NCBI RefSeq assembly: GCF_034479375.1
Contig: NZ_CP140155.1
Location: forward strand, 186,001 to 250,000
DNA: 64,000 nt
Direction of reading: 5' to 3'
From: Rhodopseudomonas palustris
GTDB lineage: Bacteria > Pseudomonadota > Alphaproteobacteria > Rhizobiales > Xanthobacteraceae
Below the pieces are notes generated by a model. That model was given only the letters and a program-made list of their open reading frames with translations. It was not told the origin of the DNA and searched no databases. The position numbers were made by a program, and so were the translations under genes. This document shows, one piece after another, positions 1 through 64,000 of this stretch (position 1 is the stretch's first letter; each line of letters opens with the position of its first letter).

Positions 1-433
1 CCATCTGCGGGCTCTTGTAGGTGCCCATCCCGGCTTTGGCGGCGAGGATGGCCGGCGAGCCCATCGGCACCCGCGTCATGCTCTCGACGCCGGCCGCGAT
101 CACGATGTCCATCGAGCCCGCCATCACCGCCTGCGCGGCGAAATGCAGCGCCTGCTGCGACGAGCCGCACTGCCGGTCGATCGAGGTGCCCGGCACGCTT
201 TCCGGCAGCTTCGACGCCAGCACCGCGTTGCGGCCGATATTCACAGCCTGCTCGCCGGCCTGACCGACGCAGCCCATGATGACGTCCTCGATCTGGTCCG
301 GCGCGGCGCCGGAACGGTCCACCAGCGCATTCAGCACGGAAGCGGCGAGATCGGCCGGATGCCAGCCGGCGAGGCGGCCTCCCTTGCGGCCACCGGCGGT
401 GCGTGCGGCGGCGACGATATAGGCCTCGGCCAT
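1..433 (-). CDS. Acetyl-CoA acyltransferase (thiolase), N-terminal part; truncated by window edge
   Basis: Thiolase performing CoA-dependent cleavage of 3-ketoacyl-CoA, the last step of beta-oxidation. The 144 N-terminal residues in the window begin MAEAYIVAAARTAGG and contain the nucleophilic cysteine at about residue 89 in the block DRQCGSSQQA, followed by GVESMTRVPMG, all typical of the thiolase N-terminal domain. The C-terminal half, with the HP and CxG motifs, lies outside the window. The ATG at 433 follows a GGGAGAAG ribosome-binding site. It is divergent from the TetR gene and heads away from the other acyl-CoA genes, so it probably supplies thiolysis for the same pathway. The substrate cannot be told from sequence. 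Confidence 0.9.
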   Translation of the reverse strand, partial: MAEAYIVAAARTAGGRKGGRLAGWHPADLAASVLNALVDRSGAAPDQIEDVIMGCVGQAGEQAVNIGRNAVLASKLPESVPGTSIDRQCGSSQQALHFAAQAVMAGSMDIVIAAGVESMTRVPMGSPAILAAKAGMGTYKSPQM

Positions 434-560
434 GCGTTTCTTCTCCCTGATGAGGTGTTGTTTGGCGGGCTGCGGGCGGATTTAAGGGGCGGGGATGGAT
501 TTAGTCAATCAATCAATTAACGCTTGAGCCCGGCTGCGGGATGGGCTAATTCCTGCGTCG
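434..560. promoter_or_regulatory. Divergent control region between thiolase and TetR genes
   Basis: This 127-base gap must hold the promoters of two divergent genes. Around 504-520 it contains an A/T-rich stretch with tandem ATCA units (GTCAATCAATCAATTAA), which stands out from the GC-rich surroundings. It is the best place for a TetR operator, but the symmetry is weak and the assignment is inference. Confidence 0.35.
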
Positions 561-1244
561 ATGGCAGCGCAACCGACCCCAGCTCTGGCGACCCGACTCC
601 CGGCGGTGAAGAATTCCACCGCCGACAAGCTGTTGGTCGCGGCCGGCGAATTGATGATCGAGCGCAACTCGGTCGAGATCTCGCTGTCGGACATCGCGCA
701 GAAATCGGGCGTCAACGCCGCGCTGGTGAAGTATCATTTCGGCAACAAGGACGGCCTGCTGCTGGCGCTGCTGGAGCGCGACGCCGCCAACGAGATGACG
801 CATCTCGATTATCTGCTGGCGCAGCCGCTTCCGCCGACCACCAAGATGAAGCTGCACATCGCCGGCATCATCAAGGCGTATCACCAGTTTCCCTACATGA
901 ACCGGCTGATTCACTATCTGCTGCACGGCAGCAATCGCGACGCCGCCGATGAGGTCACCAAGTTCTTCGTCGGCCCGCTGCTCGACTTCCATCGGCGGCT
1001 GATCGCCGAAGGTATCGCGGCCGGTGAATTCCGCAACGTCGATCCGGTGCTGTTCTACACCACGCTGATCGGCGCCTGCGATCATCTGTTCTTCGGACGG
1101 CAAACGATGATGCGGGCGGCCGGCGTCGGGCCGGTCACCGACGACGTCTGCCGCGCCTATATACGCCACATCGAACTGATCATCCTCGGCGGGCTGCTTG
1201 TGCCCAATCGGCAGGGTAAGCCGAAGCAGGCCGCCGCCGGATAA
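561..1244 (+). CDS. TetR/AcrR family transcriptional regulator
   Basis: A 227-residue TetR-type repressor. The N-terminal helix-turn-helix spans roughly residues 20-65, with the family signature LSDIAQKSGVNAALVKYHFGNKDGLL. The rest is an all-helical ligand-binding domain whose sequence is not diagnostic. TetR proteins in such clusters usually sense an acyl-CoA ester and repress adjacent fatty-acid or aromatic-acid catabolism genes, so this one likely controls the thiolase to its left and the acyl-CoA genes to its right. The start chosen is the first ATG; no good Shine-Dalgarno precedes it, so a slightly different start is possible. Confidence 0.9.
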   Translation: MAAQPTPALATRLPAVKNSTADKLLVAAGELMIERNSVEISLSDIAQKSGVNAALVKYHFGNKDGLLLALLERDAANEMTHLDYLLAQPLPPTTKMKLHIAGIIKAYHQFPYMNRLIHYLLHGSNRDAADEVTKFFVGPLLDFHRRLIAEGIAAGEFRNVDPVLFYTTLIGACDHLFFGRQTMMRAAGVGPVTDDVCRAYIRHIELIILGGLLVPNRQGKPKQAAAG

Positions 1245-1940
1245 CGGACTAACAACAAGAAGAGCCGGACAACGAGCTGACAATAACAAGAAACGACCCC
1301 AAGCAACTGCGAGACTTTCAAGCAAGACCCGGGAAAAGCCAAAGAAAATCCGAACAACAACAATAACGCCCAAGGATCGGTTCACGGAATCTGCCCGCAA
1401 GAGGCAGACGGAATGGAACTTCAGGCACCCCCGGGACCTCGTTTGAGCTGACGACTTCAAGAACACGATCGGGAAACGCCCAAGCTTCTTTGTGGACGCG
1501 AGGCCCCAATCCGAGGGGCAGCGCAACAAGCAAAGACCCTCATCCCGAGGAGCCGCGAAGCGGCACGAAGGATGGCGGCGAGGCGAGGCCAGAGCAGGAC
1601 GATTCATCCTTCGAGACGCATCCTGCGGATGCTCCTCAGGATGACGGCATTCGGAATGCCGATGCTCATCTAGATGAGGGCTTCGAACCTGGGGATGCAC
1701 CTCGGAGACGATGACCTAGAAATCCAAACCGAAGGCCGCGCGGTCCGCGCGAAGTACCTTCGGAGCACAACAATCGGGGAAACGCCCAGGGGGCCGTTGA
1801 TCAATCCGGCCCGAAAGCGCAAGAAGGCCACGCCGAAGGATCTGTCCGAGGTCCGTTGAACCGTTCGAAGAAACGCCCAAGGACCGCACCCGCAACGGCT
1901 GCTAAAAGAGTTCAGAAAGTCCAAGGAAAGGGATTTTACG
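1245..1940. other. Long gene-free stretch with repeat-derived sequence
   Basis: Nearly 700 bases without a convincing gene. It holds a palindromic repeat (1538-1645) and further decayed pieces of similar repeats around 1665-1720. The frames open here have no family signature and no ribosome-binding site. Two copies of a phrase like CGGGGAAACGCCC or GGGAAACGCCCAAG occur near 1470 and 1777, with a shorter AGAAACGCCCAAGG near 1869. This suggests local duplication of a non-coding unit. The SDR ribosome-binding site (AAGGAAAGGGA) lies at the right end. Confidence 0.6.
1538..1645. repeat. Palindromic intergenic repeat, family A (variant)
   Basis: Contains CCTCATCCCGAGGAGC at the left and GCTCCTCAGGATGA at the right, with inner CGAAGGATGG and CATCCTTCGAGACG blocks that can pair. 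It is related to the elements at 6962, 8362 and 32238 but with a different inner arrangement. REP-like elements of this kind are non-coding and fold into stem-loops. Confidence 0.75.
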
Positions 1941-2699
1941 ATGCAGTTGAAAGACGTCTCCGTTCTCATCACCGGCGGAGGGTCGGGGCTCGGCGCCGCG
2001 ACGGCGCAAGCGATGGCCGCCAAGGGCGCCAAGGTCGCGGTGCTCGACATGAACAAGGACAATGCCGAGAAGGTCGCGGCCGAAATCGGCGGCGTCGCCT
2101 GCGTCGGCGACGTGTCGCAGGAAGCCCCGGTCAAGGAGGCGATCGCCAAGGCCGAGGCCGCGCACGGCATCGTCCGCGTGCTGGTGAACTGCGCCGGCAT
2201 CGGCGGTGCGGTGAAGACCGTCGGCAAGAACGGCGCCTATCCGCTCGACCACTTCTCGCGCATCATCAACGTCAACCTGATCGGCAGCTTCAACTGCATC
2301 CGGCTCGTCGCCGAGCGGATGCAGAACGCGCCGACCATCGGCGAAGAGCGTGGCGTCTGCATCAACACCGCCTCGGTGGCGGCGTTCGACGGCCAGATCG
2401 GCCAGGCCGCTTACTCCGCCTCGAAGGGCGGCATCGTCGGCATGACCCTGCCGGTGGCGCGTGACCTCGCCTCGATGAACATCCGCGTGATGACGATTGC
2501 GCCCGGCCTGTTCCTGACGCCTCTGCTGATGGGCCTGTCGGAAGAAGCCCGCAAGAGCCTCGGCTCGCAGGTGCCCCATCCGGCCCGCCTCGGCGATCCG
2601 TCGGAATACGCCTCGCTGGCGGTGCAGATCGTCGAGAACCCGATGCTGAACGGCGAGACCATCCGCCTCGACGGCGCCATCCGCATGGCGCCGCGCTAA
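1941..2699 (+). CDS. SDR-family 3-hydroxyacyl-CoA dehydrogenase (type II, HSD10-like)
   Basis: A 252-residue short-chain dehydrogenase that would oxidise a 3-hydroxyacyl-CoA with NAD+. The Rossmann glycine motif [12 protein letters not shown] lies near residues 11-22, the NCAGIGG block in the middle, and the catalytic Tyr/Lys pair in YSASKGG near residue 155, preceded by the active serine in [10 protein letters not shown]. The proteobacterial HSD10-like subgroup normally carries these features at this length. AAGGAAAGGGA sits at good distance before the ATG. It precedes a crotonase and an acyl-CoA ligase in the same direction, consistent with one beta-oxidation operon. Confidence 0.88.
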
Positions 2700-2708
2700 A
2701 CGCGCACT

Positions 2709-2740
2709 TCTCACCCTCTTCATTTCGGGAGAGGGTGAGA
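2709..2740. terminator. Hairpin after the SDR gene
   Basis: A perfect 11-base inverted repeat (TCTCACCCTCT and its complement AGAGGGTGAGA) with a 10-base loop, starting 9 bases after the SDR stop codon. There is no U-tract, so it may be a transcript-stabilising or weak termination structure rather than a strong intrinsic terminator. Confidence 0.5.
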
Positions 2741-2924
2741 TCTTCGATCTCCGCCGCGTGTAGTTCGCGCCATCCTGGTGAACGTTTCGCGCGGTGGAAT
2801 TCGAGGCGCTGACAATCGTGTTCCTCTCGGGTTTCGGGAGGAGGGCGACCGGTCGCCGGCTCGGTGGCCCGACTAAACGTCGCAGCAGTGGCGTATAAGA
2901 ACAAGAACTGACGGGAGTGACGGC

Positions 2925-3731
2925 GTGACCGAGGCCTTGCTGGTCGATCATCGTGACGGGGTCGATTGGGTGACGCTCAATCGGCCGGACAGCCTGAACG
3001 CTCTCGATCCCAGCCTGATCGACGCTCTCAACGATTATTTCGGCCGGCTGCAGCGCGACCGGCAGACCCGCGTCGTGGTGCTGAAAGGCGCCGGCGCCAA
3101 TTTCTGCGCCGGCCTCGACCTCAAGCACGCGATGGCGCGCCGCGCCGGTGAGAACGCGACTCCCGGCGTCACCGAGTCGCTGGATTCGCAGCGCCGGATC
3201 GCCGACATCGTGATGCTGATGCGGCGTTGCCCGCAGCCGATCATCGCGCTGATCCAGGGCGCCGCCGCCGGCGGCGGATTCGCGCTCGCTCTGGCCAGCG
3301 ACGTCCGCATCGCCGGGCGCAGTGCGCGGATGAACTGCGCCTTCATCAAGCTCGGACTCGGCGGCTGCGACATCGGCACCAGCTACTTTTTGCCGCGCCT
3401 GGTCGGCGTCTCGGTGGCGTCCGAACTGATCCTCACCGGCCGCTTCATCGGCGCCGAACGCGCGCTGATGACCGGGCTGGTGTCGGAACTGGTCGAGGAC
3501 GATCAGCTCGAAGCCGCGGCCCAGCCGTTCGTCGACGCGATGATGGCTGCGTCGCCGGTCGGTTTGCGGCTGTCGAAGGAGTGCCTCAACATGGCGGTCG
3601 ATGCCGGTTCGATCGAGCAGGTGATCGCGATGGAGGACCGCAACCAGGTGCTGTGCTCGCGCTCGGAGGATTTCAAGGAAGGCGTCGCCGCTTTCATCGA
3701 GAAGCGCAAGCCGGTCTACGGCAAGCGCTGA
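2925..3731 (+). CDS. Enoyl-CoA hydratase/isomerase (crotonase) family protein lacking both catalytic Glu
   Basis: A 268-residue crotonase-fold protein. The oxyanion-hole regions are present (FCAGLDLKHAM near residue 60; AAAGGGFALALASDVRIAG near 113-131). The two glutamates of classical enoyl-CoA hydratase (rat E144 and E164) align with Ala120 and about Phe140. An aspartate (D149) occurs in GLGGCDIGTSYFLPRLVG, near where dienoyl-CoA isomerases keep a catalytic Asp. It may therefore be an isomerase or another crotonase activity rather than a plain hydratase. The GTG start follows CGGGAGTGA. It lies in the same direction as the SDR upstream and the ligase downstream. Confidence 0.85.
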   Translation: MTEALLVDHRDGVDWVTLNRPDSLNALDPSLIDALNDYFGRLQRDRQTRVVVLKGAGANFCAGLDLKHAMARRAGENATPGVTESLDSQRRIADIVMLMRRCPQPIIALIQGAAAGGGFALALASDVRIAGRSARMNCAFIKLGLGGCDIGTSYFLPRLVGVSVASELILTGRFIGAERALMTGLVSELVEDDQLEAAAQPFVDAMMAASPVGLRLSKECLNMAVDAGSIEQVIAMEDRNQVLCSRSEDFKEGVAAFIEKRKPVYGKR

Positions 3732-3781
3732 CCCTATCAACGTTGGCCCGGCAAGAGGCCGAGAAAACGGGAGACGACGAC

Positions 3782-5656
3782 ATGACTGCCAGCGCAGCCG
3801 CGGTGCTGACCAAGCCACCATTCCGCAAGGTGAACTGGCTGCCGCGCGAGATCGAGGTCGATCGCCGCGAGGGCGGCGTCATCGTGATGAAGTCGCGCTT
3901 CCCGCTGATGGATCACGATCCCCACCTGCCGATGGCGCTGGCGAAATGGGCCAGGCAGCGCCCCGACGACATCTGGCTGGCGCAGCGCAAGGGCGAGGCG
4001 CGGCAGTGGCGCAAGGTCAGCTACGCCGAGGCCAAGCGCATCGTCGATTCGCTCACCCAGGCGCTGCTCGACCTGAAGCTGCCGGAAGGCCGGCCGCTCA
4101 CCGTGCTGTCCGGCAATTCGATCGAATTCGCGCTGATGATGATGGCGGCGATGCAGGCGCGGATTCCGACCGCGCCGGTGTCGCCGGCCTATTCGCTGAT
4201 GAGCCACGACCACGTCAAGCTGAAGTATCTGTTCGATCTGGTGAAGCCGGCGGTGGTGATGGTGCAGAACGGTGCGCCCTTCACCAAGGCGCTGCACGCG
4301 CTCGATCTTGCCGGAGTCAAAGTGGTGCATGTCGATGGGCCGGCGGACGGCATCGCCAGCCTTTCCTACGACGATATGGCGGCCACCAAGGTGACCGCCG
4401 ACGTCGAGGCCTCGATCGCGAAGATTACGCCCGACACCGTCGCCAAGTTTCTGTTCACCTCCGGCTCGACCGGGATGCCGAAGGCGGTGATCAATACCCA
4501 GCGCATGATGTGCGCCAACGCCGCGATGATGATGCAGGTGCGGCCGCGCGATCCGAGCGGTCCGCCGCCGGTGCAGCTCGACTGGATGCCGTGGAACCAC
4601 ACCATGGGCGGCAACGCCGCGTTCAATCCGCTGCTGATCGAAGGCGGCACGCTGTACATCGACGACGGCCGCCCGGTGCCGGGGCAGATCGAGGAGACGC
4701 TGCGCAACCTGCGCGAGATCTCGCCGACCTACTACGCCAACGTGCCGGCCGGCTACGCCGCGCTGGCGAGCGCGATGGAGAAGGACGATGCGCTGTGCCG
4801 GTCGTTCTTCAAGGACATGCAGCTGATGGCCTATGGCGGCGCGCGGCTGCCGGACGATCTGTACGAGCGGATGCAGGCGCTGGCGGTGCGCGCCACCGGG
4901 CATCGGCTGGTGTTCTACACCGGCTGGGGCTCGACCGAGACCTCGCCGACCTCGACCGGCACCTATTGGGACACCGAGCGCGTCGGCCTGATCGGGCTGC
5001 CGTTCCCCGGCGTCGAGCTGAAGATGCTGCCGGTCGGCGACAAGTACGAACTGCGGCTGCGCGGCGTCAACGTCATGCCGGGCTATTACGGCCAGCCGGA
5101 TCTCACCGAGAAGGCGTTCGACGAAGAGGGCTTCTACAAGATCGGCGACGCCGGCGTGTTCGTCGATCCGAACGATCCGGTGAAGGGCATCATCTTCGCC
5201 GGCCGCGTCGCCGAGGACTTCAAGCTGATGACCGGCACCTTCGTCCACGTCAGCACGGTGCGCACCGACTCGATCGCCGCGGCGAGCCCGGTGATCCAGG
5301 ACGCGCTCGTGGCGGGGCAGGACCGCGCCTATATCGGCCTGCTGGCGTGGCCGAACCTCAACGCCTGCCGGGTGATGATCGGCGATCCGGGCGCGACCTT
5401 CGAGGACGTGGTCAGGCATCCGGCGGTGCTCGCCGCGCTGAAGGCCGGCCTGGAGAAGCACAACCGCGAGGTCGAAGGCGCAAGCTCGATGCGGATCGCG
5501 CGGGCGATGCTGATGGTCGAGCCGCCGTCGATCGACGGCAACGAACTCACCGACAAGGGCTACATCAACCAGCGCGCCGGCCTCGACCGCCGCGCCGCGC
5601 TGGTCGAGCGGCTGTACGCCGAGCATCCCGACCAGGACGTGATGGTGTTGCAGTGA
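3782..5656 (+). CDS. AMP-dependent acyl-CoA ligase, feruloyl-CoA-synthase-like
   Basis: A 624-residue adenylate-forming ligase that would activate a carboxylic acid to its CoA thioester with ATP. The P-loop block FTSGSTGMPKAVINTQ lies around residues 222-238, the motif GWGSTETSPTS near 380, and a RLRGVNVMPGYY block further on. The overall layout and length match the feruloyl-CoA synthase group rather than fatty acyl-CoA ligases. The reading frame is open much further upstream, but the ATG at 3782 follows GGGAGACGACG and gives the family-like N-terminus. As the only ligase in the cluster it likely starts the pathway. A phenylpropanoid acid is plausible but unproven. Confidence 0.85.
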   Translation: MTASAAAVLTKPPFRKVNWLPREIEVDRREGGVIVMKSRFPLMDHDPHLPMALAKWARQRPDDIWLAQRKGEARQWRKVSYAEAKRIVDSLTQALLDLKLPEGRPLTVLSGNSIEFALMMMAAMQARIPTAPVSPAYSLMSHDHVKLKYLFDLVKPAVVMVQNGAPFTKALHALDLAGVKVVHVDGPADGIASLSYDDMAATKVTADVEASIAKITPDTVAKFLFTSGSTGMPKAVINTQRMMCANAAMMMQVRPRDPSGPPPVQLDWMPWNHTMGGNAAFNPLLIEGGTLYIDDGRPVPGQIEETLRNLREISPTYYANVPAGYAALASAMEKDDALCRSFFKDMQLMAYGGARLPDDLYERMQALAVRATGHRLVFYTGWGSTETSPTSTGTYWDTERVGLIGLPFPGVELKMLPVGDKYELRLRGVNVMPGYYGQPDLTEKAFDEEGFYKIGDAGVFVDPNDPVKGIIFAGRVAEDFKLMTGTFVHVSTVRTDSIAAASPVIQDALVAGQDRAYIGLLAWPNLNACRVMIGDPGATFEDVVRHPAVLAALKAGLEKHNREVEGASSMRIARAMLMVEPPSIDGNELTDKGYINQRAGLDRRAALVERLYAEHPDQDVMVLQ

Positions 5657-5675
5657 GAGATGTGAACTACCCATC

Positions 5676-5782
5676 GTTCGTCATTCCGGGATGCGCCCCT
5701 CGGGGCGCAGGCCCGGAATCCATACTCCCTGCGGTGGTTATGGATTCCGGGCTCGCGCTCTGCGCGCCCCGGAATGACGAAC
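5676..5782. repeat. Palindromic intergenic repeat, family B
   Basis: Begins GTTCGTCATTCCGGG and ends with its exact complement CCCGGAATGACGAAC, with inner GGAATCC and GGATTCCGGG arms. It occupies most of the gap between the ligase and the first acyl-CoA dehydrogenase. Further copies lie at 9761, 23539 and 27390. Confidence 0.85.
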
Positions 5783-5826
5783 TCTGAAGAATTCAGCTAA
5801 CGACTAACAACAACGGGACTTCGCCC

Positions 5827-6954
5827 ATGAATTTCGATTTCTCCGACGACCAGAAGCAACTGCGCGATCAGGCGCGGCGGTTTCTTGCCGAGAAGTGCCC
5901 GCCGAAGGCGGTGCGTGCCGTGCTCGAAGGCAAGGCGGATTACGACCGCGACCTGTGGAAGGGCCTCGCCGAGATGGGCTTCCTCGGCGTCGCGATTCCC
6001 GAGGAATACGGCGGGACCGGCGCGGGCCATCTCGAACTCTGCGTAATCGCCGAGGAACTCGGCCGCGCGCTGGCGCCGGTTCCGTTCTCGTCGACCGTGT
6101 ATCTCGCTGCCGAAGCGCTGCTGCTGGCCGGCTCGGAAGAGCAGAAGCAGAAGTGGCTGCCGAAGATCTCGTCGGGCGAGGCGATCGGCACGCTGGCGCT
6201 GTTCGAAGGCACCGGCAATCCGTCGCCGGCCGCCGTCAAGCTCGCGGTCTCGAACGGCACGCTCACCGGCACCAAGAAGCCGGTCGCCGACGGCGCGATC
6301 GCCGACTTCGCGATCGTCGCGGCGCGTAGCGGCAACAGCGGACGCGAGGCCGATATCTCGCTGTTCCTGGTCGATCTGAAGGCCGGCGGCGTCACCGCCA
6401 AGCCGCTGCAGAACGTCGATCCGTCGCGCCAGCAGGCCGAACTGACTTTCGCCGGCGCCAAGGCCGAGCCGCTCGGCGCGGCCAACGAAGGCTGGAGCAT
6501 CCTGTCCCGCGTGATGGACCGGGCCGCGGTGCTGATCGCGTTCGAGCAGGTCGGCGGCGCCGACCGCGCGCTGGAGATGGGCCGCGACTACGCGCTCGAC
6601 CGCATCGCCTTCGGCCGGCCGATCGGCTCGTTCCAGGCGGTCAAGCACATCCTCGCCGACATGTACGTCTCGGCGACGCTGGCGCGCTCGAATTGTTACT
6701 ACGGCGCCTGGGCGCTCTCGACCGATGCCGGCGAGCTGTCCGAGGCGGCCGCGGCCGCACGCATCAGCGCGACGCAGGCCTTCCAGCATTGCGCCAAGCA
6801 GAACATCCAGGTCCACGGCGGCATGGGCTTCACCTGGGAGTTCGACTGCCATTTGTACTATCGCCGCTCCAACGCGCTGGCGCTGAGCCTCGGCAGCCAG
6901 TCGTATTGGGAAGATCAGTTGATCGACCGCATGCGCAAGAAGAACGCGGCGTAA
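5827..6954 (+). CDS. Acyl-CoA dehydrogenase, small subunit type (PimD-like)
   Basis: A 375-residue FAD-dependent acyl-CoA dehydrogenase. The N-terminal helical domain begins MNFDFSDDQKQLRDQARRFL, the FAD-binding block IPEEYGGTGAGHLELCV lies near residue 58, and the C-terminal region holds the GGMGFTWEFD motif. The usual C-terminal catalytic glutamate block (EGT-type) is absent, being replaced by YYRRSNALALSLG. Short acyl-CoA dehydrogenases of this type usually pair with a longer partner subunit, as in the pimeloyl-CoA and steroid side-chain enzymes. Two such partners follow directly, so an alpha2beta2 enzyme is likely. Confidence 0.85.
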   Translation: MNFDFSDDQKQLRDQARRFLAEKCPPKAVRAVLEGKADYDRDLWKGLAEMGFLGVAIPEEYGGTGAGHLELCVIAEELGRALAPVPFSSTVYLAAEALLLAGSEEQKQKWLPKISSGEAIGTLALFEGTGNPSPAAVKLAVSNGTLTGTKKPVADGAIADFAIVAARSGNSGREADISLFLVDLKAGGVTAKPLQNVDPSRQQAELTFAGAKAEPLGAANEGWSILSRVMDRAAVLIAFEQVGGADRALEMGRDYALDRIAFGRPIGSFQAVKHILADMYVSATLARSNCYYGAWALSTDAGELSEAAAAARISATQAFQHCAKQNIQVHGGMGFTWEFDCHLYYRRSNALALSLGSQSYWEDQLIDRMRKKNAA

Positions 6955-6961
6955 GCACGGC

Positions 6962-7061
6962 CCTCATCCTGAGGAGCGGCGTCTTCGCCGCGTCTCGAAG
7001 GATGAGGCTGTACATCCCCATGGTTCGAGACGCGCGCAAGGGCGCGCTCCTCACCATGAGG
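6962..7061. repeat. Palindromic intergenic repeat, family A
   Basis: A 100-base element starting CCTCATCCTGAGGAGCGG and ending GCTCCTCACCATGAGG, with inner CGTCTCGAAGGATGAGG and CATGGTTCGAGACG segments that pair. It fills the gap between two acyl-CoA dehydrogenase genes. Confidence 0.85.
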
Positions 7062-7096
7062 TTCTGAATTCGCCTCGACTGGAAAGGCTCGACCCG

Positions 7097-8344
7097 ATGA
7101 ATTTCGACGATACCCCGCAGGAAGCCGAATTCCGCGCGCAGGCGCGCGCCTGGATCGACGCCAACGCGCCGAAACAATACGAAGAGGAACTGCGCAAGGC
7201 GTCGCTTGGCCGCGTTGTGCTGAAAGGCGCCAACATCCTCGAGGTCGCCAAGGCCTGGCAGAAGAAGAAAGCCGACGCCGGCTGGGCCGTGCCGCATTGG
7301 CCGAAGGAATATGGCGGGCGTGGTGCGTCGCCTATCGAGCGGGTGATCTGGCAGCAGGAAGAGGGCGTGTTCGGCAAGCTCACCGCGATGTTCATCATCG
7401 GCCAGGGCATGTGCGGCCCGACGATGATGGCCTACGCCAGCGAAGAGCAGAAACGGCACTATCTGCCGCCGCTCGGCTCCGGCGAAAAAGTGTGGTGCCA
7501 GTTGTTCTCCGAACCCGCCGGCGGCTCCGACGTCGCGGGCCTGCGCACCCGCGCCGAGAAGGATGGCAACGACTGGGTCATCAACGGCCAGAAGATCTGG
7601 ACCTCCGGCGCGCACTACTCGGATTACGGCATCCTGATCACCCGCACCGACCCGACCGTGCCCAAGCACAAGGGTCTGACGATGTTCTTCCTCGACATGA
7701 AGAGCAAGGGCGTCGAGATCAAGCCGATCAAGCAGGCCAACGGCAATTCCGACTTCAACGAGGTTTATTTCACCGACGTGCGGATCCCGGACAGCCAGCG
7801 GCTCGGGAATATCGGCGACGGCTGGAACGTGTCGCTGACCACGCTGATGAACGAGCGGATGTCGATCGGCGCCAATGTCGCGACCGGTTTTCCTGAGCTG
7901 TTCGAATTCTGCAGTTCATTGATGCTCGACGGCGGCCCCGCGATCGAGGATCGCGCAGTCCGGAGCAAGCTCGCCAATTGGGCGGTGCGGGCGAGTGGAT
8001 TGAGATACACCAGCTTCCGCGCGATTTCGGCGCTGTCCCGCGGCGAACGGCCGGGGCCGGAAAATTCGATCGGCAAGCTGGTCGCAGGATCGATGATCCA
8101 GGACGTCGCGATGTACGCGCTCGACCTGCAGGGCGCCGGCGGCGTGCTGAGCGGACCCGAGGATGCGGAGGTCGCCGGCAAATTCCAGGCGATGCTGCTG
8201 CGCTCGCCGGCGACGCGCGTCGAGGGCGGCACCGACGAGATCCTGCGCAACATCATCGCCGAGCGCGTGCTCGGCCTGCCCGGCGACATCCGCGTCGACA
8301 AGGACGTGCCGTTCAACCAGATCCCGACGCGGGGACGGGCGTAG
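7097..8344 (+). CDS. Acyl-CoA dehydrogenase, large subunit type (PimC-like), copy 1
   Basis: A 415-residue acyl-CoA dehydrogenase with the FAD/substrate block LFSEPAGGSDVAGLRTRAE near residue 138, NGQKIWTSGAHYSDYG near 165 and the C-terminal GGTDEILRNIIAERVLGLPGD. This C-terminal signature marks the subgroup that forms heterotetramers with a shorter subunit. It is very similar along its length to the next gene (opening MNFDDTPQEAEFRA and closing FNQIPTRGR in both), so the two are tandem paralogues. GGAAAGG provides the ribosome-binding site. Probable role: alpha-beta dehydrogenation of the pathway's acyl-CoA. Confidence 0.88.
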   Translation: MNFDDTPQEAEFRAQARAWIDANAPKQYEEELRKASLGRVVLKGANILEVAKAWQKKKADAGWAVPHWPKEYGGRGASPIERVIWQQEEGVFGKLTAMFIIGQGMCGPTMMAYASEEQKRHYLPPLGSGEKVWCQLFSEPAGGSDVAGLRTRAEKDGNDWVINGQKIWTSGAHYSDYGILITRTDPTVPKHKGLTMFFLDMKSKGVEIKPIKQANGNSDFNEVYFTDVRIPDSQRLGNIGDGWNVSLTTLMNERMSIGANVATGFPELFEFCSSLMLDGGPAIEDRAVRSKLANWAVRASGLRYTSFRAISALSRGERPGPENSIGKLVAGSMIQDVAMYALDLQGAGGVLSGPEDAEVAGKFQAMLLRSPATRVEGGTDEILRNIIAERVLGLPGDIRVDKDVPFNQIPTRGRA

Positions 8345-8361
8345 CTCGCCCCAAGTACGAA

Positions 8362-8465
8362 CCTCATCCTGAGGAGCCCGGCTTAGCCGGGCGTCTCGAA
8401 GGATGAGATGAAGATGAACAACTCATGGTTCGAGACGCGCGCGTTGCGCGCTCCTCACCATGAGG
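8362..8465. repeat. Palindromic intergenic repeat, family A
   Basis: Starts CCTCATCCTGAGGAGCCC and ends GCTCCTCACCATGAGG, with the same inner arms as the element at 6962. It separates the two paralogous large-subunit dehydrogenases. Confidence 0.85.
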
Positions 8466-8491
8466 GCAGTGCCGATTGAGAGGAAGCCACG

Positions 8492-9736
8492 ATGAATTTC
8501 GACGACACCCCGCAGGAAGCCGAGTTTCGCGCCGAGGCTCGCGCGTGGATCGACGCCAACGCGCCGAAGCAGTACGAAGAGGAACTGACGAAGTCCGGTC
8601 TCGGCCGCATCAGCCTGAAGAACGCCGACATCGTCGAGGTCGGCAAGGCGTGGCAGAAGAAGAAGGCCGAGGGTGGCTGGTCGTGCCTGACCTGGCCGAA
8701 GGAGTATGGCGGCCGCAGCGCGACGCCGATCGAGAAGGTGATCTGGCAGCAGGAAGAGGGCGTCTACAGCAAGCTGACGCAGCCGTTCCAGATCGGCGAG
8801 GGCATGTGCGGCCCGACCGTGATGGCCTATGGCGGCGAAGACGACAAGCGCAAATATCTGCCGAAACTCGCCTCCGGCGAAAACATCTGGTGCCAGTTGT
8901 TTTCCGAGCCCGCCGGCGGCTCCGACGTCGCCGGTCTGCGCACGCGAGCCGAGAAAGACGGCGACGACTGGATCATCAACGGCCAGAAGATCTGGACCTC
9001 CGGCGCGCATTATTCCGACTACGGCCTGCTGATCACCCGCACCGACCCGAATGTGCCGAAGCACAAGGGCCTCACCATGTTCTTCCTCGACATGAAGAGT
9101 GCGGGCGTCGAGGTGAAACCGATCAAGCAGGCCAACGGCATGCAGGAATTCAACGAGGTATTCTTCACCAATGTGCGGATTCCCGACTCGCAGCGGCTCG
9201 GAAATATCGGCGACGGCTGGAACGTGTCGCTGACCACGCTGATGAACGAGCGGATGTCGATCGGTGCGCGGCTCGCCACCGGCTTCCCGGAGATCTTCGA
9301 ACTGTGCACCAATCTCGTCACCGCCGATGGCCTTGCGATCGACGATTCCGCCGTGCGGAGCAGGCTCGCGAACTGGGCGGTGAAGGCCAGCGGCCTGAAG
9401 TACACCTCCTATCGCTCGATTTCGGCGCTGTCGAAGGGCGAACGGCCGGGCCCGGAGAATTCGATCGGCAAGCTGGTCGCAGGCCCGATGCTGCAGGACA
9501 TCGCCGCCTTCGCGATGGATCTCGAAGGCGCGGCGGGCGCCTTCACCGATCCGGCCGAGGCTGAAGCCGGCGGCAGCTTCCAGGCGATGCTGCTCGGCTC
9601 GCCCTCGATGCGCATTGCGGGAGGCACCGACGAAATCCTGCGCAACATCATCGCCGAACGCGTGCTGGGCCTGCCCGGCGACATCCGCGTCGACAAGGAC
9701 GTGCCGTTCAACCAGATCCCGACGCGGGGGCGGTGA
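8492..9736 (+). CDS. Acyl-CoA dehydrogenase, large subunit type (PimC-like), copy 2
   Basis: A 414-residue paralogue of the preceding gene; by eye the large majority of residues match. It keeps LFSEPAGGSDVAGLRTRAE, NGQKIWTSGAHYSDYG and GGTDEILRNIIAERVLGLPGD. Differences cluster in the substrate side (for example TQPFQIGEGMCGPTVMAYGG against TAMFIIGQGMCGPTMMAYAS) and around residues 265-290, which could mean different acyl preferences with a shared small subunit. The ribosome-binding site is GAGAGGAAG. The intervening family A repeat is also duplicated between the ACAD genes, which fits tandem duplication of a gene-plus-repeat unit. Confidence 0.88.
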   Translation: MNFDDTPQEAEFRAEARAWIDANAPKQYEEELTKSGLGRISLKNADIVEVGKAWQKKKAEGGWSCLTWPKEYGGRSATPIEKVIWQQEEGVYSKLTQPFQIGEGMCGPTVMAYGGEDDKRKYLPKLASGENIWCQLFSEPAGGSDVAGLRTRAEKDGDDWIINGQKIWTSGAHYSDYGLLITRTDPNVPKHKGLTMFFLDMKSAGVEVKPIKQANGMQEFNEVFFTNVRIPDSQRLGNIGDGWNVSLTTLMNERMSIGARLATGFPEIFELCTNLVTADGLAIDDSAVRSRLANWAVKASGLKYTSYRSISALSKGERPGPENSIGKLVAGPMLQDIAAFAMDLEGAAGAFTDPAEAEAGGSFQAMLLGSPSMRIAGGTDEILRNIIAERVLGLPGDIRVDKDVPFNQIPTRGR

Positions 9737-9760
9737 GGAATTATGGTTGCCATCTGCACC

Positions 9761-9881
9761 GTCATTCCGGGGCGCGGCAGCGAAGCTGGCGCGAACCCGG
9801 AATCTCGATGTAGTTGGCGGCTGAGGTCACGCAGCGCACGTTTCAGATTCCGGGTTCGCGCTTCGCGCGCCCCGGAATGAC
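9761..9881. repeat. Palindromic intergenic repeat, family B
   Basis: GTCATTCCGGGGCGCGG at the left and CGCGCCCCGGAATGAC at the right, with GAACCCGGAATC and GATTCCGGGTTCGCG arms inside. It fills the gap before the nitroreductase gene. Confidence 0.85.
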
Positions 9882-9904
9882 GGACATTCAGGAATGAGGC
9901 CATC

Positions 9905-10606
9905 ATGACGATAATCGCGCCCGCATCTCCCACCCCGATTGATGTCCTCGAAGACCTGATGGCGGCGCGCTACTCGTGCCGGGCGTTCAAGTCGGATCCG
10001 GTGCCGCGCGAAACCATCGAGCGCATCCTCGGCGCGGCGCAGAAGACGGCGTCGTGGTGCAACAGCCAGCCGTGGCAGGTGCTGATCACCTCCGGCGAGG
10101 CGACCGCGAAGTTTCGTGACGCGATCTATCCGGTCGCCGCCAGTGGCGCGCCGATGTCCGGCGACTTCGAGTTTCCACGCGAATATCGCGGCGTGTATCT
10201 CGACCGCCGCCGCGAGAGTGGCTTTCAGCTCTATAACGCCGTCGGCATCGCCCGCGGCGACAAGGCTGCCGCCGCCCAGCAGGCGCTGCAGAACTTCAAT
10301 CTGTTCGGCGCGCCGCACGTCGCCATCATCACCACCGACGAGGCGCTCGGCGTCTACGGCGCGGTCGATTGCGGCGGCTACGTCACCTCGTTCATGCTGG
10401 CGGCGCAGGCGCTCGGCGTCGCCACCGTGCCGCAGGCCGCAATGGCGTTCCACGCCGCCGTGGTGCGCAAGCACTTCGGGCTCGGCGACGACCGCCGCGT
10501 GGTCTGCGGCATCTCGTTCGGCTACGCCGACCGCGAGCACAAGGCCAACAGCTACCGCACCAACCGCGCCGCACTCGGCGATGTGGCGACGTTCGTGGAA
10601 TCGTAG
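9905..10606 (+). CDS. Nitroreductase family FMN oxidoreductase
   Basis: A 233-residue nitroreductase-fold flavoprotein. The FMN-binding N-terminal block ARYSCRAFKSDPVPRETI and the SWCNSQPWQV motif are characteristic, as is the C-terminal region with GISFGYADREHKANSYRTNR. Members reduce nitro groups, quinones or conjugated systems with NAD(P)H. In this setting it might act on an unsaturated or aromatic intermediate of the adjacent acyl-CoA pathway, but that is inference. It is the last rightward gene of the cluster and converges on the AraC gene, with only 5 bases between them. Confidence 0.85.
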   Translation: MTIIAPASPTPIDVLEDLMAARYSCRAFKSDPVPRETIERILGAAQKTASWCNSQPWQVLITSGEATAKFRDAIYPVAASGAPMSGDFEFPREYRGVYLDRRRESGFQLYNAVGIARGDKAAAAQQALQNFNLFGAPHVAIITTDEALGVYGAVDCGGYVTSFMLAAQALGVATVPQAAMAFHAAVVRKHFGLGDDRRVVCGISFGYADREHKANSYRTNRAALGDVATFVES

Positions 10607-10611
10607 CAGGC

Positions 10612-11454
10612 TCAGCGCGGTCGCGGCGCGCGTTCCTCATCCACGGAGGCCACCGTGCCGCGCAAGGTCGCCATGTAGCGCCCCGGAGAGACGCCGAGCG
10701 TTTTGCGAAACATGGTGACGAAGCTCGCCGTGCTCGCATAGCCGAGCTCGATCGCCAAGCGCTGGATCGAGGCTCCCTCCGCCATCCTCTGCAACGCGAC
10801 CATGATGGTCAGTTGCTGGCGCCACCGGCCGAAGCTCAGTCCGGTTTCGCGCGCCAACAGGCGGGCGAGGGTGCGCTCGCTCATCCCGGCGCGCTTGGCC
10901 CAGCTCCCCATGGTCCCGCGATCGGCGGGATCCGATATCATCGTGTCGACGATCCGCCGCAGGCGCGCGTCCACCGGCATCGGCAGGAACAGGCGCTGCA
11001 CCGAGCTTGCGGCGATCTCGTCCAGGATCGCCGCGAACAGGTGGGACTCGCGGCCGCCTTCGGGATACAGCACGGGAAAACCGGCGGCGCGGACCAGCAG
11101 TTCGCGCAGCAGTGGCGTCGCCGACAGCGTGCAGCAGACGTTCGGCATCCCCGCCAGCATCTCCGGCTCGACGAAGACGTCGTAGCCTTCGATCGGTCCG
11201 GAGGCTCGAATCGCGTGCATTGCGCCGCCGGGGATCCAGATCGCGTGCTGTGGCGGCACCAGCCAGAGGCCGCTGTCCGCTTCGCAGGTCAGGACGCCGC
11301 GCAGGCTGAGCAGTAACTGCGCCTTCCGATGCCGATGTGGCGGCAGTTCCAGGTCCGAACCGGTCAACGTCATTCCGTACGCGACGACACGGCCGGGCGC
11401 GTCGTCGGGGTCGATCCAGTCGGCGGGAACGAACTGCTGGTCGAGGATCGGCAT
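10612..11454 (-). CDS. AraC family transcriptional regulator with cupin sensor domain
   Basis: About 280 residues. The N-terminal half is a cupin-like sensor (PHRHRKAQLLLSLRGVLTCE, then WLVPPQHAIWIPGGAMH). The C-terminal half carries two helix-turn-helix motifs (WAKRAGMSERTLARLLARET and IELGYASTASFVTMFRKTLG ending SPGRYM). The start MPILDQQF at 11454 is preferred over an upstream in-frame ATG because it matches the usual short N-terminus of this group. It is divergent from the PPOX-fold gene at 11594, which is its most likely target. Confidence 0.88.
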   Translation of the reverse strand: MPILDQQFVPADWIDPDDAPGRVVAYGMTLTGSDLELPPHRHRKAQLLLSLRGVLTCEADSGLWLVPPQHAIWIPGGAMHAIRASGPIEGYDVFVEPEMLAGMPNVCCTLSATPLLRELLVRAAGFPVLYPEGGRESHLFAAILDEIAASSVQRLFLPMPVDARLRRIVDTMISDPADRGTMGSWAKRAGMSERTLARLLARETGLSFGRWRQQLTIMVALQRMAEGASIQRLAIELGYASTASFVTMFRKTLGVSPGRYMATLRGTVASVDEERAPRPR

Positions 11455-11593
11455 CGGTGGTGCAAGCTCGGGTCGGATTTTGGCCGGTTCTCGAAACAAT
11501 CTGGCACATCTGCCTGATACAGCCAATCGCGCTAGACCTTATAGGTATGTGAAGCCGGGTGCGCCCGGCGGTTGTCGCGAAGGGAGCGCTGTG

Positions 11594-12604
11594 ATGAATG
11601 ATCGCATCTGTTCGGTGGCCGACCTGGAGGCTGTTGTTGGAACGACGCCGGACCTGATGAACCTCAAGGTGATCGATCACCTCGACGGTGGCGCGCTGCG
11701 TTGGCTTGCGGCTTCGCCGGTGATGTTCGCCGGCTTTGCCTCTGCGGGCGCGGTGGCAGTCACTATCGGCGGTGGCGATGCCGGTTTCGCGAGTGGGGAC
11801 GCGCATCGGCTGCGGCTGCCCAAGGCCATGCTCGACGATCCGGCTTTGGCGCGGCCCGGACAGGGCTTCGGCTCGCTGTTCCTGCTGCCCGGCACCGTCG
11901 AGATGTTGCGCGTCAACGGCACCATCGCGGAGGTGCGCGATCACGAGATCTGTATCGACGTCGAGCAATGTTACGGTCATTGCGGCAAGGCGTTGCTGCG
12001 CTCGGAATTCTGGACGGCGATGCCGCTCGCGACTGCGCCGCAGGACACGGCAGGCTTCGCCGCTGAAAGCCGCCTGATGGCGCTGGTGACGTGCGACGCA
12101 GAGGGTCGTACCGATCTCAGCCCCAAGGGCGATCCCGCCGGATTGCTTCGGCTCGATGAGGGCGCCGCCTGGTTCGCCGATCGTCCAGGCAATCGTCGCA
12201 CGGACAGCTTCCGTAATATCCTTGTTCAACCGCACGTGGCTGCGGCGTTGCTGATCCCCGGCGCGTGTTCGATCGCGCGGTTGTCGGGGCGGGCGCGGAT
12301 TACATCAGATGCGGTCATGCGGGCCGCGTTCGCGGTCGACGGCAAAGCCCCAAAGCTGGTGACTGTGATCGACGATCTGACGATCGAACTGCACGACAGT
12401 CCCGCGCTTCGCCGCGCCAGGCTTTGGCCGCTGCAGCCGCAGACCCACGGGATCGAAGCGGCCAAGCTCTTCGTCGAGCACATCAAGCTGAACAGGAATG
12501 CCGGCTTCGGCGCCCGTCTCGCGAGCGCCGCGCTGTCCGTACCCGGCGTGTCCGGTCTGCTGAAGAAGGGGCTGGACAAGGAGTACAAGGACAATCTGTA
12601 CTGA
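11594..12604 (+). CDS. PPOX-fold (pyridoxamine 5'-phosphate oxidase-like) flavin-binding protein
   Basis: A 336-residue protein. From about residue 175 it shows a split-barrel flavin-binding domain of the PNPOx-like type (SRLMALVTCDAEGRTDLSPKG, then FADRPGNRRTDSFRNIL). This arrangement is typical of PPOX-family FMN proteins annotated as flavin-nucleotide-binding. The N-terminal about 150 residues have no recognisable signature. The ATG at 11594 is preferred over an upstream in-frame ATG at 11480 because AAGGGAG precedes it. It is divergent from the AraC regulator. The reaction is unknown. Confidence 0.75.
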   Translation: MNDRICSVADLEAVVGTTPDLMNLKVIDHLDGGALRWLAASPVMFAGFASAGAVAVTIGGGDAGFASGDAHRLRLPKAMLDDPALARPGQGFGSLFLLPGTVEMLRVNGTIAEVRDHEICIDVEQCYGHCGKALLRSEFWTAMPLATAPQDTAGFAAESRLMALVTCDAEGRTDLSPKGDPAGLLRLDEGAAWFADRPGNRRTDSFRNILVQPHVAAALLIPGACSIARLSGRARITSDAVMRAAFAVDGKAPKLVTVIDDLTIELHDSPALRRARLWPLQPQTHGIEAAKLFVEHIKLNRNAGFGARLASAALSVPGVSGLLKKGLDKEYKDNLY

Positions 12605-12661
12605 CGTTCGTCCGTCGCCGACCATCGGTCATGTCGGACGATCCGAGGTGGCGCGCCGCCA

Positions 12662-13444
12662 TCAAAACCGCGGAGCGCGTTTCTCCTTGTACGCGGCGAT
12701 GCCTTCCTTGATCTCGTCGCTGCGCATCGAGGCTTTCGCGCGGGTGTCCGCTGCGGCCTCGTCGAAGGCTTGTCTGGCGAATTCGTTGATCGCGCGCTTC
12801 ATCCCGGCGACGGCCGTCGGAGCATTGCCGGCGAGCGTCGTGGCCAGCGCGTCGACCTCGCGGTCGAGGCGATCCATCGAGACCATTGCGGTCAAGTAAC
12901 CGATCCGCAGCATTTCGGCGGCTTCGATCCGTTGCGCGGTGAGAAACAGCCGCTTGGCATTGTCGACGCCGAGCCGCGTGACGTAGCGCTTGATGCCGGA
13001 CGGATAGTAATGCAGTCCGAGCCGCGCCGCCGGCATGAACATCTCGGCAGTGTCGACGCCGATGCGGAAATCGCAGGCGAGCGCCAGATCGGTCGAGCCG
13101 CCATAGACGCCGCCATTGAGCCGGCAGATTGTCGGCACCCGCAGATCCTCGAGCCGGTTGGCGATGAGCTCGAACGCCGAGCCCGAGGATTCGCCCTCGA
13201 CTTCGCTGGCAGCGCGCTCGGCCACCTTGCCGAGGTCGAACCCCGCCGAGAAGGCGCGACCGGTTCCGGTCAGCACAAGCACGCGGACCGACGCGTCGTT
13301 TTCTATCTGCTCGAACTGCGCCAGCAGCGTCACGAGGTCGTCCGGCTGCAGCCGGTTGAGGTGCTGCGGCCGGTTCAGCCGGATGGTGGCGCGCGGACCG
13401 TCGATGCTGAGAACCGGCGTGCTCGCGCCGTCCGTCTCCGACAT
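12662..13444 (-). CDS. Enoyl-CoA hydratase/isomerase family protein
   Basis: A 260-residue crotonase-fold protein beginning MSETDGASTPVLSIDGPRAT. The oxyanion-hole region FSAGFDLGKV lies near residue 67 and GGVYGGSTDLALACDFRIG near 113. Asp replaces the first classical hydratase glutamate and Ala the second, so the exact activity (hydratase, isomerase or hydrolase) is uncertain. The frame is open to 13690, but the M at 13444 gives the family-like N-terminus. The gene stands alone between the PPOX-fold gene (convergent) and the cyclic-nucleotide gene (divergent). Confidence 0.85.
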   Translation of the reverse strand: MSETDGASTPVLSIDGPRATIRLNRPQHLNRLQPDDLVTLLAQFEQIENDASVRVLVLTGTGRAFSAGFDLGKVAERAASEVEGESSGSAFELIANRLEDLRVPTICRLNGGVYGGSTDLALACDFRIGVDTAEMFMPAARLGLHYYPSGIKRYVTRLGVDNAKRLFLTAQRIEAAEMLRIGYLTAMVSMDRLDREVDALATTLAGNAPTAVAGMKRAINEFARQAFDEAAADTRAKASMRSDEIKEGIAAYKEKRAPRF

Positions 13445-13767
13445 GGGTAGAGATCTCCAGGAAGTTCGCGTGAGAAGGCGTCGGAAGTGGAACTGAACGC
13501 CCCTGAAAACGCCGCCGCGAGGGCAGCGGGCTGTCATGACATGGCGATCAGCGTGCAAATTGCCCGCGCCGACCGCGGTCGTCAATGATTCGGCCGGCTG
13601 CCGACGCGCGGCCCCAGGCGCCGGGCGCGGTGGCGTTCCGGGCGCCGGATTGTTTATAATCCCGTTGGCTTCAACGTGTATTCCGTGCACTTCGTCGTGG
13701 CGCGACCACCGTTGCCGCCGCTGTCGCTGGCGTCGAAGATCCTGATCTCGAAGGCAGGTTGATTCTC
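13445..13767. other. Divergent intergenic region
   Basis: About 320 bases between two divergent genes. No gene is evident. A TATAAT hexamer occurs at 13655-13660 on the + strand, but no convincing -35 is seen at the right spacing. The ribosome-binding site for the downstream gene is a weak AAGGCAGG. Confidence 0.4.
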
Positions 13768-14442
13768 ATGGACATGTCCCACATCGCTCAGCATGCCGGC
13801 ATGGCCGGCAGTCTGTTCGCAACGATCTTCGTCGTCGCGACGGCCACGATGCGGACCATGATCCCGCTGCGCGTTTTCGGCATCCTGGCCAATGTCCTGC
13901 TGATCGCGGTGTCGATCCCGACCCATAACTATCCGACGATGGCGCTGCATGCCGTGTTGTTGCCGCTCAACGTCTGGCGTCTGCACCAGATGCTGCAGCT
14001 CGTGCGCGACGTGAAGAAGTCGGTCAACAGCGATTTGTCGATGGAGTGGCTGAAGCCGTTCATGACCGAGCGCAAATGCGCGACCGGCGAGGAGCTGTTC
14101 TACAAGGACGAGAAGGCCGAGCACATGTACTACATCGTCAGCGGTCGCTTCCGCCTGGTGGAGTCCGGCATCGAACTGCCGGTCGGTGCGATCGTCGGCG
14201 AGCTCGGCATGCTGTCGCCGTCGAATACAAGGACGCAGACGTTGGATTGCATCGAATCCGGCGTCGTGCTCGGCGTCAGTTATCGCCAGGTCGAGGAGCT
14301 CTACGTGCAGAATCCGGAATTCGGCTTCTACTTCCTGCGGCTCGCCAGTGCGCGGCTGTTCCAGAACATCGAGACGCTGGAAGCACGGCTGGCGCAGGCT
14401 CACGTGCCGGTGCCGGCACAGGTCGTCAGCGATACGGCGTAG
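13768..14442 (+). CDS. Membrane-anchored cyclic-nucleotide-binding (CNB) domain protein
   Basis: About 224 residues with two or three N-terminal membrane helices (roughly 14-30, 34-50, 56-74) followed by a CNB domain (about 92-210). The phosphate-binding cassette is recognisable: GELGML at 144-149 and the key arginine at 155 in RTQT. There is no helix-turn-helix or enzymatic domain, so cAMP or cGMP binding would act through the membrane part. This architecture resembles Popeye-type proteins, but membership is unproven. A TTG at 13759 is an alternative start. The next gene begins 17 bases after the stop, so the pair is probably cotranscribed. Confidence 0.75.
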   Translation: MDMSHIAQHAGMAGSLFATIFVVATATMRTMIPLRVFGILANVLLIAVSIPTHNYPTMALHAVLLPLNVWRLHQMLQLVRDVKKSVNSDLSMEWLKPFMTERKCATGEELFYKDEKAEHMYYIVSGRFRLVESGIELPVGAIVGELGMLSPSNTRTQTLDCIESGVVLGVSYRQVEELYVQNPEFGFYFLRLASARLFQNIETLEARLAQAHVPVPAQVVSDTA

Positions 14443-14459
14443 CGGCGAGGGCGGCAACG

Positions 14460-15347
14460 GTGGCAGGTTATATCGATGCGATGCGCTCGACGCTCGCCGA
14501 AATCATCGGCGAACGCGATCCCGTTGTGCCGCTCGCCCTGCCGGACGGCCTGTCGCCGGCTGTCGAGCCCGTGGTGAGCGATGCGGTCGAACGATTGATC
14601 GTGTATCAGGGCCGGCGCTATGCGCGATTGTATCTCGATCGTATTCGCCGCTTCGTCGGGCGCCGCGACGTCGGCGACGATCTGTTGATCCGGATCGCGG
14701 AACTGATGGCGGAGCGGATGGCGTACGAGGATCCGATCCGGATCGCGCAACTCGCACTGATTGAAGCGGTCATCGGTCCGAGTGGCGTCGCCGCCGTCCA
14801 GGTCGACCGCAAATGCCGGTTTCGGATCGACGAGATGGTGTCGGCGCTCCCGATCGTGGTGGCCAATCCGATGCTCAGGGTGCTGGGCGCCTTCGGCTGG
14901 CAGCACATGCACGTGAAGATGCGCTTCAACGCCACGTGGTGGCTCGGCATTCGCCGGCTGAAGATGGAAGCTTGGCTGCGGCGCTGGCGGATGCTGTCGA
15001 TCCGCTATGCGCGAGAGCGGGTCTGGGTGGAGCGCTGGCTACATATGATCGATCGCTGTCTCGCCAAGCGGCCCGAGGCGGTTTGGACGATCGTCGAGAG
15101 TGCCACCATGATCCGTGGCTATGGCGACACCTATCGTTATGGCATGGCGAACTGGACCCTGATCATCGACGGTCTCGTCAAGCCGGTATTCGCCGGCACG
15201 CTCGCGCTGGACGATCTCCCGGCTGCGATGGCGCAAGCCCGCGCGGCGGCGCTGCCCGACCGCCGCCAGACGGCGTTGAAACAGACGATCGCCACGATCC
15301 GCACTCAGGCCAGCGCAGAAGCGGTGCCGGCGTCGGCGATGCCCTGA
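14460..15347 (+). CDS. DUF6537-like protein (domain found in indolepyruvate oxidoreductases)
   Basis: About 295 residues, mostly charged and helical. The segment ERLIVYQGRRYARLYLDRIRRF and the later region resemble the DUF6537 domain normally fused to indolepyruvate ferredoxin oxidoreductase, here standing alone. I recognise this by eye only. No catalytic thiamine, iron-sulfur or Rossmann motif is visible, so alone it may be structural or regulatory. The GTG at 14460 (MAGYIDAMRST) is chosen because GGCGAGGGCGG precedes it; an ATG at 14481 is also possible. It follows the CNB protein closely, suggesting a two-gene operon. Confidence 0.55.
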   Translation: MAGYIDAMRSTLAEIIGERDPVVPLALPDGLSPAVEPVVSDAVERLIVYQGRRYARLYLDRIRRFVGRRDVGDDLLIRIAELMAERMAYEDPIRIAQLALIEAVIGPSGVAAVQVDRKCRFRIDEMVSALPIVVANPMLRVLGAFGWQHMHVKMRFNATWWLGIRRLKMEAWLRRWRMLSIRYARERVWVERWLHMIDRCLAKRPEAVWTIVESATMIRGYGDTYRYGMANWTLIIDGLVKPVFAGTLALDDLPAAMAQARAAALPDRRQTALKQTIATIRTQASAEAVPASAMP

Positions 15348-15558
15348 ACAGGCCGGTGTGCCCGGTTGCCGCGCAATTGACCGTCCACACCCGCCGATGC
15401 GTTCCGCCACGTGCATTTGGGGACCAAGAATGTCATAATGGAACGCTGGCCGGTCCCTGGCTGGTTGCGATGCTCAGCGCTCGCACGGGAAATCCGAACG
15501 ACATCAGCGGCGCCGCCGGTCCGTGTCGTGATGCTCCCGTCGGGCCCAGGCAAAGGGC

Positions 15559-15969
15559 GTGAGCTTGATCCTTCCCCAATTGTCGTCGACGGTCGCCGTT
15601 GGTGCGCTCACCGGATGGATGCTGGTACTCACCGTCAAGCACGTTTTTGCGGATTTCTATTTGCAGAACGCCTGGATGGCGCTCGGCAAGGACAAGAAGA
15701 CGGGCTGGGCGCTGCCGCTGCTCGCGCATTGCGCTGTGCATCTGGTCCTCACCACCGCTGTGATGCTGATCCTCGCCCCGCGCTACTGGTTCATCGGACT
15801 GATCGACTTCGCCATCCATCTCGCGATCGATCGCGCCAAGGGCTTCACGGTCGCGACGTTCGCCGTCACCCCGGAAAGTCGGTGGTTTTGGTGGCTGATC
15901 GGAACCGACCAGGCGTTGCATCATCTCACCGGCTTCGGCTTGTCGATGTTGCTGGCCGCGAACGCGTGA
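15559..15969 (+). CDS. DUF3307 family membrane protein
   Basis: A 136-residue integral membrane protein with about three or four helices. It carries the DUF3307 pattern: KHVFADFYLQNAWM near residue 27, an AHCAVHLVLT helix, DFAIHLAIDRAKG near 83 and DQALHHLTG at the end. The repeated His/Asp residues at helix faces hint at metal or lipid headgroup binding, but the family has no assigned function. The GTG at 15559 is preceded by AAAGGG at very short spacing, so the start is uncertain. The region 15348-15558 upstream shows no gene. Confidence 0.7.
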   Translation: MSLILPQLSSTVAVGALTGWMLVLTVKHVFADFYLQNAWMALGKDKKTGWALPLLAHCAVHLVLTTAVMLILAPRYWFIGLIDFAIHLAIDRAKGFTVATFAVTPESRWFWWLIGTDQALHHLTGFGLSMLLAANA

Positions 15970-16134
15970 CGGCGTTGCCGATGCGCCGTGCGGGCTTACG
16001 CCTGATCCGGACCGATCCGTCGCCTAGGTAGTTCTACGGGATACGGAATTAACCGCCGGATCAGCGACTTCTCGTAGCGTTCTTGCAGACGTCCGCCGTA
16101 TGCCCGTCGGCGTGCAGGCTGCGCTCAGGACCCG

Positions 16135-18399
16135 ATGGCCAGTTATCTCGAATCCCAGCTCGATTTTATCTACTTCTTCTACGGTCTGGCATTCATTTTG
16201 CTGGGCACGCTCAGTCTCGTTATCGCCCGAGGCGTGCCCGGCCCGTTTAGCGACGTCCGTCTGATCGGTCTGTTCGGCTGTCTTCACGGAGCAACCGAGT
16301 GGATGGACATGGCCGCCTTGACTGCGGGCAATTCCGACGCGTTCGCGATTCTTCGTGCTGCAGTGCTGACGCTCTCCTACGTATTGCTTACGGAGTTCGC
16401 CCGCCGGGGGGCGGCGAAACTCGGGGTCTGGGTGCCGGGTCCTTGGATTTATCTGCCGCTTTTATCGCTGCTGTGCGGTGTCGGCTATGTCGGCGGACTG
16501 GATACGGCCAAAGCGTTGGCCCGCTATGGCTTCGGTGCGACGGGCGCATTCGGCACCGGTCTGGTCCTGTTCGCGCTGCGTGGCAGTGTATCCGAAGCGG
16601 CTCGGCCGCTGATCGTCGCGATGGCGGTGACGTTCGGTGCATATGCGATCGCTGCGGGCTTCGTGGTCGAAGCCTCTCCGTTCTGGCCGGCCAACCGCCT
16701 CAATCAGACCTGGTTCGTCGAGGCGACCGGCATTCCGATTCAACTGGTTCGCGGTCTGATCGCCGTTCTTCTGGCGACGCTGATATGGGGGGCGTGGGGC
16801 CAGCGGCTGATGCGGACCTTCGACTCCCCGCGCTATACGGCCTACCTGCATCGGCAGTTTTTCAGCGTGCTGACGACGATGGCCGCGGTTCTGGTCTTCG
16901 GGTGGCTGCTGACAAATTTCCTCGGCGGCATCTATCGCGACGAAGTCGAGCAGGAAGCAGCGGCCGACGCCGATCTGCTGGTCAGCGGGATCGTCGGCGC
17001 GGTCGGAGCGACCAACGCGATGGTCAAGGTGTTGGCCGGCTCTCCGGCGATCGCGCTGGCCTTGACGAAGAGGGACGACGCCACCCGCGCGGCAGCAAGT
17101 TCCGTTCTCGACTTCCATGTCGAAGCGGCTGGCGCATCGCGCGGACTGATCGTCGATCCGTCGGGGCACGTCGTGGACAGGTCCGACCGTCGTGAACCCG
17201 CGCTGCTGCGCGCGCCCGATCAGCAGGCGGCCGAATGGTTCGAGAAATCGATCAGAGGTGGCGAGAGCCGCAAACTCGAACTCGACCCGGTGAGCGGCCA
17301 GCGTTCCTACGTAACCAGTCAGCCGGTTCGTGATGGGGCTGGGTCGATCGTGGGCGTGGCGGCGCTCGAGGTGCCGCTCGATCGGCTGGGTTCCCGGTCG
17401 CGCGGCTTCGATCGGGCATTCTTCCTGATCGATGCCCGTGATGTCGTCGCGCTGACCAACCGTCCGTCCGAACTATTCCGGACGTTGTGGCCGCGACCGG
17501 AGCTTGCGCCAGTGGCTCTGACACAAAGGCTCGGCGCGCCTGACTCGCCTCCGATGCTCCGACGCCAGATCATCGGCGGCGATTGGACAAGCTTCGCCGG
17601 CCGGCGCGCCTATGTGATCCGCCGGGACGTCGGCGATACGCGCTGGTCGCTGGTGTTGGTGCAGCCGGTCACCGGAATTGCCGCGAGTCGGTTGCTCGGC
17701 ATCATCATCACATTGCAGATGGCGATCACTGCGCTGTTCTATTTCTTCGGCCGGGAGCGGGGCATCCGTGACCGCATCCAACGGCTGCACCGGGTCGAAT
17801 TGCAGGAGCGCGCCTTCACGCTGGCGCGTCAGGCGGCGACCGATCCGCTGACCGGTCTTCACAACCGGCTGGGATTCAACGAGCGACTGGAGGAGGAACT
17901 GGAGTGCGCGCGCCGCACCGGCCGGCCGCTGGCGCTGATCATGTATGACGTCGATCACTTCAAGGAGGTCAACGATCGGTTCGGGCATCCGACCGGGGAT
18001 CAGGTGTTGATCCGGCTTTCGATGAGGGCGGCCGCCAGCGTGCGCCAGACTGATCTGCTGGCGCGCTGGGGCGGCGAGGAGTTTGCGATCCTGCTGATCG
18101 ACACCGACCTGTTCGCTGCCGCCGAGGTTGCCGAAAAGCTGCGGCAGTTTTTCGCCGGCACGGCGTTCGGCGAGGTTGGTCCCGTCACCGCAAGCTTCGG
18201 CGTTGCCGAGTACCGGCTCGGCGATTCGGCCGAAACCTTGCTGGCGCGCGCCGACAACGCGCTCTACCGCGCCAAGTATAACGGACGCAATCGCGTGGAA
18301 CTCGATGCGCCGGTCATCGAAAACGTCGCGCTTTCACCGGCCTCGGAGCGCGGGGATCTGCAACGACGTGCCGACCGCAAAAGCCCGACGGGGACATGA
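16135..18399 (+). CDS. Membrane-bound diguanylate cyclase with periplasmic sensor
   Basis: A 754-residue protein that would make cyclic di-GMP. The N-terminal part has about seven membrane helices (to about residue 225), then another helix near 240-265, a periplasmic PDC/Cache-like sensor (about 270-515), a final membrane helix and a cytoplasmic GGDEF domain (about 565-725). The active site is GGEEF at 646-650 and the domain entry is ATDPLTGLHNR. The inhibitory I-site RxxD is present at 637-640, five residues before it, implying product feedback. No EAL domain. It lies alone in its direction, and the ligand is unknown. Confidence 0.9.
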   Translation: MASYLESQLDFIYFFYGLAFILLGTLSLVIARGVPGPFSDVRLIGLFGCLHGATEWMDMAALTAGNSDAFAILRAAVLTLSYVLLTEFARRGAAKLGVWVPGPWIYLPLLSLLCGVGYVGGLDTAKALARYGFGATGAFGTGLVLFALRGSVSEAARPLIVAMAVTFGAYAIAAGFVVEASPFWPANRLNQTWFVEATGIPIQLVRGLIAVLLATLIWGAWGQRLMRTFDSPRYTAYLHRQFFSVLTTMAAVLVFGWLLTNFLGGIYRDEVEQEAAADADLLVSGIVGAVGATNAMVKVLAGSPAIALALTKRDDATRAAASSVLDFHVEAAGASRGLIVDPSGHVVDRSDRREPALLRAPDQQAAEWFEKSIRGGESRKLELDPVSGQRSYVTSQPVRDGAGSIVGVAALEVPLDRLGSRSRGFDRAFFLIDARDVVALTNRPSELFRTLWPRPELAPVALTQRLGAPDSPPMLRRQIIGGDWTSFAGRRAYVIRRDVGDTRWSLVLVQPVTGIAASRLLGIIITLQMAITALFYFFGRERGIRDRIQRLHRVELQERAFTLARQAATDPLTGLHNRLGFNERLEEELECARRTGRPLALIMYDVDHFKEVNDRFGHPTGDQVLIRLSMRAAASVRQTDLLARWGGEEFAILLIDTDLFAAAEVAEKLRQFFAGTAFGEVGPVTASFGVAEYRLGDSAETLLARADNALYRAKYNGRNRVELDAPVIENVALSPASERGDLQRRADRKSPTGT

Positions 18400-18436
18400 A
18401 TGTTCATGCCTCCGTTCAGGACGATAATTCGACACG

Positions 18437-18820
18437 TCAGGCGCTCAGGCGGCCGTCCGTTTCCTGCGCGGCGGCCTCTGCCTTTGCGGCGTGCGGCAGA
18501 TGCGGCGCCAGCCGGGCGTTGGCTTTCATGAACTGCTGCTGACAGGCCATGCCGTCTTCCAGAACTCGGGCCATCGCGCCACTGAGCCAGTCCTGATACT
18601 CGCGGAAGGCATCCAGCGGCGTTGCGGCTTCGCCCATCCGGCGCGCCGTTTCCAGCGCAGCGTGAGTTCCAATCCGCCGGCGCTCGAACCAGCCGTCGGA
18701 AAACTCCTTCATTCCGGCGAGGATCGCTTCCTCGCTTTCCCAGAATTTCACGCCGACGGGGGCGTAGCTTCTGGCTGCAGGCTGCAACAGGTTCGGGAAC
18801 AACGTCACGGGATCGCTCAT
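18437..18820 (-). CDS. Phasin-like protein
   Basis: A 127-residue, mainly helical protein with the look of alphaproteobacterial phasins: amphipathic helices, repeated aromatic and glutamine-rich segments (FREYQDWLSGAMARVLEDGM and QQQFMKANARL) and a charged, Ala-rich tail. Phasins coat polyhydroxyalkanoate granules. No phaC or phaP neighbour is present to confirm this, so a general granule-associated or stress role is possible. The start ATG lies at 18820. It converges on the diguanylate cyclase gene. Confidence 0.65.
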   Translation of the reverse strand: MSDPVTLFPNLLQPAARSYAPVGVKFWESEEAILAGMKEFSDGWFERRRIGTHAALETARRMGEAATPLDAFREYQDWLSGAMARVLEDGMACQQQFMKANARLAPHLPHAAKAEAAAQETDGRLSA

Positions 18821-19053
18821 CTGAAATCTCCGTCGTGACCGGTGAACTCAAAATCGCTTGGCCGAAGTCGGGACATTAAACGCCGATTGCGGCGTCCAAG
18901 TGATCACAACCCGGCGATCGGAAATTCCCTGCTCGCGTTTTCGTTCCATGCGATTCGCGCAAGCCTCAGAAGAGGTATCAGAAGGCATAGTTAAGTGCTC
19001 ATTAACAAGTTCGGCCGCATCCTCACTATCGAAATCGCCTCGGAGTAACGCCG

Positions 19054-19464
19054 ATGTTGTCGAGCCGTGAAACCTTCGAAAACGACCACTGCCCGGTCCG
19101 GGACGATCTCCTCGGTGCGATGTATCGCGCCAACGAGAACGGTCTGCCGGCGCTGGTGGAAAGTGTATCGTCCGACGTTCGTGCCCAGCTCGCGCTGTTC
19201 TGCTATCGCCGCGCCCATTTGCATGCGCTGGCGCTGACGATCGCCGCGAGCTGCGATGAGCGCGATCTGATTCACCACGGTGGCCGGGTCGGTTCCGTTC
19301 TCGTCGCGCTGTCGCGCGAGACCGCGGCGCCGCGACATCGTGCGCCCGCGGCGAACTACAGCCATCGCAAGGCGATCACGCTGTCGACCAAGCCGTTGTC
19401 CAGCATCGCGCCGCTCGACCAGGACGATGTCGAAGACGACGAGATATCGCCGGCGTCCAATTGA
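19054..19464 (+). CDS. Hypothetical protein
   Basis: 136 residues with no recognised family. The first about 80 residues form a compact, probably helical region (ALVESVSSDVRAQLALFCYRRAHLHALAL, then AASCDERDLIHHGGRVGSVLVAL). The C-terminal third is basic and then ends in an acidic tail (DQDDVEDDE). There is no signal peptide or membrane helix. A CGGAG sequence precedes the ATG. The coding bias looks native. It converges on the Cys-cluster gene with 13 bases between stops. Confidence 0.6.
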   Translation: MLSSRETFENDHCPVRDDLLGAMYRANENGLPALVESVSSDVRAQLALFCYRRAHLHALALTIAASCDERDLIHHGGRVGSVLVALSRETAAPRHRAPAANYSHRKAITLSTKPLSSIAPLDQDDVEDDEISPASN

Positions 19465-19477
19465 GCGGCTGTATCGA

Positions 19478-19804
19478 TTACTCTCCGGCCCTCAGCGGCG
19501 CCAGCCCGTGCCTGCGCCGGGCGATCCCGCATTCGGGATCTCCCGGCTGGCACTCGCGGCAGACCTCCGGCCGCAACGCATAGATCGTGCAGGCCGTCGC
19601 TTCGCCGACCCTGCCGCTGAGCGCACAGCAGCGCTCGCCCTCGCAGCGCATCCCGCTCAGTCGCGCATTGACCAGTTCCGCCGGAATCGCGTCGAGCGCG
19701 GCGTCGTCCTCCACGGTGAAGCGCGGCCAGTTCGCCGAATAGGCGCAGCACGCGCCGCAACTCTGGCACGGACTCACCGGGTCGGTCGGCGCGGGGCTGA
19801 TCAT
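19478..19804 (-). CDS. YkgJ-type zinc/iron-chelating cysteine-cluster protein
   Basis: A small 108-residue protein with the CQSCGACCAYSANWPRF motif at residues 13-29 and later cysteines in MRCEGERCCAL, TACTIYALRPEVCRECQPGDPEC. This is the CxxCGxCC cluster family (UPF0153/YkgJ), thought to bind zinc or iron, with no established function. The full set of about eleven cysteines is present, so the protein looks intact. Neighbours give no functional hint. Confidence 0.8.
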   Translation of the reverse strand: MISPAPTDPVSPCQSCGACCAYSANWPRFTVEDDAALDAIPAELVNARLSGMRCEGERCCALSGRVGEATACTIYALRPEVCRECQPGDPECGIARRRHGLAPLRAGE

Positions 19805-19877
19805 CGCTCCGCTTTAGCTCGACGCGGTCGATCGCGAAACCGCTTTCCCGGATTTCGTCCGGATTACGGATTACGGA

Positions 19878-20498
19878 TTACGCTCGGCGCATTCTCGCTT
19901 CAGCGAGTTCAGCTTCCAACTGGGCGATCCGGCCGTCGCGTTTGGCGAGCGCCTCGGCGACGTCGGCTGCGTCGAATTTCTGCGGGATGTGCTGCGGGCA
20001 ATTGGTGTCCCATGCCTCGACTTCGAACAGAATTGCCTGCTCCGGCCGCGCCTTGTAGCCCTTCGGCGTCAGCGATGCGGTCAGCGCAGGGTCGTCCTCG
20101 ACGACCCGGGCGCGGCCCCAGATCTTGACCCGGCGGCGATGCGCGTAGTCGATCACGAAGATATACGCCTTCGGATTCTCCGCGAGATTGCCCTGCGTGA
20201 TGTACTGCTTGTTGCCGGTAAAGTCGGCGAATCCGAGCGTTTGCCGGTCGAGCACATGCAGAAATCCCGCCGGACCACCACGATGCTGAATGTAGGGCTG
20301 CCCATCGGCGCTCGCGGTCGCGAGCAGAATGCTGGTCTGCGCCGCCAGAAAGGCGGCAAGATCGTCGTCGATCACGTTGCGCCAGCCGCCGTTCTGTTCA
20401 ACCCGGGCGTAGGCGCTGCGTGAGCCCTTGCGGGCCTGAACGGCCTTGACCTGCGGGGTGAAGGCGATGTCGCTGGTGAAATGGAGTGCGTCACTCAT
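19878..20498 (-). CDS. Pyridoxamine 5'-phosphate oxidase-fold flavoprotein
   Basis: A 206-residue PNPOx-like protein. The flavin-binding barrel is seen as TSILLATASADGQPYIQHRGGPAGFLHV with downstream FTGNKQYITQGNLAENPKAYIFV and an RVKIWGRARVVED block. The C-terminal part ends in a helical segment with AKRDGRIAQLEAELAEA (short coiled coil). Such proteins usually bind FMN or F420-like cofactors; this is not the true PdxH, judging by the missing C-terminal PNPOx signature. A strong AGGAGG precedes the ATG. It is divergent from a LysR regulator that likely controls it. Confidence 0.8.
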   Translation of the reverse strand: MSDALHFTSDIAFTPQVKAVQARKGSRSAYARVEQNGGWRNVIDDDLAAFLAAQTSILLATASADGQPYIQHRGGPAGFLHVLDRQTLGFADFTGNKQYITQGNLAENPKAYIFVIDYAHRRRVKIWGRARVVEDDPALTASLTPKGYKARPEQAILFEVEAWDTNCPQHIPQKFDAADVAEALAKRDGRIAQLEAELAEARMRRA

Positions 20499-20541
20499 GG
20501 AAGCCTCCTGGCTGATGTGCTCGAGTAGGCCTGAAAGTGCT

Positions 20542-20599
20542 CATTGTCGCTGGTTGGGGCAATAAGCTGATTTGACACTTCATTGTTGCTTGTATTGAA
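20542..20599. promoter_or_regulatory. Candidate LysR-type operator sites
   Basis: Between the divergent PNPOx-fold and LysR genes, a 12-base near-direct repeat (CATTGTCGCTGG at 20542 and CATTGTTGCTTG at 20581) is spaced 39 bases apart. Each lies in an interrupted palindrome of 21 bases (ATTG...CAAT at 20543-20563 and TTCA...TGAA at 20579-20599), matching the T-N11-A style bound by LysR proteins. Confidence 0.45.
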
Positions 20600-20607
20600 A
20601 TAGTAGG

Positions 20608-21507
20608 ATGGATCGTCTCGACGCCATGGCCGCCTTCGTGGCGGTTGCCGATCTGCGGGGCTTCGCCCCTGCGGCGCGCAAACTCGGGCTGTCGCCTTCC
20701 GCGGTGACCCGGCTGGTCGCCGCGCTGGAGGAGCGCGTCGGTGCAAGGCTGCTGCAGCGGACCACCCGCTCGGTCGCGCTGACGGACATCGGCGTGCGCT
20801 ATCTCGAGCGGACGAAGCGGATCCTCTCCGATATCGAGGAGGCGGAGGCTTCCGTTTCCGCGGAGCGCAGCAAACCGTCGGGGCGGCTGGTGGTGTCGGC
20901 GCCGGTGGGCTTCGGCCGGCTGCACATCGCGCCGCTGCTGTCCGACTATCTGAAGCGTTATCCAGACATCACCGGAGAACTGCGCCTGTCGGACCTGATG
21001 ATCAATCTGGTCGAGGACGGCGTCGATTGCGCGGTCCGGATCGGGAGGCTCGCCGATTCGAGCCTGGTGGCGAAGCAACTCGGCGCGATGCGGCGGATCG
21101 TCGTGGCGTCACCGGACTATCTGAACGCGCGTGGTTCGCCGACCACGCCGGCGGATATCGCCGCGCACGACACCCTCCATTTCGGTACGAGCGCGTCCGC
21201 AGTGACGTGGCGTTTCGTCGTCGATGGGCGCGACATCCGTGTGAGCTGTACGCCGCGCCTCGCCACCAATTCTGCCGACGCCGCGATCCTGCATGCCGAG
21301 CGGGGCGGTGGCCTCACGCGCGTGCTCGCCTATCAGGCCGCCGACGCGATTCGGGACGGACGCCTGCAGATCGTATTGGCCGATTATGAAGAGCCGCCGC
21401 TGCCGATCGCGATCGTCTACCCGACGCCGCGGCTGTTGTCGGCCAAGGTCCGCGCCTTTGTCGATCTCGCCGCGGAGACTTGCGACTGGCGGTTCGGCGC
21501 GAGATGA
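20608..21507 (+). CDS. LysR family transcriptional regulator
   Basis: A 299-residue LysR protein. The N-terminal helix-turn-helix is clear (MDRLDAMAAFVAVADLRGFA, then SPSAVTRLVAALEERVGARLLQRTTRSV), followed by the substrate-binding domain (GRLVVSAPVGFGRLHIAPLL onward). It belongs to the large subgroup that carries the DLMINLVEDGVDCAVRIG block. It probably controls the divergently transcribed PNPOx-fold gene and itself through the sites in the 109-base gap. The inducer is unknown. Confidence 0.92.
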   Translation: MDRLDAMAAFVAVADLRGFAPAARKLGLSPSAVTRLVAALEERVGARLLQRTTRSVALTDIGVRYLERTKRILSDIEEAEASVSAERSKPSGRLVVSAPVGFGRLHIAPLLSDYLKRYPDITGELRLSDLMINLVEDGVDCAVRIGRLADSSLVAKQLGAMRRIVVASPDYLNARGSPTTPADIAAHDTLHFGTSASAVTWRFVVDGRDIRVSCTPRLATNSADAAILHAERGGGLTRVLAYQAADAIRDGRLQIVLADYEEPPLPIAIVYPTPRLLSAKVRAFVDLAAETCDWRFGAR

Positions 21508-21531
21508 CGATGTGATGAAAGGAAATCAGTC

Positions 21532-22182
21532 TTGGCAACCGATCTGTTCGATGCTCTGTCCGATGGCCCGCGGCGTGAGGACATCGCGCCGGGCGCGACG
21601 CTGCTGCACGGCTTTGCACGGGCGCAGGAGCTCGAATTGATCGAGGCGATCGAGGCCGTCGTCGCGCGCGCGCCGTTCCGCCACATGATGACGCCGGGTG
21701 GCTATACGATGAGCGTGGCGATGACGAGTTGTGGTAGCGCCGGCTGGGTGACCGATCGCGGCGGCTATCGCTATGCGGCGAACGATCCGGCCAGCGGTCA
21801 GCCGTGGCCCGAGATGCCGATGATGCTGCGTGACCTGGCGCGCAATGCGGCCGCGGAAGCCGGCTTCGCCGGGTTCGACCCCGACGCCTGCCTGATCAAC
21901 CGCTACGCGCCCGGCGCCAAAATGGCGCTGCATCAGGACAAGGACGAGCGGGATTTCACCGCGCCGATCGTCTCGGTGTCGCTCGGGCTCCCGGCGATCT
22001 TCCAGTTCGGCGGGATGGCGCGCAGCGACAAGCCGCGGCGCTTCGAATTGCGCCACGGCGATGTGCTGGTGTGGGGCGGCGAGACGCGGCTGGTGTATCA
22101 CGGCGTGCTTGCGCTGAAGGACGGCGAGCACCCGCTGCTCGGCCGCCAGCGCATCAACCTGACATTTCGCAAGGCACTGTAG
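21532..22182 (+). CDS. alkB: Alpha-ketoglutarate-dependent DNA/RNA dealkylase AlkB
   Basis: A 216-residue 2-oxoglutarate/Fe(II) dioxygenase that repairs alkylated bases (1-methyladenine, 3-methylcytosine) by oxidative demethylation. Iron ligands are visible as H134, D136 (HQD) and H190. The 2-oxoglutarate arginines are R207 and R213 in RINLTFR, which is the AlkB signature RxxxxxR. The substrate-lid region MTPGGYTMSVAMTSCG lies near residue 53. Length matches E. coli AlkB. The TTG start at 21532 follows AAAGGAAA; no ATG gives a better fit. No ada gene is adjacent. Confidence 0.93.
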   Translation: MATDLFDALSDGPRREDIAPGATLLHGFARAQELELIEAIEAVVARAPFRHMMTPGGYTMSVAMTSCGSAGWVTDRGGYRYAANDPASGQPWPEMPMMLRDLARNAAAEAGFAGFDPDACLINRYAPGAKMALHQDKDERDFTAPIVSVSLGLPAIFQFGGMARSDKPRRFELRHGDVLVWGGETRLVYHGVLALKDGEHPLLGRQRINLTFRKAL

Positions 22183-22243
22183 GTGCGTTACATCACTTTT
22201 GCCGCACCGCGATCTCCTCTATCCTGACATCGGGAGAGGGCTG

Positions 22244-23494
22244 ATGACCGACCTTGCGATCGACGACGACAACGCCGCGAGCGGCGCCCGCATCAATCGC
22301 GCCGGCGTCTATATCGCATTGCTGCAACTGCTGTTTGCGCTGTGCTGGACGATCTATGTGGTGTTCTTGCCGAAACTCGCCGCTGAGGTGGGCATTGCGC
22401 CGGGCGCGGTGATCCTGATCCTGATGCTCGACCAGGCGATCTTCACCATCGCCGACACCGCAATGGGCATCGCCGCCGACAAGGTCGCATCGCTCGCCGG
22501 CCGGATCGGCCTGTTCGTCGGCATCGCCACAGCGATTTCCTGCGCCGCGTTCATCGCGCTGCCGTTCGTCACCTCGGGCGGGCCGTCCGCGCAGGTGGCG
22601 TTCATCGCGCTGATCGTAGTTTGGGCCGCCACATCCTCGGCGCTGCGCGCGCCGCCGCTGACGCTGTTCGGTAAATACGGCGCGCGGCCGTCGTTGCCGT
22701 GGCTGTCGGCGCTCACCATGCTCGGCTACGGCCTCGCCGGCGCGGCGTCGCCCTATCTCGGCGTGGTGATGAAGGACATCGACGCGCGGCTGCCGTTCGT
22801 GATCTCCAGCGTCGTGCTGCTGATCACCACGCTGGCGCTGTCGCGGGTCGAACGCGGGCTCTCGACGGCGCAGCCCGCGGCGAAGCCGCGATCCCCCGGC
22901 AAGGCGCCGGGACGCCTGCCGGTGTTGTTCATCGCGGCGATGGTGCTGCTCGCGCTCGGCTATCAGATGCATTTCGGCCTGAACAGCGCGCCGATGTTCC
23001 TGCGCTTCGCCAAACCCGACGATCTGCAATGGCTTATGCCGGTGTTCTGGATCGGCTTCAACGTCGCGTTGTTTCCGGCCAGCGTCGTGGTCAAGCATCG
23101 CGGCGGGCTGATCGTGATGGGTGTCGCAGGATTGCTGGGTGCGCTGGCGGTGGCCGGCGCGGAGTATGCCGGCCACCTCAACGTGCTGATCGCTGCGCAA
23201 TTCCTTGCCGGCGCGGCGTGGGGCTGCATGCTGATGAGTGCGGTGTCGGCGGCGCTGGCGATCGGACAGACCGGCGCCGAAGGCCGGCTCACCGGCCTGG
23301 TGTTCTCGGCGCTCGCGCTCGCCACCTTTGCCCGGATGGCGGCGGCCGCCGGCGGTCTACAGAAGCTGCCGGACTACGCGCCGCTGCTCTACTGGGCGCC
23401 GGTGGCGTGCTGGTCGGTGGCGGGCGCGGGGCTTCTGGTGCTCGCGGCGTCGCGGCTGCGCGGGGCGGAGGCGGGCACAGCGTCCTCACCATGA
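22244..23494 (+). CDS. MFS transporter
   Basis: A 416-residue major facilitator with about twelve membrane helices, beginning after a short charged N-terminus (MTDLAIDDDNAASG). The first helix is near residues 17-40 and a cytoplasmic linker (SRVERGLSTAQPAAKPRSPGKAPGR) separates the two six-helix halves. No substrate-specific signature is recognised. The ATG at 22244 with GGGAGAGGG upstream is preferred to the TTG at 22199. The stop codon lies inside a half copy of the family A repeat (CCTCACCATGAGG at 23483-23495). It converges on the TPP-enzyme gene. Confidence 0.85.
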   Translation: MTDLAIDDDNAASGARINRAGVYIALLQLLFALCWTIYVVFLPKLAAEVGIAPGAVILILMLDQAIFTIADTAMGIAADKVASLAGRIGLFVGIATAISCAAFIALPFVTSGGPSAQVAFIALIVVWAATSSALRAPPLTLFGKYGARPSLPWLSALTMLGYGLAGAASPYLGVVMKDIDARLPFVISSVVLLITTLALSRVERGLSTAQPAAKPRSPGKAPGRLPVLFIAAMVLLALGYQMHFGLNSAPMFLRFAKPDDLQWLMPVFWIGFNVALFPASVVVKHRGGLIVMGVAGLLGALAVAGAEYAGHLNVLIAAQFLAGAAWGCMLMSAVSAALAIGQTGAEGRLTGLVFSALALATFARMAAAAGGLQKLPDYAPLLYWAPVACWSVAGAGLLVLAASRLRGAEAGTASSP

Positions 23495-23538
23495 GGGCAG
23501 TGGTCGGGGCAGGGGCTGCCGGCACTGATATCACGCTC

Positions 23539-23685
23539 GTCATTCCGGGGCGCGCATAGCGCGAACCCGGAATCCATACCCCCAGTAAGCGCGTTCAGGC
23601 ACGGCGTACGATACGCCGTGAACAACGCGAGAAATTGTGGTTATGGATTCCGGGTTCGCTCGCTGCGCGAGCGCCCCGGAATGAC
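23539..23685. repeat. Palindromic intergenic repeat, family B (long form)
   Basis: GTCATTCCGGGGCGCGC at the left and CGCCCCGGAATGAC at the right, with CCCGGAATCC and GGATTCCGGG arms and a longer central part containing a second small palindrome (GGCGTACG/CGTACGCC-like) near 23600. Located between convergent genes. Confidence 0.8.
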
Positions 23686-23715
23686 GATCGAGAGGTGTGC
23701 CTGCTCGTCGGAGTC

Positions 23716-25341
23716 CTACGGTTGCGCTGGATGAATGAACGGCCACGGGCTCGCTTCGCTGTCGCGCGGGACATCGATCGCGATCAGATACGGCCCGCCA
23801 TGCGACAGGGCTTTCTCGAGCGCGGCGCGGAAATGATCCGGCGAGGTGACGCGCGACGCGGCGACGCCGAACGATTCCGCGAGCCTGACGAAATCCGGAT
23901 TGACCAGATCGGACGCCACCACGCGGCCTTCGAACTGGGTGACCTGATCGCGCCGGACGTTGCCGTAGGCCGAATTGTCGAACACCAACGTCACCACGCC
24001 GATGTTGAACTGCACCGCGGTGGCGAGCTCCTGCACCGCGAACATGAAGCCGCCGTCGCCGGTGATCGCGACCACCTGTTTGTCCGGGCAGGCGACCTTG
24101 GCGCCGAGCGCGGTCGGGAAGCCGGAGCCGAGCGTGCCCTGATAGCCGGAGGTGAGGAACGTCCGCGGCTGGTAGATCGGGAAGCCGTACCACGATGCGA
24201 AGCCGACCTGCGACAGCTCGTCGGTGACGATGGCGTCGTCCGGCAGCACCTCGCGCAGGATCTTCAGGTAAGCCATCTGCGGCTGCACCGACTGGATCGC
24301 CTCTAGCGTCCGCGCGGAGGCGTCGCGGATCGCGTCGCGGCGGCCCTTGGTCTTGCTGTAGCCGCGCTTGCTCACCGCATCGACCAGCGCGCGCGTGCCG
24401 GCTTTCGCGTCGGCCACGACGGCGGCGTCGGGCGAAAAGCGGCGCATCTCGGCCGGATCGATGTCGATCCGCACCGATTTCTGGCCTTCCGGCCGGAACG
24501 GCCAGCGGAACGTGGTGGGCAACTCCATCCGCGTGCCGATGCCGATGATCAGATCGCATTGCGGCCACAGCCGATAGGCGGCGGCGAAGGTCAGCCCGAG
24601 TTCATGCGCGTTGCTGACGATGCCGCGGCCGCTTCGGAACGCGACGACCGGCGCATCGATCGCTTCGGCCAGTTCGAGAATCGCGTCGCCGGCTTCCACT
24701 GCGCCGGAGCCGACGAAGATCATCGGCGTCTTGCTCGCAGTGATCAGTTTCGCGGCCGCATCGATGCGATCCGGATCTGGGAGAGGCGGCGCGACCGGAT
24801 CGAGCTTGATTGCATCTCCCGTCTCGGCGCGTTGGGTGAACACTTCCCACGGCATTTCCAGCGCCACCGGGCCGCGCCGGCCGCTCGTCATCTCCTGGAA
24901 CGCGCGCGCGACCAGCGCCGGCGCGTTGCCCGGATACTCAATGCGTTCGGCCCATTTGAGGAAGCTGCGCAGCGTGGCCAACTGGTCCGGCATCTCGTGC
25001 AGATGGCCGCGACCTTTGCCGAGATAGGCGCTCGGGACTTGTCCGGTCAAACACAACACCGGCTCGTTGCAGCCGAGCGCGGTGAGCATCGCAGCGCCGG
25101 CGTTCAGCACGCCGGGGCCGGGCACGACGCTGAACACGCCGGGGCGGCCCGAGGCGCGGGCGTAGCCGAACGCCATGTAGCCGCAGGCCTGCTCGTGGCG
25201 CGCGCCGATCACCCGCAGCTGCGCCTTGGCGAAGCCGTCGAACAACCCGTAGATCTGCGCGCCGGGCAGGCCGAACACGGTGTCGATGCCGTGCGCGACG
25301 AGGCCCTGCACGATCGCTTCGCCGCCGGTCATGATGCTCAT
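23716..25341 (-). CDS. Thiamine-diphosphate-dependent enzyme (acetolactate synthase/decarboxylase type)
   Basis: A 541-residue ThDP enzyme. The N-terminal Pyr domain holds the catalytic glutamate region ARHEQACGYMAFGYAR (residues 48-63). A middle domain follows, and the C-terminal PP domain has the ThDP motif GDGGFMFAVQELATAVQFN ending DNSAYGN. The family includes acetolactate synthase, benzoylformate and phenylpyruvate decarboxylases; sequence alone does not say which. It is the last gene of the leftward homoprotocatechuate operon, 30 bases beyond the FAH gene. A decarboxylase feeding an aromatic 2-oxo acid into the pathway is possible but is inference. Confidence 0.82.
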   Translation of the reverse strand: MSIMTGGEAIVQGLVAHGIDTVFGLPGAQIYGLFDGFAKAQLRVIGARHEQACGYMAFGYARASGRPGVFSVVPGPGVLNAGAAMLTALGCNEPVLCLTGQVPSAYLGKGRGHLHEMPDQLATLRSFLKWAERIEYPGNAPALVARAFQEMTSGRRGPVALEMPWEVFTQRAETGDAIKLDPVAPPLPDPDRIDAAAKLITASKTPMIFVGSGAVEAGDAILELAEAIDAPVVAFRSGRGIVSNAHELGLTFAAAYRLWPQCDLIIGIGTRMELPTTFRWPFRPEGQKSVRIDIDPAEMRRFSPDAAVVADAKAGTRALVDAVSKRGYSKTKGRRDAIRDASARTLEAIQSVQPQMAYLKILREVLPDDAIVTDELSQVGFASWYGFPIYQPRTFLTSGYQGTLGSGFPTALGAKVACPDKQVVAITGDGGFMFAVQELATAVQFNIGVVTLVFDNSAYGNVRRDQVTQFEGRVVASDLVNPDFVRLAESFGVAASRVTSPDHFRAALEKALSHGGPYLIAIDVPRDSEASPWPFIHPAQP

Positions 25342-25371
25342 GGAAAGGTCCGTTGTTGATGAGACAAATAA

Positions 25372-26247
25372 CTATGCCGCGGCTTCGTCGACCACGCCGT
25401 TGCGCAGGGTTCCGATGCCGTCGGCTTCGACCTCGATGATATCGCCGGGCATCAGATACACGGGCGGCTCGGAGCGCGCGCCGGCGCCTGCCGGGGTGCC
25501 GGTGACGATCAGGTCGCCCGGCACCAGCGTGGTGAAGGTCGAGATGTAGTGGATCAGATAACGGAACGAGAAGATCATTCGCGAAGTGCGGTCGTCCTGC
25601 CGCGTGTCGCCGTTGACGCGGGTGGTGAGGCGGATGTCGGCGATCTGCGCTTCGCCCGCGAACGGCACGATCCACGGGCCGAGGCTGCCGGTGTGATCGA
25701 AATTCTTGCCCTGCGTGACGTTGAACTTGGCGTGGCGCACCCAGTCGCGGATCGTGCCTTCGTTGCACAGCGTGATTGCGGCGACGTGATCGAGGGCATC
25801 GGCTTCCGCGATGTGGCGGCCGGGCTTGCCGATCACCAGCGTCAGTTCGCCCTCGTAGTCGAGCAGCTTCGACGCGCGCGGCCGCACCAGCGAGGCGCCG
25901 TGGCCGACGAAGGAGCGCGCCGTGCGCATGAACATGCTCGGAAATTTCGGCGGTTCGCTGCCGTCCTTGTATTCGGCGTTGCGGTCCGGATAGTTGACGC
26001 CGACGCAGATGATCTTTTCCGGCTGCGGGATCGGCGGCTGAAACACCACCTTGTCGCGGGCGAAGTCCGGCGCGGTGTGGTCGGCTTCGTCGACGATCCG
26101 CTGCAATGCGCCCGCGGCGATCACCTCGCGCAAGGTCGGATAGTCGTTGGCGTGGCGCGCCGATAGATCGACAACGCCGTTGTCGCACACCGCGCCGTAG
26201 CGGGTGAGGCCGTTGACGGTGAAGGTGGCAAGGCGGGGAGTGGTCAT
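25372..26247 (-). CDS. Fumarylacetoacetate hydrolase family protein, candidate HpaG-type decarboxylase/isomerase
   Basis: A 291-residue FAH-fold enzyme. The C-terminal catalytic domain (about 75-285) has the metal-binding acidic residues in LLDYEGELTLVIG and the motif GDLIVTGTPAGAG near its end. In homoprotocatechuate catabolism, HpaG of this fold decarboxylates 5-oxopent-3-ene-1,2,5-tricarboxylate and isomerises the product. This is the only FAH enzyme of that kind in the operon apart from HpaH, so the HpaG role is the natural guess. E. coli HpaG is a double-domain protein, while this has one domain, as in many other bacteria. Confidence 0.78.
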   Translation of the reverse strand: MTTPRLATFTVNGLTRYGAVCDNGVVDLSARHANDYPTLREVIAAGALQRIVDEADHTAPDFARDKVVFQPPIPQPEKIICVGVNYPDRNAEYKDGSEPPKFPSMFMRTARSFVGHGASLVRPRASKLLDYEGELTLVIGKPGRHIAEADALDHVAAITLCNEGTIRDWVRHAKFNVTQGKNFDHTGSLGPWIVPFAGEAQIADIRLTTRVNGDTRQDDRTSRMIFSFRYLIHYISTFTTLVPGDLIVTGTPAGAGARSEPPVYLMPGDIIEVEADGIGTLRNGVVDEAAA

Positions 26248-26270
26248 GGACGGCGTTCCTTAGAAAAGTC

Positions 26271-26368
26271 GTCACCCGCGAATGCGGGTGACCCAGTATC
26301 CCAGAGCGGTCGTTTTTCGAACCAGCGCTCTGCCATACTGGATCGCCCGGACGAGCGGGGCGATGACC
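26271..26368. repeat. Palindromic intergenic repeat, family E
   Basis: Starts with a hairpin (GTCACCCGCGAATGCGGGTGAC) followed by CCAGTATCCCAGAGCG, then CGCTCTGCCATACTGG, which pairs with it, and GATCGCCCGG...CGGGGCGATGAC. It lies between the extradiol dioxygenase and FAH genes. The inner CCAGAGCG/CGCTCTG pair is shared with the element at 35034. Confidence 0.7.
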
Positions 26369-26372
26369 GGGG

Positions 26373-27350
26373 TCAATCCGCAATCATCACATCGGCCACG
26401 AAAACCGGCTCGCGAACCTCCTCGCCGAGGAAGTCCGAGCCCTGCTCGAACCAGGAACGCGGCGCCGGCGCGCCCCACAGGGTCTGGCGGCGCGGGTCGC
26501 GCAGCGACCAGCGCAGCGGGGCGTGGTCGTGATCCATGGTCTGGTAGTCGCTGCAGTACAATTCGATGCGGTGGCCGTCGGGATCGCGGACGTAGAGGAA
26601 GAACGCATTGGAGATGCCGTGGCGGCCAGGGCCGCGCTCGAGGCTGAGCCCGCGCGACGCCATCACGTCGCAGAGATGGATGATGTTGAGCGGACCGGGC
26701 ACCCAATAGGCGAAATGATGCAGCCGCGGTCCGCGGCCATTGGTGATCGCGAAATCGTGGACGTTGCCCTTGCGGTGCAGCCACGCCGCGGCGATGCGAC
26801 CGTTCTCGCCATCCTCTTCGGCGTATTCGGTGAGGCGGAATCCGAGCCGGGCGTAGAAGTCGATGGTGTCCTGGGTCTCGGCGGCGAACACGTTGAAATG
26901 GTCGAGCCGCTGCGGATGACAGCCTTTGTAGAGTTCGTAGCGGCGCAACAGATGCGGCCGCTTCTCCATGCTCGCGCAGAATTCGAGCCGGAATCCGAAC
27001 GGATCGGTGACGTGCAGCGTGCGGCCCTGGAACGGCCGATCGACGAAGCTGTAGATCAGCCCGTTTTCCGCAAAGAAGCTGCCGGCCTTGTCGAGATCGG
27101 CCTCGTTGCCGACGCGAAAGCCGAGCCGCGCCGCGGCGGGCTGAGCGGCTTGGCGCAGCACCAGCGAGTGATGCTGATGCTCCTCGCTTCCGCGCAGATA
27201 GGCGGTGGCGTCGTCGCGATCCTCGACATGCAGGCCGATGATGTTCGAATAGAACTCAACGCTGGCGGAAAGGTCGGTAACGTCGAGCACGACGTGACTG
27301 CAACGGATGATGTTGAACGGTGGGTCGAACACGTGCTGCGGCACAGGCAT
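26373..27350 (-). CDS. 3,4-dihydroxyphenylacetate 2,3-dioxygenase, type I extradiol (VOC fold)
   Basis: A 325-residue vicinal-oxygen-chelate extradiol dioxygenase that opens homoprotocatechuate to 5-carboxymethyl-2-hydroxymuconate semialdehyde. By eye it aligns with the Brevibacterium homoprotocatechuate dioxygenase along its length (FYSNIIGLHVEDRDDATAYL, ERGPGRHGISNAFFLYVRDP). Iron ligands are H151 (RLDHFN), H211 (RLHHFA) and E263 (HRIELY), and the acid-base histidine is H198 (VHDF). It is not the type II LigB-like enzyme HpaD of E. coli. It sits between the HpaE and FAH genes of the same operon, where a ring-cleavage step is required. Confidence 0.88.
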   Translation of the reverse strand: MPVPQHVFDPPFNIIRCSHVVLDVTDLSASVEFYSNIIGLHVEDRDDATAYLRGSEEHQHHSLVLRQAAQPAAARLGFRVGNEADLDKAGSFFAENGLIYSFVDRPFQGRTLHVTDPFGFRLEFCASMEKRPHLLRRYELYKGCHPQRLDHFNVFAAETQDTIDFYARLGFRLTEYAEEDGENGRIAAAWLHRKGNVHDFAITNGRGPRLHHFAYWVPGPLNIIHLCDVMASRGLSLERGPGRHGISNAFFLYVRDPDGHRIELYCSDYQTMDHDHAPLRWSLRDPRRQTLWGAPAPRSWFEQGSDFLGEEVREPVFVADVMIAD

Positions 27351-27389
27351 TGGCGAGGTCCCCAGTGATTCTGGTGTGAATTCAGCGAC

Positions 27390-27500
27390 GTCATTCCGGG
27401 GCGCGCGTAGCGCGAGCCCGGAATCCCGAGATGATGGACACGAGCAGTGCTCGCGGCGAGATCCCGGGTTCGCTCGCTGGCGCGAGCGCCCCGGAATGAC
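27390..27500. repeat. Palindromic intergenic repeat, family B
   Basis: GTCATTCCGGGGCGCGC at the left and CGCCCCGGAATGAC at the right, with GCCCGGAATCC and GATCCCGGGTTCG arms. Located between the HpaE and dioxygenase genes inside the operon. Confidence 0.85.
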
Positions 27501-27518
27501 GGGTGGAGCGGCTGTGCA

Positions 27519-29078
27519 CTACACCACCCCCAGCTTCTGGATCTTGTGCGTGCCGCGCGCCAGCGAGACGTGTTTGGTTTCCATGTAGAACTCGAACGAG
27601 TAGTCGCCGCCGTCGCGGCCGATGCCGGATTGCTTCATGCCGCCGAACGGGGTCGGCAGATGGCGGACATTCTCGGAGTTGAGCCAGATCATGCCGGCCT
27701 CGAGCGCGTCGGCGACGCGGAGCGCGCGGCCCATGTCGCCGGTCCAGACATAGCCGGTGAGGCCGTAGCGGACGTCGTTGGCGATCGCGATCGCGTCGGC
27801 TTCGTCGCGGAACGGGATCACGGTGAGGAACGGGCCGAACACTTCCTCCTGTGCGACCCGCATGTCGCTGCGCGCGCCGGTCACCAGCGTTGGCTGCACG
27901 TAGTGCCCGCCGCCGGGGCCATCGAAACGCGCGCCGCCGACCGCGACGGTGGCGCCGTCCTGTTTCGCGATATCGAAATAGGAGCAGACCTTGTCGAGAT
28001 GGCGCTGATGGATCAGCGGGCCGATCTCGGTCGCCGGATCGAGCGGATGGCCGACCTTCAGAGCGCGCCCCCGGGCGGCGAGCCTGTCGACGAAGGTGTC
28101 GGCTATGCCCTGCTGGATCAGCAGCCGGCTCGACGAGGTGCAGCGTTCGCCGTTCAGCGAGTAGATCATGAACACCACGGCGTCGAGCGCGCGGTCGAGA
28201 TCGGCGTCGTCGAACACGATCACCGGGTTCTTGCCGCCGAGTTCGAAATGCACCCGCTTCAGCGTCGGCGCGCCCTGCGCCATGATCGCCGCGCCGGTGG
28301 CGGTTTCGCCGACGAAGGCGATCGCCTTGATGGCGGGATGTTCGGTCAGCGCCTTGCCCGCCTCCTCGCCGAAGCCGTGCACGGTGTTGAGCACGCCGTC
28401 GGGCAGGCCGGCGTCCTTGCAGATTCGCGACAACAGGTCGGCCGTCACCGGCGACCACTCGGCCGGCTTGTGCACGACGGTGCAGCCCGCCGCGAGCGCC
28501 GGCGCGATCTTCCAGGTCGACAGCATGAACGGCGTGTTCCACGGCGTGATCACGCCGACCGGGCCGATCGGCACCCGGGTGGAAACGTTCCAGTGCTCGT
28601 CGCTCGGCGTGTTCAGCCCGTCGCGCGCCTCGGAGCATCTGTCGGCGAAGAAGCGGAAATTTTCCGCGGCACGGATCGCCGCCTTCGCCATGAAGCGATG
28701 CGCCTGGCCGGTGTCGATGCATTCCAGCACGGCGATATCGTCGGCGCGCGCCTCGATCGCATCGGCGACTTTGTGCAGCAGCTTGCGTCGCGCCGATGCT
28801 GCCATGTCGCGCCACGCCGGAAACGCGCGCTTGGCCGCCTGCGCCGCGCGGTCGATGTCGTCCGCGGTGCCGCGCGCCACTTGCGCCAGCACGCAATTGT
28901 CGATCGGCGAGGTCGTCTCGAACACCTCGCCGGACGACGATGGCACGATCGCGCCGTCGATCAGGTGGCCGATGCCGTCGGCTTTCAGCGTCTTCAACAG
29001 CGGCGTCGCGCGATCGAGATTGGCCTGAAAGGCCGCAGCCGGATCGGCTTTCGTGTTCGGTGGGGCGGCATCAGCCAT
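27519..29078 (-). CDS. hpaE: 5-carboxymethyl-2-hydroxymuconate semialdehyde dehydrogenase
   Basis: A 519-residue aldehyde dehydrogenase oxidising the ring-cleavage product with NAD+. The cofactor-site block TPWNTPFMLSTWKIAPALAAG, the catalytic glutamate in FELGGKNPVIVFDDADLD and the catalytic cysteine in NGERCTSSSRLL are present. It ends with the family tail SFEFYMETKHVSLARG. The frame stays open far upstream, but the M at 29078 (MADAAPPNTKADPAAAF) overlaps the HpaF stop by 8 bases, as expected for coupled genes. The N-terminal extension before the core is somewhat longer than in E. coli HpaE. Confidence 0.9.
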   Translation of the reverse strand: MADAAPPNTKADPAAAFQANLDRATPLLKTLKADGIGHLIDGAIVPSSSGEVFETTSPIDNCVLAQVARGTADDIDRAAQAAKRAFPAWRDMAASARRKLLHKVADAIEARADDIAVLECIDTGQAHRFMAKAAIRAAENFRFFADRCSEARDGLNTPSDEHWNVSTRVPIGPVGVITPWNTPFMLSTWKIAPALAAGCTVVHKPAEWSPVTADLLSRICKDAGLPDGVLNTVHGFGEEAGKALTEHPAIKAIAFVGETATGAAIMAQGAPTLKRVHFELGGKNPVIVFDDADLDRALDAVVFMIYSLNGERCTSSSRLLIQQGIADTFVDRLAARGRALKVGHPLDPATEIGPLIHQRHLDKVCSYFDIAKQDGATVAVGGARFDGPGGGHYVQPTLVTGARSDMRVAQEEVFGPFLTVIPFRDEADAIAIANDVRYGLTGYVWTGDMGRALRVADALEAGMIWLNSENVRHLPTPFGGMKQSGIGRDGGDYSFEFYMETKHVSLARGTHKIQKLGVV

Positions 29079-29469
29079 GGCGGGCCTCGGCGATGAGCAG
29101 ATCGTGAATCGAATTGCGCTTCCAGGAGGTTTCCTTGTCGTTGATCTGCATGTCGAACGACAGCGCGAAACCTTCATCGGCGAATAGCGGGTCGAGATAA
29201 TGCGACAGCGCGGCGAAGATGTGCTCTCCGGCGCGCTTGCGGGCGGGCAGGTCACGGCCTTCGCCGAGCCGCAGCAGCATCGCCAGAAAGGCGAAGCCGT
29301 CGCGGCCGTCGGCGATGGCGTAATGCTCGCAGCGGATCGCGCGGACGCGAATGCCGCCGACCGGAAAGATCCCGGTCTCGATCGCGCTGGTGCGCACCAG
29401 CTCGACGATCTCGGCCATGTCGACGCGGTCGTCGAGATTGGCGGAATACTCGATGGTGAAATGCGGCAT
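29071..29469 (-). CDS. hpaF: 5-carboxymethyl-2-hydroxymuconate delta-isomerase
   Basis: A 132-residue tautomerase-superfamily isomerase acting after HpaE in homoprotocatechuate degradation. It begins MPHFTIEYSANLDDRVDM; after methionine removal, Pro1 is the catalytic base, as in this family. The later block IRCEHYAIADGRDGFAFLAM is also typical of the HpaF/CHMI family, and the length is standard. Its 3' end overlaps the hpaE start by 8 bases and it follows hpaH by 19 bases. Confidence 0.9.
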   Translation of the reverse strand: MPHFTIEYSANLDDRVDMAEIVELVRTSAIETGIFPVGGIRVRAIRCEHYAIADGRDGFAFLAMLLRLGEGRDLPARKRAGEHIFAALSHYLDPLFADEGFALSFDMQINDKETSWKRNSIHDLLIAEARHG

Positions 29470-29488
29470 GGGTCGGACTCGCTCGTGG

Positions 29489-30295
29489 TCAGCCGAAGTA
29501 ACAACTCACGGCGCCGTAGGGACCGTAATCGGCCTGAATCGTGTCGCCCTTGCGGCATTCGATGGCGCGGATGAACGATCCCGCCAGCACGATCTGCCCG
29601 GGCTCCAGCGCCAGGCCCTGCGGCGCGATCTTGTTGGCGAGCCACGCCACGGCGGTGGCGGGGTGGTTGAGCACGCCGGCGGCGAGGCCGGTCTCTTCCA
29701 ATTGACCGTTCCTGCTGGCGAGCGCGCCGATCCAGCGCAGATCCGCATCCAGCGGTCGGATCGGACGTCCGCCGAGCACGATGCCGGCATTCGCCGCATT
29801 GTCGGCGATGGTGTCGTGGATCTTGCGTGCAGCTTTGGTCTCGGGATCGATGCGCTGCACGCGCGTATCGAGAATTTCCAGCGCCGGCACCACGAAATCG
29901 GTGGCGTTGAGGACGTCGAAGATTGTGCAATGCGGGCCTTCGAGGCGATGCTTGATGACGAAGGCGAGTTCCGCCTCGATCCGTGTCGCGATGAAGCGGT
30001 CGGTCGGCACGATGCCGCCGTCGGCGAAGAACATGTCGTCGAGCAGCACGCCGGAATCCGGCTCGTCGATGCCGAGCTGGCTCTGCATCGCTTTCGACGT
30101 CAGGCCGATCTTGTGGCCGCGGACGATTCGGCCCTCGCCGACCTTGATCTCGATCCAGGCCTTCTGGATTGCGTAGGCGTCCGCGACCGTGATCGCCGGA
30201 TGATCGAGTGAGAGCTGGCGAATCTGGACCTTGGTCTTCTCGGCCTGGTGCAGCCGCTCGGCCGCGGCGCGAATTTCGTTCGTCGACAACGCCAT
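29489..30295 (-). CDS. hpaH: 2-oxo-hept-4-ene-1,7-dioate hydratase
   Basis: A 268-residue hydratase of the FAH-related MhpD/HpaH family that adds water to 2-oxohept-4-ene-1,7-dioate, giving the substrate for the HpaI aldolase. Diagnostic blocks are [17 protein letters not shown] near residue 73, the metal-binding region [15 protein letters not shown] near 122 and [30 protein letters not shown] near 205. The start [12 protein letters not shown] at 30295 is preferred over an upstream in-frame ATG. It is the first gene of the leftward operon, so its promoter faces hpaR across the 245-base region 30296-30540. Confidence 0.9.
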
Positions 30296-30361
30296 GTTGG
30301 GCTTCCGCCTTGATTTCCATCCCTGCGCCGGCGCCGCCAAAAACGCTCGCGTGAAAACTGA

Positions 30362-30373
30362 TTAACATGTTAA
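30362..30373. promoter_or_regulatory. Palindromic operator candidate for HpaR
   Basis: TTAACATGTTAA, a perfect 12-base palindrome in an A/T-rich stretch of an otherwise GC-rich window. It lies 66 bases upstream of the hpaH start, in the divergent region shared with the MarR-type regulator gene. MarR proteins bind such short symmetric sites, so repression of one or both operons is likely. Binding is inferred, not shown. Confidence 0.55.
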
Positions 30374-30427
30374 GTGATAGGGCTCAAATCCAAACCGTGC
30401 TTATTGCGATGCAAAAAACGTCTCCCC

Positions 30428-30508
30428 CGTCATTGCGAGCGAAGCGAAGCAATCCAGCGGTACGTTCCAGAGCTGGATTGCTTCGCCGCGATGCGCCTCG
30501 CAACGACG
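30428..30508. repeat. Palindromic intergenic repeat, family D
   Basis: CGTCATTGCGAGCGAAGCGA and CAATCCAGC at the left pair with GCTGGATTGCTTCGC and CTCGCAACGACG at the right. It is a REP-like element lying in the presumed 5' untranslated region of hpaR. This family is widespread in Bradyrhizobiaceae genomes. Confidence 0.8.
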
Positions 30509-30540
30509 GTGAAGGGACGGCGCAGAACAAGGAGCCGCCG

Positions 30541-31035
30541 ATGCGCGAGTTCTCGCGCTCGCTGCCGATGGCGCTGCTGCGCGGGCGGGAGGCGGTGATG
30601 CGGCATTTCCGGCCGCTGCTGCGCGCCCACGGCCTGAGCGAGCAGCAATGGCGGATTCTCCGCGCGTTGACGACGGTGGATGCGATCGAAGCCACGGAAC
30701 TGGCGCATAATGCTTGCTTGCTGGGCCCGAGCCTGTCGCGGATGCTGCGCGATCTCGAGGCCCGCAAGCTGATCGCGCGGAAGCCTGCGAAGCAGGATCA
30801 GCGCCGCAGCATGGTGTCGATCACGGCGAAGGGCCTGACCTTGATCGAAACGGTGGCGCCCTTCTCCGAAGAGATCTACGCCGCGATCGCGCGACGTTAC
30901 GGCGCTGCAAAACTCGCCGAGTTGCAGGAGATGCTGCGGCTGCTGGAAGCGAGCCTGTCGGCGATGCCAGTGCGCCATGCGGGCGAAGCGGTGGACAGCC
31001 CGGAGAATTTTCGCTCAACTCGCGAGCGCAAGTGA
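30541..31035 (+). CDS. hpaR: MarR-family regulator of homoprotocatechuate degradation
   Basis: A 164-residue MarR protein. It shows the HpaR N-terminal pattern SLPMALLRGREAVMRHFRPLLRAHGLSEQQWRILRAL, then the winged helix with LGPSLSRMLRDLEARKLIARKPAKQDQRRSMVSIT. HpaR proteins repress the meta-cleavage operon until 4-hydroxyphenylacetate or homoprotocatechuate is present. The frame is open upstream to 30367, through a repeat element, but the ATG at 30541 follows AAGGAGCCGCC and gives the family length. It is divergent from hpaH and upstream of the Ldh, hpaI and UxaA genes. Confidence 0.88.
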   Translation: MREFSRSLPMALLRGREAVMRHFRPLLRAHGLSEQQWRILRALTTVDAIEATELAHNACLLGPSLSRMLRDLEARKLIARKPAKQDQRRSMVSITAKGLTLIETVAPFSEEIYAAIARRYGAAKLAELQEMLRLLEASLSAMPVRHAGEAVDSPENFRSTRERK

Positions 31036-31075
31036 CGGCCGTTGCCAAAGGCCCGGCCGCGACGGGAGGACGACG

Positions 31076-31138
31076 ATGGATCTGATTCAGGGCAGGGCCG
31101 CGCGCGCCCGCCGCGGCGTGGCTGTGCCGACATGGTGA
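31076..31138 (+). CDS. Possible 20-codon leader peptide overlapping the Ldh-family gene
   Basis: A short frame MDLIQGRAARARRGVAVPTW with the best ribosome-binding site in the area (GACGGGAGGACGACG). Its last codons overlap the next gene's ATG (31132), since ACATGGTGA contains both that ATG and this frame's stop. The next gene has no visible ribosome-binding site of its own, so translation of this frame may deliver ribosomes to it. It could equally be a chance frame. Confidence 0.35.
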   Translation: MDLIQGRAARARRGVAVPTW

Positions 31139-32217
31139 CGATTCAGGCCGATCGACTGATCGATTTCGTCGCCCAGGTGTTCGGGCGCGCCGGCTCGTCC
31201 GAGGACGAAGCCCGCCGGATCGGCTCCTATCTCACCACCGCGAATCTCACCGGCCACGACAGCCACGGCGTCATCCGCGTGCCGGTCTACATTCGCTGGC
31301 GCAAGGCCGGCGCGGTGCATCCGGATCAGACTGTCGGTGTCCCGGTCGATCTGCCCTCGCTCGCGGTGGTCGACGGCAAGTTCGGCTATGGCCAGACCGT
31401 CGGGCCGCAGGCGGTGCGGATCGGCATCGACAAGTGCAAGGCGCAGGGGCTGTCGGCGGTCGGCCTGAAGAACGCCGGTCACATCGGCCGGATCGGTGAT
31501 TGGGCCGAGATGGCGGCGGCCGAAGGGCTGGTGTCTATTCACTTCGTTACGGCGGCCGGCTCGATTCTGGTCGCGCCCTATGGCGGCGTCGAGCGCCGGC
31601 TGTCCACCGCGCCCTATTGCGTCGGGGTGCCGCGGCCGGGCGCCCCGCCGGTGGTGCTCGACTTCGCCACCTCGATCGTCGCCGAGGGCAAGGTGCTGGT
31701 CGCCGCGCGCGGCGGCAAGAAATTGCCGGAGGGCGCGTTGATCAATCCCGACGGCACATTCAGCGAAGACCCGGCGACGCTTTACGGCCCATTCGAAAAA
31801 GACGGCCCGATCAATCACGTCAACGGAGCGGGGGCGATCCGCGCGTTCGGTGAGCACAAGGGCTCCGGGCTGGCGCTGATCTGCGAGCTGCTCGGCGGCG
31901 CATTGAGCGGCAACGGCGCCACCGGGCCGGACCGACCGTTCGCCAACGGCATGTTCTCGATCTATGTCGATCCCAAGCGGATCGATCCCGGGCATGTGTT
32001 CGACGCCGAGGTCACGCGCTACATCGATTACTTCAGGAGCGCGAAGACCACCGCCGGCACCGAGGCGCTGCTGATCCCCGGCGATCCGGAACTGCGAACC
32101 CGCACCGAGCGCACCGCGAACGGCGTGCCGCTCCCCGACGATACCTGGGCGGCGATCGTCGCCACCGCCCGCGAAGTCGGGGTCGACGAACGCGCGATCC
32201 AGCAGGCGGTGGCGTGA
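31132..32217 (+). CDS. Ldh/malate dehydrogenase-family (Ldh_2) NAD(P)-dependent oxidoreductase
   Basis: A 361-residue member of the malate/L-lactate/ureidoglycolate dehydrogenase family, which differs from Rossmann-type malate dehydrogenases. Signature blocks are ANLTGHDSHGVIRVPVYI near residue 36, KNAGHIGRIGDWAEMAAAEGLVSIHF near 117-143 and GEHKGSGLALICELLGGALSGN near 242. It would reduce a 2-oxo acid or oxidise a 2-hydroxy acid. Located between hpaR and hpaI, it may handle a 2-oxo acid released by the aldolase; this is inference. The ATG at 31132 gives the family N-terminus. Confidence 0.85.
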   Translation: MVTIQADRLIDFVAQVFGRAGSSEDEARRIGSYLTTANLTGHDSHGVIRVPVYIRWRKAGAVHPDQTVGVPVDLPSLAVVDGKFGYGQTVGPQAVRIGIDKCKAQGLSAVGLKNAGHIGRIGDWAEMAAAEGLVSIHFVTAAGSILVAPYGGVERRLSTAPYCVGVPRPGAPPVVLDFATSIVAEGKVLVAARGGKKLPEGALINPDGTFSEDPATLYGPFEKDGPINHVNGAGAIRAFGEHKGSGLALICELLGGALSGNGATGPDRPFANGMFSIYVDPKRIDPGHVFDAEVTRYIDYFRSAKTTAGTEALLIPGDPELRTRTERTANGVPLPDDTWAAIVATAREVGVDERAIQQAVA

Positions 32218-32237
32218 GACAGTTCCCACAAGTCCCA

Positions 32238-32335
32238 CCTCATCCTGAGGAGGCGCGAAGCGCCGTCTCGAAGGATGGGCCGCCCGCCCGCCGCACATGG
32301 TTCGAGACGGCGCTACGCGCCTCCTCACCATGAGG
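32238..32335. repeat. Palindromic intergenic repeat, family A
   Basis: Starts CCTCATCCTGAGGAGGCG and ends CCTCCTCACCATGAGG, with inner GTCTCGAAGGATGG and CATGGTTCGAGACGG arms. Lies between the Ldh-family and hpaI genes. Confidence 0.85.
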
Positions 32336-32371
32336 CCCCGTTAATTTGCAACGTCGAGCAAGGAAGCAACC

Positions 32372-33148
32372 ATGGCGAACAAGGTGCGAGAGATCTGGGC
32401 CGACGGCAAAGTCGTGGTCAATGGCTGGCTGGCGATTCCATCGGGGTTTTCGGCAGAGGTGATGGCGCAATGCGGGTTCGACAGCGTCACCGTCGACATC
32501 CAGCACGGCGTGCAGGACTATCAGTCGATGGTGGCGTGCTTCCAGGCGATGAACGGCCATCCGGTGACCCCGATGGTGCGGGTGCCTTGGAACGAGCCGG
32601 GCATCATCGGCAAGGTGCTGGACGGCGGCGCCTATGGGGTGATCTGCCCGATGGTGAATACCAAGGAAGAGGCCGAGAATTTCGTCCAGTATTGCAAATA
32701 TCCGCCGCGCGGCACCCGCAGCAATGGCCCGATCCGCGCCGGCATGTACGGCGCCGGCGGCAGCTATCAGGACACGGCCAACGACGAGACGCTGTGCATC
32801 CCGATGATCGAAACCCGCACCGCGGTCGAGAACATGGAAGCGATCCTCGACGTCGAGGGCATCGCCGGCGTCTATGTCGGGCCGAGCGATCTCGGCTATT
32901 CCTACGGCCTGGTGCCGAAGCTCGATCGCGACGAGCCGGAGATCCTCAAGATTTACGACAAGCTGCTGAAGGAATGCGACAAGCGCGGGATCTATCCGGG
33001 CATCCATTGCTCGGGACCCACCGGCGCCGCCAAAAACATCGCAATGGGCTTCAAGCTGGTGACGCTGTTGAACGACAGCGGCATCATGGCGACGGCGGCC
33101 AAGCAGTGGGTCGGCGAGACGCGGAAGAACTCGGGCGGGAAGGCGTGA
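32372..33148 (+). CDS. hpaI: HpcH/HpaI-family aldolase (4-hydroxy-2-oxoheptanedioate aldolase)
   Basis: A 258-residue class II, metal-dependent aldolase of the HpaI family. It would cleave 4-hydroxy-2-oxoheptane-1,7-dioate to pyruvate and succinic semialdehyde, the last step of homoprotocatechuate breakdown. Conserved blocks are VDIQHGVQDYQSMV near residue 41, MVRVPWNEPGIIGKVLDGGAYGVICPMV, IPMIETRTAVEN (metal glutamate) and GVYVGPSDLGYSYG (metal aspartate). HpaI enzymes accept many aldehydes, and the flanking UxaA-type gene leaves room for a sugar-acid role. Confidence 0.85.
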   Translation: MANKVREIWADGKVVVNGWLAIPSGFSAEVMAQCGFDSVTVDIQHGVQDYQSMVACFQAMNGHPVTPMVRVPWNEPGIIGKVLDGGAYGVICPMVNTKEEAENFVQYCKYPPRGTRSNGPIRAGMYGAGGSYQDTANDETLCIPMIETRTAVENMEAILDVEGIAGVYVGPSDLGYSYGLVPKLDRDEPEILKIYDKLLKECDKRGIYPGIHCSGPTGAAKNIAMGFKLVTLLNDSGIMATAAKQWVGETRKNSGGKA

Positions 33149-33151
33149 GCC

Positions 33152-33296
33152 GTGTCCCGGGCGCGATGCGGCACGCAGTGCCGCTTCGCAGAACCGGGAT
33201 CCCGGTCGAGAGTTCGTTGAAACAAGCGGGGCCCCGATCAGCAGCGCATCACGCCGCAAGGGCGGCGCGCTGCGCAGCATCCGGGGCACGTCGTTG
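33152..33296. repeat. Palindromic intergenic repeat, family C, copy 1
   Basis: Begins GTGTCCCGGGCGCGATGCGG then CACGCAGTGCCGCTTCGCAG and an AACCGGGATCCCGGT block. The same phrases recur at 34851 in the same order. It fills the gap between hpaI and the UxaA-family gene. Confidence 0.75.
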
Positions 33297-33313
33297 CGAG
33301 CGAGGTGAATATC

Positions 33314-34837
33314 ATGTCCCCATCCCCGACCATCCGCCTGCATCCCGACGACGCCGTGCTGATCGCGCGGACGACGCTGCTGCCGGGCGTCGCCGTCGCG
33401 GACAGCGTGGTCACCGCCGACCGCATTCCCGCCGGCCACAAGGTCGCGATCCGGCCGATCGAAGCGGGCGAGCCGATCCGGCGCTACGGCCAGATCATCG
33501 GCTTCGCGACGCAGTCGATCGCGCCCGGCCAGCACGTGCACACCCAGAACTGCGGCATGGGCGATTTCGCCCGCGACTACGCCTACGGCGTCGACGCGCG
33601 GCCGACCGCCATTGTTGATCAGCCGGCGAGCTTCGACGGCATCGTCCGGAGCGACGGCCGCGTCGCCACCCGCAACTACATCGGCATCCTCACCTCGGTG
33701 AATTGCAGCGCGCATGTCGCGTCGATGGTCGCCGAAATGTTCAAGCGCAATCCGTTTTCGGGTCACGATCCGCTCGCGGAGTTTCCCAATGTCGACGGCG
33801 TGGTGGCGCTGACGCACAAGACCGGCTGCGGCATGACGCAGGACGCGCCGCTCACCATCCTGCGCCGCACGCTCGGCGGCTACGCCCGGCACGTCAATTT
33901 CTCTCACGTCGTGGTGCTCGGGCTCGGCTGCGAGATCAACCAGATCGGCGGGCTGATGGCCGAGCAGAAACTCGCCGGGCGTCTGCGCGAATTGGAAATC
34001 CAGCAACTCGGCGGCACCCGCAAAAGCGTCGAGGCCGGCATCGCTTTCGTGCGCGAGGCGCTGGCTGATTCCAACAAGGTGAAGCGCGAGAAGGTCGCTG
34101 CGAGCGAACTCATTGTCGCGCTGCAGTGCGGCGGCTCGGACGGTTACTCCGGCATCTCGGCCAATCCGGCACTGGGCGCGGCGAGTGACCTGCTGGTTCG
34201 GCATGGCGGCACGGTGGTGCTGTCGGAGACGCCCGAGACCTACGGCGCCGAGCATCTGTTGACGCGCCGCGCGGTGAGCCGCGAGGTCGGCGAGAAGCTG
34301 GTTGCGCTGATGCGCTGGTGGGAAGACTACACCGCGCGCGAGGGCGCCGAGATGAATGCTAATCCGTCTCCCGGCAACAAGGCCGGCGGGCTCACCACAA
34401 TTCTGGAGAAGTCGCTCGGCGCGATGGCCAAGGCCGGCTCGACCAATCTGGTCGACGTCGTGAACTACGCGGAAGCGATCACGCGCAAGGGCTTCGTGTT
34501 CATGGACACGCCGGGCTACGATCCGGTCGCGGCGACCGGGCAGGTCGCCGGCGGCGCCAACCTGGTCTGCTTCACCACCGGCCGCGGCAGCGTGTTCGGC
34601 TGCAAGCCTGCGCCCTCGATCAAGCTCGCCACCAACACGCCGATGTTCACCCGGATGGAAGACGACATGGACATCAATTGCGGCACCATCCTCGACGGCA
34701 GCGAGAGTGTCGAGCAGTGCGGACAGCGCATCTTCGACCTGATGCTGAAGACCGCGTCGGGCCAGCCGACCAAGAGCGGAAGCTTCGACTTCGGCGCCGC
34801 CGAATTCGCGCCCTGGGTGCAGGGCGCGACGATGTGA
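33314..34837 (+). CDS. UxaA-family altronate/galactarate dehydratase-like hydrolase
   Basis: A 507-residue protein with an N-terminal SAF domain (about residues 8-95, LHPDDAVLIARTTLLPGV and GQHVHTQNCGMGDF) and a large UxaA/GarD-type domain (VATRNYIGILTSVNCSAHVA, then HKTGCGMT, QCGGSDGYSGISANPALGAA, then AGGANLVCFTTGRGSVFG). Family members dehydrate sugar acids using iron. The ATG at 33314 has GAGGTGA upstream. Sugar-acid dehydration is not part of the canonical homoprotocatechuate route, so this gene together with HpaI and Ldh may form a side pathway under HpaR or a separate unit. Confidence 0.85.
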   Translation: MSPSPTIRLHPDDAVLIARTTLLPGVAVADSVVTADRIPAGHKVAIRPIEAGEPIRRYGQIIGFATQSIAPGQHVHTQNCGMGDFARDYAYGVDARPTAIVDQPASFDGIVRSDGRVATRNYIGILTSVNCSAHVASMVAEMFKRNPFSGHDPLAEFPNVDGVVALTHKTGCGMTQDAPLTILRRTLGGYARHVNFSHVVVLGLGCEINQIGGLMAEQKLAGRLRELEIQQLGGTRKSVEAGIAFVREALADSNKVKREKVAASELIVALQCGGSDGYSGISANPALGAASDLLVRHGGTVVLSETPETYGAEHLLTRRAVSREVGEKLVALMRWWEDYTAREGAEMNANPSPGNKAGGLTTILEKSLGAMAKAGSTNLVDVVNYAEAITRKGFVFMDTPGYDPVAATGQVAGGANLVCFTTGRGSVFGCKPAPSIKLATNTPMFTRMEDDMDINCGTILDGSESVEQCGQRIFDLMLKTASGQPTKSGSFDFGAAEFAPWVQGATM

Positions 34838-34850
34838 CGACGTCAGCGCT

Positions 34851-34989
34851 GTGTCCCGGGCGCGATGCGGCACGCAGTGCCGCTTCGCAGAACCGGGACC
34901 CCGGTTGACCGGATGCATGGAGCGAGAAGCGGAAAACCGGGACCCCGGATCTGCGCCGCGGCACTTCGTGCCGCGGCTTGTCCGGGGAA
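34851..34989. repeat. Palindromic intergenic repeat, family C, copy 2
   Basis: Starts GTGTCCCGGGCGCGATGCGG, repeating the first about 58 bases of the element at 33152 almost exactly, then GCGGAAAACCGGGACCCCGG and GTGCCGCGGCTTGTCCGGG. Confidence 0.75.
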
Positions 34990-35033
34990 CGCCGATCAAT
35001 CAGACCAACCATCATCCTCCGAGATAGCGAAGA

Positions 35034-35090
35034 ACCCAATTGTCCAGAGCGGCCGCGTCGGACCGACACTGTCGCTCTGGGATATTGGGT
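35034..35090. repeat. Palindromic intergenic repeat, family F
   Basis: ACCCAATTGTCCAGAGCG pairs with CGCTCTGGGATATTGGGT around a central loop. A CCAGAGCG/CGCTCTG core is also present in the element at 26271, so the two may be related. Confidence 0.7.
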
Positions 35091-35264
35091 CGTCCTGTCA
35101 AGCAGGACGACGACGGCCTTTGTTGCGTTCGCATGCTGCGGCACGCTTCTGTCGTGGTGGACGAGGCTGAAATCGCCCCATCCTGATGCATCCCTTGCCC
35201 TTTGTTAGCGCTTGATCCCCCTCGATTCCGGTGTTCTGCTCAAAATGAATGCTGGAGTTGCCCT

Positions 35265-38200
35265 GTGTCGATCTTCGTCGCCCTACATCACGTCACCCAC
35301 TATAAATACGATCGCCCGGTCGACATCGGCCCCCAGACCATCCGGCTTCGCCCGGCGCCGCACACCCGAACGCCGATACTGTCGTATTCGCTGAAGGTGA
35401 CGCCGGCGAACCACTTCATCAACTGGCAGCAGGACCCGCAGGGCAATTGGCTGGCGCGGTTCGTGTTTCCGGAGAAGGCCAACGAACTCAAGATCGAGGT
35501 CGACTTCACCGCGGCGATGACGGTGATCAATCCCTTCGACTTCTTCGTCGAAAGTTATGCGGAGACCTTTCCGTTCGCCTACAGCAACGATCTGATGGTC
35601 GAGCTTGCACCGTATCTGGCGACGACCGAGCCGGGGCCGCTGTTCAAGGAGTATCTCGCGGGCATTCCGCGCGAGGCCGAGAGCACGGTCAATTTCCTGG
35701 TGGATCTGAACGCGAAGCTGCGCGAGCGCATCCGCTACATCATCCGCATGGAACCCGGCGTGCAGACGCCGGAGGAAACGCTCGCCGCCGGCGCCGGCTC
35801 GTGCCGCGATTCGGCGTGGCTGCTGATCCAGACGCTGCGCCATATCGGCCTCGCCGCGCGCTTCGTCTCCGGCTATCTGGTGCAGTTGCGGCCGGATATC
35901 GATCCGGTCGAGGGCCCGCGCGAGGTCGAGAACGACTTCACCGATCTGCACGCCTGGTGCGAGGTCTATCTGCCCGGCGCCGGCTGGATCGGCTTCGACG
36001 TCACGTCGGGCATGCTGGCGGGCGAGGGCCACATCCCGGTCGCCGCCACGCCGCATTATCGGACCGCGGCGCCGATATCCGGCGTGGTCGGCTTCGCCAA
36101 TGTCGATTTCAATTTCGAGATGAGCGTCAAGCGCATCCGTGAGGCGCCGCGGATCACCAGGCCGTTCTCCGACGAATCATGGGCGCGGCTCGATGCGCTC
36201 GGCGACAAGGTCGATGCCGATCTCGTCGCCGGCGACGTGCGGCTGACGATGGGCGGCGAGCCGACTTTCGTGTCGATCGACGACATGGAATCGCCGGAGT
36301 GGAACGTCGCCGCGGTCGGCGGCGCCAAGCGGATGCTGGCCGACGATCTGATCCGGCGGCTGCGGACCCGGTTCGCGCCCGGCGGGCTGCTGCATTTCGG
36401 CCAGGGCAAATGGTACCCCGGCGAAAGCCTGCCGCGCTGGGCGTTCGGCCTGTATTGGCGCAAGGACGGCGTCCCGATCTGGAAGAACGCCGACCTTATC
36501 GCCCCGGTGTTCGGCCAGCGCCCGGCGAAGGTCGAGCAGGCCGAGCAGTTCGCGATCGGCACGGCGAAGCGGCTCGGCATCGACACCGACTACGTGCTGC
36601 CGGCGTTCGAGGACCCGAGCCATTGGCTGCAGAAGGAAGCGACCCTGCCGCCCAACGTGGATCCGCTCGACAACAAGCTCGCGGACCCCGAGGAGCGCGC
36701 GCGGATGGCGCGGATCTTCGATTCCGGCCTGACCACGCCGAGGGGCTTCGTGCTGCCGATCCAGGCGTGGAATGCCGAGGCGCCGACGCCGAAGAAGCGC
36801 TGGCGCAGCGAGCGTTGGAAGCTCCGGCGGGGCAATTTGTTTCTGATGCCGGGCGATTCGCCGATGGGCCTCCGGCTGCCGATCGCATCGCTGCCGCACA
36901 TTCCCGAGGAGGACTATCCGTTCATCAGCGAGCGCGAGCCGCTGGAGGAGCGCGGCCCGCTGCCGAGCTACGCGGCGCCGAGCTTTGCGCCGCCGCCCGC
37001 CGCCGAGCCCGATCAGCTCCCGGTGTTCGAGCAGTCGGCCGTGCCCGCGGGGGCCACGAGCCAGAACGTCGAGGAACAGAAGCTGCGCCGCGGCGGCGTG
37101 CGCACGGCGATGTCGATCGAGATCCGCGAAGGCGTGCTGTGCGCCTTCATGCCGCCGACCGAGACCATCGAGGATTATCTCGAACTGGTCTCCGCGGTGG
37201 AGGCGACCGCGGAGGAGATGCAAATTCAAGTGCATGTCGAAGGCTATCCGCCGCCGTTCGATCCGCGCATCGAAGTCATCAAGGTGACGCCCGATCCCGG
37301 CGTGATCGAAGTCAACATCCACCCGGCGCAGACCTGGCGCGAGGCAGTGCAGACCACGTTCGGCCTGTATGAGGAAGCCGCGCAGGTGCGGCTCGGCGCC
37401 AACCGCTTCCTGATCGACGGCCGTCACACCGGCACGGGCGGCGGCAATCACGTCGTGATCGGCGGCGCCAAGCCCGCCGATTCGCCGTTCCTGCGGCGGC
37501 CGGATCTGCTGAAGAGCCTGGTGCTGTTCTGGCAGCGGCATCCGGCGCTGTCCTACATGTTTTCCGGCATGTTCATCGGTCCGACCAGCCAGGCGCCGCG
37601 GATCGACGAGGCGCGGCACGATTCGCTCTACGAGCTGGAGATCGCACTCGCCCATGTGCCGCCGCCGGGCGTCAAAGGCCCGCTTTGGCTGGTCGACCGA
37701 CTGTTCCGGCACATCCTGGTCGATATCACCGGCAACACCCATCGCGCCGAATTGTGCATCGATAAGCTGTATTCCCCGGACAGTCCGACCGGCCGTCTGG
37801 GGCTGGTCGAATTCCGCGCGCTCGAGATGCCGCCCGATCCGAGGATGTCGCTGGCGCAGCAGCTTCTGATCCGCGCGCTGATCGCGAAGCTTTGGAAGGA
37901 GCCGCTCGACGGCAAGTTCGTGCGCTGGGGCACCACTCTGCACGATCGCTTCATGCTGCCGCATTTCCTGTGGGAGGACTTCCGCGACGTGCTGGCCGAG
38001 CTCCGCCGCGCCGGCTACGCATTCGAGCCGGAATGGTTCACCGCCCAGCTCGAATTCCGCTTTCCGGTGTTCGGCAGCGTGTATCACGGCGGCGTCACGC
38101 TGGAGCTGCGCCAGGCGCTGGAGCCGTGGCACGTGCTCGGCGAAGAGGGTAGCGCCGGCGGCACCGTGCGCTATGTCGACAGTTCGGTGGAGCGGCTGCA

Positions 38201-38609
38201 GGTCAAGGCCGAAGGCTTCGTCGAGGGCCGCCACGTCATCACCTGCAACGGCCGTCGTCTGCCGATGACGCCGACCGCGCGTTCCGGCGAGGCGGTGGCG
38301 GCGGTGCGGTTCAAGGCCTGGCAGCCGGCGTCGGGGCTCCATCCCACGATACCGGTGCATTCCCCGCTGGTGTTCGACATCGTCGACACCTGGAACGGCC
38401 GCTCGCTCGGCGGCTGCGTCTATCACGTCGCCCATCCCGGCGGGCGCTCTTACGAGACCAAGCCGGTGAATTCCTACGAGGCCGAGGCGCGGCGGCTGGC
38501 GCGCTTCCAGGACCACGGTCACACCCCGGGGCGGATCGATCCGCCGCAGGAAGAACGCACACTTGAATTCCCCCTGACCCTCGACTTGCGCACGCCGCTG
38601 CTGCATTGA
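35265..38609 (+). CDS. Transglutaminase-like/DUF2126 protein
   Basis: A 1114-residue protein. An N-terminal beta-rich domain (BTLCP style, [21 protein letters not shown]) precedes a transglutaminase-fold domain with an intact catalytic triad C180 (GSCRDSAW), H229 (LHAWCEV) and D245 (GFDVTSG). From about residue 300 to the end it is the DUF2126 domain ([21 protein letters not shown] onward), which is related to amidoligase-like folds. Such proteins may cleave or transfer isopeptide bonds in peptides made by the adjacent ATP-grasp enzyme. The GTG start with GGAG matches the family N-terminus. First gene of a three-gene operon. Confidence 0.85.
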
Positions 38610-38619
38610 TGCGAGGGGC

Positions 38620-41133
38620 ATGGGAGTTGAGGGATTGGCGCAGCAGAACAGTCAGGCGAAACGCGCCCGTCCGCGTGACCGCAAGGTCGCGCAGTGGACG
38701 CGCGATTATGCACGGCTGCCCGGCATCCCCGACGAATTCATCGGCGACGACGGCGCGCCACGGGCGGTGTGGACGCGTTATTTCGACGCCTTCGCCAATC
38801 TGGCGCCCGACGAGATCGAACGCCGCTTCCGCACGGCCGACCGGCATCTGCGCGACGCCGGCGTCACCTATCGGGCGCCGGGCGATGCCGCCGAGCGCGC
38901 CTGGTCGCTGAGCCACGTCCCACTGCTGATCGACGATGCCGAATGGCAGCAGATCGCCGCCGGCATCGCCCAGCGGGCGACGCTGCTCGAGCATGTTTTG
39001 CAGGATCTTTACGGCGACGGGCGGCTGGTCGCGGACGGTGCGGTGCCGGCGGCGGCGATTGCCGGCAGCCCGGAATATCTGCGCGCGGTATCCGGCGTGA
39101 GGCCGCCGGGCGGGCGCTATCTGAATCTCTATGCGGCAGATATCGGCCGCGGGCCAGACGGCCGCTGGTGGGTGCTCGGCGATCGCACGCAGGCGCCGTC
39201 GGGCGCGGGCTATGCGCTCGAAAACCGGCTGGTGCTGTCGCGCGCCTTCACCGATCTGTACAAATCGATGAATGTCGAGCGCGTCGCGCCGTTCTTCGAG
39301 GCGTTTCGCGACAGCCTGCGCGCCAGCGCCGACCGCGACGAGCCGCGGATCGGCGTGCTGACGCCGGGACCTTTCAGCGAGACTTACTTCGAGCACGCCA
39401 CGCTGGCGCGCTATCTCGGCTTCCTGCTGGTCGAGGGCGACGATCTGGCGGTCTCAGGCGACCGCGTCCACATCCGCACCGTTGCCGGATTGAAGCGGCT
39501 CGACGTCCTGTTGCGCCGGGTCGATTCCAATTCGCTCGATCCGCTCGAACTCGATGCCTCGTCGCAACTCGGCGTGCCCGGACTGATCGACGTGCTGCGA
39601 AAGAACGGCGTCGTCGTCGCCAACATGCCGGGCGCCGGCGTGATCGAGGCGCGATCGCTGCTCGGCTTTCTGCCGAGTCTCAGCCGCCGCCTGCTCGACG
39701 AAGATTTGACGATGCCGCACATCGCCACCTGGTGGTGCGGTCAGCAGTCGGCGCGCGAAGAGGTGCTGTCGCGGCTCGACGATTTCGTGATCGAAGGGGC
39801 TTACGGTCCGACCGTGCCCGGATTTTCGCACAGCGGCGCGGTGCTGCCCGCGGAACTGCCGCCGGCGGTGCGCGACCGGCTGCGTGAGGCGATCGCCACC
39901 CGCGGCATCGACTACGTGGCGCAGGAACAAGTGCGGCTGTCGACCACGCCGGTGTGGGACGACGGCAAGCTCGCGCCGCGCCCGTTCGTGCTCCGCGTGT
40001 TCGCCGCCGCGACCGAGCGCGGCTGGGAGATCATGCCCGGCGGATTCTGCCGGATCGCCGAGCGGCTGGATTCGCGCGCGGTGTCGATGGGTGAGGGTGC
40101 CCGCGCCGCCGACGTCTGGGTCGTTTCGGATCACGCGGTCTCGACCGCCTCACTGTTGCCCGCAGTCGACAACGTCCGCATCCGCCGTATCACCGGCCTG
40201 CTGCCGAGCCGCGCCGCCGACAATCTGTTCTGGCTCGGACGCTATCTCGAACGCGCCGAAGCGACGCTGCGGCTGGTGCGCGCGCTCAGCGCGCCGCAGC
40301 GCGACCCCGGCAAGGGACCGCTGCATCACGCGATCGAACGGATTCAGCGGCTGCTGATCAGTTGGGGCGCAACCTCGCTCGGCGCGCGTGCGCAGACAGC
40401 GAAAATCGCCGCCGACGCCCTGCAGAGCGATGAGTTCGGCTCGGCGCTGTCGCTGATCCGCGCCGCCCAACGCAACGCCTCCTCGTTGCGTGAACGGCTG
40501 TCGCCGGACGCCTGGCAGGTGATCACCCAGACCGCCGAGCGGCTGGGCAAGCCCGCCGAGGACGAAGAGGCGGTGACGGGCCTGGCGGAGATCACCTTGC
40601 AGGAGCTCGCGAGTTTCTCCGGCCTGTCGCAGGAAAACATGAACCGCGCCGTCGGCTGGCGCTTCCTGCGGATGGGGCGGCGGATCGAGCGCGCCGTCAA
40701 CACCGCGCGGTTCGCGCGGCAGTTCGCGCCCGACGACGCCAGCGCCGAAGATCTCGACGTGCTGCTGACGCTGGTCGATTGCCAGATCACCTATCGTTCG
40801 CGCTATCTGCTGGCGCCGCTGCTGGCGCCGGTGCGCGATCTCGCGGTGCTCGATCCGTACAATCCCCGCTCGGTGGCGTTCCAGGTGGTGGAGTTGAACG
40901 AGCACATTGCGGGCCTGCCGTCACTGAAGGAGGGCGGGCTGATCGAGCGGCCGCAGCGGCTCGCGGTCGCGCTGCAGGCGACGCTGACCACGGCCGAAGC
41001 GTCGGCGCTCGACGCGCGCTGGCTGTTCGCGCTGGAACAGGATCTATTGTCGCTGGCCGACGCGATCGGGGCGCACTACTTCCCGCACGGCGCCAGCGCG
41101 ACACGGCCTGAGAAGCTGACGGGGCTGGCTTGA
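38620..41133 (+). CDS. Circularly permuted ATP-grasp plus alpha-E domain protein
   Basis: An 837-residue fusion. Residues about 60-480 form the type 2 circularly permuted ATP-grasp domain (FTDLYKSMNVERVAPFFEAFRD, RIGVLTPGPFSETYFEHATLARYLGF, FLLVEGDDLAV). Residues about 510-825 form the alpha-E domain (LLPSRAADNLFWLGRYLERAEATLRLVRAL). ATP-grasp enzymes form C-N bonds via an acyl phosphate. Comparative genomics has linked this pair with transglutaminases and the Anbu proteasome-like peptidase in putative peptide-synthesis systems. In many genomes the two domains are separate genes; here they are fused. It begins 10 bases after the preceding stop. Confidence 0.85.
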   Translation: MGVEGLAQQNSQAKRARPRDRKVAQWTRDYARLPGIPDEFIGDDGAPRAVWTRYFDAFANLAPDEIERRFRTADRHLRDAGVTYRAPGDAAERAWSLSHVPLLIDDAEWQQIAAGIAQRATLLEHVLQDLYGDGRLVADGAVPAAAIAGSPEYLRAVSGVRPPGGRYLNLYAADIGRGPDGRWWVLGDRTQAPSGAGYALENRLVLSRAFTDLYKSMNVERVAPFFEAFRDSLRASADRDEPRIGVLTPGPFSETYFEHATLARYLGFLLVEGDDLAVSGDRVHIRTVAGLKRLDVLLRRVDSNSLDPLELDASSQLGVPGLIDVLRKNGVVVANMPGAGVIEARSLLGFLPSLSRRLLDEDLTMPHIATWWCGQQSAREEVLSRLDDFVIEGAYGPTVPGFSHSGAVLPAELPPAVRDRLREAIATRGIDYVAQEQVRLSTTPVWDDGKLAPRPFVLRVFAAATERGWEIMPGGFCRIAERLDSRAVSMGEGARAADVWVVSDHAVSTASLLPAVDNVRIRRITGLLPSRAADNLFWLGRYLERAEATLRLVRALSAPQRDPGKGPLHHAIERIQRLLISWGATSLGARAQTAKIAADALQSDEFGSALSLIRAAQRNASSLRERLSPDAWQVITQTAERLGKPAEDEEAVTGLAEITLQELASFSGLSQENMNRAVGWRFLRMGRRIERAVNTARFARQFAPDDASAEDLDVLLTLVDCQITYRSRYLLAPLLAPVRDLAVLDPYNPRSVAFQVVELNEHIAGLPSLKEGGLIERPQRLAVALQATLTTAEASALDARWLFALEQDLLSLADAIGAHYFPHGASATRPEKLTGLA

Positions 41134-42008
41134 TCTACGATATCCGTCACGTCACCAGTTACAGTTACGGCAGCCAGGTCAGCTACGCGCGCTGCTCGCT
41201 GCGGCTGAAGCCGCTGAGCGACGCCAGCCAGACGCTGATCTCGCACGGCATCGAGATCAGGCCGCGGCCGGCGACGCGCGCATCGCGGGTGGATTTTTTC
41301 GGCATCCCGACCGAGAGCATCGTGATCGAGACGCCGCACAAGATGCTGCGGATCGACAGCCGCTCGCGCGTCGAGGTGGACCGCATTCCGCCGGCGCGCG
41401 ACAGCGGCAGTGCGGCGTGGGAGCGGGTGCGCGAGGCGGCGCTGGATTGCGCGAGCCTCGATGCGGGCGCGCCGGTCGGCTACGTCTTTCCGAGTTCGCT
41501 GGTCCCGATCCAGCATGCCGTCACGCGCTACGCGGCAAAGAGTTTTGCGCCCGCGCGCGGAATTCTGGCTGCGACCGCCGATCTGATGCGCCGGATCCAC
41601 ACCGAGTTCAAATACGATCCGAAGGCGACGGTCATTTCGACGCCTCTCGCCGAAGTGTTCGAGAAGCGGCACGGTGTCTGTCAGGATTTCGCGCATGTGA
41701 TGATCGCCGGTTTGCGGGGGCTCGGCGTACCGGCCGCCTATGTCAGTGGTTACTTGCGGACCTATCCGCCGCCGGGGCAGGAGCGGCTGCAGGGCGCCGA
41801 TGCCACCCACGCCTGGGTCTCGGTCTGGTGCGGCAACGAGACCGGTTGGGTCGGGTTCGATCCGACCAATGACTTGCTGATCGGGAACGACCACATCGTG
41901 CTCGCGGTCGGTCGTGATTTCTCCGACGTATCACCGGTCGACGGCGTGATCGTTGGTTCGCGCAAGCAGAAGCTGTCGGTCGCGGTCGACGTCATTCCGG
42001 TCGAGTAG
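41130..42008 (+). CDS. Transglutaminase-like cysteine peptidase
   Basis: A 292-residue protein with an N-terminal BTLCP-type domain (YDIRHVTSYSYGSQVSYARCSLRLKP) and a transglutaminase-fold catalytic domain. The triad is C184 (HGVCQDFAH), H227 (ATHAWVSVW) and D244 (GFDPTND), all intact. The start is a TTG sharing bases with the previous gene's stop (TTGA), so translation is probably coupled. In related operons a proteasome-like Anbu peptidase gene often comes next; here a Cache-protein gene follows instead. It likely hydrolyses a peptide or isopeptide made by the ATP-grasp protein. Confidence 0.85.
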   Translation: MIYDIRHVTSYSYGSQVSYARCSLRLKPLSDASQTLISHGIEIRPRPATRASRVDFFGIPTESIVIETPHKMLRIDSRSRVEVDRIPPARDSGSAAWERVREAALDCASLDAGAPVGYVFPSSLVPIQHAVTRYAAKSFAPARGILAATADLMRRIHTEFKYDPKATVISTPLAEVFEKRHGVCQDFAHVMIAGLRGLGVPAAYVSGYLRTYPPPGQERLQGADATHAWVSVWCGNETGWVGFDPTNDLLIGNDHIVLAVGRDFSDVSPVDGVIVGSRKQKLSVAVDVIPVE

Positions 42009-42183
42009 TTCTGTTGGTTTCTGGCGACTGCATCCATCGACGGTCGATCAATTAGTATTTTTATACCCGTGATGACCTCGGATTAGTCCCAGGGTCCTTC
42101 TTTAACGGCGCGTTCGCGATTGGCTGAGAGTGTGGCGTCGCCGCCCACCTCGGGCTTCTGATCATCCAGGAGGAGATCCGCAC

Positions 42184-42639
42184 GTGCGCAAGAAACTGTT
42201 ACTGGCCGTCGCCGCAGCGGCCACGGCGATCGCGATTGTTCCGGCCGCCGCCGGCGCCAGCAAGGACGAAGCCATCACGATGGTGAAGAAAGCCGTGGCT
42301 GCGATCAAGACCGACGGCGCCGACAAGACCTATCCGCTGATCAGCGACAAGGCCGGTCCGTTCGTGAAGGACGACCTTTACGTCGTGGTCTATCAGCTCG
42401 ACGGCAAGGTGCTCGCCCACGGCGCCAATGCCAAGTTCATCGGCAAGGACATGATCGAGGCGCAGGACGTCGACGGCAAGCTCTACGTCAAGGAGCGCGT
42501 CGAACTCGCCGGCAAGCAGCCGTCGTTCTGGCAGGACTACAAGTTCGTCAATCCGGTCAGCAAGAAGGTCGAGCCCAAGGAAATGTACTGCGAACGGGTC
42601 GACAACACCGCGGTCTGCGCGGGCGTCTACAAACTCTAG
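42184..42639 (+). CDS. Secreted single-Cache-domain protein
   Basis: A 151-residue exported protein with a signal peptide ([23 protein letters not shown], cleavage near residue 23). A small Cache-type sensor domain follows ([62 protein letters not shown] pattern). Such soluble Cache proteins bind small ligands in the periplasm. The GTG start is preceded by a perfect AGGAGG at 42169-42174. It lies directly upstream of a chemoreceptor whose own periplasmic part is a helical bundle, suggesting the two work together. Confidence 0.8.
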
Positions 42640-42651
42640 CGCGGCATTGCG

Positions 42652-42677
42652 TCGTCGCCGGCGAAAACCGGCGACGA
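42652..42677 (+). terminator. Hairpin between the Cache-protein and chemoreceptor genes
   Basis: A 10-base perfect stem (TCGTCGCCGG and CCGGCGACGA) with a CGAAAA loop. No U-tract follows, so it may reduce rather than stop transcription into the chemoreceptor gene, or protect the upstream transcript. Confidence 0.4.
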
Positions 42678-42700
42678 TCCGAGACTCGGGGACTGTCCGG

Positions 42701-44404
42701 ATGGGACGTGGAATCAGAAACGTCGGCCTCTCGTGGAAGGTCCAGCTCGCTCCCGCGTTGCTGGTCGTTGCGCTGCTCGGCATCGGAGTCTACGCGCTGC
42801 AGGCGCTGCGAACCAACCAGCAAAGCGTCGATGCACTGGTATCGGGTCCGGTGCGGCTGTCGGAACTCGCCGGGGACCTCAACAACGCCGCCTGGACCGG
42901 GCATGCGAAGTTGTATCGGCTCGCAGCCACCGCGGCCAACGAGACCGATGAAGCCAAGCTCGCCCAGGTCTCCAAGGAGGCGACGGCGGCGATCGGCCGG
43001 ATTCCGCAAGCACTCGCCGACGTTGAAAAAATGCTCGGCGGCGATGCGGCCGGGTCGGCGATGCAAAAGCTGAAAGCGGCGGTCGCAGGTTATCAGAAGC
43101 AGGCAAAGAACGCGATCGAGATGGCGGATGGCGACGCCGGCTCCGCGTTGCTGTTCATCAAGAGCGCTGAGAAGAGCTTCTCCCAGATCGATACGCTTAT
43201 CGGCGACCTGATTCTGTCCAGTAACGACGCGCGTGACCGGCAGATCGCGCAGGCCGTCCTCGCGCTCGATCGTCAGCAGTGGATGCTCGGCGCGGTCCTT
43301 GCAGCGATTTCGCTGATCGGCATCGCGGTGTCGTTCCTGATCGGCCGCAGCATCGCCCGACCGGTGGTGGCGATGTCCGGCGCAATGCATGAACTGGCGA
43401 GCGGCAATTTCGACGTGCGATTGCCGGGGTTGGATCGTGGCGACGAAGTCGGCCGGATGGCACGCGCCGTCGAAGAGTTCAAGGTTCAGGCGGCCAGCAA
43501 GGCGGAACGCGAACACGCCGAACGCGAGGCGCTGGAGCGCAAGGCCGCGGCCGCCCGGCGCGCCGAACTTCACCAACTGGCCGAAGGCTTCGAGACAGCA
43601 GTCGGCCAGATCATCGAGGCTGTTGGAGCAGCCTCGCGCGAACTGGAGGAATCCGCCGATGCGCTGGCCAAGGGAAGCGCATCGACCCAGCAGCTCTCCA
43701 ACGTCGTCGCCACCGCCTCCGCCGAGACCTCCGACAACGTTCAGTCGGTCGCTTCTGCCGCCGAGCAGATGAATGCGTCGGTCAGTGAGGTCGGTCGTCA
43801 GGTCCGCGAATCGCGCAGCATCGCGGCGGAAGCGGTGACGCAGGCGGAGCAGACCGATTCACGGATCGCGAAGTTGGCGGTCGCCGCCACCCGGATCGGC
43901 GACGTCACCCAGCTCATCACGACCATTGCCGAGCAGACCAATCTGCTGGCGCTCAATGCCACCATCGAGGCCGCCCGCGCCGGCGAGGCCGGCCGCGGCT
44001 TCGCGGTCGTCGCCCAGGAGGTCAAGGTGCTGGCGGAGCAGACGTCGAAAGCGACCGGCGAGATCAGCGCGCAGATCGCCGAGATCCAGTCCGCGACGCG
44101 AGAGTCGGTGGTCGCGATCAAGGAGATCGGCGGCACCATCGGCCGGGTCGCCCACATCGCCGCCGCCGTCGCTGCTTCGGTGGAGGAGCAGGGCTCAGCC
44201 ACGCAGGAAATCTCCCGCAGCGTCAGCCAGGCCGCGGTCGGCACCAACCAGGTCGCCGCCAGCATTGCCGACGTCAATCGCGGCGCAGCAGACACCGGAA
44301 TGGCATCATCCCGCGTCCTGACGTCTGCGCAATCATTGTCCAACGAAAGCGGCCGTTTGCGCGCCGAAGTGCAAAAATTTCTCGCAACCGTCCGGGTCGC
44401 GTAG
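42701..44404 (+). CDS. Methyl-accepting chemotaxis protein
   Basis: A 567-residue chemoreceptor. A membrane helix lies at about 14-34, a periplasmic four-helix-bundle-like region at about 35-190, the second membrane helix at about 193-216, then HAMP and a cytoplasmic signalling domain. The hairpin tip [30 protein letters not shown] is the conserved CheA/CheW interaction site. It lacks a C-terminal CheR pentapeptide tether. The ATG at 42701 is preferred to an upstream start in the hairpin. The neighbouring secreted Cache protein may supply ligand recognition. No other chemotaxis gene is in the window. Confidence 0.9.
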
Positions 44405-44473
44405 CGCTCCACCCGATGCTAGCTTGGGCCTCGTCGAGCCGCCTGCCACTGGGCGGGACTCGCCGGGGATGAC

Positions 44474-45856
44474 ATGATCTACAGACACTCGATCGGCAAC
44501 GTCGCTTACGTCTTCGACAATCTGCGCGATCTGCTCGCCAGGGCGACGCCGCCGCGCTCCGGCGATCGGCTGGCCGGCGTCGCCGCCGACAGCGCCGAGC
44601 AGATGGTCGCCGCGCGAATGGCGCTGGCCGAGGTGCCGCTGCGGCAATTTCTCAACGAGACCGTCATTCCCTACGAGGACGACGAGGTGACGCGGCTGAT
44701 CGTGGACAGCCACGACGCCGACAGCTTTGCCCTGATTGCCTCGCTCACCGTCGGGGGCTTCCGCGACTGGCTGCTGTCGGACGCCGCATCCTCCGCGACG
44801 CTCGCCGCGATTGCGCGTGGCGTCACCCCGGAGATGGCCGCGGCGGTCAGCAAGCTGATGCGCAACCAGGATCTGATCCTGGTCGCCAAGAAGTGCTGCG
44901 TCGTCACCAAATTCCGCAACACCATCGGGTTGCCGGGCCGGATGAGCGTCCGGCTGCAGCCCAACCACCCGTTCGACGATGCCCGGGGGATCACCGCTTC
45001 GACGCTGGACGGGCTGCTGCTCGGCGCCGGCGACGCCTGCATCGGCATCAATCCGGCGAGCGACGATCCCGTGGTGCTCGCTCAATTGGTGCGGCTGCTC
45101 GACGACGTGATCACGCGGCTGGCGATCCCGACCCAGAGTTGTGTGCTGACCCACGTCACGACCTCGCTGAAGCTGATGGAGGAGGGGGCGCCGGTCGATC
45201 TGGTGTTCCAGTCGATCGCCGGCACCGAGGCCGCCAATCGCAGCTTCGGCATCGATCTTGCTGTTCTGAAGGAGGCGCACGAGGCCGGTTTGGCGCTGAA
45301 GCGCGGCACGATCGGCGACAATGTGATGTATTTCGAGACCGGGCAGGGTTCGGCGCTATCCGCCAACGCCCATCACGGCGTCGATCAGCAGACGTGTGAG
45401 GCGCGCGCTTATGCGGTGGCGCGGGCTTTTGCGCCGCTGCTGGTCAACAGCGTGGTCGGCTTCATCGGGCCGGAATACCTCTACGACGGCAAGGAGATCA
45501 TCCGCGCCGGGCTGGAGGACCATTTCTGCGGCAAGCTGCTCGGTCTGCCGCTCGGCGTCGACATCTGCTACACGAACCACGCCGAGGCCGACCAGGACGA
45601 CATGGACACGCTGCTGACGCTGCTGGCCACCGCTGGCGTCAGCTTCATCATGGGCGTGCCCGGCGCCGACGACGTCATGTTGAATTACCAGTCGACGTCG
45701 TTTCACGACGCGCTCTATGTCCGCGATCTGCTCGGCCTGAAGCGGGCGCCGGAATTCGACGACTGGCTGGTGCGGGCCGGGCTGGCGCAGCCCGACTTCC
45801 GCCTCACCGCCGCCGACGGTAGGCTGCCGGATTTCGCCGCCAGACTGATCGCCTGA
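44474..45856 (+). CDS. eutB: Ethanolamine ammonia-lyase large subunit
   Basis: A 460-residue EutB, the catalytic TIM-barrel subunit of the adenosylcobalamin-dependent enzyme that turns ethanolamine into acetaldehyde and ammonia. Recognisable blocks are VPLRQFLNETVIPYEDDEVTRLI, NTIGLPGRMSVRLQPNHPFDD and CYTNHAEADQDDMDTLL, and the sequence ends at normal length. The small subunit gene eutC is not adjacent; it lies 1.9 kb downstream, beyond hpnP. No eut microcompartment genes, permease or EutR regulator are seen, so this is a minimal, non-carboxysomal version. Confidence 0.92.
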   Translation: MIYRHSIGNVAYVFDNLRDLLARATPPRSGDRLAGVAADSAEQMVAARMALAEVPLRQFLNETVIPYEDDEVTRLIVDSHDADSFALIASLTVGGFRDWLLSDAASSATLAAIARGVTPEMAAAVSKLMRNQDLILVAKKCCVVTKFRNTIGLPGRMSVRLQPNHPFDDARGITASTLDGLLLGAGDACIGINPASDDPVVLAQLVRLLDDVITRLAIPTQSCVLTHVTTSLKLMEEGAPVDLVFQSIAGTEAANRSFGIDLAVLKEAHEAGLALKRGTIGDNVMYFETGQGSALSANAHHGVDQQTCEARAYAVARAFAPLLVNSVVGFIGPEYLYDGKEIIRAGLEDHFCGKLLGLPLGVDICYTNHAEADQDDMDTLLTLLATAGVSFIMGVPGADDVMLNYQSTSFHDALYVRDLLGLKRAPEFDDWLVRAGLAQPDFRLTAADGRLPDFAARLIA

Positions 45857-45983
45857 CCCGCTCCAGCGGGCATGCCGGCCTCGTCATCGAGGAATTCTGT
45901 ATCGAAGAATTCGGTGGCCGCGCGGTTTTTGCCATGATTAGATCGGCCTAACGCGCCTTGAGCGGTATTGTTCGCATCAACTC

Positions 45984-46009
45984 GGAACCAGATTTGTGGT
46001 TGGGAAGTT
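45984..46009 (+). promoter_or_regulatory. EcfG-type (general stress sigma factor) promoter candidate for hpnP
   Basis: GGAAC at 45984-45988 and GTT at 46007-46009, separated by 18 bases (AGTT with a 17-base spacer), the pattern recognised by alphaproteobacterial EcfG sigma factors. It lies about 100 bases upstream of the hpnP ATG. EcfG control of hpnP has been reported in R. palustris TIE-1, so this match is biologically expected. The exact start site was not determined here. Confidence 0.6.
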
Positions 46010-46109
46010 ATGCCGAACGGCTTGAATTGTGCCCGTCGTTCGAACCGTTCCGGGTCTCCGGTTCACACATCAAAGACGGTTTCCAAAAATTGTTCCCCGA
46101 GGAAGTCTG

Positions 46110-47693
46110 ATGAGAGCTGAATCCGGCCAGACCAGCCGTCGCATTCTGTGCGTTTTCCCGCGTTACACAAAATCCTTCGGCACGTTCCAGAACTCCTACC
46201 CGCTGATGGACGGCGTTGCCGCCTTCATGCCGCCGCAGGGCCTGCTCGTCATCGCCGCCTATCTGCCGGAAGACTGGTCGGTCCGCTTCATCGACGAGAA
46301 CATCCGGCCGGTCACGCACGACGATTTCGATTGGGCCGAGGCCGTCTTCGTCAGCGGCATGCACATCCAGCGCCAGCAGATGAACGACATCTGCCGACGC
46401 GCCCACGCCTATGATCTGCCGGTGGCGATCGGCGGCCCGTCGGTCAGCGCCTGTCCGGACCACTACCCGAGCTTCGACTATCTGCATGTCGGCGAACTCG
46501 GCGACGCCACCGACCAGTTGATCGCCCGGCTCGCGCACAACGTGACGCGGCCGGACCGGCAGATCGTCCTCACCACCGAAGACCGCCTCGACATGACGCT
46601 GTTTCCGATCCCGGCCTACGAGCTGGCGGAATGCAGCAAATATCTGCTTGGCAGCATCCAGTATTCCTCGGGCTGCCCGTATCAGTGCGAATTCTGCGAC
46701 ATCCCGGGTCTGTACGGCCGTAACCCGCGGCTGAAGACGCCGGAGCAGATCATCATCGAGCTCGACCGCATGGTCGAGTGCGGCATTCGCGGCTCGGTGT
46801 ATTTCGTCGACGACAATTTCATCGGCAACCGCAAGGCCGCGCTCGACCTGCTGCCGCATCTGGTGGAGTGGCAGAAGCGCACCGGCTTCGCGGTGCAGCT
46901 TGCCTGCGAGGCGACGCTGAACATCGCCAAGCGTCCCGAAATCCTGTCGCTGATGCGGGATGCGTATTTCTGCACGATCTTCTGCGGCATCGAAACGCCG
47001 GATCCGGCGGCGCTGAAAGCGATGCAAAAAGACCACAACATGATGGTCCCGATCCTCGAAGGGGTACGGACGATCTCCAGCTACGGCATCGAGGTGGTGT
47101 CGGGCATCATCCTCGGCCTCGACACCGACACGCCGGAGACCGGCGAATTCCTGATGCAGTTCATCGAGCAGTCGCAGATTCCGTTGCTCACCATCAATCT
47201 GCTGCAGGCGCTGCCGAAGACGCCGTTGTGGGACCGGCTGGAGCGCGAAGGCCGGCTGGTGCACGACGACGGCCGCGAATCCAATGTCGACTTCCTGCTA
47301 CCGCACGATCAGGTGGTGGCGATGTGGAAGGACTGCATGGCGCGCGCCTACGAGCCCGAAGCGCTGCTGAAGCGCTACGAGTATCAGATCGCCAATGCCT
47401 ATTCGACGCGGCTGCATCCGCATACTCCGCAGCGCGCCTCGAAGGCGAACATCAGGCGCGGCATGATCATGCTGCGCAACATCATCTGGCAGATCGGCAT
47501 CCGTGGCGACTACAAGCTGGCGTTCTGGAAGTTTGCGCTGAAGCGGCTGATCCGCGGCGACATCGAGAACCTGCTGCTGGTGATGGTGGTCGCGCACCAC
47601 CTGATCATCTATGCCCGCGAGGCCTCGCGCGGCCAGGCCAATGCGTCGAACTACTCGATCCGGCTGCGCGAAGCGTCGATGCCGGCGGAGTAG
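46110..47693 (+). CDS. hpnP: Hopanoid C-2 methylase (B12-binding radical SAM)
   Basis: A 527-residue cobalamin-binding radical SAM methylase that methylates hopanoids at C-2, giving 2-methylhopanoids. The N-terminal B12-binding domain covers about residues 10-170. The radical SAM cluster is C189-x3-C193-x2-C196 (SSGCPYQCEFCDIPGLYGR), and the C-terminal region matches the DUF4070-type part of HpnP. The ATG at 46110 follows GAGGAAG. It sits between eutB and eutC rather than inside the hopanoid operon proper, about 5 kb left of hpnC. Other B12-radical SAM proteins share this architecture, so hopanoid assignment also rests on context. Confidence 0.88.
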   Translation: MRAESGQTSRRILCVFPRYTKSFGTFQNSYPLMDGVAAFMPPQGLLVIAAYLPEDWSVRFIDENIRPVTHDDFDWAEAVFVSGMHIQRQQMNDICRRAHAYDLPVAIGGPSVSACPDHYPSFDYLHVGELGDATDQLIARLAHNVTRPDRQIVLTTEDRLDMTLFPIPAYELAECSKYLLGSIQYSSGCPYQCEFCDIPGLYGRNPRLKTPEQIIIELDRMVECGIRGSVYFVDDNFIGNRKAALDLLPHLVEWQKRTGFAVQLACEATLNIAKRPEILSLMRDAYFCTIFCGIETPDPAALKAMQKDHNMMVPILEGVRTISSYGIEVVSGIILGLDTDTPETGEFLMQFIEQSQIPLLTINLLQALPKTPLWDRLEREGRLVHDDGRESNVDFLLPHDQVVAMWKDCMARAYEPEALLKRYEYQIANAYSTRLHPHTPQRASKANIRRGMIMLRNIIWQIGIRGDYKLAFWKFALKRLIRGDIENLLLVMVVAHHLIIYAREASRGQANASNYSIRLREASMPAE

Positions 47694-47749
47694 GTCCTGG
47701 TGGTGAAGTCCGTCCTCCAGCCGGTCTGTGGCCCCGACAAGGTTGAACC

Positions 47750-48529
47750 ATGACGTCGTCTTCAATCACCCCGCGCGCGCTCACCGAACTGCGCCGCCTG
47801 ACCCCGGCGCGGGTTGCGCTCGGCCGGTCCGGCGTCAGTCTGACCACCGACGCGCTGCTGGAATTCACGCTGGCTCATGCCCGGGCGCGCGACGCGGTGC
47901 ACGCCGCGTTCGACGCCGCCGCGGTCACCGCTGAGCTCGGCGCGCTCGGCCTGACGCCGTTGCAGGTGTCGAGCCGGGCGCAGTCGCGCCGCGACTATCT
48001 CGCGCGGCCCGATCTCGGTCGCCAGCTCGATCCGGCGTCGCGCGCAATGCTCGAAGCTCGGCCGTCCACGGCCGATCTCGCTCTGGTGATCGGCGACGGG
48101 CTGTCGCCGGTGGCGGTGACGGCTCAGGCCGCCGAGGTGGTGCGGCGGCTGCTGCCGCGGCTCGCGGCGGCGGGAATCAGCGTCGGTCCGGCGGCGGTCG
48201 TGACCGGGGCGCGGGTCGCGCTCGGCGACGAGATTGGGGCGCTGCTCGGTGCACGGATCGTGCTGGTGCTGATCGGGGAGCGGCCGGGCCTGTCCGCGCC
48301 GGCCAGCCTCGGCGCCTATGTGACCTTGGGCCCGAAGCCGGGCCGAACCGACGCCGACCGCAACTGCGTGTCCAATATTCACGCGGCCGGCATCAGCGCC
48401 GACGAGGCCGCGTTCAAGGTTGCGTGGCTGGTGCGTGAGGCGATGGAGCGCGGCGCCTCCGGCGTCGCCTTGAAGGACGAAAGTGGCGATGGGGGTCCGG
48501 CACCGGCGGAGCTGGCCAGGCCAGGGTGA
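47750..48529 (+). CDS. eutC: Ethanolamine ammonia-lyase small subunit
   Basis: A 259-residue EutC, which with EutB forms the adenosylcobalamin-binding holoenzyme. Conserved blocks include [35 protein letters not shown] near residue 15, [24 protein letters not shown] and [39 protein letters not shown] near 180. All are intact. It begins 57 bases after the hpnP stop, so it may be cotranscribed with hpnP. Separation from eutB is unusual for this pair. Confidence 0.92.
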
Positions 48530-48729
48530 TGCGCGCGAGGCTGATCGCCTCGATGCCCCGAATCTGATGAACTGTGCCCCGGACGCTCCAGCCGCGGATC
48601 CCCGCGGCCTGTAAATCACACGATGATTTCATCGCATGCCGTCCTGGAGGAGCGTTCCCCGAGCGCGGCGATGTCGCAATCGTGCCCGATATCTTGCTTT
48701 ATTGAGTGATCGTCAGAACGGAACAGCGC

Positions 48730-51096
48730 ATGCTGCATAAGAACGTCAAAGATGCCGAAGTCGATGAACTGAATCGGCGCAGGGTCAGCATCGCCTTCGG
48801 GCTGGAGCGGATGGGGCTGATCGCGGTGCGCGCGCCGATCCTGTCCTGCGTGATCCTCGTGGCTCTGATCGTCGGCGCGATCTTCGGCATCCAGCGCATC
48901 AAGATCGACGATTCGCTGAGCCAGCTATTCCGGTCCGACACCAAGGAATTCCATCAATACGAGCAGGTCACCAAGCGCTTCCCCTCGTCCGAATTCGACG
49001 TGCTGGTGGTCGTCGAAGGCAAGAATCTGCTCGCGCGCGACAATCTCGAGAAACTGCGCGATCTGGTCACCGACCTGCAACTCGTCGACGGCACCCGCGG
49101 GCTGATCTCGCTGTTTTCGGCACGGCAGGCGCCGGAGCCCGGCAAGCTGCCGGCCGCGCTGTTTCCCAACGATCTGCCGGAAGGCGAGGCCTACGACAAG
49201 TTCATCGAAACGGTGAAGAGCAACGAGATCATCCGCGGCAAGCTGTTGTCGGAGGACGGCTCGCTGGCGCTGATCGTGCTGTCGCTCGACCCGGAGGTCG
49301 TGGGCAACAACAAGCTGTCGACGACGATCGCCGAGATCCGCAAGGTGATGGCCGAAGATCTCGAAGGCACCGGCCTGTCGCGACAATTGTCCGGCGTTCC
49401 GGTGATGCAGCTCGAAATTCGCAACGCGGTCGAGCGCGACGGCCTGATCTACAACATCGCCGGAATTCTCGCCGGCTGCATCATCGCGATCCTGTTCTTC
49501 CGCAAGATCTCGTTCATGGTGGTCGCGGCGTTTCCGCCGCTGCTCGCGATTCTGCTGTCGCTCGGCGTGCTCGGCTGGACCGGCTTCAGCCTCAACATGT
49601 TCCTGAACGTGATGACGCCGCTGATCATGGTGATCAGTTTCGCCGACTCGATGCAGCTCACATTCGCCGCGCGTGACCGGTTGATCGCCGGGGAGGACAA
49701 ATACACCGCGTTCCGCAACGCCGTGCTGGTGGTCGGTCCGGCCTGCGTGCTGACCCACGCCACCGCCGGCATTTCCTTCATCGCGCTGCAGTTCTCCGAT
49801 TCCGATCTGATCCGCGCGTTCGGCGAGGCGGGCCTCGTCGCCACCGTGATCGCGCTGATCGCGGTGCTGTCGCTGGTGCCGGTGTTCGGCGTCCTGCTGG
49901 TGCGCAACGAACAGGCGTTCGCCGCCAAGTTCCAGAGCGCCGATCTCGGCGTCAACGCGCTGCGCCGGTTCTGTGCCTTCATCGCGGTGCGGATGGTCGG
50001 CCGGCCCGGGCTGTTCAGCCTGCTCGCGCTGCTGCTGGTCGGCGGCCTCGGCGTGATCTACGCCAATCTCGAGCCGCGCTATCGCCTGGCCGATCAGGTG
50101 CCCGACAAGCAGCAGGCGGTGCAGGCCAGCGACCGGCTCGACGCCAAGCTGACCGGCGCCAATCCGATCGACGTGCTGATCGAATTCCCCAAGGGCCAGA
50201 CGCTGTATTCGCCGCAGACGCTGCAGACCATCGCCGATGTCCACGCCATGGTCGAGAAGCAGGCCGGCGTCGGCAACGTCTGGTCGCTGGAGACGCTGCG
50301 TCGATGGCTCGCCGAGAAGGCGCACACCGACGATGTCGCGACGCTCAAGGAATATGTCGACGTCATCCCAGAGCATCTGGTGCGGCGGTTCATCTCGGCC
50401 GACCAGACCGCGGTGGTCGTGTCCGGCCGCGTGCCGGATCTGGATTCCAGCGAAATCCTGCCGGTGGTGCAGAAGCTCGACAAGGCGCTCGACGCCGTGC
50501 GGCAGAAGCACCCGGGCTACGAGGTCGCGGTCACCGGCCTGTCGGCGATCGCGGCGCGCAACAGCGCGGACATGATCTCCAAGCTCAACCACGCCCTGAC
50601 TATCGAGTTCGTGTTGGTGGCGATGTTCATTGGACTGGCGTTCCGTTCGGTGGTGGTCATGCTAGCCTGCATCCTGCCGGGGATCTTTCCGGTGGTGCTG
50701 TCGGGCACGCTGCTGTGGGCGATCGGCGAGGGGCTGCAGTTCGCCAGTGCGGTCGCGCTGATCGTGTCGTTCGGTCTCGGACTCAGTGCGACGATCCACT
50801 TTCTCAACCGGCTGCGGCTGGAGAGCTCGCCGGGCACCAGCGCCGCGGTCGCGGTCGAGCGCGCCACCGTGCTGGTCGGGCCGGCGCTGATCCTGACCAC
50901 CGTGGTGCTGGCCTGCGGCCTCGGCGTCACGGTGTTCTCGGATCTGCCGTCGCTGCGGTTGTTCGGCTGGCTCAGCGCGTTCGCGATGGTGGCGGCGCTG
51001 ATCGCCGACCTCTTCATCCTGCGGCCGACCGCGATGTGGCTGATCAGCATGGCCGAGCGGCTGCGCGGCGGCGGCAAGCCGGGGCCGGTGGTGTAA
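48730..51096 (+). CDS. MMPL/RND-family transporter
   Basis: A 788-residue inner-membrane transporter with two repeats, each having one isolated helix, a large periplasmic domain and a bundle of about five helices (helices near 35-55, 245-400 and 420-440, then 620-775). It belongs to the same superfamily as HpnN at the right edge of the window, but the two are only distantly alike. Its place next to hpnP and before hpnC suggests lipid or hopanoid export, as inference. An upstream GTG at 48706 is possible, but the ATG at 48730 has a GGA-containing spacer at better distance. Confidence 0.82.
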   Translation: MLHKNVKDAEVDELNRRRVSIAFGLERMGLIAVRAPILSCVILVALIVGAIFGIQRIKIDDSLSQLFRSDTKEFHQYEQVTKRFPSSEFDVLVVVEGKNLLARDNLEKLRDLVTDLQLVDGTRGLISLFSARQAPEPGKLPAALFPNDLPEGEAYDKFIETVKSNEIIRGKLLSEDGSLALIVLSLDPEVVGNNKLSTTIAEIRKVMAEDLEGTGLSRQLSGVPVMQLEIRNAVERDGLIYNIAGILAGCIIAILFFRKISFMVVAAFPPLLAILLSLGVLGWTGFSLNMFLNVMTPLIMVISFADSMQLTFAARDRLIAGEDKYTAFRNAVLVVGPACVLTHATAGISFIALQFSDSDLIRAFGEAGLVATVIALIAVLSLVPVFGVLLVRNEQAFAAKFQSADLGVNALRRFCAFIAVRMVGRPGLFSLLALLLVGGLGVIYANLEPRYRLADQVPDKQQAVQASDRLDAKLTGANPIDVLIEFPKGQTLYSPQTLQTIADVHAMVEKQAGVGNVWSLETLRRWLAEKAHTDDVATLKEYVDVIPEHLVRRFISADQTAVVVSGRVPDLDSSEILPVVQKLDKALDAVRQKHPGYEVAVTGLSAIAARNSADMISKLNHALTIEFVLVAMFIGLAFRSVVVMLACILPGIFPVVLSGTLLWAIGEGLQFASAVALIVSFGLGLSATIHFLNRLRLESSPGTSAAVAVERATVLVGPALILTTVVLACGLGVTVFSDLPSLRLFGWLSAFAMVAALIADLFILRPTAMWLISMAERLRGGGKPGPVV

Positions 51097-51125
51097 GTTC
51101 GAGGCCGTTCGACGCCTCTCAAACC

Positions 51126-51159
51126 AAAACCCCTCGGACCTGCCGGTCCGAGGGGTTTT
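51126..51159. terminator. Strong bidirectional intrinsic terminator
   Basis: A perfect 15-base stem (AAAACCCCTCGGACC with its complement) around a TGCC loop, with T-runs on both strands. It separates the convergent transporter and small secreted-protein genes. Confidence 0.9.
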
Positions 51160-51182
51160 TCGATATTGTCAGGTGAGAGAGA

Positions 51183-51680
51183 TCAGCCGCGCGTCATGCT
51201 GATGTTGACGCCGCGGATGTCGCCCTTGGAGCTGATCGCGACCGATTGCTTGTTGCCACGGGTGGTCAGCGAGATGCTCGCGGCGAAGCCTGCGGCCTCG
51301 ACGAACACTTCGATATTGCCGCCGCCGGCCTTGCCCTGCAGATTGCCGTTGATGTTGCGGCTGGCCTCGCTCCAATTGCCGGAGATCCGGTCGCCGTTGC
51401 TGGCGACGTCGGCGGTCAGATCGAACTTGTAGCTGTCGCTGGCGCAGCGCAGCGTCTGCGCGAGCTGCTTGCCGCCGCCGCCGACCTTGTAGGTCGCCTT
51501 GCAGCGAATCCGCTCCTTCGAGCCATCGGACAGAGCAACCGTGCCGGTGCCCGACCACGCACCTTCGAATCCGGCGAACGGCCCATCGGCGTAGCTGGCC
51601 GAGGTCGACAGCAGCATCGCCGCCGCGACGGCGGCCGCCTTCGAGGCACGAAGCGAAGATGATGACCGAAGCAGTTTCAT
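51183..51680 (-). CDS. Hypothetical secreted protein
   Basis: A 165-residue protein with a clear signal peptide (about residues 1-31, ASKAAAVAAAMLLSTSASYA). The mature part is beta-rich, beginning GPFAGFEGAWSGTGTVALSDGSKERIRCKATYKV, with two cysteines likely to form a disulfide. It resembles small alphaproteobacterial envelope proteins of unknown function. It has its own terminator and shares a palindrome-rich promoter region with the divergent Cys-rich gene. Confidence 0.7.
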   Translation of the reverse strand: MKLLRSSSSLRASKAAAVAAAMLLSTSASYADGPFAGFEGAWSGTGTVALSDGSKERIRCKATYKVGGGGKQLAQTLRCASDSYKFDLTADVASNGDRISGNWSEASRNINGNLQGKAGGGNIEVFVEAAGFAASISLTTRGNKQSVAISSKGDIRGVNISMTRG

Positions 51681-52089
51681 TCTTGTTGACCCCTGAAAAT
51701 TCTTGCCGAAACGACGCTTCGCCGCATCAGCCTGTTAGTGTCGTTGCGCAACGACAGGTTCAAATCAAATAGTATTGCGGTTTGTTCCCCGCAAACCCGG
51801 ACGCGATCGGGGAGGGCGGTTGTGGCCCGCCGGACACTTCGCGTAACGCCGCGGAATCTCGCTCAATTGTCGCAAATGCGCAACGTTGCGCCAAGAAATG
51901 CGACATGGTTTCGCGATATTTGAAACATCGTCGCAACTGTCGCAGTATTGGCGCGAATTTGGCCGCATTTGCGCGGCCAGATGGCGGCTTGCACATTCGT
52001 GTCGATCGAGGCTTGACGGCCGGTCCGGGCGTCGCTTTGACGTTGATCGACGAACGATATCGAATTCCCCAGCATCTCGAAGGAAGAAA
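51681..52089. promoter_or_regulatory. Divergent regulatory region with nested palindromes
   Basis: About 400 bases between two divergent small secreted-protein genes. It holds a perfect 18-base palindrome TGTCGTTGCGCAACGACA at 51739-51756 and a perfect GCGCAACGTTGCGC palindrome at 51878-51891, the latter framed by TGTCGCA (51868) and TGCGACA (51899). Several further GTCGCA or GCGCAA copies lie around 51928-51975. These look like operator sites for a dimeric regulator; the regulator is unknown. Confidence 0.55.
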
Positions 52090-52332
52090 ATGCAGAAGAC
52101 TTTGGTTGCGCTCACGCTGCTGCTCGTCTCGATGTCGACCGGCGCCGATGCCCAACAGCAGCAACAGCGCAGCGGCACGGCAGAAGAGCAGGCCGCCTGC
52201 TCACGCGACGTGTCGCGTCACTGTCGCAAGCTGATGGATCAGGGCGATTTCGCCATCCTGGCCTGCCTGAAGGAGAATCGGCCGAAGATCAGCCGCGCCT
52301 GCAACCAGGTGCTGGTCAATCACGGCCAATGA
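52090..52332 (+). CDS. Small secreted cysteine-rich repeat protein
   Basis: An 80-residue exported protein: a signal peptide (about 1-21, ending SMSTGADA), then a Gln-rich stretch (QQQQQ) and a four-cysteine module ACSRDVSRHCRKLMDQGDFAILACLKENRPKISRACNQVL. This matches the cysteine-rich repeat (GLG1-type, PF00839-like) unit seen in many alphaproteobacterial small periplasmic proteins. The ATG follows AAGGAAG. A longer in-frame upstream extension exists but lacks support. Function unknown. Confidence 0.75.
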   Translation: MQKTLVALTLLLVSMSTGADAQQQQQRSGTAEEQAACSRDVSRHCRKLMDQGDFAILACLKENRPKISRACNQVLVNHGQ

Positions 52333-52461
52333 TCGCCGGCGCCGGCCGGGGAGGGTGTCCGAACATCCGCCTCGCCGGTGATGCCGTGACCCTGGGCCGT
52401 GGCGGCTCTGGACAATCGGCGTCAATACCGTTGGTTTAACCGGCGGTTTTCCCTTATATGG

Positions 52462-52509
52462 CGTCGCGAACGGACCTGCCCGGGATGCCGGGCAGGTCCG
52501 TTCGCGACG
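52462..52509. promoter_or_regulatory. Perfect 22-base-stem hairpin upstream of hpnC
   Basis: A 22-base arm (52462-52483, CGTCGCGAACGGACC...) is exactly complementary to 52488-52509 around a GATG loop, ending 60 bases before the hpnC ATG. No U-tract follows, so it is not a standard intrinsic terminator. In an mRNA leader it would be a very stable structure; as DNA it is a large symmetric site. Confidence 0.7.
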
Positions 52510-52569
52510 TTTCCGTGCCTGAAATCAGTCGGAAACTTCCATGTCCGAAACAAGCGTTGGCCGGTGCCG

Positions 52570-53448
52570 ATGACGTCTGCGAGTGAACTGCGATCCGGCA
52601 AGACCCACCGGGACGAGAATTTTCCGGTCGCGTCGTGGATCATCCATCCGCGGCATCGCGAGCTGATTCTGGCGTTCTACAATTTCGTCCGCACCGCCGA
52701 CGACATCGCCGATCATGCGATGCTCGATGCCGCCACCAAGCTGAATTACCTCGATCTGCTCGAGGCCGAACTGCTCGGCCGCGGCGCGACCCAGCCGGAG
52801 GCGGTCGAACTGCGGCGTGCGCTGGCCGAGCGGGGGATGCCGCCGCGTCATGCGCTCGATGTGCTGATCGCGTTCCGGATGGACGTCACCAAGCTGCGCT
52901 ACGAGGATTGGGACGAGGTGATCCATTATTGCCGCTATTCGGCGATGCCTGTCGGTCGCTTCATGCTCGACGTCCATGGCGAGAGCACCTCGACCTGGCC
53001 GGCGTCGGACGCGTTGTGCGCCGGGCTGCAGATCAACAATCACCTGCAGGATTGCGGCAAGGATTATCGGAACCTCAATCGCGTCTACCTGCCGCGCGAC
53101 GCGCTGGATGTGGCAGGCGCCAAGGTCGAGGAACTGGGCCATCTGAAATCCTCGCCGGCGCTGCTGCGCTGCCTGCAGGGGCTCGCCGAACGCACCGACG
53201 TGCTGCTCGGCGAAGGCCGGCCGCTCGCCGCCGAGATCAAGGATTTCCGGCTCGGCCTGGAAGTCTCGGTGATCCAGGCGTTCGCCGATCGCATCGTGGA
53301 AATGCTCAAGCTGCGCGATCCGCTCAGCGAACGCGTGCACCCGAAGCCGATCGAATTCCTGTTCTCCACGATCGGCGCGGTCGGATCGGAGATCGCCCGT
53401 CGCACCTTTGGAAAGGGGCCGGTCTCGAACCCGGCGCCGCGCGCATGA
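52570..53448 (+). CDS. hpnC: Squalene synthesis protein HpnC
   Basis: A 292-residue trans-isoprenyl diphosphate synthase-fold protein of the squalene/phytoene synthase family. HpnC converts hydroxysqualene, made from presqualene diphosphate by HpnD action, in the HpnCDE route to squalene. The first aspartate motif is DDIAD at 44-48 and the second lies in NHLQDCGKDYRNLNRVYLPRD. The frame is open upstream to 52399 through the hairpin, but the ATG at 52570 gives the family N-terminus. The stop overlaps the hpnD start (ATGA), showing coupling in an hpnCDEFG operon. Confidence 0.9.
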   Translation: MTSASELRSGKTHRDENFPVASWIIHPRHRELILAFYNFVRTADDIADHAMLDAATKLNYLDLLEAELLGRGATQPEAVELRRALAERGMPPRHALDVLIAFRMDVTKLRYEDWDEVIHYCRYSAMPVGRFMLDVHGESTSTWPASDALCAGLQINNHLQDCGKDYRNLNRVYLPRDALDVAGAKVEELGHLKSSPALLRCLQGLAERTDVLLGEGRPLAAEIKDFRLGLEVSVIQAFADRIVEMLKLRDPLSERVHPKPIEFLFSTIGAVGSEIARRTFGKGPVSNPAPRA

Positions 53449-54284
53449 CCATGCAAGCCACGTCGGAACCCGCCGAGCACCAGGGCGTCGCGGTCGGCAG
53501 CTCGTTCTACGCCGCGATGCGCATCCTGCCGCGCCCGCAGCGCGAGGCGATGTTCCAGGTCTACAGCTTCTGCCGCTACGTCGACGACATCGCCGATTCC
53601 GACGAACCGCGCGACGTGCGGGCGGCCGGTCTGCAGCGCTGGCGCGACGATATCGACGCGCTGTATCGCGGCGCCCCGCCGCCGCGGCTCGCGGACTATC
53701 AGGGCTCGGTCCGGGCCTTCGGCCTGAAGCGCGAGGACTTTCTCGCGATCATCGACGGCATGGAAATGGACGTCGCGGCCGACATTCGCGCGCCGGCCGA
53801 CGCCACGCTCGATCTGTATTGCGATCGCGTCGCCAGCGCGGTCGGGCGGCTGTCGGTACGGATCTTCGGGCTGCCCGAGCAGGACGGCATCCTGCTGGCG
53901 CACCATCTCGGCCGCGCGCTGCAACTCACCAACATCCTGCGCGACATCGACGAGGATGCCGGCCTCGGCCGGCTGTATCTGCCGCGCGAAGGTCTGCTCG
54001 CCGCCGGCATCACCAGCGTCGATCCGACGACCGTCGCCGCGGATCCGGCGGTGCCGAACGTCTGCGCGCCGCTGGTGGCGCGCGCGCTCAAGCACTTCGA
54101 CGCCGCCGATGTGGTGATGAGCCGCAATCCGCGCCGGGTGGTCAAGGCGCCGCGGATCATGGGCAAGTACTATTTTTCGATCCTTCAACTCCTGATCGCG
54201 CGGGGCTTCGCGCCGCCGCGCGCGCCGGTCAAGCTCGGCAAGGCGTCGAAGATCGCCATCCTGCTGCAATACGCGATCGTCTGA
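53445..54284 (+). CDS. hpnD: Presqualene diphosphate synthase HpnD
   Basis: A 279-residue squalene/phytoene synthase-family enzyme that joins two farnesyl diphosphates to presqualene diphosphate, the first committed hopanoid step. The aspartate-rich motif FCRYVDDIADS (DDIAD at 47-51) and the second motif LTNILRDIDEDAGLGRLYLPRE are intact. The ATG at 53445 overlaps the hpnC stop and this gene's stop overlaps the hpnE ATG (TGATG). The frame runs further upstream but only inside hpnC. Confidence 0.92.
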   Translation: MTMQATSEPAEHQGVAVGSSFYAAMRILPRPQREAMFQVYSFCRYVDDIADSDEPRDVRAAGLQRWRDDIDALYRGAPPPRLADYQGSVRAFGLKREDFLAIIDGMEMDVAADIRAPADATLDLYCDRVASAVGRLSVRIFGLPEQDGILLAHHLGRALQLTNILRDIDEDAGLGRLYLPREGLLAAGITSVDPTTVAADPAVPNVCAPLVARALKHFDAADVVMSRNPRRVVKAPRIMGKYYFSILQLLIARGFAPPRAPVKLGKASKIAILLQYAIV

Positions 54285-55540
54285 TGCCCAAAACTGTTCA
54301 CGTCATCGGTGCTGGAATCTCCGGTCTCGCGGCCGCCACGAAGCTCGCGCGCGAGGGGCTGACCGTCCACGTCCACGAAGCGATGCAGCAGGCCGGCGGC
54401 CGCTGCCGCTCCTATTTCGATGCGCAGACCAATCTCGTGATCGACAATGGCAATCATCTGCTGCTGTCGGGCAACCACGCCGCGTGCGACTATGCGCGGT
54501 CGATCGGCACCGAGGCCGGGCTGGTCGGGCCGGAGCGCGCCGAGTTCGATTTCATGGATGTGAGATCGAATGCGCGTTGGAAGCTCGACCTCGGCAGCGG
54601 CCGGCTGCCGATGTGGCTGTTTGATGCCAGTCGCCGCGTGCCCGACACCTCGATCGGGGATTATCTCGGACTGGCGCCGCTGCTGTGGGCGCCGACCACC
54701 AAGCTGATCGGCGACACCATCCCGTGCCGCGGTCCGCTGTACGACCGGCTGGTGCAGCCGCTGCTGCTCGCGGCGCTCAACGTCGACCCGCCCGAGGGAT
54801 CGGCCGGGCTTGCGGGCGCGATCGTGCGCGAGACGCTGCTGGCCGGCGGCCATGCCTGCCGTCCGCTGATCGCCCGCGACGGCCTCAGCGCGGTGCTGGT
54901 CGAGCCGGCGGTCGAACTGCTGAAGCGCGGTGGCCCGGGCGTGCAGTTCGGCCACGAATTGCGGGCCTTGGCGCCGTCCGGCGACCGCGTCGGCGGCCTG
55001 GATTTCGGCGGCGAGGACGTGGTCGCGGTCGGCCCGGACGATGCGGTGGTGCTGGCGGTGCCGCCTCGGCCAGCGGCCTCGCTGCTGCCGGGGCTGAAGA
55101 CCCCGCAGGCCTACAGGGCGATCGTCAACGCCCACTTCAATTACGCGCCGCCGGCCGGGATGCCGGCGCTGACCGGGGTGATCGGCGGGGTTGTGGAATG
55201 GCTGTTCGCCTTCCCGAACCGGCTGTCGGTGACCATCAGCAATGCCGACCGGCTGGTCGACGCCCCGCGCGACCAGCTCGCCGCCTCGATCTGGGCCGAA
55301 ATCTGTCAGGTGGCTGGAATCACGGCGAATCTCCCGCCGTGGCAAATTGTCCGCGAGCGTCGGGCCACCTTCGAGGCTACACCGGCGCAGAATGCCCTGC
55401 GTCCGGGGCCGGTCACCCAGTGGAAAAACCTATTCCTCGCAGGCGATTGGACTGATACGGGGTTGCCGGCCACCATCGAGGGGTCGGTGCGGTCCGGGAA
55501 CCGGGCCGCAGACCTGGTGCTGGCGCTGGGTCAGGCCTGA
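54284..55540 (+). CDS. hpnE: Hydroxysqualene dehydroxylase/squalene-associated FAD desaturase HpnE
   Basis: A 418-residue FAD-dependent amine oxidase-fold enzyme that reduces hydroxysqualene to squalene in the HpnCDE route. The dinucleotide-binding motif HVIGAGISGLAAATKLAREG is at residues 6-25, and the C-terminal FAD block NLFLAGDWTDTGLPATIEGSVRSGNRAA is present. Start and stop arrangement (TGATG overlap with hpnD) indicates translational coupling. It ends 40 bases before the shc start. Confidence 0.92.
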   Translation: MPKTVHVIGAGISGLAAATKLAREGLTVHVHEAMQQAGGRCRSYFDAQTNLVIDNGNHLLLSGNHAACDYARSIGTEAGLVGPERAEFDFMDVRSNARWKLDLGSGRLPMWLFDASRRVPDTSIGDYLGLAPLLWAPTTKLIGDTIPCRGPLYDRLVQPLLLAALNVDPPEGSAGLAGAIVRETLLAGGHACRPLIARDGLSAVLVEPAVELLKRGGPGVQFGHELRALAPSGDRVGGLDFGGEDVVAVGPDDAVVLAVPPRPAASLLPGLKTPQAYRAIVNAHFNYAPPAGMPALTGVIGGVVEWLFAFPNRLSVTISNADRLVDAPRDQLAASIWAEICQVAGITANLPPWQIVRERRATFEATPAQNALRPGPVTQWKNLFLAGDWTDTGLPATIEGSVRSGNRAADLVLALGQA

Positions 55541-55580
55541 GCGCGAGCGCCGGCCGACAAGCACGGAGACTAGCAAGTCA

Positions 55581-57545
55581 ATGAATTTCGGCAATACCAA
55601 TCCGGGTGCGGAGCGCGGCAGGACGCTCGACGCCTCGATCGATGCGGCGCGCGCCGCGCTTCTCGGCTATCGGCGCGATGACGGCCATTGGGTATTCGAG
55701 CTCGAGGCCGATTGTACCATTCCGGCCGAATACGTTCTGCTGCGGCACTATCTCGGCGAGCCGGTCGACGCCGTGCTGGAGGGCAAGATCGCCGTCTATC
55801 TGCGGCGGACCCAGGGCGCGCATGGCGGCTGGCCGCTGGTGCACGACGGCGAGTTCGACATCAGCGCGACGGTGAAGGCCTATTTCGCCCTGAAGATGAT
55901 CGGCGACAGCATCGACGCGCCGCATATGGCGCGGGCGCGCGAAGCGATCCTGTCGCGCGGCGGCGCCATCCACGTCAACGTGTTCACGCGGTTTCTGCTG
56001 TCGATGTTCGGCATCCTGACCTGGCGCAGCGTGCCGGTCCTGCCGGTCGAGATCATGCTGCTGCCGATGTGGGCGCCGTTCCACCTCAACAAGATCTCGT
56101 ACTGGGCGCGCGCCACGATCGTGCCGCTGATGGTGCTGGCGGCGGTGAAGCCGCGCGCCGTCAACAAACTCGATATCGGGCTCGATGAACTGTTCCTGCA
56201 GGACCCGCAATCGATCGGCATGCCGGCCAAGGCGCCGCATCAGAGCTGGGGGCTGTTCACGCTGTTCGGCTCGATCGACGCGGTGCTGCGGGTGATCGAG
56301 CCGCTGATCCCGAAGAAGCTGCGCAATTACGCCATCGGTCGCGCCGTCGCCTGGGTCGAGGAGCGGCTGAACGGCGAGGATGGGCTCGGCGCGATCTATC
56401 CGCCGATGGCCAACACCGTGATGATGTACAAGGTGCTCGGCTATGGCGAGGACCATCCGCCGCGTGCCATCACCCGGCGCGGAATCGAACTGCTGCTGGT
56501 GATCCACGACGACGAGGCCTACTGCCAGCCCTGCGTGTCGCCGATCTGGGACACCGCGCTGACCTGCCATGCGCTGCTGGAGTCAGGTGGCGCCGATGCG
56601 GTCGGGCCGATGCGGGGCGGGCTCGACTGGCTGGTGCCGAAGCAGGTGCTCGACCTCAGGGGCGACTGGGCGGTGAAGGCCCCCAATGTCCGGCCCGGTG
56701 GCTGGGCGTTCCAGTACAACAACGCGCATTACCCCGATCTGGACGACACCGCGGTGGTGGTGATGGCGCTCGACCGCGCCCGCCGCGACCAGCCGAGTGC
56801 CGCCTACGACAATGCGATCGCGCGTGGCCGCGAGTGGATCGAGGGGATGCAGAGCGACGATGGCGGCTGGGCTGCCTTCGATGTGAACAACACCGAGTAT
56901 TATTTGAACAATATCCCGTTCTCGGACCACGGCGCGATGCTCGACCCGCCGACCGAGGACGTGACCGCCCGCTGCGTCTCGATGCTGGCGCAGCTCGGCG
57001 AGACCCCGGAGACCAGCCCGGCGCTGGCGCGAGGCGTCGCCTATCTGCGCAAGACCCAGCTCGCCGAAGGCTCGTGGTACGGCCGCTGGGGCATGAACTA
57101 CATCTACGGAACATGGTCGGTGCTGTGCGCGCTGAATGCCGCCGGCGTCGACCATCAGGATCCGGCGATGCGCAAGGCGGTCGACTGGCTGGCGTCGGTT
57201 CAGAACGCCGACGGCGGCTGGGGCGAGGACGCGGTCAGCTATCGGCTCGACTACAGGGGCTACGAAAGTGCATCGTCCACGGCGTCGCAAACGGCATGGG
57301 CTTTGCTAGCATTGATGGCTGCCGGGGAAGTCGATCATCCGGCGGTGGTGCGCGGGGTTGAGTACCTAAAAACCACACAGACCGAAAAAGGCGTGTGGGA
57401 CGAGCAGCGCTACACCGCTACAGGCTTTCCGCGGGTGTTTTATCTGCGATATCATGGCTACTCAAAGTTCTTTCCGCTCTGGGCGATGGCGCGGTACCGG
57501 AATTTGAGAGCCACGAACAGCAAGGTCGTAGGGGTCGGAATGTGA
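55581..57545 (+). CDS. shc: Squalene-hopene cyclase
   Basis: A 654-residue class II triterpene cyclase (HpnF) turning squalene into hopene and diplopterol at the inner membrane. The catalytic DxDDTA motif is at 386-391 (DLDDTA), with D388 as general acid. Several QW repeats are visible (for example QNADGGWGED near 545 and QSDDGGWAAFD near 430), along with the C-terminal TGFPRVFYLRYHGYSKFFPL block. Length is normal. The stop overlaps the hpnG GTG start (GTGA). Confidence 0.96.
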   Translation: MNFGNTNPGAERGRTLDASIDAARAALLGYRRDDGHWVFELEADCTIPAEYVLLRHYLGEPVDAVLEGKIAVYLRRTQGAHGGWPLVHDGEFDISATVKAYFALKMIGDSIDAPHMARAREAILSRGGAIHVNVFTRFLLSMFGILTWRSVPVLPVEIMLLPMWAPFHLNKISYWARATIVPLMVLAAVKPRAVNKLDIGLDELFLQDPQSIGMPAKAPHQSWGLFTLFGSIDAVLRVIEPLIPKKLRNYAIGRAVAWVEERLNGEDGLGAIYPPMANTVMMYKVLGYGEDHPPRAITRRGIELLLVIHDDEAYCQPCVSPIWDTALTCHALLESGGADAVGPMRGGLDWLVPKQVLDLRGDWAVKAPNVRPGGWAFQYNNAHYPDLDDTAVVVMALDRARRDQPSAAYDNAIARGREWIEGMQSDDGGWAAFDVNNTEYYLNNIPFSDHGAMLDPPTEDVTARCVSMLAQLGETPETSPALARGVAYLRKTQLAEGSWYGRWGMNYIYGTWSVLCALNAAGVDHQDPAMRKAVDWLASVQNADGGWGEDAVSYRLDYRGYESASSTASQTAWALLALMAAGEVDHPAVVRGVEYLKTTQTEKGVWDEQRYTATGFPRVFYLRYHGYSKFFPLWAMARYRNLRATNSKVVGVGM

Positions 57546-58300
57546 TTCTGGGGGCTAGGGGCGACGCGGCCGCGGAGCGAGATCCGCGACCGGTTCTGAT
57601 TGTGACGGGGCTGATCCAGGAAGCGAAAATCGCTGAAGGGCCGGGTCTCACGGTCATCTGCAGCAGTAGCGATCCGAAGCAGTTGCGCCGGATGATGGCG
57701 AGCTTCGATGCGTCGTCGATCCGCGGCGTCATCAGCTTCGGCGTCGCCGGCGGGCTCGATCCGTCGCTGAAAGCCGGTGATGTCGTGATCGCGACCCAGG
57801 TTGTGGCGGGTGAACGTCGCTGGGCCTCGGAAGTTTCCTTGAGCGACGAATTATTGCGAAGCGCCGGACTTGGACGCCAGCGCGTGGTGCGCGGCGGTCT
57901 GGTCGGGGCGGAGCAGGTCGTGGCGGCGCGTGCCGCCAAGGCCCTGCTGCACCTGGAGACTGGCGCGGCCGCAGTCGACATGGAAAGCCACATCGCCGCC
58001 GATTACGCCGAAGCGGCCAGGCTGCCGTTCGCCGCGTTGCGCGTGATCAGCGATCCGGCCAGCCGCAGCCTGCCGCAGATGGTGTCCACCGCGATCAAGC
58101 CGAACGGCGATATCGACCTGCGCAAGGTTCTGAGTGGGCTGGCGCGTCACCCGACGTCGATCCGGTCGCTGGTCTCGACCGGAATCGACTTCAATCGGGC
58201 GCTCCGCAGCCTGCGCGGCTGCCGCAGCTTCGTGCTTGACGCCGTGATTGGCGGCGGCGGCGGCAGCAGCAGCGGCGGCCTCGTCGCGGCGGATCTCTGA
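57542..58300 (+). CDS. hpnG: Adenosylhopane nucleosidase/phosphorylase HpnG, with aberrant C-terminus
   Basis: A 252-residue nucleoside phosphorylase-fold protein that removes adenine from adenosylhopane, leading to ribosylhopane and bacteriohopanetetrol. Family blocks are VLIVTGLIQEAKIAEGPGL, RGVISFGVAGGLDPSLKAGDVVIATQV and AAAVDMESHIAADYAEAARLPFAALRVISDPA. The GTG start overlaps the shc stop. The last about 16 codons (GGGGGSSSGGLVAADL) and the stop itself are supplied by sequence that is antisense to a duplicated hpnH 3' end (see the remnant at 58275), so the natural C-terminus has probably been replaced. Confidence 0.9.
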   Translation: MILGARGDAAAERDPRPVLIVTGLIQEAKIAEGPGLTVICSSSDPKQLRRMMASFDASSIRGVISFGVAGGLDPSLKAGDVVIATQVVAGERRWASEVSLSDELLRSAGLGRQRVVRGGLVGAEQVVAARAAKALLHLETGAAAVDMESHIAADYAEAARLPFAALRVISDPASRSLPQMVSTAIKPNGDIDLRKVLSGLARHPTSIRSLVSTGIDFNRALRSLRGCRSFVLDAVIGGGGGSSSGGLVAADL

Positions 58301-58358
58301 CAGCGTCTTCTGGACCTGATCAGGAAGTCCACTGAGCAGGCCGCAGCTTTGTCAGATC
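58275..58358 (-). pseudogene. Remnant of an hpnH 3' end, overlapping hpnG and followed by an S41 peptidase gene
   Basis: Bases 58275-58318 match 59859-59902 in the intact hpnH at 43 of 44 positions, and weaker similarity continues to about 58358. Read on the - strand it encodes (D)QVQKTLSEIRRDEAA as in HpnH. Upstream, separated by a frameshift and stop, is LDLTKLRPAQW against HpnH IDLSNQRPAQY. It is a decayed, frameshifted copy of the hpnH tail with no start or catalytic region. Confidence 0.8.
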
Positions 58359-58621
58359 CAAGGCCGGACCGCGCCAGCGACTTCGGTCGGGTGTAAGGCG
58401 CGGCTTGGCCTCGCGGTTCGGTGATCGATTGTCGCCGACACGGGATCCCCCTCGATCGCCTCGGATTGCAGATCTTGAAAGGCCGTTTGGCGAGACGCGT
58501 GTGCGGCATTGGCTGACTGCGGCTCATCGGTGCTTTTCGAATTGTGAGGGTCGGGTATGGCCCAATGCCGATAACGGCGTCATAAATTGGCCCCGGAACG
58601 GGCGCTCACTGCGGTGAGTTT
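58359..58621. other. Gap between the hpnH remnant and the S41 peptidase gene
   Basis: No gene is evident. Traces of hpnH similarity fade within about the first 30 bases (GP(A)LDL register). The rest is unremarkable sequence with more A/T than the hopanoid genes, ending in the CGGTGAG sequence before the GTG start. Confidence 0.5.
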
Positions 58622-59644
58622 GTGAACAGCAGAAAGATCCAGATGCTGTCTCCGCGGTCGTCCTTCCTCATTTCGTGCGTCGCGACCATTGCCGCGATCG
58701 TCACGGTGGCATCCACCGCAAATGCCGAGCTGGTTTCCGTTAGCGCCAAGCACTCGTCATTGGATCGGACAACCGTAAGTAAGGTGATCGGCGGCATCGC
58801 GCTCGAATTGCGGGAAGGCTATGTTTTCCCCCATTTGGGAGTGCAGGCGGCGGATGCCGTGGAGAAGGCATTGAGAGACGACGTCTATGCTGGCGTCACC
58901 GATCCAGCGACGTTCGCGCAGCAACTGACCGAACAACTCCGCGCGATCACCAAGGATACCCATATGCGGGTGATCTTTGGCTCGCCGTTCGGCAGTCAGC
59001 CTCCGCCTGCCGCGCCGCAGGATGCCGGTTTCGAAGTGAAGCGGCTGGAGGGAAATGTCGGATACATTCACTTGGCGCGGTTTGTTCCGCCCGAGATTTT
59101 CAGGCCCGCTGCTGACGAAGCCATGCGCGGTTTGGTTGATACTGCGGCGCTCATCATCGATATGCGGGACAATGGCGGCGGACATCCGGCATCCGTGGCC
59201 TACCTGATCAGTTTCCTGCTCGACCCGGCCAAGCGTGTTCATATCAACGATCTGATCTGGCGAAATCGGGGGATGTCGACGTTCAGAACGGAATCGTTCT
59301 GGAGTTCTCCGACTCCGGTGAACTATATCGGCAAGCCCGTCTATGTCCTGGTTGGGCCGAAGACCTATTCGGCGGGAGAGGAATTTGCCTACGATGCGCA
59401 AGCGCTCCATTGCGCGACTGTCATCGGCGAAAGAACCCGCGGCGGAGCAAACCCGGGCGGTCTGAAAGACCTTGGTTCCGATCTGTTCGTGGTCGTGCCG
59501 ACTGGAAGGGCGGAAAACCCGGTTACGCACGGCAATTGGGGCGGGATCGGTGTGCGGCCCGACGTTCAGGCTACGCTCGAAGCCACCAAGGAAGTTGCCG
59601 TCGCGATGGCGAAGGGCCAACCCGCTCCACCAACGGCGCAGTGA
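58622..59644 (+). CDS. S41-family (C-terminal processing/IRBP-type) peptidase, exported
   Basis: A 340-residue protein with an N-terminal signal peptide (about 1-36, ending ASTANA). Its S41 domain has the nucleophile S250 in GPKTYSAGEEFAYDAQAL, preceded by LIIDMRDNGGGHPASV and followed by GERTRGGANPGG and GNWGGIGVRPDV. An N-terminal helical S41 subdomain precedes it, and no PDZ domain is visible, as in the IRBP-like branch. Base use is clearly less GC-rich than the flanking hopanoid genes and it interrupts the hopanoid locus, so it was probably acquired. An alternative start is the ATG at 58643. Confidence 0.83.
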   Translation: MNSRKIQMLSPRSSFLISCVATIAAIVTVASTANAELVSVSAKHSSLDRTTVSKVIGGIALELREGYVFPHLGVQAADAVEKALRDDVYAGVTDPATFAQQLTEQLRAITKDTHMRVIFGSPFGSQPPPAAPQDAGFEVKRLEGNVGYIHLARFVPPEIFRPAADEAMRGLVDTAALIIDMRDNGGGHPASVAYLISFLLDPAKRVHINDLIWRNRGMSTFRTESFWSSPTPVNYIGKPVYVLVGPKTYSAGEEFAYDAQALHCATVIGERTRGGANPGGLKDLGSDLFVVVPTGRAENPVTHGNWGGIGVRPDVQATLEATKEVAVAMAKGQPAPPTAQ

Positions 59645-59752
59645 CAGAACGGTGTCGGCCTGCGGGTCGCATCTCTGCGGTGCCGCGTCTCGAAAGAACG
59701 TTCGCCATTCGCGAAACGAATTTTCGATAAATTCAGATCATCAATTGCCGAC

Positions 59753-59779
59753 AAAAAACGCGGCTCGATGGCCGCGTTT
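59753..59779. terminator. Terminator for hpnH (bidirectional)
   Basis: A 9-base stem AAACGCGGC/GCCGCGTTT with a TCGATG loop. A run of six A on the left reads as a U-tract for the leftward hpnH transcript, and TTTC/TTCTT on the right serves the peptidase gene. It lies 27 bases beyond the hpnH stop. Confidence 0.8.
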
Positions 59780-59806
59780 CTTCTTGAGTGAACCGATGAC
59801 TGCAGC

Positions 59807-60973
59807 TCAGGCCGCGGTGGAGGCCTGCGGTTGCGGCTGATGCTTGGCGGCGGCCGCTGCGGCCTCGTCGCGGCGGATCTCTGACAACGTCTTCTGGACC
59901 TGCTCGGTGAAGATGTACTGAGCCGGACGCTGGTTCGACAGATCGATCTCGGGCGCCATCGGCCCCGAGGTCCGGATCCCGCGCAGCGCGACCCACGCCG
60001 CCTTCAGCGGATTGTTGAGCGACGCCGTCGCGGCGGTCGGCTCGTAGCCGCAATGCGCCATGCAGTCGGCGCACTTCTCGTATTTCCCGGTGCCGTAGGA
60101 ATCCCAGTCGGTGGTCTCCATCAGCTCCTTGAAGGTCTTGGTATAGCCTTCACCGAGCAGATAGCAGGGCTTCTGCCAGCCGAAGATGTTGCGCGCGGGC
60201 ATGCCCCAGGGGGTGCATTCGAACGACTGGTTGCCGGCCAGGAAGTCCAGGAACAGGCCGGAATGCATGAAGTTCCACTTCTTGCCCTTGCCGAGTTCGA
60301 ACACCTTGCGAAACAGGTTCTTGGTGTTGGTGCGGTTCAGGAAGTGTTCCTGATCCGGCGCCCGCTCGTAGGCGTAGCCCGGTGACATCGAGACGCCGAC
60401 GCCCAGCTCCGCGGTGAGGTCGAGGAATTTGGCGATCTCTTCGGCCGGATGGTTGTCGAAGATCGTCGCATTGACGTTGACGGTGAAGCCCTTGGCCCTG
60501 GCCGCCTTGATCGCCTTCAGCGCGCGGTCGAACGTGCCGGGCTGCGACACCGCCTTGTCGTGGTGCTCCTTGAGGCCGTCGAGATGCACCGAGAAGAACA
60601 GATAGGGCGAGGGCTCGAACAGATGCAGCTTCTTCTCGAGCAGCAACGCGTTGGTGCACAGCGACACGAATTTCTTGCGCGCCACCAGGCCACGCACGAT
60701 CTCACCGATCTCGCGATGGATCAGCGGCTCGCCGCCGGGGATCGCCACCATCGGCGCGCCGCATTCTTCGGCCGCGTCCCAGCATTCCTGTGCACTCATG
60801 CGGCGATCCAGGATGGCGTCGGGATAGTCGATCTTGCCGCAGCCGACGCAGGCGAGGTTGCAGCGGAACAGCGGCTCCAGCATCAGCACCAGCGGGTAGC
60901 GCTTGCGGCCCAGCAGCTTCTGCTTGAGCAGATAGCCGCCGATCACCAGCTCTTTGTGAAACGGTATTGCCAT
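59807..60973 (-). CDS. hpnH: Adenosylhopane synthase HpnH (radical SAM)
   Basis: A 388-residue radical SAM enzyme that adds the 5'-deoxyadenosyl group to hopene, the first step to extended hopanoids. The cluster cysteines are C38-x3-C42-x2-C45 (CNLACVGC). A later Cys-rich tail (EKCADCMAHCGYEP) is typical of the family. The C-terminal extension (EQVQKTLSEIRRDEAAAAAAKHQ) is Ala-rich and its 3' end is duplicated next to hpnG. The ATG at 60973 (MAIPFHKELVIGG) is preferred over an upstream in-frame start. It is transcribed opposite to hpnCDEFG and follows ispH. Confidence 0.94.
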   Translation of the reverse strand: MAIPFHKELVIGGYLLKQKLLGRKRYPLVLMLEPLFRCNLACVGCGKIDYPDAILDRRMSAQECWDAAEECGAPMVAIPGGEPLIHREIGEIVRGLVARKKFVSLCTNALLLEKKLHLFEPSPYLFFSVHLDGLKEHHDKAVSQPGTFDRALKAIKAARAKGFTVNVNATIFDNHPAEEIAKFLDLTAELGVGVSMSPGYAYERAPDQEHFLNRTNTKNLFRKVFELGKGKKWNFMHSGLFLDFLAGNQSFECTPWGMPARNIFGWQKPCYLLGEGYTKTFKELMETTDWDSYGTGKYEKCADCMAHCGYEPTAATASLNNPLKAAWVALRGIRTSGPMAPEIDLSNQRPAQYIFTEQVQKTLSEIRRDEAAAAAAKHQPQPQASTAA

Positions 60974-61028
60974 TACGTGTGCTTCTCTTTCGTGCAAATC
61001 ATCAACATGCGGATCTGGATCTTCCTGG

Positions 61029-61985
61029 TCAGGCCGTGGCCAGCTCCGCCGGCAAAACGAACTCGATGTTCTCCTCGCGGCCCGGCAGCACCGACACGGT
61101 GACCGGGACGATCCGGCGCAGCGCTTCGATCACGTCGTCGACCAGCACTTCCGGGGCGGACGCGCCGGCGGTGATGCCGACGGCCTTCTTGCCTGCGAGC
61201 CATTCGGGGTTGAGTTCGCTGCCGTCCGAGATCAGATAACTCGGAATTCCGGCTTCGGTGCCGATTTCCCGGAGCCGGTTGGAGTTGGAACTGTTGTTGG
61301 CGCCGACCACCAGGATCAGATCGACCAGCTTGCTCATGGCCCGCACCGCAGACTGTCTGTTCTGGGTCGCATAGCAGATATCGCGTGTATCCGGACCCTG
61401 GATATCCGAGAATCGTTTCGAAAGCGCAGCGATGATGTCCTTGGTGTCGTCGACGCTGAGCGTGGTCTGGGTGATGTAGGCGACCGGGGTGTCCGACGGC
61501 AGCGTCAGCGCTGCGACGTCGTCCAGATTCTGCACCAGCAGCACCGGGCCGGGCACCTGGCCCATGGTTCCCTCGACCTCGGGATGGCCGGCGTGTCCGA
61601 TCAGGATCAGGGTGCGGCCCTTGGCGGTGTAGCGCTTGCCCTGGTTGTGCACCTTGGTGACCAGCGGGCAGGTCGCATTCAGCACCGGCAGGCCGCGAGC
61701 GGCCGCCTCTTCCTCGATGCTGCGGGCGACGCCGTGCGCGCTGAACACGGTCACGGCCTTCGGCGGCACCTCGGAGAGCTCCTCCACGAAGATCGCGCCT
61801 TTCGCCTTCAGACTCTCCACCACATATTTGTTGTGCACGATTTCGTGCCGAACATAGACCGGCGGGCCGTACTTCTCGAGCGCGCGTTCGACGATCTCGA
61901 TCGCGCGGACGACGCCGGCACAAAAACCACGTGGCTGGGCAAGAAAGACTTCGAGAGGGCGAACGTCAGACAAAGGGCACCACAC
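61029..61985 (-). CDS. ispH: 4-hydroxy-3-methylbut-2-enyl diphosphate reductase
   Basis: A 318-residue IspH, the [4Fe-4S] enzyme making IPP and DMAPP in the last MEP-pathway step. Cluster cysteines are C22 (RGFCAGV), C106 (NATCPLV) and one in [11 protein letters not shown]. The conserved [10 protein letters not shown] and [14 protein letters not shown] blocks hold substrate histidines. The GTG at 61985 gives a few extra residues; a TTG at 61973 or a later start is possible. An ATG at 61989 in another frame, closer to the AGGAGA site, opens a seven-codon frame only. It is upstream of hpnH in the same direction, supplying isoprenoid precursors to the hopanoid pathway. Confidence 0.94.
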
Positions 61986-62271
61986 TCATGATTGTTCCGT
62001 CTCCTGACGCATTATGGGCAATTCCCGTACCATGATCTAGCTGGTATGAGGACACCCGCAAGAGCAAGGGTCGCAGAGTTCCCATGGGCGGCGTGCAAAA
62101 CGCCCTTGGCAATCCAGCCCAGTGAGATTACTTCCGGCCACGACACCCCGCGGGCCTCTTGGGTTATTTCGCAGTCTTTGGTCGCTGGAAGGTAGAAACC
62201 AGTTCGATCGACTCGATACCCGGCGGAGCCGACGCATTCTAGGCAAGCCGATCGCAATAGAAAGAGCAAAT
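61986..62271. other. Divergent region between ispH and hpnN
   Basis: About 290 bases serving two divergent genes. The AGGAGA site for ispH lies near 62000-62005 (- strand). No clear sigma-70 or EcfG promoter is seen. No gene or repeat element is recognised. Confidence 0.5.
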
Positions 62272-64000
62272 GTGCTGAAAAGTGCCATCGTTTCCGTTGT
62301 GAAAGCCAGCACCCGTTTCGCGTCTTTTACTGTGCTGATCGGCGTATTTCTCGCGATCGCCAGCGGCTTCTATACTTACCAGAACTTCGGGATCAACACC
62401 GATATCAATCATTTGATCTCGTCCGACCTCGATTGGCGGAAGCGCGATATCGCTTTCGAGAAGGCGTTTGATCAGGAAAGATTGATCCTGGCGGTGGTCG
62501 AGGCCCCGACGCCCGAATTCGCGAACGCCGCGACAGCCGCGCTGACAGAAAAATTATCGAGCAATCACAAGAACTTCGACTCGGTCAAGCGGCTCGGTGG
62601 GGGCGAATTCTTCGACCGGAACGGACTGCTGTTCCTGCCGACCGAGGAGGTCGCCAAGGTGACGGGCCAGTTCCAGTCGGCGGTTCCGCTGATCGAGATC
62701 ATGGCCGGCGATCCCAGCATTCGGGGTCTCACTGCGGCCCTCGAAACCGGCCTGCTCGGCGTGAAACGGGGGCAGATCTCGCTCGATGGTGCTGCCGCAC
62801 CGTTCAATACGATCGGCCAGACCGTCGAGGACGTCCTCGCCAAGCGTGCGGCTTTCTTTTCCTGGCGCGGTCTCAGCAGCCCCGAGCCGCTGACCGACGG
62901 CGACAAGCGTGCCTTCATCGAAGTGAAGCCGATCCTCGACTTCACCGAACTCGAGCCAGGGCGCGCCGCGACTGACGCGATCCGCGCAGCGGCCGCCGAA
63001 CTCAACCTGGCGCAGCAGTTCGGCGCCAGGGTGCGGCTGACCGGCCCGGTGCCGATCGCCAACGAGGAATTCTCCACCGTCAAGGAAGGCGCCGTCGTCA
63101 ACGGCATCGGCACTGTCGTGGTGGTGCTGCTCATCCTGTGGCTGGCGCTGCACTCGTCGAAGATCATCTTCGCCGTCGCTGCCAATCTCTTCATCGGTCT
63201 GGCGATCACCACCGCGGTCGGATTGATGCTGGTCGACACGCTCAATCTGCTGTCGATCGCCTTCGCGGTCCTGTTCGTCGGCCTCGGCGTCGATTTCGGC
63301 ATTCAATTCAGCGTCCGCTATCGATCCGAGCGCCACAAGACCAACGACCTCGACAAGGCGCTGGCGCAGGCGGCGGAGTATTCTGCGGTGCCGCTGTCGC
63401 TGGCCGCGATGTCGACGACCGCCGGTTTCCTGTCGTTTCTGCCGACCTCCTACAAGGGAATCTCAGAGCTCGGCGAGATCGCCGGCGCCGGCATGGCGAT
63501 CGCTTTCATCTCCAGCATCACGGTGCTGCCGGCGCTGATCAAGCTGCTCAATCCGCCCGGCGAGAAGGAGCCGCTGGGCTATGCGTTTCTGGCGCCGGTC
63601 GATCGCTTCCTGGAGGTTCACCGCGTCGGCATCATCGCCGGCACGATCGGCGTCGCATTGGCCGGTCTGCCGCTGCTCTACTACATGCACTTCGACTTCA
63701 ACCCGATCAATCTGCGCAGCCCGAAGGTGGAGTCGATCGCGACCTTCCTCGACCTGCGCAAGGATCCGAACACCGGCGCCAATGCCATCAATGTGCTGGC
63801 CCCGTCGGAACAGGCCGCCAAGGACATCCAGGCCAAGCTGGCGAAGCTGCCCGAGGTGTCCCGAACGCTGTCGCTCGACACCTTCGTGCCCGACGACCAG
63901 CCGGCGAAGCTGAAGCTGATCGAGGCAGGCGCCAAGGTGCTGGAGCCGGCGCTGAATCCGGAACAGGTCGATGCTCCGCCGACCGATCAGGAGAACATCG
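62272..64000 (+). CDS. hpnN: Hopanoid transporter HpnN (MMPL/RND), truncated by window edge
   Basis: The first about 576 codons of an RND-family transporter that moves hopanoids from inner to outer membrane. One N-terminal helix (about residues 16-34) is followed by a periplasmic domain starting FGINTDINHLISSDLDWRKR, then a five-helix bundle (about 280-425, with GLGVDFGIQFSVRYRSERHK, the charged transmembrane Asp region) and the second periplasmic half. The GTG start precedes the family N-terminus VLKSAIVSVVKASTRFA; the overlapping ATG at 62270 runs into a stop after two codons. It lies divergent from ispH and hpnH. Confidence 0.9.
   Translation, partial: MLKSAIVSVVKASTRFASFTVLIGVFLAIASGFYTYQNFGINTDINHLISSDLDWRKRDIAFEKAFDQERLILAVVEAPTPEFANAATAALTEKLSSNHKNFDSVKRLGGGEFFDRNGLLFLPTEEVAKVTGQFQSAVPLIEIMAGDPSIRGLTAALETGLLGVKRGQISLDGAAAPFNTIGQTVEDVLAKRAAFFSWRGLSSPEPLTDGDKRAFIEVKPILDFTELEPGRAATDAIRAAAAELNLAQQFGARVRLTGPVPIANEEFSTVKEGAVVNGIGTVVVVLLILWLALHSSKIIFAVAANLFIGLAITTAVGLMLVDTLNLLSIAFAVLFVGLGVDFGIQFSVRYRSERHKTNDLDKALAQAAEYSAVPLSLAAMSTTAGFLSFLPTSYKGISELGEIAGAGMAIAFISSITVLPALIKLLNPPGEKEPLGYAFLAPVDRFLEVHRVGIIAGTIGVALAGLPLLYYMHFDFNPINLRSPKVESIATFLDLRKDPNTGANAINVLAPSEQAAKDIQAKLAKLPEVSRTLSLDTFVPDDQPAKLKLIEAGAKVLEPALNPEQVDAPPTDQENI

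Follow-up and report, generated by a model that had tools for sequence, protein, structure and literature searches.

Introduction

Convergent gene pairs can overlap in three phases, and the phase in which the codon boundaries of the two genes coincide (123:321) makes up 21% of 1890 cases in the part of the survey available to us (PMC2174442). Such overlaps are both gained and lost between relatives, within Salmonella and across species, and in the accessible portions of the reports the losses are counted, or ascribed to changes of start or stop codons (PMC3843671, PMC4161906); there, published studies are described as having examined the creation of overlaps, not their loss (PMC4161906). Convergent genes whose 3' ends overlap without a terminator are treated, in the excerpt at hand, as an excludon (PMC7154746). 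For the effector-immunity arrays of T6SS clusters in Vibrio cholerae, homology-facilitated illegitimate recombination is the proposed model in the sections available (PMC5361080). Neither the hpnG/hpnH overlap nor its doubling was described in the titles and abstract openings searched, which came mostly from outside subscription journals.

Here we analyse the hpnG/hpnH junction of a 64-kb stretch of DNA, the whole of which is called the window. Judged from sequence, hpnG and hpnH most probably form an ancient convergent overlap that has been doubled and separated in the window, with a peptidase gene as cargo between the copies; we give this reading a probability of roughly 0.85.

Results

The junction in the window

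The features of the junction are as follows.

57542..58300, + strand: hpnG, hopanoid-associated phosphorylase (GTG start placed by eye; TIGR03468)
58223..58300, - strand: old hpnH end, a relic within hpnG (SEIRRDEA...NHGVKHEAAAAA; from comparison with relatives)
58275..58318, + strand: repeat copy 1, 43/44 to copy 2
58301..58358, - strand: decaying hpnH stub past the hpnG stop (DQVQKTL; DLTKLRPAQW in another frame; from blastn and translation)
58622..59644, + strand: S41 peptidase gene, 340 aa (PF03572, E 2e-22)
59754..59777, - strand: hairpin followed by T residues past hpnH, terminator-like (coordinates by eye; hairpin scan score 19)
59859..59902, + strand: repeat copy 2, within the hpnH end, 43/44 to copy 1
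59807..60973, - strand: hpnH, adenosyl-hopene transferase (TIGR03470), its end separate from hpnG (KHQPQPQASTAA, TGA stop)

HpnG and HpnH passed the curated cut-offs of TIGR03468 (230.7 bits against 187.1; E 1.3e-68, residues 2-211 of the 236 searched) and TIGR03470 (550.7 bits against 225.05; E 8.5e-166), respectively, and the predicted S41 peptidase passed the gathering cut-off of PF03572 (80 bits against 24); no NCBIfam model reached its cut-off for the peptidase protein. The GC content is 67.9% in hpnG, 63.7% in hpnH and 59.9% in the peptidase gene. hpnG ends with the TGA at 58298-58300, and the two stops lie 1506 bp apart, so that the pair shares no coding bases in the window and only a relic of the overlap is left.

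The stretches 58275-58318 and 59859-59902 agree at 43 of 44 positions, both in + strand orientation. A repeat search gave 60 nt at 90% identity (58262-58321 versus 59846-59905), and blastn of the region aligned 99 positions at 83%, the similarity fading at about 58358. Exact 24-mers occurring twice were found at three places in a count of the whole window, namely a tandem gene pair at about 7.3-9.7 kb, 33152/34851 and the hpnG/hpnH repeat, and inverted 24-mers were absent from the 64 kb. When 58200-58700 was compared with its own genome, the other matches were just two of 27-30 nt in a GGC-rich run.

On the - strand, copy 1 reads DQVQKTLSEIRRDEAAAAAAAAAANHGVKHEAAAAA, with DLTKLRPAQW further up in another frame, and the antisense of this copy corresponds to the HpnH ending of a genome of the same genus (G012). 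The strand opposite the final seven hpnG codons and their stop encodes hpnH SEIRRDEA, and the hpnH stop TAG of G012 and G008 is a sense codon in the relic. The stub past the hpnG stop scored z 11.7 against shuffles; among 64 genomes, the window alone has a convincing hpnH stub at this place.

These results bear directly on the original prediction for this DNA. Its repeat of 43/44 in a common + strand orientation was confirmed on recount, and its hpnG stop is the one found here. Translation agreed with its description of copy 1 as an hpnH-like tail on the - strand followed, after a frame change, by LRPAQW; the S41 peptidase gene of lower GC that it placed between the copies was likewise recovered (PF03572; 59.9% GC), and the decayed second hpnH tail that it suggested is seen in the stub past the hpnG stop. 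As to its "duplicated, inverted hpnH tail", a second tail is indeed present and "inverted" is loose, the copies being direct repeats.

The peptidase gene and the gap

The peptidase gene has a patchy distribution, being present in 2 of the 16 genomes of the genus, with relatives scattered elsewhere. The second genome, G002, has the gene at this junction too, and the two proteins are 78% identical. Direct repeats around a patchily distributed gene could be read as target-site duplications of a mobile element bearing the peptidase gene. We regard this as extremely improbable: the repeat is coding sequence of hpnH, in frame, and continues into a decaying stretch; in G002 the gene occupies this junction with no stub of hpnH beside it (z -0.1); and within the gap, where the family search covered the peptidase gene, no gene of an element was noticed.

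The spacer 58359-58621 had no match in the 16 genomes of the genus, where only the preceding 58 nt, that is the stub, gave matches. A consensus scan of the gap returned one site resembling a promoter, where shuffling predicts 0.4, and one resembling a terminator, where it predicts 1.8; the hpnH hairpin was not among its sites. We also considered whether the peptidase gene travels with hpnG or hpnH. A scan of named genomes yielded 34 peptidase loci, the best 13 of which were checked for these two genes only, and neither was found within flanks of up to 5 kb at any of the 13; the idea was rejected.

The overlap in relatives and the origin of the HpnG tail

Three genomes of the genus have hpnG and hpnH overlapping by their tails (72 bp in G012, 60 bp in G001 and G003). 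The same arrangement occurs elsewhere in the family, in 12 to 13 further genera (g6, g8, g22, g28, g32, g33, g35, g37, g38, g40, g43 and g45), and beyond it in five genomes from four families. The overlap is 24-84 bp long and always a multiple of three, as counted in 19/19 overlapped junctions among the 83 read in the family and in 5/5 among the eight read outside it. Codon boundaries coincide, and about the last 20 codons are read from both strands: the hpnG TGA faces a hpnH serine codon TCA, and the hpnH TAG or TAA faces a hpnG leucine codon CTA or TTA. Since G296, one of the five overlapped pairs outside the family, has TGA as its hpnH stop, the hpnH stop codon is not an absolute mark of overlap. 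The 30-bp overlap of G134 is off the common place, with 10/24 matches in the predicted register, and was taken as secondary; G050 was counted as apart solely for its stop-broken hpnG frame. None of the 19 overlapped pairs had a terminator-like site within 160 nt past either stop, the scanned stretches being coding sequence of the partner.

Because pairs of the same and of other genera overlap, the hpnG end in the window is best seen as the ancestral overlap, hpnH now having a separate end. The ancestral tail-to-tail arrangement also explains why the LVAADL end of HpnG is the antisense of hpnH SEIRRDEA. The Gly/Ser run preceding LVAADL is GGGGGSSSGG in the window and GSGS in G012, and only this run is longer in the window.

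The comparison upholds the earlier claim that hpnG ends in sequence antisense to hpnH and reverses the direction that it gave to the change, a "new" C-terminal tail: HpnG of G012, with the same LVAADL, overlaps hpnH by 72 bp. The case that it named as refuting, this C-terminus with no hpnH copy nearby, is found in an unexpected form, the opposite strand there being hpnH itself. A newly acquired tail is rejected, as overlapped relatives with a single hpnH encode the same one. This speaks equally against the view that HpnG owes a new antisense tail to an hpnH copy, or to a peptidase-bearing segment, arriving at hpnG, a view that would fit a doubled hpnH end flanking a lower-GC gene and that is also contradicted by the in-register remains across separated genomes; we consider it highly improbable.

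These remains were seen when the last 24 nt of hpnG were compared with the antisense of the same genome's hpnH: in the 60 scorable of 64 separated genomes, the mean was 12.9 matches in the predicted register and 6.5 (sd 2.3) elsewhere. A doubled overlap was also found in two other genera, in G107 (55/66) and G064 (43/72); the pair is still overlapped in their sisters G057, G125 and G020. That an ancestral overlap existed and that its shared stretch was doubled is well supported. Doubling is not the sole route, since in many separated genomes the fossil is no higher than noise (e.g. 6/24 in G075, 7/24 in G187 and 8/24 in G215) and genus g26 is apart with a shorter HpnG in at least 7 of 11 genomes. 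On a tree of HpnG plus HpnH the window is nested among separated genomes, and its ancestors may therefore have been apart already.

How the pair came apart

Comparison with relatives shows a starting state of convergent genes with tails overlapping in one register. In the window the shared stretch is doubled, copy 1 providing the hpnG end with a decaying hpnH stub and copy 2 the working hpnH end. Such doubling would be the simple way to part the pair with neither protein shortened, both having kept their tails because the shared stretch is present twice. As a pattern, the resulting gap tolerates cargo, here the S41 peptidase gene, with hpnH provided with its own hairpin.

The hpnG of the window is a mosaic when compared with relatives. 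The window's hpnH has the overlap codon TCA in its body, and its tip and hairpin are of the separated type, like those of other genomes in which the pair is apart. The stub codons are of the SKQR type, as in G002 and G010, and those of the working hpnH of the SNQR type. These three observations lead us to favour, tentatively and at somewhat under even odds, recombination between an overlapped and a separated allele, in which one end or both would have been joined without the help of long homology. The overlapped allele would have given the hpnG tail and the stub, and the separated allele the hpnH tip, the hairpin and the peptidase gene, in a mode of joining akin to homology-facilitated illegitimate recombination. 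Alleles identical to the supposed parents were absent from the genomes compared.

A local event in this lineage could have acted on the same ancestral overlap, duplicating it together with at least the next 60 bp of hpnH before the peptidase gene was inserted between the copies. The likeness of the copies (43/44) agrees with this, as does a GGACC found in both the copy 1 stub and copy 2, the corresponding bases being GCACC in G012 and GAACC in G008. However, the same 44-mer matches hpnH of G008 at 43/44 and of G012 at 42/44 positions, and the near-identity of the copies is therefore no mark of a recent local copy. The mosaic hpnG, the hpnH tip and hairpin shared with other separated genomes, and the SKQR-type stub beside an SNQR-type hpnH also argue against it, the stub codons in particular making it less likely that a recent local copy explains everything. 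We regard local duplication as a possible but rather doubtful origin of the junction, and continue to prefer allele recombination.

Discussion

Loss of a convergent overlap is a known kind of event; the doubling route was not found described, and its footprint here is clear. The analysis accounts for the tail of HpnG by hpnH on the opposite strand, and it calls for caution, as a tail shared by several genera may simply reflect coding on that strand; the short HpnG of genus g26 suggests such a by-product here. The separation of overlapping genes has been little studied, and since this locus occurs naturally in a series of states, from overlapped through doubled to fully separated, the route, its frequency and its effect on expression are testable. 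A speculative and on balance unlikely extension is that the overlap serves as an order-wide antisense device: the terminator-less mRNAs of consecutive pathway enzymes might anneal through their ends and keep one another in balance, and lineages might repeatedly escape by doubling and terminators, leaving the HpnG tail as a fossil of the opposite strand.

The following comparisons refer to the portions of the cited papers available to us. At the level of DNA, the overlapped hpnG/hpnH pairs resemble an excludon (PMC7154746) in having no terminator-like site (0/19). As in the V. cholerae T6SS clusters (PMC5361080), a one-sided homology anchor can be proposed for the incoming DNA, with an older gene piece beside a new module; the piece left at hpnG/hpnH differs in being the last part of a housekeeping-type gene that overlaps its neighbour, and the mechanism is deduced in both systems. 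Compared with the losses reported in PMC3843671 and PMC4161906, the overlap here was probably lost by doubling of the shared stretch, a route without mention in those portions. Finally, hpnG/hpnH is like the convergent pairs of PMC2174442 in that tail-to-tail genes on opposite strands have coding bases in common, in phase 123:321, and it differs from them in being one overlap traced through its overlapped, doubled and fully separated forms.

Repeat and gene order at the hpnG-hpnH junction

The junction is made up of the following genes (positions within the window):
end at 58300, + strand: hpnG, with its stop located in the sequence
58622-59644: S41 peptidase gene, between hpnG and hpnH
60973 to 59807, - strand: hpnH

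As the original prediction had it, positions 58275-58318 at the hpnG end (copy 1) and 59859-59902 at the hpnH end (copy 2) are identical at 43 of 44 positions, and the peptidase gene lies between the copies. Its reading of the - strand of copy 1 was likewise reproduced (DQVQKTLSEIRRDEAAAAAAAAAANHGVKHEAAAAA, with DLTKLRPAQW further up in another frame). By blastn the similarity extends over 99 aligned positions at 83% identity (58262-58358 on the copy 1 side). Exact 24-mers are shared at three places within the 64-kb window, this repeat being one of them. Two tandem genes at 7097-9736, which by eye look like acyl-CoA dehydrogenase paralogues, share exact stretches of 27 to 62 nt at a spacing of 1395 bp, and an exact direct repeat of 48 nt lies at 33152 and 34851, 1699 bp apart.

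Copy 1 read as the old overlap

hpnG and hpnH both gave matches in all 16 genomes of the genus, and in 15 of them, the window's included, both genes meet at one junction (in G011 they lie on different contigs; in G013 hpnG is a broken part at a contig end). The two genes overlap tail to tail in G012 (72 bp), G001 and G003 (60 bp each), and lie 265 to 4824 bp apart at the remaining 12 junctions. In G012 a single stretch encodes, on opposite strands, the HpnG end SLVAADL and the HpnH end SEIRRDEAAAANHGAKHEASTAA. Copy 1 of the window is this same stretch: it specifies the same end of HpnG and, read from the opposite strand, the same end of HpnH, except that the stop has become a sense codon. Because copy 1 encodes both G012-type endings it is, judged from the sequences, the old overlap, and copy 2 is the present hpnH end. 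The proposal that hpnG ends in antisense hpnH sequence thus holds, while the suggested new C-terminal tail of HpnG does not, since HpnG ends alike in the overlapped pair of G012. In G008, the nearest relative across most of the 19 kb used in the comparison, the antisense frame inside hpnG still closes at the old hpnH stop (ANHGVKHEASTAA, then stop), even though the tip of its hpnG (VVAEA) and its gap belong to the separated type. The window allele at 57770-57950 (mid hpnG) is unlike that of G008 (69-78% identity versus 97% just ahead), a small recombination tract.

Origin of the window junction

The window hpnG is a mosaic: the first 180 aligned nt are 97% identical to G008, the next 90 nt show 69% to G008 versus 86-90% to G002, G009 and G014, and the last bin shows 93% to G012, 89% to G010 and 78% to G008. 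In its tip, stop region and hairpin, hpnH is of the separated-allele type, and the codon TCA in its body is of the overlapped-allele type. Moreover, the decaying hpnH piece behind the hpnG stop (the stub) has SKQR-type codons, against SNQR-type in the working hpnH. In view of these three features a single local duplication is the less probable origin; they would sit better with recombination of an overlapped allele with a separated one, whichever of the two was the donor. The tree (see below) places the window nested among separated genomes and so would speak for an ancestor with the genes apart, which acquired an hpnG end of overlapped type. Identity is 17/18 directly behind the hpnG stop and 27/42 thereafter (Fisher p 0.023). 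The antisense frame across copy 1 runs for 149 codons because the old hpnH stop is lost there; a simple deletion between the repeats would therefore not restore the G012 arrangement.

Overlap in the family and the order

HpnG and HpnH were searched in 248 genomes of the family, and junctions were picked among the matches listed. Together with the 15 of the genus, 68 outside it, hand-picked to span genera and gap sizes so that proportions are no census, gave 83 convergent pairs, 19 overlapped and 64 apart (G050 among the latter solely through a broken hpnG frame). The 19 overlaps measure 30 to 84 bp, all multiples of three. Of 61 genomes searched across the order, 12 had HpnG matches (8 above the curated cut-off) and 12 had HpnH matches. 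Ten of the genomes lie outside the family, and the junction was read in the eight of them that carry both genes on the same contig; five overlap, with lengths (24, 30, 45, 78 and 81 bp) that are once more divisible by three, while three are apart. As relatives are not independent, the multiple-of-three counts are stated without a probability. Codon boundaries coincide in the hpnG/hpnH overlap, a phase that makes up 21% of convergent overlaps in one survey (PMC2174442).

The tree of 80 pairs (G013, G050 and G036 excluded as fragmentary or partial matches) requires at least nine changes between overlapped and apart, one being G134, whose 30-bp overlap lies at a different place; the tree was built quickly, with no bootstraps, the outgroup chosen for it is not coherent and the genes recombine, and the direction of change was not inferred from this count. 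The overlapped state of deep branches speaks for the overlap being ancestral: genera g28, g32, g33, g35, g37 and g38 each have at least one overlapped genome. Genus g13 and genome G138, likewise deep, are apart.

Fossils of the overlap in separated pairs

If separated pairs descended from overlapped ones, the last hpnG codons should still look like the opposite strand of hpnH from the same genome, in the register of the former overlap. Scores were obtained for 60 of the 64 separated genomes: over the last 24 nt of hpnG the predicted register averages 12.9 matches, compared with 6.5 (sd 2.3) for 20 other registers. The window scored highest (24), followed by G064 (22), G237 (21) and G145, G229 and G107 (20 each); many genomes were at noise level, for example G075 (6), G187 (7) and G215 (8). 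Free local alignment gave z > 3.5 in 12 of the 64, ten of them in the predicted register as judged from the coordinates by us (exceptions G004 and G177).

Codon marks within the family agree with the fossil signal. The hpnH stop is TGA in 0/19 overlapped versus 35/64 separated pairs; the Leu codon opposite it is CTA or TTA in 13/13 versus 2/51 scored pairs, and the Ser or Thr codon opposite the hpnG stop is TCA in 12/14 versus 6/60. TCA is retained in hpnH of the window and G008. Outside the family, the overlapped G296 has TGA as its hpnH stop.

Gap contents and terminator-like sites

Within the genus, the S41 gene occupies the gap in the window and G002 only (2/16). Relatives of its protein at 67-79% identity, in 11 of 34 loci found, come from alphaproteobacterial records in ten cases and in one from a record with the title Desulfovibrio sp. 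DV, a scatter that suggests transfer or a mixed assembly. The G010 gap (780-4400 of its junction sequence L064) encodes LysR-type, Phosphodiest and PBP_like_2 proteins as part of a 3.4-kb block that aligns among G002, G004, G006, G007, G010, G011, G014 and G015, and partly G005; G013 has different ORFs.

A custom hairpin-plus-T scan within 160 nt of the stop, whose score shuffles attain in at most about 1%, found terminator-like sites on the hpnH side in 49/64 separated versus 0/19 overlapped pairs (12/12 separated pairs in the genus), and on the hpnG side in 25/64 versus 0/19. Their absence from overlapped pairs may be sufficiently explained by the scanned stretch being coding sequence of the partner.

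Independent splits and comparison with known events

In G107 (genus g43) a 66-bp overlap is doubled (55/66 identical); at the site of the hpnH stop the hpnH copy retains TTA and the hpnG copy has CTG. The gap holds a strong hairpin, and the sisters of G107, G057 and G125, have a 66-bp overlap. In G064 (genus g6) a doubled 72-bp overlap (43/72 identical) flanks an insert of 4 kb whose ORFs include some identified by eye as TetR-like and efflux-like, and G020, the other g6 genome read, has a 72-bp overlap. A second route to separation, HpnG ending ahead of the overlap (ALG), was found in 7/11 genomes of g26. Among the 64 separated pairs only the window has a convincing hpnH stub behind the hpnG stop. 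A 21-nt match there in G184 (z 5.3) was taken as chance, as were matches behind hpnH in G215, G041 and G177 (z 3.9-4.2), which do not adjoin the stop.

HpnH and then HpnG catalyse consecutive steps, as stated in PMC12583986. Doubling of the shared stretch as a route of overlap loss was not found in the literature searched on overlapping-gene loss, duplication and hpnG/hpnH. The relic of about 29 nt of hpnG directly behind the hpnH stop of G107 is the mirror image of the hpnH stub of the window. Loss of convergent overlaps is known as a kind of event; at the window junction it came about through doubling of the shared stretch and left an unusually clear footprint.
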